Part shown: piece after piece, positions 1 through 41,840 of the stretch
How positions within the stretch are numbered: position 1 is the first letter of the stretch
Layout: every line of letters begins with the position of its first letter
DNA from: Caulobacteraceae bacterium
Lineage (GTDB): Bacteria > Pseudomonadota > Alphaproteobacteria > Caulobacterales > Caulobacteraceae
Assembly (NCBI GenBank): GCA_025352085.1
Contig: JANXUA010000108.1
Coordinates: forward strand, 1-41,840
Reading direction: 5' to 3'
DNA: 41,840 bases
Position numbers and translations under genes: made by a program
The notes under the pieces: model-generated
What the model saw: the letters and a program-made list of their open reading frames with translations, nothing else
Databases searched by the model: none
Told to the model about the DNA's origin: nothing

Positions 1-477
1 ACGTTCCAAGGCAAGTACGTCGACTCGTCGGTGACCTTGGGCCTCCGGTATTCCTTCGCAGCGCCGCCGCCGCCTCCCCCGCCGCCGCCGCCGCCTCCCC
101 CGCCGCCGCCGCCTCCCCCGCCGCCGCCGCCGCCGGCCTTCACGCCGCGCGACTACATCATCTACTTCCCGTTTGATCAGTTCGTGATCACGCCGGAAGC
201 CCAGGCGGTGCTCCAGGATGCGGCCAAGTACTCGGTCGATGGCCACGCTTCGAAGGACATCATCGTGGGTCACACCGACACCTCCGGTTCGGTGGCCTAC
301 AACCAGCGCCTGTCGGAACGTCGCGCCAAGGCGACCGCCGATGGCATGGTGGCTCTGGGCGTTCCCCAGTCCAACTTGGATGTCAGCTGGAAGGGCAAGT
401 CCGAACCCGCGGTCGCTACCGGCGACGGGGTGAAGGAACCGCTCAACCGTCGCGCGACCATCCACGTCGACTTCTAA
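1..477 (+). CDS. OmpA-family outer-membrane protein, C-terminal part (partial)
   Basis: The reading frame is open from the first base, so the N-terminal beta-barrel lies outside the window. The 158 visible residues start with a last barrel strand ending in GLRYSF, continue into an uninterrupted run of 24 prolines (about residues 22-45), and finish with a complete OmpA C-terminal domain (about 55-158). That domain shows the HTDTSG segment and the NQRLSERRA motif, whose Asp and Arg bind diaminopimelate of peptidoglycan in this family. The protein should anchor the outer membrane to the cell wall, with the proline run as a stiff periplasmic spacer. The gene ends just before a strong terminator. 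The family assignment is secure; the exact paralogue cannot be told from the fragment. Confidence 0.93.
   Translation, partial: TFQGKYVDSSVTLGLRYSFAAPPPPPPPPPPPPPPPPPPPPPPPPAFTPRDYIIYFPFDQFVITPEAQAVLQDAAKYSVDGHASKDIIVGHTDTSGSVAYNQRLSERRAKATADGMVALGVPQSNLDVSWKGKSEPAVATGDGVKEPLNRRATIHVDF
64..135 (+). repeat. CCG/CCT/CCC proline-codon tract inside ompA-like gene
   Basis: Twenty-four consecutive proline codons, almost all CCG, are interrupted at regular intervals by CCT CCC pairs, giving an imperfect repeat on a C-rich strand. It encodes the linker between barrel and OmpA domain. Slippage in units of three bases would change linker length without breaking the frame. Confidence 0.9.
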
Positions 478-508
478 ACGCGCATCAGCGCACTCCAAGG
501 ATACGGCG

Positions 509-540
509 GAGCCCGGTCGAAAGACCGGGCTCTTTCCGTT
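509..540 (+). terminator. Rho-independent terminator after the ompA-like gene
   Basis: A perfect 10-bp stem (GAGCCCGGTC at 509-518 and GACCGGGCTC at 523-532) closes on a stable GAAA tetraloop and is followed by the T-rich stretch TTTCCGTTT. It lies 31 bases after the stop codon. Confidence 0.9.
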
Positions 541-716
541 TGGGCTGGTGAGATTTGACGGGGCCTTGTCCGCGATCACAGTCGCGTGAACGCGAGACCG
601 CGCGCCGCCGCCAACATCTTGAATCGCTTGGCCTCGTCGCCGATCTTTAACGTCTCGTTTACAAAAAAAGTCCGGGCGCCGATGGCTCTCCCCGTTGACG
701 CCAGATCATCCATGTG

Positions 717-764
717 ACCCCATATAGTGGGGTTGGGGGAGCGATTGCCCACAACATTTAGGGA
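717..764 (+). promoter_or_regulatory. Paired NrdR-box-like sites upstream of nrdA
   Basis: Two sites resemble the NrdR box (consensus acaCwAtATaTwGtgt). The core at 720-729 reads CCATATAGTG and lies in a perfect inverted repeat, ACCCCA/TGGGGT, at 717-733. The core at 752-761 reads CAACATTTAG and matches every strongly conserved core position. The cores start 32 bp apart, about three helical turns, the usual arrangement for this repressor. The rest of the 345-base gap before nrdA (541-822) holds no gene I can support. It contains a TTAA-N7-TTTA near-match to a CtrA site at 647-661, which I regard as weak. Confidence 0.6.
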
Positions 765-822
765 CCAAGGGGCGCCACCGCTCTTAAACGAGTCCCTCGC
801 ATAGATGGGTAAAGAGGCGGAT

Positions 823-2688
823 ATGAACGGTCAGGTAAAGCGGGAAATCTTCGAGACGGCGACGACGCAGAGCGCGCGTCAGGTCGAGAAGCCCAGGCTG
901 GCCCTTGTGCAAAAGGTCGAGATCGACCGCGACCGCGACGCCCTGCTCACCGATTTTGGCAAGACCACCCTGGAGGATCGCTACCTTCTGCCCGGCGAAT
1001 CCTATCAGGATATGTTCGCCCGCGTGGCGACCGCGTTCGCCGATGATTCCGATCACGCCCAACGGATCTACGACTACATCTCCAGGCTATGGTTCATGCC
1101 GGCGACGCCGGTTCTGTCCAACGGCGGCGCGGCGCGGGGCCTGCCGATTTCCTGCTTCCTCAACGCCGTCGGCGATTCGTTGGAGAGCATCGTCGGCACC
1201 TGGAACCAGAATGTGTGGCTGGCGGCCAATGGCGGGGGCATCGGCACCTATTGGGGCGGCGTGCGCTCCATCGGCGAAAAGGTGAAGGGTTCGGGCCAGA
1301 CCAGCGGCATCATCCCCTTCATCAGGGTGATGGACAGCCTCACCCTGGCGATCAGCCAAGGCTCTCTGCGCCGGGGCTCCGCGGCGGTCTATGTCGACAT
1401 CCACCATCCGGAAATCGAGGAGTTCCTCGAAATTCGCAAACCGTCGGGGGATTTCAACCGCAAAGCGTTGAACTTGCATCATGGCATTTCGATCACCGAC
1501 GAATTCATGCACGCGGTGCGCGACGGCAAGCCCTTCGCCCTGCGTTCGCCCAAGACCCAGGAGCCCCTGCGCGAAGTTGATGCGCGCCAGCTGTGGCAAA
1601 AGGTTCTCGAGCTACGCCTGCAGACGGGCGAACCCTATCTGATCTTCGCCGACACGGTGAACCGCGCCATGCCGCGCCACCAGCGCGAATTGGGGCTGAA
1701 GGTTCGTCAATCGAATCTGTGTTCGGAAATCATGTTGCATTCAGGCGTCGATCACCTTGGCGTGGAGCGCACGGCGGTATGCTGCCTCTCGTCGGTCAAC
1801 GCCGAAATGTTCATGGAATGGCGCGACCACCCGACGTTTGTCGAGGACGTCATGCGCTTTCTGGACAATGTGCTGCAGGATTTCATCGACCGGGCCCCGT
1901 CGGAAATGGCCGCCGCGTCCTACGCCGCGATGCGGGAACGCTCGGTCGGTCTGGGTCTGATGGGGTTCCACTCCTTCCTGCAGGCGCAGAACGTGCCCTT
2001 CGAAAGTGCTCTGGCCAAGTCCTGGAACAATCGCCTGTTCAAACATCTGCGTCGGCAATGCGACGCCGCCAGTCAGGTTCTCGCCGAGGAGCGCGGACCC
2101 TGTCCGGATGCGGCCGAACGCGGCGTGATGGAGCGTTTTTCGCACAAGCTGGCCATCGCCCCGACGGCGTCGATCTCGATCATCTGCGGAGGAACCAGCG
2201 CCGGCATTGAGCCCATCCCGGCCAATATCTACACCCACAAGACCCTGTCGGGCTCCTTCGCCGTGCGCAATCCGTATCTCGAACAGGTGCTTGAGGCGAA
2301 GGGCGAAAACACGCCCGCCATCTGGGACACCATTCTGGAAAACGAGGGGTCGGTGCAGCACCTCGACTGTCTTAGCCAGGACGAGAAGGACGTGTTCAAG
2401 ACGGCGTTCGAAATCGATCAGCGCTGGGTCATCGACCTGGCCGCCGACCGCACGCCGCAGATCTGTCAGTCGCAGTCGGTCAATGTGTTCCTGGCCGGCG
2501 ACGTCGATAAATGGGACCTGCACATGCTGCATTGGCAGGCTTGGGAGCGGGGCGTCAAAAGTCTGTACTATCTGCGCTCAAAATCGGTGCAGCGCGCCGC
2601 CCACGCCGGCGCCGACATGGCGATCGACAGCGCCGCGCGGGCGAGCGAAGCGCGCACCGACTATGAGGAATGCCTCGCCTGTCAATAG
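823..2688 (+). CDS. nrdA: Class I ribonucleoside-diphosphate reductase, alpha subunit
   Basis: The large catalytic subunit reduces ribonucleoside diphosphates to deoxy forms in the cytoplasm and works with NrdB, encoded 2 kb downstream. With the ATG at 823 it has 621 residues; this start has AAAGAGG five bases upstream, better than the in-frame ATG at 805. Active-site features are present: Cys111 in the ISCF segment, the N-x-C-x-E triad (Asn298, Cys300, Glu302), redox-partner candidates Cys320/Cys321, the tyrosine pair Tyr582-Tyr583 for radical transfer, and a C-terminal CLACQ cysteine pair for re-reduction. The N-terminus goes directly into the catalytic part, so the roughly 90-residue ATP-cone that gives dATP feedback in E. 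coli NrdA is absent. Unlike in many bacteria, nrdB is not the next gene. Two NrdR-like boxes lie upstream. Confidence 0.95.
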   Translation: MNGQVKREIFETATTQSARQVEKPRLALVQKVEIDRDRDALLTDFGKTTLEDRYLLPGESYQDMFARVATAFADDSDHAQRIYDYISRLWFMPATPVLSNGGAARGLPISCFLNAVGDSLESIVGTWNQNVWLAANGGGIGTYWGGVRSIGEKVKGSGQTSGIIPFIRVMDSLTLAISQGSLRRGSAAVYVDIHHPEIEEFLEIRKPSGDFNRKALNLHHGISITDEFMHAVRDGKPFALRSPKTQEPLREVDARQLWQKVLELRLQTGEPYLIFADTVNRAMPRHQRELGLKVRQSNLCSEIMLHSGVDHLGVERTAVCCLSSVNAEMFMEWRDHPTFVEDVMRFLDNVLQDFIDRAPSEMAAASYAAMRERSVGLGLMGFHSFLQAQNVPFESALAKSWNNRLFKHLRRQCDAASQVLAEERGPCPDAAERGVMERFSHKLAIAPTASISIICGGTSAGIEPIPANIYTHKTLSGSFAVRNPYLEQVLEAKGENTPAIWDTILENEGSVQHLDCLSQDEKDVFKTAFEIDQRWVIDLAADRTPQICQSQSVNVFLAGDVDKWDLHMLHWQAWERGVKSLYYLRSKSVQRAAHAGADMAIDSAARASEARTDYEECLACQ

Positions 2689-2693
2689 GCGGC

Positions 2694-2740
2694 TAGAGCA
2701 AACCTTGTTCAGATCGTCTGAACGGGGGTAATTTGCTCTA
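2694..2740. repeat. Nested palindromic element between nrdA and mtnA
   Basis: The outer arms TAGAGCAAA (2694-2702) and TTTGCTCTA (2732-2740) are a perfect 9-bp inverted repeat. Inside them GTTCAGA (2707-2713) and TCTGAAC (2717-2723) form a second perfect hairpin around TCG. The element sits between two convergent genes, 5 bases after the nrdA stop codon, so it may serve as a two-way transcription end. TAGAGC...GCTCTA palindromes are, as I recall, dispersed in alphaproteobacterial genomes; copy number cannot be judged from one window. Confidence 0.75.
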
Positions 2741-2763
2741 AATTCAAAAGTGTAGAGCCTGAT

Positions 2764-3882
2764 TCAACGCTTGCGGCTGTTCCGTGCAAACGCATCAGGC
2801 TCTTCCGGAAATAGGCTCAGCAGTCCCGCCTCGCTTGCGTCGCAGGCGCCGCGTTCGGTAATCAGTCCGGTGATCAGGCGCGCGGGCGTGACGTCGAAGC
2901 CGAAATTGGCGGCCGGACTGCCCGGCGCGGCGACGCGCACCATGCCGATCGTTCCGTCCGCCAGAGCGCCGCTTATATGGGTGACTTCGCTCGGGTCGCG
3001 CTCCTCGATAGGAATCTGCGCCACGCCGTCGGTCAGGCGCCAGTCCACGGTCGAAGACGGAGCGGCGACATGGAACGGCACGCGGTTATCGGCCGCCGCC
3101 AGCGCCTTCAGATAGGTGCCGATCTTGTTGGCCGCGTCGCCGCTGCGGGTTATGCGATCGGCGCCGACAATGACCAGATCCACCCGTCCGTGCTGCATTA
3201 GATGGCCGCCGGCGTTGTCGGCGATGACTGTGTGCGCGACGCCCTGCTGGCCCAGTTCGAACGCGGTCAGCGCTGCGCCCTGATTGCGCGGTCGCGTCTC
3301 GTCGACCCAGACATGCAGCGAAATTCCCCGTTCCTTGGCGACATAGATGGGCGCCAGCGCCGTCCCCCAGTCCACCGCCGCCAGCCAGCCGGCATTGCAA
3401 TGGGTGAGGATGTTGACGGTCTCGCCGGACTTGCGCGCGGCGAACGCGCCGATCATGTCGGCGCCGAATTCGCCGATCTTGCGGCACGCCGCCACATCCT
3501 CTTCGGCGATCGCCGCCGCCTCCGCCGCAGCGACTTCCGCGCGGGCCGAAGGCGGGAGGGCGATTACCGCCGACTCCACCCGGGCTAACGCCCACGCCAA
3601 ATTCACCGCCGTCGGACGGGTGGCCGCCAGGCTCTTGCAGGCATGGGCGAGGCCGGCGTCCGAAGGATCCGTGCGTAGGGCGAGCGCCAGCCCCCACGCC
3701 GCCGTCACCCCGATCAGCGGCGCGCCGCGCACCTGCATGTCGCCGATCGCGCGGACCGCGTCATCCAGCCCGTCCAGGCGAACGATCTCGATGCGATGCG
3801 GCAGGAGCGTCTGATCGATGATCTCGACGGCGCCATCGGCGGCGGGCCAGATCGTCCGCATCGGTTGGCCACGCACTAACAT
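2764..3882 (-). CDS. mtnA: S-methyl-5-thioribose-1-phosphate isomerase
   Basis: MtnA converts 5-methylthioribose 1-phosphate to 5-methylthioribulose 1-phosphate in methionine salvage. The 372-residue protein from the ATG at 3882 has the family's catalytic pair, Cys162 in THCNAG and Asp242 in VGADRI, and the MQVRGAPLIG segment near the N-terminus. An in-frame upstream ATG at 3990 would add 36 residues that lie inside the preceding gene, so the shorter start is preferred. The gene begins 25 bases after the stop of the GST-like gene on the same strand, suggesting one transcript. No other methionine-salvage gene is in the window. It converges with nrdA across a palindrome. Confidence 0.92.
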   Translation of the reverse strand: MLVRGQPMRTIWPAADGAVEIIDQTLLPHRIEIVRLDGLDDAVRAIGDMQVRGAPLIGVTAAWGLALALRTDPSDAGLAHACKSLAATRPTAVNLAWALARVESAVIALPPSARAEVAAAEAAAIAEEDVAACRKIGEFGADMIGAFAARKSGETVNILTHCNAGWLAAVDWGTALAPIYVAKERGISLHVWVDETRPRNQGAALTAFELGQQGVAHTVIADNAGGHLMQHGRVDLVIVGADRITRSGDAANKIGTYLKALAAADNRVPFHVAAPSSTVDWRLTDGVAQIPIEERDPSEVTHISGALADGTIGMVRVAAPGSPAANFGFDVTPARLITGLITERGACDASEAGLLSLFPEEPDAFARNSRKR

Positions 3883-3907
3883 GCGAGGCGTTTCTCGTTG
3901 ATCGCCG

Positions 3908-4531
3908 TCATCCTTCCCACCCTTTCGAAAACGCAAGTCGTTCCGCCCACAAGGCGGCCAGTCTCGGATCGGCGTCGACGCGACGAACAACCTCGCCCAT
4001 GCACGGCGCGACCTTATAGAAGGCCCGCCGACGCGGCTTCCAGCGCGAGGTGACGGTCACATAGAGGTCGAGAACCGTCAGCGAATCCCCGAGCAGATAC
4101 CGTCCGGGCGACAGTTGATTTTCCATAACCGCCCAACACGCCGCGATCCGCTCGGCGGTCCGGTCGAGCAACACGCCTTCCTGGGCCTTGTCGGCCGCAA
4201 GGCGAGAGGGTTTGTCGCGAATCCAATAGAGCGAATAGATCGCGGCGGACACAAAGGCCATCCAGCGCAGATAGGCGGCTCGCGCCGGCTCGCTAATGCG
4301 CGGGGCAAGCCCGGCGTCGGGAAATTCGTCCGCCAGCCAGATCAGGATCGCCGCGCTTTCGGTCATCAGCTCGCCGGTCGGCAGGATCAGGGCGGGAACC
4401 TGACGCATGGGGTTGATGGCGCGTTTCGCCCCTTCCTGGACGCGGTAGGGCGCTCCGATCAGGGCGAGAGCCGCTTCGACGGCCACTGAACCGGTTCCCT
4501 TTCCGCCAATCACGACGAACGGCGTTGCCAT
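3908..4531 (-). CDS. Glutathione S-transferase-like protein
   Basis: The 207-residue protein has the two-part GST layout. An N-terminal thioredoxin-like domain (about 1-80) contains the cis-proline segment QVPAL and the TESAAIL segment that binds the glutathione gamma-glutamyl group. A helical C-terminal domain contains LLGDSLTVLDLYV, the typical N-capping/hydrophobic staple region. The first beta-alpha unit has GGKGTGS where other classes place the catalytic Ser, Cys or Tyr, so the reaction cannot be assigned. The ATG at 4531 is chosen because GGGGA lies eight bases upstream; the in-frame ATG at 4555 overlaps an NrdR-box-like site. Probably cotranscribed with mtnA. Confidence 0.85.
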   Translation of the reverse strand: MATPFVVIGGKGTGSVAVEAALALIGAPYRVQEGAKRAINPMRQVPALILPTGELMTESAAILIWLADEFPDAGLAPRISEPARAAYLRWMAFVSAAIYSLYWIRDKPSRLAADKAQEGVLLDRTAERIAACWAVMENQLSPGRYLLGDSLTVLDLYVTVTSRWKPRRRAFYKVAPCMGEVVRRVDADPRLAALWAERLAFSKGWEG

Positions 4532-4551
4532 CGACTTGTCCCCAGTTTCGC

Positions 4552-4598
4552 CCACACCATCTTGTAGGCTATCGTTAACTTCCTTCTAGATGTTGTCC
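4552..4598 (+). promoter_or_regulatory. Paired NrdR-box-like sites upstream of nrdB
   Basis: The core at 4555-4564 reads CACCATCTTG (one of eight conserved core positions missing) and the core at 4586-4595 reads CTAGATGTTG (all conserved core positions present). They start 31 bp apart, almost the spacing seen before nrdA. A separate inverted repeat, ACACT-GAT-AGTGT, lies at 4602-4614, and a GAATC (GANTC class, the CcrM target) at 4645-4649, 28 bases before the nrdB start. The region also serves the divergent GST-like gene. Confidence 0.55.
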
Positions 4599-4677
4599 CG
4601 CACACTGATAGTGTCAGGGGTTCGTAAGGTTCGCGAACGCATGCGAATCGGGCCCCGTCTTTTGGATACCGCCGCCG

Positions 4678-5733
4678 ATGACCCTCGTCACGCCCGCTTT
4701 GATCGTTCCCGCCGCCAAACCCGGTCTGTTGACCGCTTCTTACGCCTATAAGCCGTTCCGCTACCCGTGGGCCTACGACTTCTGGAAGCGCCAACAGCAG
4801 GTGCACTGGATGCCCGAGGAAGTGCCGCTCGGCGAAGACTGCAAGGACTGGGCGGCCAAGCTCAACGATCGCGAGCGCAATCTGCTCACCCAGATTTTCC
4901 GCTTCTTCACCCAGTCCGACGTCGAGGTGAACGACAACTATATGGAACGCTACGCCACCGTCTTCAAACCGACTGAGGTCAAGATGATGCTGGCGGCGTT
5001 CTCGAATATGGAAACCATCCATATCGCCGCCTACGCCTTGCTGCTCGAAACCATCGGTATGCCGGAATCGGAGTTCTCCGCCTTTCTCGAATTGGAGGCC
5101 CTGAAGGCCAAGCACGACTACATGCAGCAGTTCGGCATGGGCTCGAACGCCGATATCGCCCGCACCCTGGCCATGTTCGGCGGATTCACCGAAGGGCTGC
5201 AGCTGTTCGCCAGCTTCGCCATGCTGATGAACTTCCCGCGCTTCAACAAGATGAAGGGCATGGGTCAGATCGTCTCGTGGAGCGTGCGCGACGAAAGCCT
5301 GCACTGCGAGGGTATCGTCAAGCTCTATCACGCCTTCAACGCCGAGACCGGCGCGGTGACGAAATCGGTGGCCGCCGACATTGTCGATTGCTGCAAGACC
5401 GTCGTGAGTCTGGAGGATCGCTTCATCGACTTGGCCTTCGAGGCCGGCGAAGTGCAGGGTATGACCCCTGACGATATTAAGGGCTATATCCGTTTCATCG
5501 CCGACTGGCGTCTGCGCCAGTTGGGCCTGCCGACCGTCTATGGCGCCAAGGAAAACCCCTTGCCCTGGCTGCAGAGCCTGATTTCCGGGGTCGAACACGC
5601 CAATTTCTTCGAAGCGCGCTCAACGGAATATTCCAAGGCCGCCACGCGCGGCGCCTGGCACGGCGACACCGGCGTCTGGTCGGCCTTCGACGAGATGATG
5701 GCCAAGCGCGAAACGTCGACGCTGACGCACTAA
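4678..5733 (+). CDS. nrdB: Class I ribonucleoside-diphosphate reductase, beta subunit
   Basis: NrdB houses the di-iron site and the radical used by NrdA. The 351-residue protein keeps the metal and radical positions of a tyrosyl-radical enzyme: Asp81 in QSDVEVND, Glu112 and His115 in the METIH segment, and radical Tyr119 in IAAYALLLE, with further ligands in the later LELEAL and DESLHCEG segments. It has no N-terminal ATP-cone, which some bacteria carry on NrdB when NrdA lacks it. Thus neither visible subunit has the canonical dATP overall-activity module. Its own NrdR-like box pair suggests regulation together with nrdA from a separate promoter. The ATG at 4678 has no strong Shine-Dalgarno match. 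Confidence 0.95.
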   Translation: MTLVTPALIVPAAKPGLLTASYAYKPFRYPWAYDFWKRQQQVHWMPEEVPLGEDCKDWAAKLNDRERNLLTQIFRFFTQSDVEVNDNYMERYATVFKPTEVKMMLAAFSNMETIHIAAYALLLETIGMPESEFSAFLELEALKAKHDYMQQFGMGSNADIARTLAMFGGFTEGLQLFASFAMLMNFPRFNKMKGMGQIVSWSVRDESLHCEGIVKLYHAFNAETGAVTKSVAADIVDCCKTVVSLEDRFIDLAFEAGEVQGMTPDDIKGYIRFIADWRLRQLGLPTVYGAKENPLPWLQSLISGVEHANFFEARSTEYSKAATRGAWHGDTGVWSAFDEMMAKRETSTLTH

Positions 5734-5792
5734 GCTCAAAAGGCGTCAACGGCGTCTCGCCTTTGTCATCGGTTCCCGCTAACACGCGGGCG

Positions 5793-6569
5793 ATGACCAG
5801 ACGCGTGGCCCTCGAGGGCGTGGATAATTTCCGGGACTTTGGCGACTATGCGACGGCGTCGGGTGGCCGGCTTCGGGGCCGTCGGCTGTATCGATCGGCG
5901 ACCCACGGCCGGGCGACCGACGCCGATCTGGCCAAGATCGCCGCCCTCGACATCGCCGTCATCGTCGACTTGCGCCGCGCCACCGAACAAGCGCGCGATC
6001 CGTCACGTCGCCCTGCGGGGTTTGCCGGCGCGGTGATCACCAGTCCAACGGCGATGACGGTCGAAGACGGCTGGATCAACCATATCCAGGGCTCGGATCT
6101 CTCTGCGGACGCCTTTCGCAAATATATGGTCACCTACTACCGCGACGCGCCGTTCGATCCTCGGCACATTGATCTTTTCGCCCGCTATTTCAAAGCATTG
6201 GCGGAGGCGGATGGTCCGGTTCTGATCCACTGCGCCGCCGGAAAGGACCGCACTGGCATCCTTGCGGCCTTGACCCACCATTTGCTCGGCGTGCACCCCG
6301 ACGACGCCCTGGCCGACTACCTTCTCACCAATGATCCAGACCGGATCGAACGGCGGTTGCAGGTCGTCACCGAAACTATCGCCGGTTTCGCAGGCAGAGC
6401 GCCCTCGGAAGGGGCGGTGCGCGTGGCGATGGCGGTCGAACCGCACTATCTGGACACCGCGTTCGGCGAGATCAAAAGCCGCTTTGGCGGGCTGGATGGT
6501 TATCTGGGCCAGGCCCTGGGCGTCGATGCCGCGCAGCGACAGGCCATTGCAGCCCGTCTGCTCGAATAA
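5793..6569 (+). CDS. Tyrosine-protein-phosphatase-like protein (Y_phosphatase3 type)
   Basis: The 258-residue protein carries the phosphatase P-loop HCAAGKDRTG (His146, Cys147, Arg153), matching HCx5R with catalytic Cys and phosphate-binding Arg. The N-terminal NFRDFGDY motif followed by GRLYRSA-type residues is typical of the bacterial Tyr_phosphatase3 family, which removes phosphate from phosphotyrosine or phosphoinositides. No signal peptide is visible, so it is probably cytoplasmic. The frame also has a TTG at 5763, but the ATG at 5793 starts just before the family's conserved beginning. The stop lies in a 13-bp direct repeat (6558-6570 and 6574-6586), so the last codons and stop are duplicated downstream. 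Confidence 0.85.
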   Translation: MTRRVALEGVDNFRDFGDYATASGGRLRGRRLYRSATHGRATDADLAKIAALDIAVIVDLRRATEQARDPSRRPAGFAGAVITSPTAMTVEDGWINHIQGSDLSADAFRKYMVTYYRDAPFDPRHIDLFARYFKALAEADGPVLIHCAAGKDRTGILAALTHHLLGVHPDDALADYLLTNDPDRIERRLQVVTETIAGFAGRAPSEGAVRVAMAVEPHYLDTAFGEIKSRFGGLDGYLGQALGVDAAQRQAIAARLLE

Positions 6570-6583
6570 ACGCCTGCTCGAAT

Positions 6584-6626
6584 AAAAAGGCGCCCGCCGC
6601 GACCAAACCGGTCGACGACGGGCGCC
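6584..6626 (-). terminator. Hairpin terminator between convergent genes
   Basis: GGCGCCCG (6589-6596) and CGGGCGCC (6619-6626) form a perfect 8-bp stem around a 22-base loop. Read on the minus strand it is followed by TTTTTATT, as for a Rho-independent terminator ending the minus-strand genes to its right. It can also act as the end of the phosphatase transcript. Confidence 0.65.
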
Positions 6627-6734
6627 AAGGGGGACCATGAAGCCTCATACTTCGCGTTTGATACTGCCCCCGCGTCCGGCCATGTTCGAATCACCATGAC
6701 GTGAGGAGGGTAAAAATCGCCCGTTGGCGGCGTT

Positions 6735-7277
6735 TCAGTAGCGCGGCAGGGGCGATTGTGGGGTGAGGTCCGGTGTGACGCCCCGGCCGGCGGGCATTCG
6801 CCAAGCGCCGTGAAAACTGAAATCGAACGTGCGACATAGCCTGACGGGCCCGCCGTCGGCGGCCGGCCCAAAAACGTAGACCCGCAGGTCGCCATAGGGG
6901 CGGGGCTTGCCGAACGCCATCCACGCCCGCGTCGCGCCAGGGCAGAAGGCGGCGATAAGCGCGCCCCCGTCCTGATCGGCTTTGACCTCATAAAGGTCCC
7001 GCCCCGTCGCGCGGGCGCCGATCAGCGGCGTCAATCCCGCTGGGCCGAGGTCTCGCTCAGTCGCCGATTTCAGATCGGCCGTGGCCTGCGCCTCGGTGGC
7101 GCGCACGCTGATCATGGTGGTGTGGAACAGGCCTTGCCTGAACTCAAAGGTAAGGGGGCCGGCCGTCGCCTTGGTTTCGGCGTTGGCCGGGTCATAGGAA
7201 TACATCCGCACCGCGTCCGCCCACGCCGGCGGCGCCAACAGCGCCAGTCCGGCGGCGAGGAGGAACCGGCGCGGCAT
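6735..7277 (-). CDS. Small secreted protein of unknown function
   Basis: The 180-residue product begins with a clear signal peptide: a charged MPRR start, a hydrophobic stretch, and cleavage expected after PPAWA. The mature part has two cysteines and no motif I recognise. Its ATG shares one base with the stop codon of the upstream lipoprotein gene (TGATG), so the two are likely translationally coupled. The same frame runs open to 7553, but the extra N-terminal part overlaps the lipoprotein gene and lacks a signal sequence, so I reject the longer form. A periplasmic role linked to the preceding lipoprotein is only an inference. Confidence 0.75.
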   Translation of the reverse strand: MPRRFLLAAGLALLAPPAWADAVRMYSYDPANAETKATAGPLTFEFRQGLFHTTMISVRATEAQATADLKSATERDLGPAGLTPLIGARATGRDLYEVKADQDGGALIAAFCPGATRAWMAFGKPRPYGDLRVYVFGPAADGGPVRLCRTFDFSFHGAWRMPAGRGVTPDLTPQSPLPRY

Positions 7278-7798
7278 CAGCGATGTCGCAGCCCTGACAG
7301 GCTGGCGTCGGCGTTGAAATCGACCATGCGCCACACGCCGTCCTCGTTGGCGAACGTCAGCAGGCAGGGGCCTTGCCGACGAGAGGTCGCGCAGACGCGG
7401 CCATCGGGCAAGGTGCTCAGCGCCGCGGCCAGGGACAAGCGATTGGGTATGGGCGTGTTGGCGCTGTAACCATAAAAGGCCGCCACATCGCGGAAGACCG
7501 CCGGCTGAACCAGGACATCGCCAGCCAAGCGCGAGGCGGGGCCGGACAACCACGCTCCCAGCAGCGTCAGGCCGGTGGACATGTGCGCCGCTCGGTCGCG
7601 GCTGAGCATCTCGGCCTGGAGCCGCCCCTCCAGCGCCCGGCGGTCCACGAGGGCGTCGAAGGTGGCGTGGTCGTCATTGCGGATGGCAATCATCAGATTG
7701 TGAACGTCGCCGGCCGCGCCATAGCGATCGGTGGCCGCGCAGGCGGTCAGCAGGCCGACGATGGCGAGGGCGATCAGAGATTTGGCGATCTTGGACAT
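7277..7798 (-). CDS. Putative lipoprotein, DUF2939-like
   Basis: The 173-residue protein has a lipoprotein signal peptide with lipobox LLTAC, predicting a lipid-anchored cysteine and attachment to the inner or outer membrane. The early mature segment, with AIRNDDHATFDALVDRRALEGRL, resembles DUF2939 proteins, which share a D-x-x-x-L-x-x-x-V-D pattern; this match is from memory and moderate. The ATG is preceded by GGAGG at five-base spacing, a strong ribosome-binding site. It lies 21 bases after the hydrolase gene and overlaps the following secreted-protein gene by one base, so the three probably form an operon. Function unknown. Confidence 0.78.
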   Translation of the reverse strand: MSKIAKSLIALAIVGLLTACAATDRYGAAGDVHNLMIAIRNDDHATFDALVDRRALEGRLQAEMLSRDRAAHMSTGLTLLGAWLSGPASRLAGDVLVQPAVFRDVAAFYGYSANTPIPNRLSLAAALSTLPDGRVCATSRRQGPCLLTFANEDGVWRMVDFNADASLSGLRHR

Positions 7799-7819
7799 GC
7801 GGTCCTCCGTTTTGGTTTC

Positions 7820-8629
7820 TTAGGCGCCGGTGCGTTGTTTGAAGAACGCGATCACGCGCGCCTCGGCCGCCCTGGTCGGTCCGTCGGCGTCGCTGTCGTT
7901 CAGATGGATAGTCAATACCGAATGTGGAGCCATCGGCGTCCCTTGCAAAGCATCCTTGGGATCAAGTTCAATCGCCTCGAATCGATCGCCAAAGGCGGCT
8001 TTCAGCGAATCGAACCGCGCGTCAGGCACGAAAGAATCGCCGTGGAAGCGTAAGCCAATCATCGACAGATCCTCATCGGCGAATCGTTGTTTGGCGCAGG
8101 CGATCTCCGCAGCCGAGACACCAATGCCCGCCCCGCGCCGCTTTGATCCGCCCGGGAGGGGTAGGGAGGGTTGGCTGAGCACCGGCGCCACTACGGAAGG
8201 TTCGGTCATCATCGCCAGGGCAAAATTACCGGTGAAGCACATGCCCACGGCGCCCACGCCGTTGCCGCCGCACTCGACGTGCGCCGATGCCGCCAAGGCG
8301 CGCAGCCAATCGACGATGGGGCTGGATTTGTCGGTCGCCCAAACATTAAACTCCCGACTGATGCAGATGGTCTTGGCGATGGTTCCCAAGGCGTAGCCAC
8401 GGGAAACCTCTCTTCCGGGTTCCCCAAACAGGCTTGGGCAAAACACCGTCATTCCCGCCGCCGCTACCCGGTCGGCGAAGCGAATGACCAGAGGGTGCAA
8501 TCCGGGCATTTCGTGGATCACGATCACCGCCGGGCCTAAGCCGCGGCGCCAGACGGGCCGCGTCCAACGACCGGCCGGATCTGTAAAGTCGAACCGATGA
8601 TAGTCCTTCAGCGCGTCTTCAAACGACAT
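7820..8629 (-). CDS. Dienelactone-hydrolase-family alpha/beta hydrolase
   Basis: The 269-residue protein has the dienelactone hydrolase signature: a nucleophilic cysteine in the elbow VGMCFTGN (Cys131), the early segment VIVIHEMPGLHP, and a late PHSVLTIHL histidine region. Such enzymes hydrolyse lactones or esters; the substrate here cannot be predicted. The ATG at 8629 has AGAGGGG about six bases upstream. The frame stays open to 8941, but that extension lies inside the autotransporter gene and is a shadow. It is 44 bases downstream of the autotransporter stop and 21 bases before the lipoprotein gene, all on one strand. Confidence 0.85.
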   Translation of the reverse strand: MSFEDALKDYHRFDFTDPAGRWTRPVWRRGLGPAVIVIHEMPGLHPLVIRFADRVAAAGMTVFCPSLFGEPGREVSRGYALGTIAKTICISREFNVWATDKSSPIVDWLRALAASAHVECGGNGVGAVGMCFTGNFALAMMTEPSVVAPVLSQPSLPLPGGSKRRGAGIGVSAAEIACAKQRFADEDLSMIGLRFHGDSFVPDARFDSLKAAFGDRFEAIELDPKDALQGTPMAPHSVLTIHLNDSDADGPTRAAEARVIAFFKQRTGA

Positions 8630-8673
8630 CAACGGCCCCTCTGTTTCTTGCAACCGGCGCCAAGCTTGCCCGA

Positions 8674-11600
8674 TCAGAACATGGAGCGTCCGGCGACCCG
8701 AACATTGTATTGCCGCTCGCCGGAACGGAACTCCGCGTCGCCTTCCAGGGCGAGATAGGAGTATGGCGAGCCGGTCTTGAGAGAGACGCCAAAGGTCGCC
8801 CACCCGCCTTTGTTCTGGTCCGCCGCCATGGTGAACGGGTTTCCGCCGGTGAAAAAGGCGGTCGTGTCGCCCACTGCGCCGGACAGGATCTCGCGATATC
8901 CGCCGTAGATCTCCGCCCGCAGCCAGCTGGTGGTTCCCCATTGATGGCCGAGGACCAGGATCGCCTGGCTGCTCAATCGGGAACTGCTGCGCGACGCGAT
9001 GTTCAGATCGAAGCCCGCCCCGCCGCCGCTTTCGTTGTGCGCCTGCTCATTGAGGCGCAGATAGTCAGCCGACACCTCGGGACGCGCATAGAAACGCCCG
9101 AACTTTTGTTCATAGGCCAGGACCGCGTGGCCATCGAAGAAATAGCCGCCCCAGCTTGCGCTGGCCGAATCGCTGGCGTTGGGGGCCAGGAATTTGCGGT
9201 CGCTGGAGAAGAACGCGTAGCCGCCGCCGCCGCGCACCGCGAAGCGCAGTCCGCCGATCGCGCGGCGGTAGTAGAGGCTGCCCTCGACAATCGAAGCTAT
9301 GACATGGGTGCCCACCTGTGCGCCCGAGTCCGCCTCTTCGGCGTCCATATAGCTGAGCGTGCCGCCGACCGCGCCGCCGCGCTGGCCCATGTGCTCATAG
9401 CCCGCGACCACGCCAAACAGTTTTGAATTGGAGCCGAGGGTTTGGATTCCCGTCCGATTAACGCGCTCGTTGACTTCCTGCAGCCAAAGGCTTGAGCCGG
9501 CCACACGCGTACCGGCGTCCGGCGTTGTCGAGGTCATGTTCGCCACCGACTGGGTCGCCGACTCCAGGGCTTCGAAGAGACCTTGTCCCTGGCTGGGCAG
9601 GAGTTGGTCGTACACCCCCTTGAATCCGGCCTGGGTCGTCTGCGCCAACAAGGCCGCTTCGATGCCGTGCGTGTCGTTGGGCAAGGCCTTGAGAACGGCG
9701 TTGAGCGCGCTCGCCTCGGCGGCATTGATGCCCAGTTGCGCGGTGGTTTTCTGCGTGACGGTCAGAACGATGCAATTGGTCGCGCAATTTGCCGTGCCCC
9801 CTTCCACGCCCGGCGTCGCTGTGTACAGGTACGGCGCATTATTGAGGACGCCGGCGGCGAAGGTCCCGGCTGTCAGGGTGCCCGCGCCAGAGGTCTGCAG
9901 GATGATGTAGTCGCTCGTCTGGGCCGACTGGATGCTTTGCAGGGTAAGCCCGATGGTCGCGCCCGTCGCGAAGGTCGATGCGCCGGTGGTGAAGAACTTG
10001 GTGTTGGTTCCGGCCGCCGGATCGGCCGCCACCAGCAGCACGCCGCTCGCGCCCACATTGACGCTTTTGGCCTGGATCACGCTGGAATTGGTGTCGCTCA
10101 GCGTCCCGTTGGTGACATTCAAGGTCAGGGTATTGGCCCCGCCGTCCCTGATCGCACCCGAAACCGCGACGCCGGCGCCATTGACCGTCAGCGTGTTGAC
10201 ACCCGAACCCAGATTGATGATCGGCGCGGTGATCACGCCGGCGGTTACATTTACGGTCGCGCCGCCCGATCCGAACAGGATCGATCCATTGATGAACGGC
10301 TTTAGGGCGCCGATCTCGCGCCACACAGACGGTGTCGTCGCCGGATCGACGGCGACCCCCGCCGCGGCGGTCGCCTGAAACAAGACGCCGTTTTCGCTGA
10401 CGATCTGGCCGATCGTATAGCTCAGCGTCGAATTGTAGGGGGTTGAGGCTGCCTGATTGGCGGATAGCTGCTGGGTGAGAGTCTGCGCGGTCGTGGCGTG
10501 CGACATATCGATGGCGGTCACCGTTCCGGGCATTGGCGCGGTGTCGAGGGTTTGCGTTAACTGGGCGCTGATCGTGCCGGTGTTGATGACGCTGGTCAGG
10601 CTGCCGGATTTGTCGATGATCGCGCCGGTGTTTCCGCCAACGCCCCCGGTGCCGGTGATGTTGGCGACAATCCCCGCATTGTTGACGATGCTTGAGACGT
10701 TCGCGCCCGCGTCAATAAGGATTGCATTGACGTTGAGCGGCGTGACGCTGCTTGTAGCGGTATTGATCTGAGACGCGGAGGCGCTGATGGAGCCATCGTT
10801 GCGGATCAGGGGAACTGTCGCGCCGGCCCCGATATGAATCCCCGTCGCGTCAGCCTGGTATGACTGGGCGTTGATGGCGCCGCCGTTGAAGATTCCGCCG
10901 CCTAGCGAAACCGTTCCGCCGCTCTGTCCGCCGATCTGGATGGCCGTCGCCGCCGCGGGCGCGGGCAGATTGGGAGAGGTGAACTGGTCAAAAACGCCGG
11001 AGCTGAAAATGGCGCCCTGGTTGACCAGACCGTAGGTTCCGGTCGCAATTCCCGCCGCATTGGTGGCGACATTGCCGAAGGTCACCGGCGATCCGGCGGC
11101 GCCGATCAGCAGGGCGGGCGCGGAGCCATACGACACAATCTCACCCGCATGCTGGTTAAGATCGGGAACGCCGTTACCGTCGAGATCAAGGTTGGTCGTC
11201 GACAAGGTCAGGGGTGGCGCGCTGATGATGACGCCACCGCCCACGTTGGCGCCGATTGTCACCGCCGCGCCGCCCTGCTGCATCTCCTGAGCGGTGTAGA
11301 GGGCCGAGACGGCCGGGTTTGAGGCTCGCGTCGTGGTGCGATAGCCGGTCGCGGTCTCCACGCCGGATATGTCGATCTTACCGCCGACCGCACCGCCGAT
11401 CACCACCGCGCGAGCGCCGACGCCCGTCGCGTTTATGCTGGTGAGCCGCATATTGCCGCCGACGCCGCCGGTTGGGGTGATGTTCAGGCCGACGGTGTTG
11501 TCGCCCACAAGACTGATCGAACCGGACGCCACCGACGCGGCCACGGTCGACGTCGCGGGGGTCACCGTCAGCATCTGGAAGTCGCCGGTGATTGGCGCGG

Positions 11601-12114
11601 CGATCTGAACGCCGAACGAATTATTGCCGTGCACGGTGATCGCGCCGGTCTCGGTGATGCCACCCGTAAACACGCCAGGGCCAATGACCGAGACGCCGAA
11701 CCGATTGGTGCCTTTCGCGAAGGCGCCGGTCAGCAGGCCGTCATTGTTGGTGTCGGCCGTGGCGACGTAGGTCTCGGTGATATTGATAGTGCCGGTGTTG
11801 GTGAACTGACCGGTGTTTCCACCCTCAATCAGCACGCCGATGGCGTTGTCGATGTCCGTAAAACCGATCGAACCCTCGTTCGAGACGGTATTGCTGCTGT
11901 TGATCGTCACCGCCGCGCCGCCGGCGGCATTGGTGATCCCGATCGAACCGCTTGAGGTTATGTCGATATTGGCCGGGGCCCCAGACGATGCCGTCGCGGT
12001 CGCAACCGGGGTAGTCGTGGCCGTGCTTATCGAGACCTGGGCGGCGGCGTGGCCGGCAAACAGCGCAAGAAAGGGTGCAGCCGAAACGGCGACCGCGCGG
12101 AACGTACGTTTCAT
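8674..12114 (-). CDS. Type V autotransporter with beta-helix-like passenger
   Basis: This 1146-residue protein starts with a signal peptide (cleavage expected after HAAA, about residue 25). It continues with a long Asn/Gly/Ala/Thr-rich passenger (about 26-860) full of short N-x-G-x-I/V turns typical of secreted beta-helices. It ends with an autotransporter barrel (about 880-1146) that starts SLWLQEVNERVN and finishes in the terminal phenylalanine of VRVAGRSMF, as the barrel-assembly machinery requires. A segment at about 553-602 departs from the helix pattern and looks like a carbohydrate-binding module of the CBM5/12 type. A C-x3-C pair lies near the end of the passenger (about 780). The product should be exposed on or released from the cell surface; its binding target is unknown. 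Confidence 0.9.
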   Translation of the reverse strand: MKRTFRAVAVSAAPFLALFAGHAAAQVSISTATTTPVATATASSGAPANIDITSSGSIGITNAAGGAAVTINSSNTVSNEGSIGFTDIDNAIGVLIEGGNTGQFTNTGTINITETYVATADTNNDGLLTGAFAKGTNRFGVSVIGPGVFTGGITETGAITVHGNNSFGVQIAAPITGDFQMLTVTPATSTVAASVASGSISLVGDNTVGLNITPTGGVGGNMRLTSINATGVGARAVVIGGAVGGKIDISGVETATGYRTTTRASNPAVSALYTAQEMQQGGAAVTIGANVGGGVIISAPPLTLSTTNLDLDGNGVPDLNQHAGEIVSYGSAPALLIGAAGSPVTFGNVATNAAGIATGTYGLVNQGAIFSSGVFDQFTSPNLPAPAAATAIQIGGQSGGTVSLGGGIFNGGAINAQSYQADATGIHIGAGATVPLIRNDGSISASASQINTATSSVTPLNVNAILIDAGANVSSIVNNAGIVANITGTGGVGGNTGAIIDKSGSLTSVINTGTISAQLTQTLDTAPMPGTVTAIDMSHATTAQTLTQQLSANQAASTPYNSTLSYTIGQIVSENGVLFQATAAAGVAVDPATTPSVWREIGALKPFINGSILFGSGGATVNVTAGVITAPIINLGSGVNTLTVNGAGVAVSGAIRDGGANTLTLNVTNGTLSDTNSSVIQAKSVNVGASGVLLVAADPAAGTNTKFFTTGASTFATGATIGLTLQSIQSAQTSDYIILQTSGAGTLTAGTFAAGVLNNAPYLYTATPGVEGGTANCATNCIVLTVTQKTTAQLGINAAEASALNAVLKALPNDTHGIEAALLAQTTQAGFKGVYDQLLPSQGQGLFEALESATQSVANMTSTTPDAGTRVAGSSLWLQEVNERVNRTGIQTLGSNSKLFGVVAGYEHMGQRGGAVGGTLSYMDAEEADSGAQVGTHVIASIVEGSLYYRRAIGGLRFAVRGGGGYAFFSSDRKFLAPNASDSASASWGGYFFDGHAVLAYEQKFGRFYARPEVSADYLRLNEQAHNESGGGAGFDLNIASRSSSRLSSQAILVLGHQWGTTSWLRAEIYGGYREILSGAVGDTTAFFTGGNPFTMAADQNKGGWATFGVSLKTGSPYSYLALEGDAEFRSGERQYNVRVAGRSMF

Positions 12115-12302
12115 AAAACGGGGACTCTCACTCGCGGTGCGTCAATTAAGCGGATGGATCGGAAATCTGATTCAACCGGTTAATACGACCTCAATGGGGC
12201 GCCTTTCAAGGCGGGTCTGCAAATGTATGTGCTGTCATTCGCAAGACACCTCGGACGTGCGATAGAGCGCGGGCTTGGCGCCGCCGTTAAAATCAAGGGT
12301 TC
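12115..12302. promoter_or_regulatory. Divergent promoter region, autotransporter / histidine kinase
   Basis: These 188 bases separate divergent genes. They are locally AT-richer and hold a GATTC (GANTC class) next to AACCGGTTAA, several TTAA tetramers, and a TTAA-N7-TCAA arrangement after the AACCGG. I cannot assign specific promoters or a regulator. Confidence 0.4.
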
Positions 12303-13721
12303 ATGTCCGATCCGCTCGTCAACTCCGCGCCGCGCGCAAGGCTGCCCTGGCCCGTTCTTGGGCTAGGGTTCGCCGCCGTGGGCGCCCCGGTCGGTCTGGC
12401 GATCGTCGGCGAGGCGTCGATCTGGCCGGCGGCGGGCGTTTCGGCCGCTCTGATCGTCGCCGGCGTCGTGGTTCTGGTGGCAAAAGCACGTGGAGCCGGC
12501 GCAGGGGCGCCGATCACGGGTCCGCCACCGGCGCGAACGGCCTTCGCCGGCCGCGAGCCACCGTTCGCAATTATGCTCGAACATATTGTCGATCCGATCA
12601 TTCTGGTCGCCGGGATGGACGAAGCCGATATCGGCGATCGGCGCTTCGTTTTCGCCAATGCCGCCGCGCGCGACTTGTTGCGCATCCAAAGGCCCGACGG
12701 GCCCCTGACCACCGCCGTGCGGGCGCCGGAGATCCTGGCGGCCGTCGAGGGCGCCTTGTTCGCGCAGGAGAGCCGCGAGACGCTCTATGAGACGCGCGGC
12801 GTGCAGGAGCGGTTCTGGCGCGTGCGCGTCACGCCCCTTACCGGCGCCGAATGGGGTTCGGGCGGCGACCGTCTCGCTCTCCTGACCCTGCGCGACGAAA
12901 CCGAGGTCCGGCGCAGCGAACGGACACGCGCCAACTTTCTCGCCAACGCCAGCCATGAACTGCGCACGCCGCTCGCTTCGCTCGCCGGCTTCGTCGAGAC
13001 CCTGCGCGGACACGCGCGCGACGACGTCGATGCGCGCGAACGGTTCTTGAGCATTATGCACGCCCAAGCCGAGCGCATGCGCCGCCTCATCGACGACCTG
13101 ACCAGCCTGTCGCGCATCGAACTGGGTGAGCATATCCCGCCGTCTGGGCGCGTCGACATGCGGGCTGCGGTGATCGATGTCGTCGACGCTCTGGGTCCGC
13201 TCGCCGCGGAGCGGGGGGTGACCCTGAGCCCGGTGCTGCCGCCGTCCGACAGCGCTGTCGCCTTGGGCGATCGCGACCAGATCCTGCAGGTGACGCAGAA
13301 CCTGGTCGAGAACGCCCTCAAATATACGCCCACGGGCAAGGTCGTGACGATTGAAGTGCTCGGCGATTTCGATTTCACTACCGCGACCACCGCGACGGCG
13401 CCGAGCGGCGCGCACCTTTCCCTACTCACGCCCGAACACGCCGCCGGCAAGCGGTATGTGGCCCTACGCGTGCGCGATGTCGGCCCGGGCATAGCGCGGG
13501 CGAACCTGCCCCGTCTCACCGAACGCTTCTATCGGGTCGAAGGTCAAAGGGTGCTGGACAAGCCCGGAACGGGCCTCGGCCTGGCTATTGTCAAACACAT
13601 CGTCAACCGCCATCGCGGCGGCTTAACCGTCGAGAGCGCCGAGGGCGTCGGATCGGTGTTCACCGCCTATGTCCCGCAGGTCCAGACCGCGGCCGACGGC
13701 GCCGTCGCGCCGGCGCCTTGA
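12303..13721 (+). CDS. Sensor histidine kinase, PhoR-like
   Basis: The 472-residue protein has two closely spaced hydrophobic segments near the N-terminus (about 15-60), a PAS-like sensing region (about 80-200), a HisKA domain with phosphoacceptor His218 in NASHELRTPL, and an HATPase domain with Asn337 in the N-box and the glycine boxes DVGPGIA and GTGLGLAIVKH. The short membrane anchor without a large periplasmic domain, the PAS unit and the HisKA sequence fit PhoR, the phosphate-starvation kinase. However, neither pst genes, phoU nor phoB follow; purD does. Identity as PhoR therefore rests on domain layout alone. Confidence 0.82.
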   Translation: MSDPLVNSAPRARLPWPVLGLGFAAVGAPVGLAIVGEASIWPAAGVSAALIVAGVVVLVAKARGAGAGAPITGPPPARTAFAGREPPFAIMLEHIVDPIILVAGMDEADIGDRRFVFANAAARDLLRIQRPDGPLTTAVRAPEILAAVEGALFAQESRETLYETRGVQERFWRVRVTPLTGAEWGSGGDRLALLTLRDETEVRRSERTRANFLANASHELRTPLASLAGFVETLRGHARDDVDARERFLSIMHAQAERMRRLIDDLTSLSRIELGEHIPPSGRVDMRAAVIDVVDALGPLAAERGVTLSPVLPPSDSAVALGDRDQILQVTQNLVENALKYTPTGKVVTIEVLGDFDFTTATTATAPSGAHLSLLTPEHAAGKRYVALRVRDVGPGIARANLPRLTERFYRVEGQRVLDKPGTGLGLAIVKHIVNRHRGGLTVESAEGVGSVFTAYVPQVQTAADGAVAPAP

Positions 13722-13769
13722 CGCCGACACCTTGACGCTTCTGGCCGCTTCGCGCCAAAGCCTCGCCTT

Positions 13770-15050
13770 ATGAACATTCTCGTCATCGGTTCGGGCGGAC
13801 GCGAGCACGCCCTGGCGTGGAAGATCGTCGCCTCGCCCCTCATCACACGTCTGGTGTGCGCGCCGGGCAATCCGGGCATGGCGGCGCTAGGCGAGACGCG
13901 CAATGTATCAGCCAAGGATGTCGAGGGCCAGGTCGCCCTGGCGCGGGAAATCAAGGCGGATCTGGTGGTCATTGGCCCCGAAATCGCGATCGAAGCGGGC
14001 TTGGCCGACCGGTTGACTCAGGCTGGCGTCCCCTGTTTTGGCCCGACCGCGTCGGCGGGCCGACTGGAATCCTCGAAGGCCTTCACCAAGGTCTTCGCGG
14101 AGCGCCACGGTCTGCCGACAGGCCGCTTTGCCGTGTTCGAAGCGGCCGACCCGGCCAGGGCGTATCTGGATACGCTCGCCGCCCCGTTCGTGATCAAGGC
14201 CGATGGCCTGGCCGCCGGCAAGGGCGTGGTCATCGCCCCCGACCGCGCCACGGCCGACGCCGCCATCGACGACATGCTCGGCGGTCGCTTCGGCGCGGCC
14301 GGCGCGCGGGTGGTGGTCGAGGAGTTTCTGGTCGGCGAGATCGCCTCGCAGTTCGCCCTTTGCGACGGCAAGACCAGCCTGTTGTTCGGCGGCGCGCAGG
14401 ATCACAAGCGCGCTTTCGACGGCGATGAGGGTCCCAACACGGGCGGCATGGGCGCCTACGCCCCGGCGCCGGTCCTCTCGGACGCAACCGTGGCGCGGGC
14501 GGAGGCCGAACTGATCGCGCCCGCCTTCGCCGGCATAGCCGCCGAGGGCGCGCCGTATCGCGGCGTGCTCTTCTGCGAAATGATGGTTACCGCGGAGGGC
14601 CCCAAGCTGGTGGAGTTCAACGTCCGCTTCGGCGATCCCGAATGCCAGGTGCTGATGCTGCGGCTGGAAAGCGATCTGGTTCCCTATCTGTTGGCCGCCG
14701 CCACGGGAACCTTGCACACCCTGCCGGCGCCGGTATGGCGCGACGAGGCGGTGATCTGCGTCGTCCTCGCCGCCGAGGGCTATCCGGGAACGCCGAAGAC
14801 CGGCGTGGCGATCGCCGGCGCCGGGGCCGACTTTGGCACGGATGTGGTCGTTTTCCACGCGGGTACGACGCGGGGCGACGACGGCGCGCTGCTGTCGTCC
14901 GGCGGCCGGGTCCTCAACATCTGCGCGCGCGGCGCCACGCTCGCGCAAGCCCGCGATCGGGCCTACGCCGTCATCGACAGGATCGATTTCCCCGGCGGGT
15001 TCTGCCGCCGGGATATCGGCTGGCGGGGGTTGGCGGCCGCGGCGGACTGA
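13770..15050 (+). CDS. purD: Phosphoribosylamine--glycine ligase
   Basis: PurD joins glycine to phosphoribosylamine with ATP, the second step of purine synthesis. The 426-residue length is typical. The N-terminal NILVIGSGGREHALAW motif, the ATP-grasp region with the KADGLAAGKGV loop, the GPNTGGMGAYAP loop and the FNVRFGDPE metal-binding segment are all present. The gene follows the histidine kinase by 48 bases on the same strand and starts at an ATG without a clear Shine-Dalgarno sequence. A short repeat of CCTTGACGC sits just upstream. Confidence 0.96.
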   Translation: MNILVIGSGGREHALAWKIVASPLITRLVCAPGNPGMAALGETRNVSAKDVEGQVALAREIKADLVVIGPEIAIEAGLADRLTQAGVPCFGPTASAGRLESSKAFTKVFAERHGLPTGRFAVFEAADPARAYLDTLAAPFVIKADGLAAGKGVVIAPDRATADAAIDDMLGGRFGAAGARVVVEEFLVGEIASQFALCDGKTSLLFGGAQDHKRAFDGDEGPNTGGMGAYAPAPVLSDATVARAEAELIAPAFAGIAAEGAPYRGVLFCEMMVTAEGPKLVEFNVRFGDPECQVLMLRLESDLVPYLLAAATGTLHTLPAPVWRDEAVICVVLAAEGYPGTPKTGVAIAGAGADFGTDVVVFHAGTTRGDDGALLSSGGRVLNICARGATLAQARDRAYAVIDRIDFPGGFCRRDIGWRGLAAAAD

Positions 15051-15124
15051 GGCGCAAACGCCCTTTGCGCGCGCGCCGCCGCGACGCTAGAGTTAACGTC
15101 GATTATACAATCCAGGGAGCGAAC

Positions 15125-16201
15125 ATGGCGGCGGACGAGCCCACCCCAGAGCAAACACGCGAGGCCGACAACACCGGCGTTATGGCCGTCGCCGAGGCGC
15201 ACCGGTTTGATGAGGCGGCCCTGGCCGGCTGGATGGCGAAGAACGTGGAGGGCTACGCCGGGCCGGTGGAGGTGCGTCAGTTCAAGGGTGGACAGTCCAA
15301 CCCGACCTATCAACTGGTCACGCCAGGCCGCAACTACGTCTTGCGCCGCAAGCCGCCGGGCAAGCTCCTGCCCTCGGCGCATGCGGTCGATCGCGAGTTC
15401 AAGGTCATTTCGGCGCTCTATCCGACCGGCTTTCCCGTTCCCAAGCCTTACGGCCTTTGCGAGGACGAGGCGGTTCTCGGCACGGCCTTCTACATCATGG
15501 ACATGGTCGAGGGCCGGGTGCTGTGGGACCAGTCACTGCCGGGCTACGCGCCGGCGGAGCGTCACGCCCTGCATATGGCGGCGGTTAGGACCCTGGCGGC
15601 CTTGCACAATACCGACTATCGCGCCGTCGGTCTGGAGGACTTCGGACGGCCCGGCAATTATATGATGCGCCAGATCAGCCGCTGGACCAAACAATACAAG
15701 GCCTCGGAGACCCAGCATCTGGAGGCCATGGAGCGGCTGATCGACTGGCTGCCGGGGTCGGCGCCCGCCGATGAGGAAACCACCATCGTTCATGCCGACT
15801 ATCGGCTGGACAACATGGTCATGCATCCCACCGAGCCGCGCGTGGTTGCCGTGCTCGACTGGGAGCTGGCGACGCTGGGAAACCCCCTGGCCGATTTCAC
15901 CTATGTGCTGATGCAATGGGTCAACGGGACCCTGTCGACGATTCCCGATCTCAAGGCGCACGGCATCCCGACCATGCAAGAGTACATAACAGAATACTGC
16001 CAATTGACCGGGCGCGCCGGCATTGCCGATCTGAACTGGTTCTTCGCCTACAACGCCTTTCGCCTCGCCGGCATCTGCCAGGGCATCATCGGCCGCGTCC
16101 GCGACGGCACCGCCAAGAGCGCCCAGGCCTCGGCGATGGAGGAGCGCGTGCCGCTGTTGGCCAATTCAGCGTGGGAGTTTGCCCAGCGCGCGGGGGCGTG
16201 A
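15125..16201 (+). CDS. Phosphotransferase family protein (ACAD10/11 kinase-domain type)
   Basis: The 358-residue protein has an aminoglycoside-phosphotransferase fold: a glycine-rich FKGGQSNPTY loop, the ATP-binding lysines in YVLRRKPPGKLL, the catalytic loop HADYRLDN (His223, Asp225, Asn230) and the metal-binding DWE (Asp245). This subfamily, widespread in alphaproteobacteria, matches the kinase domain of ACAD10/ACAD11, which phosphorylates 4-hydroxyacyl-CoAs before their dehydration. No acyl-CoA dehydrogenase gene is adjacent here. The ATG at 15125 has AGGGAG five bases upstream; the frame is open far upstream but only as a shadow of purD. Confidence 0.88.
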   Translation: MAADEPTPEQTREADNTGVMAVAEAHRFDEAALAGWMAKNVEGYAGPVEVRQFKGGQSNPTYQLVTPGRNYVLRRKPPGKLLPSAHAVDREFKVISALYPTGFPVPKPYGLCEDEAVLGTAFYIMDMVEGRVLWDQSLPGYAPAERHALHMAAVRTLAALHNTDYRAVGLEDFGRPGNYMMRQISRWTKQYKASETQHLEAMERLIDWLPGSAPADEETTIVHADYRLDNMVMHPTEPRVVAVLDWELATLGNPLADFTYVLMQWVNGTLSTIPDLKAHGIPTMQEYITEYCQLTGRAGIADLNWFFAYNAFRLAGICQGIIGRVRDGTAKSAQASAMEERVPLLANSAWEFAQRAGA

Positions 16202-16247
16202 GGCGACGGCGCGTCGGCCTGTTCCGCGCGCGCAAACGGGCCCCCGG

Positions 16248-17303
16248 TCAGTCGTCATGGGGTCTTAGCTCCAGTCGAAGACTCGCGGCGAGCGACTCCG
16301 GCACGAACGCCGCCTGGACGCGCGCGAGCTCCGCGGCTAGGCCGGGGGTGTATTCCATTTCGGACGCGGCCAGGGATTGGTCGAGCGGGCGGCGAACCAA
16401 GTGTTCGATGGACCCATCAGCGAGCGTCACGCCGATGCGCGGGCGCACGGCCGCCGCGATCCGCGGACCGGCGATGGCGGCGATCCGGTCGGCGAGATGG
16501 GCCGCCTTCATCAACGCCGAAATCGCCGTGAGGTCGGCCGTGGCGGGCGGCGTGCTTGCATCGACCAGATCGGCGATTCGTTGCCAGACGACCGGCCCCG
16601 CCGCGGGCGTCCGGTGACGGTCGTTGGCGACGGTCATGGCGACGCCGTCGAGCCTGTACGCGCGTCGACCGGTAACGCCGTTAAGGATGTAGGAAATCAG
16701 ACCGTCAATCCGCTGGTCGTCTTCCCCGACGACGAAGAGTTGGTGCCTTAGGATGAACACCTCGCCGGTGTGGGAGAACGATGGATCGAATACGCGAAAG
16801 AACAGACGTTCGCCCAGACGCCAGACGATGATTAAATCTGGGACCAGTTCGCCGGAGTTGCGGAACGCCACCCGAAATCCCGCATAGACTCCCGGGTAGG
16901 CTTGGCCCTCGCGCCCGACCTCGATCTCGCTTTGAACACGGGAGCGTTGGAGACCGGTCGGTGGGTGGGGCGAGGGGCCCTCGGCGTCGATCGTGGGCGC
17001 GCGCAGCGGCAATGCGGGCGCGTCGGGCTTGGCGAGCGCAACCCGACCGTCTCCGCCGAGAGCGGCCGCAAACGCGTCCAGCGGCAGATCCCAGCTGAGC
17101 TGGGTGAACCCGGGCGCCCTGGCGCGGACGATGGCAGTGAGCGTCGCGACGTTGTGCCCGCGCGGCGCGGTAATCCCTCTGATCCAGCGGCTGACCAGGG
17201 ATTTGTCCGCCCGAGCCTCGGACGCCAGAGCGCCGCGACTTATATTGAGAAGTTTCATCGCCAGGCTCAGCCGGACGCCGAATTCGGGAGAGGGGTCCGG
17301 CAT
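16248..17303 (-). CDS. HTH (XRE-like) regulator with unrecognised sensor-like domain
   Basis: The protein has 351 residues from the ATG at 17303. About residues 8-60 form a helix-turn-helix of XRE type, with ISRGALASEARADKSLVSRW as the recognition unit. After a proline-rich linker comes a C-terminal region of about 250 residues that I do not recognise; it includes GVYAGFRVAF, DLIIVWRLGERLFFRVFDP and GEVFILRHQLFVV, which read as beta strands of a possible ligand-binding domain. A TTG at 17372 would add 23 residues but would lie inside a cluster of TTGC repeats that look like an operator. It is divergent from a 42-codon ORF and may regulate it and itself; that is inference. Confidence 0.75.
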   Translation of the reverse strand: MPDPSPEFGVRLSLAMKLLNISRGALASEARADKSLVSRWIRGITAPRGHNVATLTAIVRARAPGFTQLSWDLPLDAFAAALGGDGRVALAKPDAPALPLRAPTIDAEGPSPHPPTGLQRSRVQSEIEVGREGQAYPGVYAGFRVAFRNSGELVPDLIIVWRLGERLFFRVFDPSFSHTGEVFILRHQLFVVGEDDQRIDGLISYILNGVTGRRAYRLDGVAMTVANDRHRTPAAGPVVWQRIADLVDASTPPATADLTAISALMKAAHLADRIAAIAGPRIAAAVRPRIGVTLADGSIEHLVRRPLDQSLAASEMEYTPGLAAELARVQAAFVPESLAASLRLELRPHDD

Positions 17304-17348
17304 GGGATCGGGCACGGGCCTTCGATTGCGAATATCCAGGTCAACTAA

Positions 17349-17383
17349 ATGCAATCTTGCAACGATTTGCAACCCTTTGCGCG
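17349..17383. promoter_or_regulatory. Phased TTGCAAC direct repeats in a divergent promoter region
   Basis: TTGCAAC occurs at 17357-17363 and 17367-17373, with a partial copy, TTGCGCG, at 17377, and TGCAAT at 17350. The three later copies are exactly 10 bp apart, one helical turn. Inverted GCAA elements follow at about 17389-17397. The cluster lies between the HTH regulator and the small ORF and has the form of an operator for cooperative binding. Confidence 0.5.
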
Positions 17384-17496
17384 TCGCGGCAACGCAAAGC
17401 CCGCCAATACATCTCCACGGCTACCCGACGCGATGGCACAAGTCCGCCAACGACGGCCCTGCCGCCGCAAACCAATTTGCCACCTGGAGATATCCG

Positions 17497-17625
17497 ATGA
17501 CCAAGATCCTCGCCAGCGCCGCCGAAAGCCTCAACGGCTTTTGTAGATTCGTCCTGATCGTTTTGGGTGTGAGCGAAGGACACCGCGTTCAGCGCGCCAT
17601 GTTCGCTCTCTACTACGCCGGCTAA
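17497..17625 (+). CDS. Small ORF of 42 codons, hypothetical
   Basis: The ATG is preceded by GGAG at eight-base spacing, and the frame encodes a 42-residue peptide starting MTKILASAAESLNG, with a hydrophobic stretch CRFVLIVLGV and ending FALYYAG. It resembles no family I know. The hydrophobic centre followed by a basic segment could fit a small membrane-associated protein. It is divergent from the HTH regulator and converges with lpxK, 27 bases away. Support comes from the ribosome-binding site and position; length alone gives little coding evidence. Confidence 0.5.
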   Translation: MTKILASAAESLNGFCRFVLIVLGVSEGHRVQRAMFALYYAG

Positions 17626-17652
17626 GCCTCCACGCTGGTTTAGAGATGCGAT

Positions 17653-18666
17653 TCAAACGCCGGGCGCACACCCGTTAATCAACGCCAGCACCGCCGCTTC
17701 ATCCTCGAACCGCGCCCGAACCGGCCACGCGGTCACGCGATCCCGCCAGGCGGGCGGCAATCTCGCCCAGTCCTTTTCGCTGGTGATCAATCCGGCGCCA
17801 AGGGCCCCGGCGCGCTCGGCCAAAAAGTTCAGCGTCGCCTCGCTGATCGCCGCGTGATCGGGGAGGGGCGCGAAATCGACGAGGTCGGCGCCGGCGGCCT
17901 TGAGCGCGCGTTCCATCTTCCACGGCTTGGCGATGCCGGCGAAGCCGACCAGAGGCCCGGACGGCGGAGGGGCGACCGGTTCGAGCCTGGCGATCAACAC
18001 CGGCGTGTCGCCCAGCACCGCCATGAGACCGGGATCGGGCTCGACGACATCGGCTGGCAGCAGAAGGATGGCCGCGTCGGCCCGCGCGAGCCCGACGGCC
18101 AAGGGTTCGCGCATCGGGCCGGCCGGGAACACCGCGCCGTCGCCAAACGGCCATTCGTCGTCCCGCGTTTCGCCGTCCACGACCACCAGCGACAGAGCCG
18201 TGGTCACCGCCGGGTTTTGATGGCCGTCGTCCATGATGATGATGATGGCCCCCGCCGCCGCCGCGGCGAGCGCCCCGGCGGCGCGGTCCTTGGCGATCCA
18301 CACCGGGAAGGAGCGCGCCGTCATCACGGCTTCATCCCCGACATCGGCGGCGTTGTGGCTGGCCGGATCGACCCGGACCGGTCCGGCCAGGCGCCCGCCG
18401 TGCCCGCGACTGAGGATGTGGGGGCGCCGACCGACTTCATCGAGCAGGGTGGCCAGCGCCAGCGCGAGCGGCGTCTTGCCCGAGCCGCCGACGGTCAGAT
18501 TGCCGACGCAGATCACCGGAACGCCAGGATCGATCGGTCGTCCGCGCGCGAGACGCCGCGCGGTCGCCCGGGTCCAGATCCAGGCGACCGGCGTCAGCAG
18601 GGCGCGCGTCACCGGCGCCGCGCGACGGCCGCGCATATACCACCAGCGGGGAGTGCGCAGCATCAT
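17653..18666 (-). CDS. lpxK: Tetraacyldisaccharide 4'-kinase
   Basis: LpxK phosphorylates the 4' position of the lipid A disaccharide precursor at the inner membrane. The 337-residue protein has an N-terminal membrane-associated helix, the family's P-loop VGNLTVGGSGKTPL (Gly60-Thr65) and the following ILSRGHGG segment. The ATG at 18666 overlaps the waaA stop in an ATGA arrangement. It is the last gene of a four-gene overlapping group (msbA-like, DUF374, waaA, lpxK). Confidence 0.95.
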   Translation of the reverse strand: MMLRTPRWWYMRGRRAAPVTRALLTPVAWIWTRATARRLARGRPIDPGVPVICVGNLTVGGSGKTPLALALATLLDEVGRRPHILSRGHGGRLAGPVRVDPASHNAADVGDEAVMTARSFPVWIAKDRAAGALAAAAAGAIIIIMDDGHQNPAVTTALSLVVVDGETRDDEWPFGDGAVFPAGPMREPLAVGLARADAAILLLPADVVEPDPGLMAVLGDTPVLIARLEPVAPPPSGPLVGFAGIAKPWKMERALKAAGADLVDFAPLPDHAAISEATLNFLAERAGALGAGLITSEKDWARLPPAWRDRVTAWPVRARFEDEAAVLALINGCAPGV

Positions 18667-19919
18667 CGCGGCGCCAGGGCCAGGACGCGGGTCATGGCGT
18701 CCCGCGCCGCGACGTCGCCCTCGACCACGAACTGACTCGCCCGGACGGCCATGGCGGCCAGTTCGGCGTCATCGCGCATCGCTCCGGCGAACATCGCGCC
18801 CAGATCGTCCGGCGCTATCCGCCGCGTCGCCTGGGCGGCCAGCAGGTCTTCATACATCGGCCATTTCTCGACGTGCGGCCCGACGACGAACGGACAACCG
18901 AGGCGCGCGGCCTCGAGGGGATTGTGACCGCCGACGCGCGGGACCAGGCTGCCGCCGATTACCGCGACGCGCGCCAAAGCGTACCACAGCCCAAGTTCTC
19001 CAAGCGTATCGGCGACGCAGACGTCGAGGTTCACCGGCCCGTCGCCCTGGCTTCGGCGCCCGGCGCGCAGACCCCGCGCCATCGCCAGGGCCGCGATACC
19101 GCCACCCCGCGCGGGATGCCGCGGAACGATGACGAGGAGTGGCCCCGGCGCCAGAGTCGCGAACCCATCCATGACCAGCGCATCTTCGCCCTCATGCGTG
19201 CTGGCCGCCAAGATGACCGGGCGGCCATCGAGCGCGCCTCTGAACGCCGCCATGTCGTAGTCGTCCACGGGCAAAGCCGTCGCCCCGAACTTCAGATCCG
19301 CCAGGCCATCGACCCGCGCGCCTAGGGCCCGCAGGCGCCTCGCGGCGCCGTCATCGCGCGCCAGAACGAGATCGAAAGCGCGAAGCAACGTCCGCGCCGC
19401 CGCCGGAACCCGCCGCCAGCCCGCGAAACTCTTCGCCGACAGTCCCGCCGAAACCAGCGCCAGACGCACGCCCCGCGCCTTGGCGCGAAGGATGAGGTTG
19501 GGCCAAAGTTCGCTTTCGACGAACACGGCCAGGCCCGGACGCCAATGGTTCAGGAAGCGCGCTGCGGCGCCCGGCGTGTCCACCGGCGCGTATTGGTGGA
19601 GGACACCGGGCGGCAGACGAGCGGCCAGAACTTCGGCCGCCGCGCGCGTGGCGGTGGTCACCAGGATCGAACGGTCCGGCCGCTCGGCGGTGAATCGCTC
19701 GATCAGGGCCAGAAGGGAGAGAGACTCACCGACGCTGACGGCGTGCAGCCAGACCAGCGGCCCTGTCGGCCGGGGCAGGCTGGCGCGGCCGAGTCGTTCG
19801 CTCAGACGCGCCGCTTCCTCCTTGCCGCGCCGCGCGCGGGCGCGCAGAAGGCCGGGAATCAGCGGCGCCAGCGCGCCGGTTGCCAGGGCGTAGAGTCGCA
19901 GGGCGATGGGCCGGCTCAA
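18663..19919 (-). CDS. waaA: 3-deoxy-D-manno-octulosonic acid transferase (Kdo transferase)
   Basis: WaaA adds Kdo to lipid IVA from CMP-Kdo at the cytoplasmic face of the inner membrane. The protein has an N-terminal membrane anchor (RLYALATGALAPLIPGLL), the conserved glutamate region in RLSERLG, the HAVSVGES motif and a GT-B C-terminal half with GGSLVPRVGGHNPLE. I place the start at a TTG at 19919, which overlaps the upstream stop as TTGA and gives 418 residues, near the family norm. It has GGGAG-type bases upstream. The in-frame ATG at 19982 would add 21 residues not typical of WaaA. Coupled translation with both neighbours is likely. Confidence 0.93.
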   Translation of the reverse strand: MSRPIALRLYALATGALAPLIPGLLRARARRGKEEAARLSERLGRASLPRPTGPLVWLHAVSVGESLSLLALIERFTAERPDRSILVTTATRAAAEVLAARLPPGVLHQYAPVDTPGAAARFLNHWRPGLAVFVESELWPNLILRAKARGVRLALVSAGLSAKSFAGWRRVPAAARTLLRAFDLVLARDDGAARRLRALGARVDGLADLKFGATALPVDDYDMAAFRGALDGRPVILAASTHEGEDALVMDGFATLAPGPLLVIVPRHPARGGGIAALAMARGLRAGRRSQGDGPVNLDVCVADTLGELGLWYALARVAVIGGSLVPRVGGHNPLEAARLGCPFVVGPHVEKWPMYEDLLAAQATRRIAPDDLGAMFAGAMRDDAELAAMAVRASQFVVEGDVAARDAMTRVLALAPR

Positions 19920-20617
19920 GCCCTCGCTCCCGCCAGCAGGGTTTCGGCGCGAGTCTGCGCCGAGCGCATTCGCATCTCCCAATCGGACCGCGCCGCCTCC
20001 ATCGCGTCGACGTCGGCGTCCGGCGCGACACGCAGCGGGCCCTCAAGGACGAGGACAGCGCGTGCGAAGGGCAGCGGCAGACGTCCCTCGTCCCAGCTGC
20101 CCAGACGGATCGACGCCCCTGCCGCCAGGCCCATCAGAAACACCGGCGCGTCCGCCGCGCGCGCCAACTGTACAGCGCCGACCTGCATCGCCTGATGCGG
20201 CCCGCGCGGCCCGTCGGGGGTCATGATCATGACCTCGCCATCGCGCAGGGCCTTCAACGCCGTCCGGAACGCCGCAGAGCCGCCTTTCGACGCCTGCGCG
20301 TCGCCCTTGCCGGTCGATCCGCGCAAGGTCGGAATGCGCAGCCACTGCGCCGCCCTGGCGATGAAGTCGCCATCGCGCGACAAGGAAATCATCACCCGCC
20401 GGGGTTTGTCGCGCAGGAGCGGGCGGCAGGCCATGGCGTGGGCGATGCGACCGTGCCAGAACAGCCCGATCAGCCCGTTGCTCGAAGCGACGGCGGCGTC
20501 CGCGCCCGCGCGATTCTCGATCCGCCAGCGCAGGGTGGCGATGATCATTTCCACATAGAGAAACACCAGGCCCGCCAGCAGGTTCTGCACGACGCGCGCG
20601 CGCAGCAGGCCCTTCAC
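19916..20617 (-). CDS. DUF374-type lysophospholipid-acyltransferase-like protein
   Basis: The 233-residue protein has an N-terminal hydrophobic segment (LLAGLVFLYVEMIIATL) and the DUF374 motifs GLFWHGRIAHAM, SLSRDGDFIARAA and TPDGPRGP, which parallel the acyltransferase HX4D and substrate motifs. Its place between the msbA-like gene and waaA, overlapping both by four bases, ties it to lipid A or LPS assembly. The acyl acceptor is not established by sequence. Confidence 0.88.
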   Translation of the reverse strand: MKGLLRARVVQNLLAGLVFLYVEMIIATLRWRIENRAGADAAVASSNGLIGLFWHGRIAHAMACRPLLRDKPRRVMISLSRDGDFIARAAQWLRIPTLRGSTGKGDAQASKGGSAAFRTALKALRDGEVMIMTPDGPRGPHQAMQVGAVQLARAADAPVFLMGLAAGASIRLGSWDEGRLPLPFARAVLVLEGPLRVAPDADVDAMEAARSDWEMRMRSAQTRAETLLAGARA

Positions 20618-22389
20618 GGCGCCGGCTCCGGCGGTCCATTGAGACTTTGGCCCCCCGCCAGCCGCGCATAAAGGCCGCCCTTTGCGATCAGGTCCTCGTG
20701 CGCGCCGACTTCGACCACCCGGCCGGCGTCCAGCGCGTAGATTCGGTTGGCGTGCCGCACCGTCGACAGGCGATGGGCGATAAGCAGGGTCGTGCGTCCG
20801 ACCATCAGGCGCGTCAGGGCGGCCTGAATCTGCGCCTCGCTCTCGGTATCCAGCGCGCTGGTCGCCTCGTCCAGCAGCAGGATCGGGGCGTCCTTCAGAA
20901 ACGCGCGGGCGATGGCGACCCGCTGACGCTGGCCGCCCGAGAGCCGCGCGCCCGCCTCTCCGACCAGGGTGTCGTAGCCGTTGGGCAGGGTGATGATGAA
21001 CTCATGCGCCGCCGCCGCGCGCGCGGCCGCTTCGATCTGGGCGCCCGTCGCGCCGTCCAGGGCGTAGGCGATGTTGGCGCCGTTGGTGTCGTCGAACAGA
21101 AACGGCTCCTGGGTCACCAGGGCTATGCTCCGACGCAGGGAGGCCAGGGAGACGCCGTCGACATCCTGGCCGTCGATGGTCAATGATCCGGCGGTGATGT
21201 CGTAAAACCGGGGAATGAGATTGAGAATCGTGGACTTGCCGGCGCCCGACGGCCCAACCAGAGCGACGATCTCGCCGCGTCGCGCTTCCAGATTGACGCC
21301 GGCCAGAACCGGCGCGGCGGGCGCATAGGCGAAGCTGACGTCCACGAGCCTCAGAGTTCCGTCCTGCACGACCAGGGCAGGGGCGTCGGGCGCATCGCGC
21401 ACCTCCGGCTCGACGTCCAGGGCGTCGAACAGCCGCCGGCCGGCCACGACCCCCTGGCTGAGCACGGTCAGCAGATTGGACACTTGGCGCAGCGACTGTC
21501 CGGCTGTCAGCAGGGCGGCGAAGAAGGCGACAAATGCGCCGACGTCCGCATGGCCGGTCGCGGCCTTCCAGCTCTCATAGGCCAGGACCGCGGCGACCAC
21601 GAGGGTCATCAGGGTTTCCGAGACGGGCGCGGCCATCGCCCGGGCGTTGTCGCCGCTGATGATATGGCGCTGGCGTTCGGCCACCACGGTCGCCACGCGC
21701 CTCACTTCATAGGCTTCGCGGTTTTCCATCTTCACCACGCGGACGCCGTCGAGCCCCTCCATGATCGCCGTCGCAAGCAGACCGGTCGCCTGCATCGCGC
21801 CGCTGACGGCCTTCGTCGCCCGGCGCATGAAGCGGCGCAGGAACAGGGTCACGATCGGGGCGGCCAGCAGCACGAACAGACCCAGCTTCCAATCCGTGCG
21901 CGCCATCACCACGCCCGCGGCGATCAAGGTCAGGACCTGCTGGGTGAAATTGACCACGCCGGTGGTGGCCGCCTCGCGGATCAGGCCGGTGTCGTAGAGC
22001 ACCGACGAAACAAATCCGCCCGAATGGGTTGCGCGCAGACGCGCCAGATCGGCGCGCACCAGCTTGCCGAACAATTCGACCTGCACGTCGCCGACAATGC
22101 CGTTGCCGATCCGATTGACCAGCGTGGCCTGAGCGACCTGGGCCAGACCCCGACCCAGCGCGACCGCGACAATGATCAGGGGGATCGCAAAATTGCCGGC
22201 CATTGTGGCCGTCAAGCCGTTGGTGGCCGGCTGCAACAGGGCGAGGAGCGCGCCGGTCAAGGCCGCGGACGCCGCCGCGTTCACCATCGAAACCGTCAGC
22301 CCCCGCCAGCGCGGCGCCAGATAGATGCGCGCGATCCGGGCGATGACCGCCCGGTCGCTCAATGTCGATGAGGAAGCGTCGACGGTCAT
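20614..22389 (-). CDS. msbA: ABC exporter, MsbA-like (probable lipid A flippase)
   Basis: This 591-residue half-transporter joins a six-helix membrane domain (about 20-320) to an ATPase domain. The ATPase carries Walker A GPSGAGKST (about 377-385), signature LSGGQRQR (about 481), Walker B ILLLDEATSALD (about 500) and switch histidine IAHRLSTV. It is the first gene of an overlapping group with DUF374, waaA and lpxK, which supports a role in flipping lipid A or core-lipid A. The MsbA label is inferred from this context and domain order. The rpmE terminator lies just upstream. Confidence 0.85.
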   Translation of the reverse strand: MTVDASSSTLSDRAVIARIARIYLAPRWRGLTVSMVNAAASAALTGALLALLQPATNGLTATMAGNFAIPLIIVAVALGRGLAQVAQATLVNRIGNGIVGDVQVELFGKLVRADLARLRATHSGGFVSSVLYDTGLIREAATTGVVNFTQQVLTLIAAGVVMARTDWKLGLFVLLAAPIVTLFLRRFMRRATKAVSGAMQATGLLATAIMEGLDGVRVVKMENREAYEVRRVATVVAERQRHIISGDNARAMAAPVSETLMTLVVAAVLAYESWKAATGHADVGAFVAFFAALLTAGQSLRQVSNLLTVLSQGVVAGRRLFDALDVEPEVRDAPDAPALVVQDGTLRLVDVSFAYAPAAPVLAGVNLEARRGEIVALVGPSGAGKSTILNLIPRFYDITAGSLTIDGQDVDGVSLASLRRSIALVTQEPFLFDDTNGANIAYALDGATGAQIEAAARAAAAHEFIITLPNGYDTLVGEAGARLSGGQRQRVAIARAFLKDAPILLLDEATSALDTESEAQIQAALTRLMVGRTTLLIAHRLSTVRHANRIYALDAGRVVEVGAHEDLIAKGGLYARLAGGQSLNGPPEPAP

Positions 22390-22430
22390 GGCCGTCCTGT
22401 GGTGCGCCGGGGTTTGTCGGCCCGCAATTG

Positions 22431-22455
22431 CAAAAGCGGCGGGCCCGAAGCCCGC
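22431..22455 (-). terminator. Rho-independent terminator after rpmE
   Basis: On the minus strand GCGGGC and GCCCGC (22450-22455 and 22439-22444) form a 6-bp stem with a five-base loop, followed by CGCTTTTG. It lies about 20 bases past the rpmE stop and separates it from the msbA-like gene. Confidence 0.65.
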
Positions 22456-22474
22456 GCCCTAGATGGCCTAAGGC

Positions 22475-22699
22475 CTACTTCTTCATGAAGCCGCCGTATT
22501 TGGCGGTGAAGCGCGAGACGCGACCACCGCGATCGAGCAGGTGCTGGTTGCCGCCGGTCCACGCCGGATGGGTCTTGGGGTCGATATCCAGATTAAGCTT
22601 CGCGCCCTCCTTGCCGAGGGTCGAGCGGGTCTGATAGCTCGTGCCGTCCGTCATCGTCACGGTGATGAAGTGATACTCGGGGTGGGTGTCTTGTTTCAT
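22475..22699 (-). CDS. rpmE: 50S ribosomal protein L31
   Basis: The 74-residue protein starts [10 protein letters not shown] and contains the L31 core [10 protein letters not shown] and [13 protein letters not shown]. It has no cysteines, so it is the zinc-independent (C-minus) form common in alphaproteobacteria. The frame is open upstream to 22783, but the ATG at 22699 matches the family start. The 117 bases to the divergent ABC gene hold both promoters, which I could not resolve further. Confidence 0.95.
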
Positions 22700-22816
22700 G
22701 GCGTGATCGAACCGACTTAAAGCTTGAAGGGCAAATGGCGGCCCGCCGAGGGGCGAGTCCGAAAAGAGCCGCGCGATATACACGATTGAGCGCGGCTAAG
22801 GCAAGGGTAGCTTAAG

Positions 22817-24664
22817 ATGAGTCTTGAGAACGACGCTCAGGCGAGCGGTCGACCGGGCGCGGGGGCGGTCCTGGCGGCGGGCATGGACGTCGAGGCGGCG
22901 CGGCGGGCCAAACAGCGGGACCTGCGACCGCTGGGCCGGCTCCTGCCGTTCGTGCGCGCCCATGCCGGCGATGCCACGCTGGCGGGAGTTTTTCTGCTCC
23001 TGTCCACGTCGGCGACGGCCGGGCTGACCTTCGCCCTGCGCTGGATGGCCGATCGCGGTATCGCCTCGCACTCGCCGGCCCTGATCGGACGGTATTTCGG
23101 CGTCCTCGCCGTGGTCGCGGTGACGCTGTCGCTGTTTACCGCCGCGCGGTTCTTCTTCATCACCAAACTGGGCGAGCGCGTCGTGGCCGACTTGCGCGCG
23201 GCGCTCTACGGCCATGTCGTCACCCTCGATCAGGCCTATTTCCTGAAAATCCGCACCGGCGAGGTGCTGTCGCGCATGACGACGGATTTGACCATTGTCG
23301 AGAGCATGGTCGGCTCGACCATTTCCATCGCCCTGCGCAATTTCCTGTCGGTGATCATCGCCTTGATCATCATGGTTTTTGTCAGCCCGGCCCTGACCGG
23401 ATTTGTCGCTCTGCTGGCCCTGCTGATCCTGGCGCCGCTGTTTCTCGTGGGTCGTCAGGTGCGGCGCCTGTCGATCAGGGCGCAGGAGCGTTTCGCCGAC
23501 GCCATCGGCTACGCCGGCGAAACCCTCGACGCGCTCGATACGGTGCAGGCCTTCGGGCGCGAGCGCAGCGCGACCGAACGTTTTCGGAGCGCGGTGGAGG
23601 CGGCCTTCCGCACCTCGCTGGCGCGCATCACCGCCCGCGCGGGCATGACCGGCCTGGTGATGATCCTGGTCATGGGCGGGATCGGTCTTATTCTGTGGCG
23701 CGCGTCGCTGGCGACCTTCGTCGATCACACCATGACCGCCGGCGCCCTGCTGCAATTTGTGCTGCTGTCGATCCTCGCGGCCGGTGGGGTAGGGTCTCTC
23801 GGCGAAGCGTGGGGGGACGTGCAGAAGACGTCCGGCGCCATGGCCCGCATCGCCGAACTCCTCGACGCCGCGCCGGCGATCGCCGCGCCGGCCCATCCGC
23901 GCGCCCTGCCGACCCCGGCCACGGGCGCCATCGTCTTTGACAAGGTCGAGTTCCGCTATCCCGGACGCCCCGAACTGCCCGCCCTCAACGGCTTTGATCT
24001 GTCCGTTCGTCCAGGCGAGCGGGTCGCGCTGGTCGGACCCTCCGGCGCCGGCAAGAGCACGGTGTTTCGCCTGCTGTTGCGCTTTTACGACCCGACCCGC
24101 GGGGTCGTGCGTTTGGACGGCGTGAACTTGACCGAAGCCGATCCGGCCGACATCCGCGCCCGCATCGCCCTGGTGGCCCAGGACGCGCCGCTGTTCTCCG
24201 GCTCGGCGCTGGACAATCTGCGCTTTGGTCGCGAGGACGCCGGCGCCGACGACATCGCCGCCGCCTTGCGCGCCGCCGAGGCGGACGGCTTCCTTTCGGC
24301 CCTGCCGCAGGGGCTGGACACCGCGCTCGGCGAACGGGCCAAAACCCTGTCCGGCGGTCAGAGACAACGCGTCGCCATCGCCCGCGCGCTGGTCCGCAAT
24401 GCCCCGATCCTGCTCCTCGACGAGGCGACCAGCGCGCTGGACGCCGAAAACGAGCGGCTGGTTCAGCGCGCTCTGCACGACGCCATGAGTGGGCGCACCA
24501 CCCTGGTCATCGCCCACCGTCTGGCCACCGTCCTCAAGGCCGATCGCATCGTGGTCATGGACGAAGGCGTTGTCGTCGAAACCGGCACCCACGCCGAGCT
24601 CTCCGCGCGCGGCGGCCTCTACGCCAAGCTGGCCAAGCTGCAGTTCGGCATGGAGGCGGCGTAA
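22817..24664 (+). CDS. ABC transporter, fused permease and ATPase (MsbA-related)
   Basis: This 615-residue half-transporter has a cytoplasmic N-terminal extension with a basic stretch, a six-helix membrane domain (about 45-340) and an ATPase domain with Walker A GPSGAGKST (about 406), signature LSGGQRQR (about 511) and Walker B ILLLDEATSALD. The sequence fits the MsbA-related exporter subfamily found in alphaproteobacteria (TIGR02204-like, from memory). Its substrate is unknown. It is divergent from rpmE and 69 bases upstream of corA. A 598-codon frame on the opposite strand is a codon-bias shadow. Confidence 0.88.
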   Translation: MSLENDAQASGRPGAGAVLAAGMDVEAARRAKQRDLRPLGRLLPFVRAHAGDATLAGVFLLLSTSATAGLTFALRWMADRGIASHSPALIGRYFGVLAVVAVTLSLFTAARFFFITKLGERVVADLRAALYGHVVTLDQAYFLKIRTGEVLSRMTTDLTIVESMVGSTISIALRNFLSVIIALIIMVFVSPALTGFVALLALLILAPLFLVGRQVRRLSIRAQERFADAIGYAGETLDALDTVQAFGRERSATERFRSAVEAAFRTSLARITARAGMTGLVMILVMGGIGLILWRASLATFVDHTMTAGALLQFVLLSILAAGGVGSLGEAWGDVQKTSGAMARIAELLDAAPAIAAPAHPRALPTPATGAIVFDKVEFRYPGRPELPALNGFDLSVRPGERVALVGPSGAGKSTVFRLLLRFYDPTRGVVRLDGVNLTEADPADIRARIALVAQDAPLFSGSALDNLRFGREDAGADDIAAALRAAEADGFLSALPQGLDTALGERAKTLSGGQRQRVAIARALVRNAPILLLDEATSALDAENERLVQRALHDAMSGRTTLVIAHRLATVLKADRIVVMDEGVVVETGTHAELSARGGLYAKLAKLQFGMEAA

Positions 24665-24733
24665 AGCCCCCGCTTTCCACGCGCGCCGCGCTCTCCTACA
24701 ACGGCGACATCGCCACGGAGCCCAGCGCCGGAC

Positions 24734-25690
24734 ATGTTGAACACCTATCCGGCCGCGAACGCGGGCGCCGATTCATCGGACATCGTCTGGTTCGATCTGC
24801 TGGAGCCGACCGCGGACGAGCTGGCGCGCGTCGAGGCGGCGATCGGCGCGCCTCTGCCGACCCTGGCCTCTCTCAGGGAGATCGAACCGTCGCGCCGTCT
24901 ACGGCGTCAGGGCGAGGTCCTGTACATGAGCATGCCGACCGCGATCCGCCGATCGGCCGACGACATGACCACGGCGCCGGTCGGGTTTGTGCTGAGTCAC
25001 GAGCGCCTGGTCACCCTGCGTTTCACCGCCCTGCCGGCGTTCGACGCCGTGGCCGCCGGTTTTGACGCCGCCGCGCTCGGCGCCCATCCGGGCTGCGCGG
25101 TGTTCGCCGATCTCTGTCAGCAGATCGTCGGTCGCGTCGCCGACGGCCTGGAGCGGCGAGCCGAAGAGTTGAACGCTCTGTCGGCCACCGCTTTCCGCAG
25201 CGATGATTCCAAAGGGCGCCGCTCCATTCGCACCAACCGCCTGCTGCGCATCCAACTACGCCAGGTTGGGGCGCTGGGAAACCGGCTCTCGGAAGTGCGC
25301 GACGGCCTGCTAGGCCTCGGCCGCGTGGTGGCCTTCGTCGATCAGGCCTTGGCCGAGGACGTCAACCACGGGATCAAGGCCCGTCTGGCCAGCCTGCGCG
25401 CGGATATAACCGCCCTTGGTGACTATGAGGAGCATCTGGCCAACAAGGTTCAGTTCATCCTCGACGCTATGATGGGCCTGATCAGCATCGCCCAGAACGA
25501 CACGTTCAAGGTGCTGACCATCGTTTCCATCGTCGGCATCCCGCCCACCCTGATCGCCGGGGTCTATGGGATGAACTTCCACAACATGCCTGAATATAGC
25601 TGGTCGTTCGGCTATCAATACGGACTGGCCGCGATCCTGATCAGCGCCGTCATCCCGGTGGTGTGGTTCAAGATCAAGGGCTGGTTCTGA
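24734..25690 (+). CDS. corA: CorA-family magnesium/divalent cation channel
   Basis: The 318-residue protein has the soluble alpha/beta N-terminal domain and long stalk helices of CorA, then two C-terminal transmembrane helices joined by the YGMNFHNMPE loop, with the Gly279-Met280-Asn281 selectivity motif. The last residues VVWFKIKGWF end in the usual basic tail. It should form a pentameric inner-membrane Mg2+ channel. GGAG lies twelve bases before the ATG, a rather long spacing. Confidence 0.93.
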   Translation: MLNTYPAANAGADSSDIVWFDLLEPTADELARVEAAIGAPLPTLASLREIEPSRRLRRQGEVLYMSMPTAIRRSADDMTTAPVGFVLSHERLVTLRFTALPAFDAVAAGFDAAALGAHPGCAVFADLCQQIVGRVADGLERRAEELNALSATAFRSDDSKGRRSIRTNRLLRIQLRQVGALGNRLSEVRDGLLGLGRVVAFVDQALAEDVNHGIKARLASLRADITALGDYEEHLANKVQFILDAMMGLISIAQNDTFKVLTIVSIVGIPPTLIAGVYGMNFHNMPEYSWSFGYQYGLAAILISAVIPVVWFKIKGWF

Positions 25691-25715
25691 CCGCGACCCC
25701 CGCCGTTCGGCGCCG

Positions 25716-25769
25716 TTAATCCCACCTTCAGGACTATCGATGACGTTGCGGGTTCACGCTTGGAGGACC
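25716..25769 (+). promoter_or_regulatory. Duplicated copy of the ccrM promoter-leader
   Basis: This segment parallels 26005-26058 before ccrM: TTAA (25716-25719), a 7-base spacer and TTCA (25727-25730) form a CtrA-like site, and a 16-base block at 25754-25769 containing TTGGAGGACC is identical to the block before ccrM. The middle part has diverged, and the GAGTC of the true ccrM leader is GGTTC here. Confidence 0.7.
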
Positions 25770-25773
25770 CCTG

Positions 25774-25980
25774 ATGCGCGGTTCAGATATATTCATCGTC
25801 GGCGACGGCGCCGAAGAGACGGCGCGTCCGCCGGACGCCGCCAGCCTCGACGCCGCCCCCGATCCCTGGGACCAGTTCGCCCGTTTTGAGGCCGAAGACT
25901 CCTTTACCGTCGCCTGGCTGACAGCGACGAGCCGGGTGCATGGGTGGCGGACGCCGGCCGTCGGCCATGCGGAAGGCTAG
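25774..25980 (+). pseudogene. Truncated, decayed duplicate of the 5' end of ccrM
   Basis: The 68-codon frame aligns in order with the N-terminus of the CcrM encoded 286 bases downstream. IFIVGDGAEETARPPD matches [16 protein letters not shown], and [20 protein letters not shown] matches [20 protein letters not shown] with three changes in 20. The stretch between them, which in CcrM holds the catalytic DPPY motif (Asp37-Tyr40), is deleted in frame, and homology ends after the RV of SRV/RRV. It cannot be a methyltransferase. It still has a ribosome-binding site (GGAGG, eight bases before the ATG) and a CtrA-like promoter, so a 68-residue peptide may be made at the same cell-cycle time as CcrM. 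I judge it a relic of partial tandem duplication. Confidence 0.8.
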
Positions 25981-26004
25981 AGGGCGCCTCGGGCACGGCG
26001 GCCG

Positions 26005-27157
<1,153 letters not shown>

Positions 27158-27164
27158 AACATCA

Positions 27165-27192
27165 TTTCCCCTCCCCTTCATGGGGAGGGAAA
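27165..27192. terminator. Hairpin between convergent ccrM and mutY
   Basis: TTTCCCCTCCCC (27165-27176) pairs with GGGGAGGGAAA (27182-27192) around TTCAT, with one bulged C. The A/T ends of the arms give a short U tract in either direction, so it may end both genes. Confidence 0.6.
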
Positions 27193-27201
27193 GACACTTC
27201 G

Positions 27202-28236
27202 CTATTTCAACGCTTTGGCGAAAACGGATGGGACGCTTGCGACGGCTTCGGACGTGGGTGTCCACATCCAGGCGGCGTCGTCGGCCGCGACGGCCGCCTC
27301 CAACACCCTCAATGTCAACGAAAAGTGGGTGAACACGTGCTCGACGGATCCCTTGTCGATCCAGTCGGCGCGAACCGGCGCTACGGCGACGGCTTCGGTC
27401 TGACTGAATGGCGCTGCGCGCCAGTCGGTGGTGGGCAGGGCGAGCATGCCGCCCAGCAGGCCGCGCGGCGGGCGCCGGACGAGGGCGATCTCGCCGCCGC
27501 GAACCATGCGATAGGCGACGCCGTGCCGGTGAGGGCGGGCGGCTTTGGCGGAACGACGCGGATACGTCTCAGGCGCGCCGCCCGCCCGGGCGTGGCAATC
27601 GTACGTGAGTGGGCAAATTTCGCACAGCGGCGATCTGGGCCGACAGACGCCGGAGCCCAAATCCATCAGGGCCTGGGCCCAATCGCCCGGCCGGTCGGCG
27701 GTGACAAGATCGGCGGCGAGGCGCTTCAGCGCCGGCTTCGCGCCGGGCAGCGTCGTCTCGACGGCGAACAGGCGGGCCATCACCCGCTCGACGTTGCCGT
27801 CGACGACATTGGCCGGCCGGTCAAAGGCGATGGCGGCGATGGCCGCGGCGGTATAGTCGCCGACGCCGGGCAGGGTGCGCAGCGCCGCCTCGTTGGCCGG
27901 AAAGACGCCGCCGTGGTCCCTCGCCACCACGCGGGCGCAGGCCAGAAGATTGCGAGCACGGGCGTAGTAACCGAGCCCCGCCCACGCGGCCATGACCTCG
28001 CCGTCCGCCGCCGGCGCCAGATCGCCCACCGTCGGCCAGCGCGTCGTGAAGGCGAGGAAATACGGCGTCGCGTGCGGCACGGTGGTCTGCTGAAGCATGA
28101 TTTCCGACAGCCAGACGCGGTAGGGGTCGGCGCGTTCGCCACCCTTCGCCCGCCACGGCAGGTCGCGGCGATGGCGATCGTACCAGTCGAGCAGGCGCGC
28201 TCTTAGCGCGGCTTTGGCGGGGGCGACGGCGGTCAT
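27202..28236 (-). CDS. mutY: A/G-specific adenine DNA glycosylase
   Basis: MutY removes adenine mispaired with 8-oxoguanine. The 344-residue protein from the ATG at 28236 has the catalytic Glu45 in SEIMLQQT, the helix-hairpin-helix LPGVGDYTAAA, the catalytic Asp146 in VVDGNVERV and the iron-sulfur cysteines Cys198, Cys205, Cys208 and Cys214 (C-x6-C-x2-C-x5-C). A NUDIX-like C-terminal domain that recognises 8-oxoG follows from about 230. An in-frame ATG at 28260 is possible but overlaps the start of the divergent dciA. The frame open to 28806 is a shadow of dciA. The starts of mutY and dciA are only about 22 bases apart. Confidence 0.95.
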   Translation of the reverse strand: MTAVAPAKAALRARLLDWYDRHRRDLPWRAKGGERADPYRVWLSEIMLQQTTVPHATPYFLAFTTRWPTVGDLAPAADGEVMAAWAGLGYYARARNLLACARVVARDHGGVFPANEAALRTLPGVGDYTAAAIAAIAFDRPANVVDGNVERVMARLFAVETTLPGAKPALKRLAADLVTADRPGDWAQALMDLGSGVCRPRSPLCEICPLTYDCHARAGGAPETYPRRSAKAARPHRHGVAYRMVRGGEIALVRRPPRGLLGGMLALPTTDWRAAPFSQTEAVAVAPVRADWIDKGSVEHVFTHFSLTLRVLEAAVAADDAAWMWTPTSEAVASVPSVFAKALK

Positions 28237-28258
28237 CGATACGGCTATACATCGCTTC

Positions 28259-28831
28259 ATGCCCCGTCCGCTCCCCTCGACCGAGGAAGCCGCGCGCATT
28301 CTGCAGGCCAAGCGCACCCGGCCGCAGCGCGCGCCGATTCCGGTCGCCGGACGGGCGTTGACCAAGACGCTCAAGGCGCTCGATACGCGGTTTGGCCAGG
28401 GCGCCGATGGTCTGAAAGCCCGCTGGACCGAAATCGTCGGCGAGGCTCTGGCGCGGCGGACCGAGCCCAGCAAGCTGACCAAATCGCGAACCGGCGAAGG
28501 CGCGTCGCTGGAAATCCGCGTCGAGGGGCCGTCCGCCGCCCTGATCCAGCACCAGGGCGCCGATATCCTGGCGCGGGTGAACCTGTTTCTGGGGAGCGGC
28601 GCGGTCGAACGGCTGCGCATTGTGCAGGGGCCGCTGCGGGGCGCCGCCAAACGAACGGGCTCGGCCGACAAGGCGACCGTCCGCCGTCGCGCGGCCGGGC
28701 CCCTCGACGCCGCCGCCGAAAAGGCCCTGGCGGACGGCTTGGCCGCCTTCCCCGACGGCCCGCTCAAAGCGGCCCTCGCTCGGCTGGGTCGGGAGGTATT
28801 GCGCAACGACGGCGGCGGACCCGCTCGATAA
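28259..28831 (+). CDS. dciA: DUF721 / DciA-family protein
   Basis: The 190-residue protein has an N-terminal basic region and a central DUF721 core (about 35-120). The core includes RWTEIVGEALARRTEPSKL, SLEIRVEGPSAALIQHQGADILARVN and the V-E-x-L-R-I-V strand. DciA proteins load the replicative helicase DnaB in bacteria that lack DnaC. The ATG at 28259 matches the usual MPRPLPS-like beginning; the frame can start at 28214, but that extension overlaps mutY. The C-terminal 70 residues are alanine-rich and not assigned. Confidence 0.82.
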   Translation: MPRPLPSTEEAARILQAKRTRPQRAPIPVAGRALTKTLKALDTRFGQGADGLKARWTEIVGEALARRTEPSKLTKSRTGEGASLEIRVEGPSAALIQHQGADILARVNLFLGSGAVERLRIVQGPLRGAAKRTGSADKATVRRRAAGPLDAAAEKALADGLAAFPDGPLKAALARLGREVLRNDGGGPAR

Positions 28832-28911
28832 GGTCTTCGAAACTTGCGCCGGCGCCCTTGCCTGCGCCAAAAGGATTTCTCCGCGTGATTTGAGAGAATC
28901 GCGCCATTTAG

Positions 28912-28926
28912 GAGCCGTCACGGCTC
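28912..28926. promoter_or_regulatory. 15-bp palindrome upstream of the DsbA-like pair
   Basis: GAGCCGT (28912-28918) and ACGGCTC (28920-28926) are perfect inverted repeats around one C, 22 bases before the ATG. A GAATC (GANTC class) lies at 28896-28900. It could be an operator or a small leader hairpin affecting translation; no partner protein can be named. Confidence 0.4.
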
Positions 28927-28948
28927 GTCAGATCAGGGGTCCCAACCC

Positions 28949-29575
28949 ATGCGTTCGTTCATCACGCTCATCGCCGGCCTCGCCGTCGCCCTCACCCTGA
29001 GCGCCTGTCAGAAACCCGGCGCCTCGGCGGTCACCGCCGACGACATGTCGCTCGGCAATCCAAACGCCAAGGTGACCGTGATCGAATACGCCTCGGTCGC
29101 CTGTCCGCACTGCGCCGACTGGGACATCAATGTCTTTCAGGCCTTCAAGACCAAATATATCGACACCGGCCGGGTTCATTATATCGCCCGCGAGGCGCTG
29201 GTTCACGACCCGGCGATCGCCGCCGCCGGCTTTCTGACCGCCCGCTGCGCCGGGAAGGACAAATATTTCCAGGTCGTCGACGCGATCTATCACGGCCAGG
29301 CGGAGATGGAGAGTTCCGGCAATCCGCGGGCGACCCTGCTCAACATCGCCAAGTCCGCCGGCCTGACGGAGGCGCAGTTCAACGCCTGCATCAATGACGA
29401 GAAGGCTCTCGCGGCGATCAATGCGCGCTGGCAGAAATATATCGATGAAGACAAGATCAACTCCACGCCGACCTTCGTGATCAACGGCAAGGTCTACGAC
29501 AGCGGCGAAATGCCGATGCCGCAGCTGGACGCCGCCATCGCCGCGGCCGAGGGCGCCAAAAAGGCCGGTTCGTGA
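28949..29575 (+). CDS. DsbA-like thioredoxin-fold lipoprotein
   Basis: The 208-residue protein has a lipoprotein signal with lipobox LSAC (Cys20), then a thioredoxin fold with the redox motif Cys52-Pro-His-Cys55 and the cis-proline segment STPTFVING. The CPHC motif is that of DsbA-type oxidases, which form disulfide bonds in the periplasm; here the enzyme would be membrane-anchored. It overlaps a second, very similar gene by four bases (GTGA), showing tandem duplication. No DsbB is in the window. Confidence 0.88.
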   Translation: MRSFITLIAGLAVALTLSACQKPGASAVTADDMSLGNPNAKVTVIEYASVACPHCADWDINVFQAFKTKYIDTGRVHYIAREALVHDPAIAAAGFLTARCAGKDKYFQVVDAIYHGQAEMESSGNPRATLLNIAKSAGLTEAQFNACINDEKALAAINARWQKYIDEDKINSTPTFVINGKVYDSGEMPMPQLDAAIAAAEGAKKAGS

Positions 29576-30180
29576 GCCGAGGCGCTCGCCAAAACCTCTC
29601 GGCTTTGAGCGCCGTCGTTCTGGCGCTCGTGGGCGGCGGCGCGCAGGCCGGGACGGCGCCGGCCGCGCCGAACATGGCTCTTGGCAATCCCGGAGCGCGG
29701 GTGACCGTGATCGAATACGCCTCGGTCGGCTGTTCGCACTGTGCGGTGTGGGCGCGCGAGGTCTTCCCTAAGTTCAAGGCCAAATACATCGCCACCGGCA
29801 AGGTGCGGTTCGAGTTCCACGAAATGCTGACCGGCGAGCCGACCCTGGCCGCCGCCGGCTTCCTGACCGCCCGCTGCGCCGACCCAAAACGATATTTCCA
29901 GGTGATCGACGCGGTGTTTGCCCGCCAGGACGACATCATCAAGGCGCGCGGCCCTGGCATTCTGACCGGCATCGCCAAGGACGCCGGCCTCAGCCAGGAC
30001 CGCTTCACCGCCTGCCTGAAGGACGAGGGAGCGCTGAACGCCCTGGATGACCGCACCCAGCGCGACGCCCGCGACCACGGCGTCACCGGCACCCCGACCT
30101 TCTTTATCGGCGGTAAAAAGCTGGAGGGCGAGCAGAGCCTTGCCGCCTTGGACGCGGCCATCGCCGGCGCGAAACGCTAG
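29572..30180 (+). CDS. DsbA-like thioredoxin-fold protein, tandem paralogue
   Basis: The 202-residue product starts at GTG overlapping the upstream stop. It has a conventional signal peptide (cleavage expected near GGAQA) rather than a lipobox, so the pair probably occupies different sites: soluble here, lipid-anchored upstream. The redox motif is Cys54-Ser-His-Cys57 instead of CPHC, and the cis-proline segment is GTPTFFIGG. The sequence around VTVIEYASV is nearly identical in DNA between the two genes, and AAAGFLTARCA is shared. The change in the central dipeptide should alter redox potential. Confidence 0.87.
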   Translation: MSRGARQNLSALSAVVLALVGGGAQAGTAPAAPNMALGNPGARVTVIEYASVGCSHCAVWAREVFPKFKAKYIATGKVRFEFHEMLTGEPTLAAAGFLTARCADPKRYFQVIDAVFARQDDIIKARGPGILTGIAKDAGLSQDRFTACLKDEGALNALDDRTQRDARDHGVTGTPTFFIGGKKLEGEQSLAALDAAIAGAKR

Positions 30181-30189
30181 AGGACGGGG

Positions 30190-33100
30190 GTGCGGTTCTC
30201 CAGGCTACGTCTGGCGGGGTTCAAATCCTTCGTCGAACCGACCGACTTTCATATCGAGCCCGGCCTGACCGGCGTTGTCGGGCCTAACGGCTGCGGCAAG
30301 TCAAATCTTCTGGAGGCGATCCGCTGGGTCATGGGCGCCGCCTCGGCCAAGGCCATGCGCGGCGAGGGCATGGACGACGTGATCTTCGCCGGATCGGGCG
30401 CGCGGCCCGCCCGCAATCACGCCGAGGTGCGCCTCACCATCGACAACGCCGACCGCACCGCGCCGGCCAAGTTCAACGACCATCCGGTCCTGGAGATCAG
30501 CCGCCGCATCGATCGCGGGGCCGGTTCGACCTTCCGGATCAACGGTGCGGAAGTTCGCGCCCGCGACGTCCAGCTCCTGTTCGCCGACGCCTCCACTGGG
30601 GCCAATTCCCCGGCCCTGGTGCGTCAGGGCCAGATTTCCGAGCTGATCGCCGCCAAGCCGCAGAATCGGCGGCTCATTCTGGAGGAAGCCGCCGGAGTGT
30701 CGGGCCTGCACGGTCGTCGGCATGAGGCGGAGCTGCGCGTGCGCGCCGCCGAGGCCAACCTCGAACGCCTTGGCGATCTGGCCGGCGAGTTGGAGACCAA
30801 CCTGAACCGCCTGCGCCGCGAGGCGCGCGCGGCGGGCCGCTACAAGAAGCTCGCCGCTGAAATCCGTAGCCTGCAAAGCGCGGTTCTTCATGCGCGCTGG
30901 ACCCAGGCCGCCGGGCTGCTGGCGCTCGCCGAAGCCGAAGCGATCAAGGCGCGCGGCGAGACCGAACTGGCCGCCCGCGCCGCCGCCGTAGCCTCAACCG
31001 CCGCCCTCACCGCTCAGGCCGCGATCGCGCCGCTGCGGGATGAAGACGCCGCCGCCAGCGCGATCCTGCATCGGTTGGCGATCGAAAAGGACCGATTGGA
31101 CGCCGCCCTCGACGCTGCCTCGCGCGAGGTCGGGCGCCTGACCGCCGAGATCGCCCGCATCGACGCCGACGCGGCGCGGGAAGATCAGGTCGCGCTCGAC
31201 GCGCGCGTGGCTACGGCCCGGCTGACCGCCGAGATGCAAGATGTTGAGGCGGAGATCGCCCACGCCCCCGAACGCCTGCCGCAGCTGCAGGCCGCGCTGG
31301 CGGCGGCGGAAGCCGACCGCGCCGGCGCCGAAGCGGCGGTTGAAGCTCTGGCCACCGAGGTCGCCGCGAGCCAGGCGCAGGCGCGCGGCGCTCAAGGCCG
31401 TCTGGCCGACGACGCCGCGCGTCTGGCGCGGATCGCCGCGGCCCACGCGCAGGCGACGCGGGAGCGCGAAGCTGTGGGACCGGCGAGCGATCCGCGAATG
31501 GATGTTGCCGAACGGGCTCTGGTGACGGCGTTGGCCGCCGTAACCCAGGCGCGCGCCGCCCTTGAGGCCGCCGAGACGGCCCGGGGCGACGCCGCCCGCG
31601 CCGAGGCCGACGCCCGCCAGACCATGCGCCAAGCCGAGGATGACCTCGCAGGTCGCACGGTCGAGACCCGCGCTCTGCAGCGACTAAGCCCGGCGTCCGG
31701 TTCCGGCGGCTACCCGCCGGTTCTGGAGCAAGTGTCGCCGCAGGCCGGATTGGAGGCGGCTCTGGCGGCGGCGTTGGGTGATGATCTCTCCGCCCCCGCC
31801 GACAGCCGCGCGCCGTCGTATTGGGGTGGCCGGGAGGCGCTCAAGGCGCCCGCCTGGCCGCCCGGCGTGACCGCCCTGGCGCCGCTGATCGCCGCCCCGC
31901 CCGCCTTGGCGGCGCGTCTGGCCTTCACCGGCCTGGCGGACCGCGGCGACGGACCGCGTCTGCAGGCCGATCTGCCGCCCGGAGCCCGCCTGGTGTCGCG
32001 CGAGGGCGATCTTTGGCGATGGGATGGCTTCACCGTCAAGCGCGACGCGCCGTCGCCGGCCCAGGTTCGCCTGCAGCAAAAGAGCCGACTCGCCGTGCTG
32101 GAGGCGGAGATCGCCGCCCTGACCCCCGCCGCCGCCGCCGCCAAGGCCGCGCACGGCGAGGCTGCCGCCGCCCTCGCCACCGCCGAACAACGCGTCCGCC
32201 AGAGCCGCGCCGCGCCGCTGGAGGCCGAGAACGCGGCGACCCAGGCGCGCGAGGCCCTTGACGGTCTGCAACGCGCGGCCGCCCAACGCGACGCCCGCGC
32301 CAGTGCGCTTGGGGAAACCCTCGCCCGCCTGACCGCCGAGCGCGACGAGGCGACGCGCGCGGCGGAGAAATCGCGGGCAGAGGCGGAGGCTCACGGCCAG
32401 GACGACGCCCTTGCCGGACGGTTGGCTCAAGCCCGCGAGGCCGCCGCCACCCTGCGCGAAGCGGCCTCGGCGGCGCGGGCGACGCTGGATATGGAGACCG
32501 CCGGCCGCGATGATCGGACCCGGCGGCTGCAGCGCCTGCGCGCCGACCTCGCCGATTGGACGCGTCGCGCCGAAGGGGCACGCGGACGCGTCGTTCACCT
32601 GGCCAGGGATCGTGACGGCGCCGTCGCCGCCCACGCCGTGGCGCAAAGTGCGCCCAAGGAAGTCGAGGCGCGCCGCCTTCGCCTGATTGACGACCTCACC
32701 GTCGCCGAGACCCGCAAGGCCAAGGCCGGTGATGCGCTGGCCATGGCCGAAACGGCGCGCGTGGGCGCCGATCAGGGCGCGCGCGCCGCCGACGCCCACG
32801 CCGCCGACACGCGCGAGGCGCGCGCGGGTTGCGAGGCCCGCCTGGACGCCGCGCGCCAGCGCCTCGCCGACCACGCCGCCACACTTACCGAGGCCACCGG
32901 CCTCACCCCGCACGAGCTTGGTCGAAAGCTTAAGACCGAAGCGGTCGCCATTCCCGGCGAGGTCGACGGCGCCGAGGGCCACCTTGCGGCGCTCGAACGC
33001 GACCGCGACGCCATCGGCGCGGTCAATCTGCGCGCCGAGGAAGAGGCGACGGAACTGGCCGAGCGTCTGGCCGCCATGGCCGCCGAGCGGGAGGATCTGA

Positions 33101-33636
33101 CCGGCGCGCTCGGCAAGCTGCGCACCGCCATCGCCGAGTTGAACGCCGAGGGCCGCGAGCGCCTCCTCGCCGCCTTCGAGATCATCGACGGCCATTTCCG
33201 CGACTTGTTCACCACCCTGTTCCAGGGCGGCGCCGCCGAGCTTCGCCTGGTTGAATCCGAAGACCCGCTCGAAGCGGGTCTGGAAATCTTCGCCTGTCCG
33301 CCCGGCAAGCGCATGGCGGTGATGAGCCTGATGAGCGGCGGCGAGCAGGCCCTGACCGCCGTTGCCTTGATCTTCGCCGTCTTCCTCGCCAATCCCGCCC
33401 CGATCTGTGTCCTCGACGAAGTCGACGCGCCGCTCGACGACGCCAACGTGGAGCGGTTTTGCAATCTGCTCGCCGCCATGCGCAGCCGCGCCACCACGCG
33501 CTTCATCACCATCACCCACAACCCTCTGACCATGTCGCGCATGGACCGATTGTTCGGCGTGACCATGCGCGAACGCGGCGTCTCGCAACTGGTGTCGGTT
33601 GATCTGCGCCAGGCGGCGGAGTTGGCGGAGGCGTAG
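30190..33636 (+). CDS. smc: Chromosome segregation protein SMC
   Basis: SMC dimers organise and segregate the chromosome with ScpA/ScpB. The 1148-residue protein has the N-terminal ATP-binding site GPNGCGKSN (residues 31-39), a long alanine/arginine/glutamate-rich coiled coil (about 165-500), a hinge (about 505-620), a returning coil, and the C-terminal head with signature MSGGEQAL (about 1048) and Walker [12 protein letters not shown] (about 1075). Translation begins at GTG, ten bases after the DsbA-like stop, with AGAGGACGGGG upstream. scpA and scpB are not nearby. A 634-codon opposite-strand frame is a shadow. Confidence 0.95.
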
Positions 33637-33656
33637 CGTATTCGGACGATATGATC

Positions 33657-33836
33657 CTAATCGGTGCGCCCGGCGGCGTCTTCGGCCGATTGAGCTGATT
33701 TGCTGGCGAGTATCTGCAAAAAGGCCAGCCAGACCTTGATCGGCGCGGGTTCGCCCGGAACCGACAAAGCCGACGAGATCGCCCGGTCGGGAGTCTGCAG
33801 ATGAATGCGCACCGATTTGTGGGCCGCCCCGGTCAT
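33657..33836 (-). CDS. Small ORF of 59 codons coupled to the aminotransferase gene
   Basis: The ATG follows the aminotransferase stop by one base (TGAGATG), a classic translational-coupling arrangement. The 59-residue product starts MTGAAHKSVRIHLQTPDRA, contains one hydrophobic stretch (IKVWLAFLQIL) and ends AEDAAGRTD. About three quarters of its codons end in G or C, as in neighbouring genes. I recognise no family. It fills the space between smc and the aminotransferase gene, converging with smc. Coupling and codon use support it, but it could be a chance frame. Confidence 0.5.
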   Translation of the reverse strand: MTGAAHKSVRIHLQTPDRAISSALSVPGEPAPIKVWLAFLQILASKSAQSAEDAAGRTD

Positions 33837-33837
33837 C

Positions 33838-34950
33838 TCACCGCCTCGCCGATTTCATCGCCGCCGAGATCGCCGCGAGGCCGCCGGCCAGTTCCTCCGG
33901 CGTTGGCCAGCCATAGCCGATCCGGAAATACCGGTCCGGTTGTTCGAACCAGTGACCGGGGCCGACCCAGGCGCCGTGGTCGTCGTTGAGGGCGCGGTAA
34001 AAGGCGGCGACATCGACGCGCGCGTCGGCGCGGATGCGCGGGAAACAGACGCCGCCGCCGTCCGGTCGGACCCATTCCAGGGCGCCTTCGCCCGCGATCC
34101 AATGCTCGACCACGCCGAAGGCGCCCGCCAGTCGCGTCCCATTGCCGGTGAACCAGTCGTCGGCGCCGCGCAGGGCGTGCGCCGCGATCGCCTCGTCGAC
34201 CACGCTCCCGCAGATGCCGATCTGCTCCTTGGCGCACAGGAACCGGTTCATCAGATCCTTGTCGCGACAGGCGATCCAACCGATGCGGATGCCGGGTATG
34301 CCGTAACTTTTCGACAGCGAACAAACGCTGATCGCCCGCTCGCTCAGCGTGGCGGCGACGGGCAGGGGCACGCCGAAGCTCATGTCGCGATAGGTTTCGT
34401 CGATGAGCAGGCGCGCGCCGGAGCGTTCGCAAAGGGTGACCGCGCCGGCGAGATGATCGGCGGTCATCGAAACGCCGGTGGGGTTGTGCGGCGTCGTCAG
34501 GCTGATCAGCCGCGTGGTCGGGCGAAGGCGGCGGGCGATGTCGTCGACATCGAGGGCAAACCCTTTGTCGAAATCGAGATCCACATAGTCGATGTCGCAA
34601 CCGAGCGCCTTGGGCGTCTCGATATTGGTGGCGTAGTTGGGCCGCTCGACGATCATGTGATCGGCTTTGTCCAGGAGGGTGAGGGCGACAATGAACAGGG
34701 CCGCCGACGCGCCGGCGGTCACCAGGATGTCGTCGGCGACCAGCCCGCCGCCGGCCCGCGCGGCGATCAACGCCCTAAGCTCGGGAGCGCCAAGGTGGTC
34801 GGTGTAGCACAGCGTCAGGGCGTTCAGATCAAGTCCAAGCTCGCCGAGCGTGCGATCGCGCACCGACGACTCGGTCAGGTTGAAGCGCAGGCGCTCATAG
34901 CCGAGCTGCTCGGGAGATTCCGCCTCGATGGGCATCCTGGGAAAGTGCAT
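33838..34950 (-). CDS. PLP-dependent aminotransferase, class I/II
   Basis: The 370-residue protein (ATG at 34950) has the fold-type I features: the glycine-rich TAGASAAL phosphate loop, TPHNPTGVSM, the Asp that contacts the PLP nitrogen in IDETYRD, and the Schiff-base lysine Lys214 in SLSKSYGIPGIRIGW. A late RFRIGYG-like segment (YFRIGYGW) holds the substrate-carboxylate arginine. The amino-acid specificity cannot be predicted. No Shine-Dalgarno sequence is evident; the frame is open to 35019. It lies downstream of the M16 peptidase on the same strand and upstream of a coupled small ORF. Confidence 0.88.
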   Translation of the reverse strand: MHFPRMPIEAESPEQLGYERLRFNLTESSVRDRTLGELGLDLNALTLCYTDHLGAPELRALIAARAGGGLVADDILVTAGASAALFIVALTLLDKADHMIVERPNYATNIETPKALGCDIDYVDLDFDKGFALDVDDIARRLRPTTRLISLTTPHNPTGVSMTADHLAGAVTLCERSGARLLIDETYRDMSFGVPLPVAATLSERAISVCSLSKSYGIPGIRIGWIACRDKDLMNRFLCAKEQIGICGSVVDEAIAAHALRGADDWFTGNGTRLAGAFGVVEHWIAGEGALEWVRPDGGGVCFPRIRADARVDVAAFYRALNDDHGAWVGPGHWFEQPDRYFRIGYGWPTPEELAGGLAAISAAMKSARR

Positions 34951-35034
34951 CGATCGGGCCCCGGTCGTCAGTGAGTTTGTCACATCGGGGCGTGGCGCTT
35001 GTCCAGCGATGATACGCATTTGTGCGGACGCGCG

Positions 35035-37962
35035 TCAGGGCGCCGGATTATCAAGGCGCGGGCGCGGGCGCGGGCGCGGCGTCGGTTGGGTCGCGGCCGA
35101 TCGGGCCCGGACAATCAGCTTCCAGCCCCGCGCCGGTTGCAGGAACTGGGCCGCCACGCGCCGCACGTCGTCCGGCGTCGCCGAGCGCAGATCGGCGATG
35201 CGGGTGCGGGCGGTGGCGAAGCGGCGGGGGTCGGCTTGCGAGCCGTTGAGCAGTCCGAGCCAAAACCCGTTGGTTTCGCGCGCCTTCAAGGCTGTCTCGA
35301 TCACCGGCGCGCGGGCGCGCTCGAATTCGTCGGCGGTCGGCGGCCGGACGCCCATGTCGGTTATGATATTGTCGATGTCGCCAAAAAACGCGTCGATCTT
35401 CTGCGGCGGGATTTCCACCGAGGCGGCGACAAAGCCAAAACCCAGCAAGTCCGATGACGCGACCGATGTGGCGTTGGGCGTATAGGTCGCCGCCTCGTCA
35501 TTGCGCACGCGCTCAATGATGCGGTTTTCCAGCACCCTGGCGGTGAGCTCCAGAATCCGCGCCCGGTGCTGGTCGGCGTTGAAGTCGGCGGTGGGCCATT
35601 CGACATAGGCGATGGCTTGATCGGCACGGCCTGTGTGCGTCACGACGGTCGGCGTCGGCGTCCCCTCGGGCGGGAGCACGGTGCGGTTGCCGTCCGGAAC
35701 GGGACGCGGGTCGTCGCGCGGCGGCAGGGTCCCCAGGGTTTGGGCGACGGCGGCTATGGCCTGATCCGCCGAAATGTCGCCGACGATGGATAACTCCAGC
35801 GCCCCCGATTTCAGCACCGGGCCGATCAGGACGGCCAGATCGCCCGGCGTGGTCTTGGCCAGTTCGGCGCCGTTGGGCGTTGCGCGCCAGCGCGCGTCGC
35901 CACGATGCAGCAAGAGCGGCAAGGTGCGGCCGAGGACGCCTTCCGGCGTCGTCTCCAGGCTCGGCAGCTCGACGCCAATCGACGCTTTCAACCGCTCGAC
36001 CGCCTCGGGCCGAAGGCCTGGTCGGGCGATCAGGGCGGTGATCAGCTGCAAATCCCGGACGAAATCCTTCGGCCGGGTGGCGCTGCCCAGCCCGAAACCG
36101 GCGTCGCTTACGGTAAAGGCCACCCCGGCGACCACGCCGGCCAGGCTCACGCGGATATCGTCGGTGGTCAGCTCCTGCGTGCCGCCCAGGGCCAGGGCGT
36201 TCACCAACCACAAGGGAGCGGGGTTGTTGGCCGTCAGGCCGATCACGCCGTCGCCGAGTTTGGCGGCGATGAGGATTTCGTCTTTGGCGAAGGTGGTCGT
36301 CTTGACGTTGAGGCGCAGACCGTTGGCGAACCGCGTCTGAGTGACGCCCAGATCGGCGACGTAGCTGCGCCAGACCAGTCGTCCGGCCGGCCCAAAATCG
36401 TCGTACGGCCAAATCTTGGCCGTCGGCGACGCGGCGTTGGCCAAAGGCGCCGCGATCGCATTGTCATAGTCGGCCTTTAGCCCCGCCGCGCCTTCCGGCA
36501 GCACCGAGGGAAACGCCGCCGCGATCAGCGGGCCGGAGCCGGCGAATGTGCCTTTGAGGGCCGCGTTGACTTCGGATGAGGTGAGGGTGTTCGCCGTCTC
36601 GTCGATCAGGGCGGCGCTTTGCCGGGGCGACTTGAACACGGTGTCGCCGTTGGCGCTCGCCAGCAGTCCATCGGCCAGGGCGTGGGTCGAGCGCGTGGCG
36701 GCGGCGGCGGCCCCGGCGGCTCCGGCGGCGCGCAGATTGGCCAAAATCTCGGTGAGCTCGCTATCGGTCACGCCGAATTCGACGATCCGGCGCTGCTCGG
36801 CGATGGCGCCGGCGACGGCGCGGTCGAGGGTGTGCGGCGCCGAGATCATCGACAGCGATGTCAGTCGCGCCGTGTGCAGGAGATTGCTCCGAGAAAAACT
36901 CGCCGACAGGAACGGCGCCCCGGGGCCCTCGGCCAGGCGGGCCAGACGCTGGTTGAGGATCGCCAGGCCGATGTCATCGATCAATCGGCGCCGCTCGGTC
37001 GCGCGGGTGTCGGGCGCCGCGTCGAAAGGCTGGGCCCAGGTGACCCCGTAGAGGCCGGGAATCTGGGGCCTAATAAGCATGCGGAAAGTTTCTCCGCGCG
37101 CGATCGGCTGGCCCAGATCCGGCCGAGGCCCCGGCGGCCCACGTCCGCGCCAGTCGGAAAACCGCGCCCTGATCTTCGCTTCCATGACCGCCGGGTCGAA
37201 ATCACCGACGGCGATGAGGGTCGCGTTCTCCGGTCGATAATAGGCGTCATAGAACTCACGAATCAGAGAGACAGGAGCGGTCTGTATGACATCCACTGCG
37301 CCGATCGGGTCGCGTGTCGCCACTCTTTGCCCTTCAAAGATGAAATCGCGCTGCCATTTGCCGAGCGCCCGGGCGGGGGTGTCCCGCAGTCGCTCCTCGG
37401 AGAGGACCACGCCGCGCTCGCCGTCCATCGCCGATTGCGTCAGGCTCAGTTCGCTGGCGACTTCGCGCAGCAGCATCAGGCCGGTATCCACCCGGTCGTC
37501 ATCCGAGCCCGGCAGGTCAAGCTTGAAAAACGTCTGGTCGAACTGGGTGAAGGCGTTGCTGTCCGGTCCAAAAGCCAGGCCCTTGCGCTCGAGGATTTTC
37601 AGCATTTCACCTGGCGGCACATGGGTGCTGCCCTTGAAGGCCATATGCTCCAGGAAATGCGCCAGACCGCGCTGATCGTCGCGCTCCTGCAGCGAGCCGG
37701 CGCCGATTCGCAATCGCAGGGATGTCGCGCCCGGTGGCGTCGCATTGCGCATGATCGCGAAGCGCATGCCGTTGGGAAGGGCGCCGAAGCGGATATCCGA
37801 GTCCGCCGGAATGTCGCTCGTTGCCTGCGGCCATGCGCCGGAATTGGCCTGTGGCGCCGTCTGCGCCGCTGCGCCGCCCGCCACGAGCACGCAGCAAACG
37901 CGCAACACCGCCCCGAACGCGGCGATTTGTCCGCGACGGGCGACGAACTGGCGATGGATCAT
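35035..37962 (-). CDS. M16-family zinc metallopeptidase, secreted
   Basis: The 975-residue protein begins with a signal peptide (hydrophobic core AAFGAVLRVCCVLVAGG, cleavage near AAAQ). The N-terminal half has the inverted zinc motif HFLEH (His102, Glu105, His106) followed by MAFKGST. The length fits a two-half pitrilysin-like enzyme whose second half (about 530-950) keeps the fold but not the zinc motif. It should degrade peptides in the periplasm. The C-terminus ends in [10 protein letters not shown], encoded by a GC-rich hexamer-like repeat. It is divergent from mutA, with 87 bases between their starts. Confidence 0.92.
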   Translation of the reverse strand: MIHRQFVARRGQIAAFGAVLRVCCVLVAGGAAAQTAPQANSGAWPQATSDIPADSDIRFGALPNGMRFAIMRNATPPGATSLRLRIGAGSLQERDDQRGLAHFLEHMAFKGSTHVPPGEMLKILERKGLAFGPDSNAFTQFDQTFFKLDLPGSDDDRVDTGLMLLREVASELSLTQSAMDGERGVVLSEERLRDTPARALGKWQRDFIFEGQRVATRDPIGAVDVIQTAPVSLIREFYDAYYRPENATLIAVGDFDPAVMEAKIRARFSDWRGRGPPGPRPDLGQPIARGETFRMLIRPQIPGLYGVTWAQPFDAAPDTRATERRRLIDDIGLAILNQRLARLAEGPGAPFLSASFSRSNLLHTARLTSLSMISAPHTLDRAVAGAIAEQRRIVEFGVTDSELTEILANLRAAGAAGAAAAATRSTHALADGLLASANGDTVFKSPRQSAALIDETANTLTSSEVNAALKGTFAGSGPLIAAAFPSVLPEGAAGLKADYDNAIAAPLANAASPTAKIWPYDDFGPAGRLVWRSYVADLGVTQTRFANGLRLNVKTTTFAKDEILIAAKLGDGVIGLTANNPAPLWLVNALALGGTQELTTDDIRVSLAGVVAGVAFTVSDAGFGLGSATRPKDFVRDLQLITALIARPGLRPEAVERLKASIGVELPSLETTPEGVLGRTLPLLLHRGDARWRATPNGAELAKTTPGDLAVLIGPVLKSGALELSIVGDISADQAIAAVAQTLGTLPPRDDPRPVPDGNRTVLPPEGTPTPTVVTHTGRADQAIAYVEWPTADFNADQHRARILELTARVLENRIIERVRNDEAATYTPNATSVASSDLLGFGFVAASVEIPPQKIDAFFGDIDNIITDMGVRPPTADEFERARAPVIETALKARETNGFWLGLLNGSQADPRRFATARTRIADLRSATPDDVRRVAAQFLQPARGWKLIVRARSAATQPTPRPRPRPRLDNPAP

Positions 37963-38049
37963 CTGGCCACCTTAACGCGACGATCGCCCGCCGTCACTTG
38001 ACCTCGCCGTCGCATTGCGGTGCAACCCCTGCCAACTCACAAGAACGGT

Positions 38050-39491
38050 ATGACGACATTGCAAACGTCCATCATTCCCATCGCCGAGGGCTTCGCGCCC
38101 GCGGTCCGCGCCGATTGGCTCGCCCTGGTCGAAAAGACGATCAAGGGCGCCGACGTTTCGACCCTGATCAGCCGGACCGCTGACGGACTGGCGATCGCGC
38201 CGCTCTATGCCGCTGACGACGCCGCCGCGCCGGCGGCCTTCACCCCCGCGCCGCGCGGCGGCGAGCGCGCCTGGGATGTGCGGGCGGTGGTGCGCGCCGC
38301 GTCTCCAGTCGAGGCCAATCGGCAGGCCTTGACCGCTCTGGCGGGCGGCGCGTCGTCGGTTTTGCTGGCTATCGATCCCACCGGCGCGCGCGGCGTCGCC
38401 CTGGGGTCGGCGGACGATCTGGCGGCGACGCTGAGCGGTGTTATGCTCGACCTTGCGCCGGTCGCGTTGGACGCCGGGTTTCTGGGATCGGCGTGCGCGG
38501 CCTGGCTGGGCGCGGCGGCCAAGGCCTCGCCGGCCGCGCCGCTCGCCTTCCATAGCGATCCGATTTCCGCGTTCGCGGCGGCGGGCGCGAGCCCTGGCCC
38601 GATCACGGCGCATGTCTTGGCCAGCGCCGACGTCCTGGCGCAACTGGCGCAGACCTATCCCAAGGCGTCGCTTTTTCTGGCCAGCGGCGCGGTCGTGCAT
38701 GAGGCGGGGGGTTCGGCTGCCCTGGAGCTGGGCTTCGCCGCCGCCGCCGTCGTCGCCTACGCCAAGGCGCTGGTCGGCGCGGGAATGGACCGGCGCGACG
38801 CCTTTTCGCGCATTGTCGTGGGACTCAGCGTCGACCACGAACCCCTGACCACCGTCGCCAAGCTACGCGCAGCGCGGGTTTTGTGGCGGCGCATCACCTC
38901 GGCCTGCGACGCCGAGACGCCGGCGCGGATCGAAGCGCGATCTTCAAATCGCATGCTCACGCGCGCCGATTCCTGGTCAAATCTGGTGCGGCTGACCGCG
39001 TCTGGATTTGCAGCCGCGGTAGGCGGTGCTGACGCCGTCGCGCTGGGCTGCATCAGCGACGCCGCTGGCGAGCCGGGCGATCTGGCCCTGCGCATGGCCC
39101 GCAACGCCCAATTGATCCTGATGGAGGAGGCGCACGTCGGCGCCGTGATCGATCCGGCCGCCGGCGCGTGGAGCTTCGAGACCCTGACCGCCGATCTCGC
39201 TCACGCGGCCTGGGACGCCTTTACCGCCATCGAAGCGGCGGGGGGCGTCATCTCCGCTCTGACCAGCGGCATGATCGCGGACAAGGTTGCCGCTCAACGC
39301 GCCGCCCTGGCGGCGAGCGTGAGCGACGGACGGCGCAAGATCGTCGGCGTGACCGATTTCAAGAGCGCCGAACCGTCCGCCAAAATCGCCGCCCGCCAGG
39401 CGCATTCGGCGCACGGACCCGACATTTCCCAGCCCGGCGCAGACAGCGTCTGTCCCGCCCTCAAACCCGTGCGGCTTGAGGAGATGGCCCA

Positions 39492-39495
<4 letters not shown>
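38050..39495 (+). CDS. mutA: Methylmalonyl-CoA mutase, small (beta) subunit
   Basis: The small subunit pairs with MutB in the adenosylcobalamin-dependent conversion of methylmalonyl-CoA to succinyl-CoA. The 481-residue protein aligns with the TIM-barrel part of the mutase, with segments such as [11 protein letters not shown] and the late [10 protein letters not shown]. It lacks the cobalamin-binding domain and the DxHxxG motif. It is shorter than the roughly 600-residue small subunits of some bacteria because the degenerate C-terminal domain is missing. The ATG at 38050 is chosen over a GTG at 38020. It overlaps mutB by four bases. Confidence 0.9.
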
Positions 39496-41681
<2,186 letters not shown>

Positions 41682-41711
41682 GGTGATACTCCCCAGCTCC
41701 TATTCCCCTTC

Positions 41712-41793
41712 CGTCGCCCAGGGCTTGACCCGGGGTTCGGCTGCTACTTGCGAGCAAGATATAGCCAAGCCCCGGGTCAAGCCCGGGGCGACG
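41712..41793. repeat. Long imperfect inverted repeat after mutB
   Basis: Arms at 41712-41735 and 41770-41793 pair over 24 bp with one mismatch; they centre on GGGCTTGACCCGGGG. The 34-base loop contains nested pairs, GGCT/AGCC (41739-41742 and 41763-41766) and CTTGC/GCAAG (41747-41751 and 41754-41758). It lies 30 bases after mutB and may end its transcript. Elements with a CTTGACCCGGG core are, in my recollection, frequent between genes of sphingomonads. The last 14 bases of the window resemble the start of another dispersed repeat. No gene is visible in 41682-41840. Confidence 0.8.
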
Positions 41794-41840
41794 AGGAGTG
41801 TGGAGGCAATCGCGGGCTCACAACCTCGTCATGCTGAACT

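Follow-up and report, generated by a model that had tools for sequence, protein, structure and literature searches.

A predicted transcriptional regulator of a Caulobacteraceae bacterium and a divergent 42-codon ORF are separated by a short region with regularly spaced TTGC repeats, which raises the question of what protein reads these repeats and which gene they control. The first-pass annotation had reported three TTGC copies at exact 10-bp steps. These are indeed present in the window (the whole stretch of DNA analyzed, 41,840 nucleotides) at positions 17357, 17367 and 17377 (TTGCAACGAT TTGCAACCCT TTGC), and they exceed chance expectation. No second match to the triple was found in the window even when one mismatch was allowed (mean of 0.26 in shuffled sequences), and the exact pattern TTGCN6TTGCN6TTGC has a single occurrence in the 3.02-Mb genome, and the backward control pattern has none. 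Further elements near the triple extend the putative array to the limits given in Table 1. A search for sigma-70-like promoters and terminators between the regulator and the 42-codon ORF returned none.

Table 1. Features of the regulator locus, numbered from the first position of the window
Feature	Coordinates	Strand	Basis
Regulator P0001, 351 aa	16248..17303	-	ORF; start fits the family alignment
N-terminal HTH, residues 5-81, predicted lambda-repressor/XRE fold	17061..17291	-	AlphaFold2 model, C.BclI match, HTH_3 profile
Helix and eight-stranded up-and-down beta-barrel, residues 119-246, putative sensor	16566..16949	-	Model, barrel matches
C-terminal helical segment, residues 255-333	16305..16541	-	AlphaFold2 model
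Putative helically phased operator array	17350..17397	.	TGCA at 17350, three TTGC copies, opposite-direction GCAA at 17389 and 17394; sequence, genome uniqueness, family-wide enrichment and 10.6-bp period
GGAG, putative ribosome-binding site of the 42-codon ORF	17486..17489	+	Sequence
Divergent 42-codon ORF P0002, putative	17497..17625	+	Usual place of the family's divergent secreted-protein gene

For the regulator, we adopted the ATG at 17303 as the start codon, with a GTG at 17315 as an alternative; a longer frame from the TTG at 17372 was disfavored, because this start falls within the repeats. In the AlphaFold2 model of the full-length regulator (mean pLDDT of 89), the HTH domain is followed by a disordered linker (residues about 91-114), one helix, a run of eight strands and finally a helical tail. 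The HTH domain matched C.BclI in the structure comparison with a Z value of 11.1, and a sequence search for relatives with solved structures gave none. The HTH_3 profile matched 28 of 29 family members at E ≤ 0.1 (best, 1.3e-6), the score of the window's own regulator being below the curated cut-off, and for this protein Pfam and NCBIfam returned only weak HTH matches. By profile and predicted fold, the regulator is placed in the XRE/HTH_3 superfamily, with an HTH of the lambda-repressor type.

The C-terminal part had been described as a domain of unfamiliar kind, and indeed it was recognized by neither Pfam nor NCBIfam. When residues 116-351 were modelled alone (pLDDT of 94.7, pTM of 0.92), the best fold matches were designed beta-barrels (Z of 9.4), together with the Cap15 receptor (Z of 8.1 over 97 residues, 9% identity) and streptavidins (Z of about 7). 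All of the barrel matches lie near 10% identity, and their Z values are middling and indicate no function. The best Foldseek E value was 0.075, and the PDB profiles gave no sequence match to avidin or streptavidin, with which the predicted topology is shared. In these structure-library searches, the whole protein drew HTH-only matches and the C-terminal part common-barrel matches, and the absence of a match there is no proof of a new fold. The up-and-down barrel is a shape frequently used for small-ligand binding; from the shape in our model, neither a relationship nor a ligand follows.

Matches to the regulator were found in 25 of the 198 genomes searched, its own genome counted. A contig scan gave 174 stretches encoding relatives, from which 79 distinct loci were kept, and the pooled loci hold at least 98 distinct family members, which we take to belong to the Caulobacterales (Caulobacteraceae), Maricaulales, Sphingomonadales and Parvularculaceae. 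The start codons of the homologues were picked automatically, and the non-redundant sets were built from shared protein 3-mers and not from a tree. The closest relative is that of Glacieibacterium frigidum (62%, alignment A2). In this species, the module is present twice in tandem at L074:3350-7551, a divergent GxxLNG-repeat protein accompanying each copy, and the two regulators are not close to one another. Phenylobacterium sp. Root700 likewise contributes two members to the loci collected. An uncultured Caulobacteraceae MAG of the same genus as our bacterium (G008) has nine matching stretches, among them L055, L056, L057, L058, L059 and L060, several of which lie side by side on short contigs. 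A search of open-access papers for phased XRE operators or divergent motif proteins found nothing, and an earlier description elsewhere is possible. The family is an undescribed one that combines an HTH with an uncharacterized sensor-like domain.

The proposal that the repeats form an operator is borne out by their recurrence upstream of distant homologues. TTGCA was counted on both strands of the 200-bp upstream regions of 86 non-redundant members. It occurs at 193 sites, as compared with 44.9 in dinucleotide shuffles and 11.8 predicted from the remainder of these loci, and the enrichment over the latter is about 16-fold. The sites lie mostly 20-80 bp ahead of the start codon, and two or more are present in 49 of the 86 regions, but in only 1.3% of control windows. 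Same-strand distances peak at 10-13, 20-23, 30-34, 41-44 and 52 bp, and the spacings of the TGCA cores gave a best period of 10.6 bp (mean cosine of 0.56), which corresponds to the helical repeat of B-DNA, whereas 1000 random placements over the same spans gave cosines of 0.18 at most. The period was again 10.6 bp for 38 diverged members (cosine of 0.52 versus a random maximum of 0.27), whose upstream regions have almost no 14-mers in common, so recent shared promoter ancestry is not its source. The periodicity was clear in the sets of 38, 60 and 66 members; the strictest set (n = 13) is too small for a clear test. We conclude that the repeats are the predicted helically phased operator of the regulator family, and this putative operator is probably autoregulatory. 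On the other hand, 24 of the 86 members are without TTGCA in the 200 bp before the start, and the motif or its place therefore differs in part of the family. The first-pass annotation had named homologues lacking both the repeats and a small ORF as a refuting case, and this case holds for some homologues, as the 24 members indicate, but not for the whole family.

At L098, L031, L093, L115 and L128, TGGAATCAT or a similar word is located some 20 bp after the last TTGCA. Such words are common to many Phenylobacterium-type promoters and are perhaps a -10 element or a start site.

The regulator's own genome encodes a second family member (L002:1279-2229, G000:C106) between adk and rpsM. This paralogue sits in a ribosomal-protein gene cluster and has no divergent gene. 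Upstream of it are four TGCGA units with spacings of 10, 9 and 9 bp, an array that is also unique in the genome. Since the two members thus differ in their arrays (TTGC versus TGCGA), each of which is unique, the arrays are private to their regulators. A comparison of ten sequences gives a suggestive indication only that the HTH loop type may track the operator type, NAP-like loops going with TGCGA.

Divergent genes were defined across the family by a start 100-300 bp upstream on the other strand, a ribosome-binding-like motif, a positively charged start and a hydrophobic run, with the signal-peptide test being a simple home-made rule. A divergent signal-peptide gene was detected at 29 of 85 loci, versus 2.9% of random positions, and arrays were associated with such genes with an odds ratio of 4.8 (p = 0.003, relatedness ignored). 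In the family, the median distance of the array center is 60 bp to the regulator and 130 bp to the start of the divergent gene; the window has 63 bp and 131 bp, respectively, so the divergent layout described for this locus does recur at the same distance among its relatives. About half of the array loci (25/48) are without a divergent signal-peptide gene, and therefore the array belongs primarily to the regulator.

The divergent products themselves are diverse. Larger secreted or surface proteins are frequent among them, and tiny hydrophobic peptides occur only at some loci. They include GxxLNG/pentapeptide-repeat proteins (L074, L084, L108, L142 and L055; L108 matches PF00805 with an E value of 4.6e-7), PEP-CTERM proteins (L060, L079 and L113 by HMM, L058 by eye), a GloVer protein (L080), very large autotransporter-like proteins (L123, and by a looser scan L103 and L110) and hydrophobic peptides of 37-68 aa (L125, L005, L091, L128, L055, L094 and L093). 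Motif-rich proteins of Maricaulales are also among the products. Motif-rich divergent secreted proteins are encoded at L143:2255-3817, L027:88-1308, L132:2599-3801 and L124:2444-3760, and further ones at L016:326-1300, L008:1040-1351 and L083:3553-3855, with GLLLPAVQ, G[VIL]EPDEID, GDVNGDG and EGVDGES as reiterated motifs. The motif-rich proteins tested gave no confident Pfam or NCBIfam family, and LLLPAVQ and EPDEID appear in none of the open-access papers searched. Elsewhere in the window, a 1146-aa ORF (8674-12114, minus strand) begins with a signal-like sequence, continues as a repetitive body rich in alanine and threonine, and is autotransporter-like.

As to the gene that faces the regulator in the window, the small ORF with a ribosome-binding site and a hydrophobic core is present as described, though unremarkable by itself. 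Its GGAG lies 7 nt ahead of the ATG at 17497, and its product includes a stretch of some nine hydrophobic residues (FVLIVLGVS). Comparable ORF starts (ATG, at least 42 codons, and GGAG, AGGA or GAGG before the start) are found in 32 of 400 200-bp stretches of the window (about 8%). The 42-residue peptide has no detectable homologue in the 198 genomes (best E value outside the window, 0.026); the profile libraries gave no convincing homologue (PHROG, E value of 0.054), and the home-made rule found no clear signal peptide. For these reasons, the ORF is regarded as a putative gene. Regarding the GxxLNG neighbor proteins, the search for a relative elsewhere in the own genome reached just an E value of 0.087, and inspection of the other reading frames by eye revealed no NG repeats that would mark a frame-shifted remnant of a GxxLNG gene.

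It is a serious contender, at only slightly less than even chances, that the array is the autoregulatory site of the regulator alone and that the 42-codon ORF is an untranslated chance ORF. The lack of homologues and the chance rate argue against a real gene, and the array loci without a divergent signal-peptide gene, as well as the paralogue at adk/rpsM, fit this reading. However, the orientation, the GGAG and the two distances match the family pattern, and the third-position GC of 0.76 is like that of the regulator (0.79), all of which argue for a real gene. Judging from these sequence features, we put the chance that the ORF is translated at about one half, and the ORF may be a recent or a decaying addition to the divergent products, a set that changes fast.

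A different assignment of the array, to another binding protein or to a bent-DNA or general promoter element, with the regulator acting elsewhere, appears unlikely. The enrichment distinguishes the family's upstream regions from other parts of the same loci, and the two members in the own genome have different private arrays. Furthermore, the triple-TTGCA pattern is rare, with seven matches in 16 genomes, three of which are the family's own promoters (G192, G130 and G185). At the triple-TTGCA arrays of L153, L154 and L155, no adjoining family member was recognized in the ORF lists.

Most improbable is a phage- or toxin-antitoxin-like module in which a Cro/CI-like repressor restrains a small toxic membrane peptide. 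The XRE domain with its divergent tiny hydrophobic ORF and the weak HTH-only resemblances to DicA and RmrA would suit it, but no phage gene was noticed in the window's ORF list, the larger ORFs are housekeeping-like, the relatives' divergent products are often secreted or surface proteins, and no homologue of the peptide was detected in the 198 genomes. Of the repressor and small-membrane-peptide module envisaged in the first-pass annotation, the array and the divergent layout recur in the family, but the identity of the peptide is not supported.

We consider it likely that the locus is a local one-component regulatory module, which comprises the XRE regulator, a phased array, autoregulation, probable control of the divergent gene and sensing by the barrel. 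The family, the array, its periodicity and uniqueness in the genome, and the geometry come from the sequence, and both folds from the model; from these we infer the binding, the autoregulation and its sign, the ligand sensing, and the expression and control of the 42-codon ORF. The XRE domain would read TGCA-centered half-sites (TTGC here) that are spaced by whole helical turns and so share one face of the DNA. With these half-sites just upstream of its start codon, the regulator would control its own gene; the most likely mode is repression, with regulator molecules bound cooperatively next to one another. The probable role of the C-terminal barrel is to sense a small ligand, which would alter the binding or oligomerization of the regulator. 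The regulator probably also controls the divergent gene, which in the family often encodes a secreted or surface protein and here would be the 42-codon ORF. More tentatively, and with the odds somewhat against it, the family may represent an undescribed XRE class with a ligand-gated avidin-like barrel, cooperative one-face assembly, private TGCA or TGCGA arrays for each paralogue, and for each its own fast-changing secreted or surface protein, tiny peptides included.

The half-sites at 10.6-bp steps would constitute a regulatory code that is shared by several orders and goes with a single undescribed family, and since this code is readable from the sequence, the binding sites are predictable and testable. 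Through the family, secreted- and surface-protein genes of Caulobacterales and relatives are also linked to an uncharacterized sensor-like domain, and such regulators would give access to a group of surface-display switches not studied so far.

Among the known systems, the XRE/HTH_3 factors (the lambda and P22 repressors, C.BclI and SinR) have the same DNA-binding domain by profile and fold. Dimers of these factors usually use palindromic sites, whereas our regulator has a helically phased putative operator and adds the C-terminal barrel without a Pfam or NCBIfam match. RtrA, RtrB, CdxA and CdxB are likewise XRE regulators, in Caulobacter, with a paralogue radiation; these Rtr factors have no recognizable C-terminal domain, and their motif pairs a strong half-site with a weak one (PMC10688885). 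The 351-aa length, the well-modelled second domain, the phased arrays and the differing motif set our regulator apart from them. In the mode of binding, the regulator, for which we predict cooperative binding on repeats, resembles BldC of Streptomyces, which is reported to form cooperative multimers on DNA direct repeats (PMC5859096). BldC is MerR-like, with 68 residues and no effector domain, and is not a relative of the regulator. Finally, the avidin/streptavidin-like barrels and the cyclic-dinucleotide receptor Cap15 are alike in topology to the predicted C-terminal domain (Z of about 7 to 8), a likeness known here from the model and at about 10% identity. The Cap15-like receptors have membrane helices, whereas the regulator has an HTH in the place of the membrane part.
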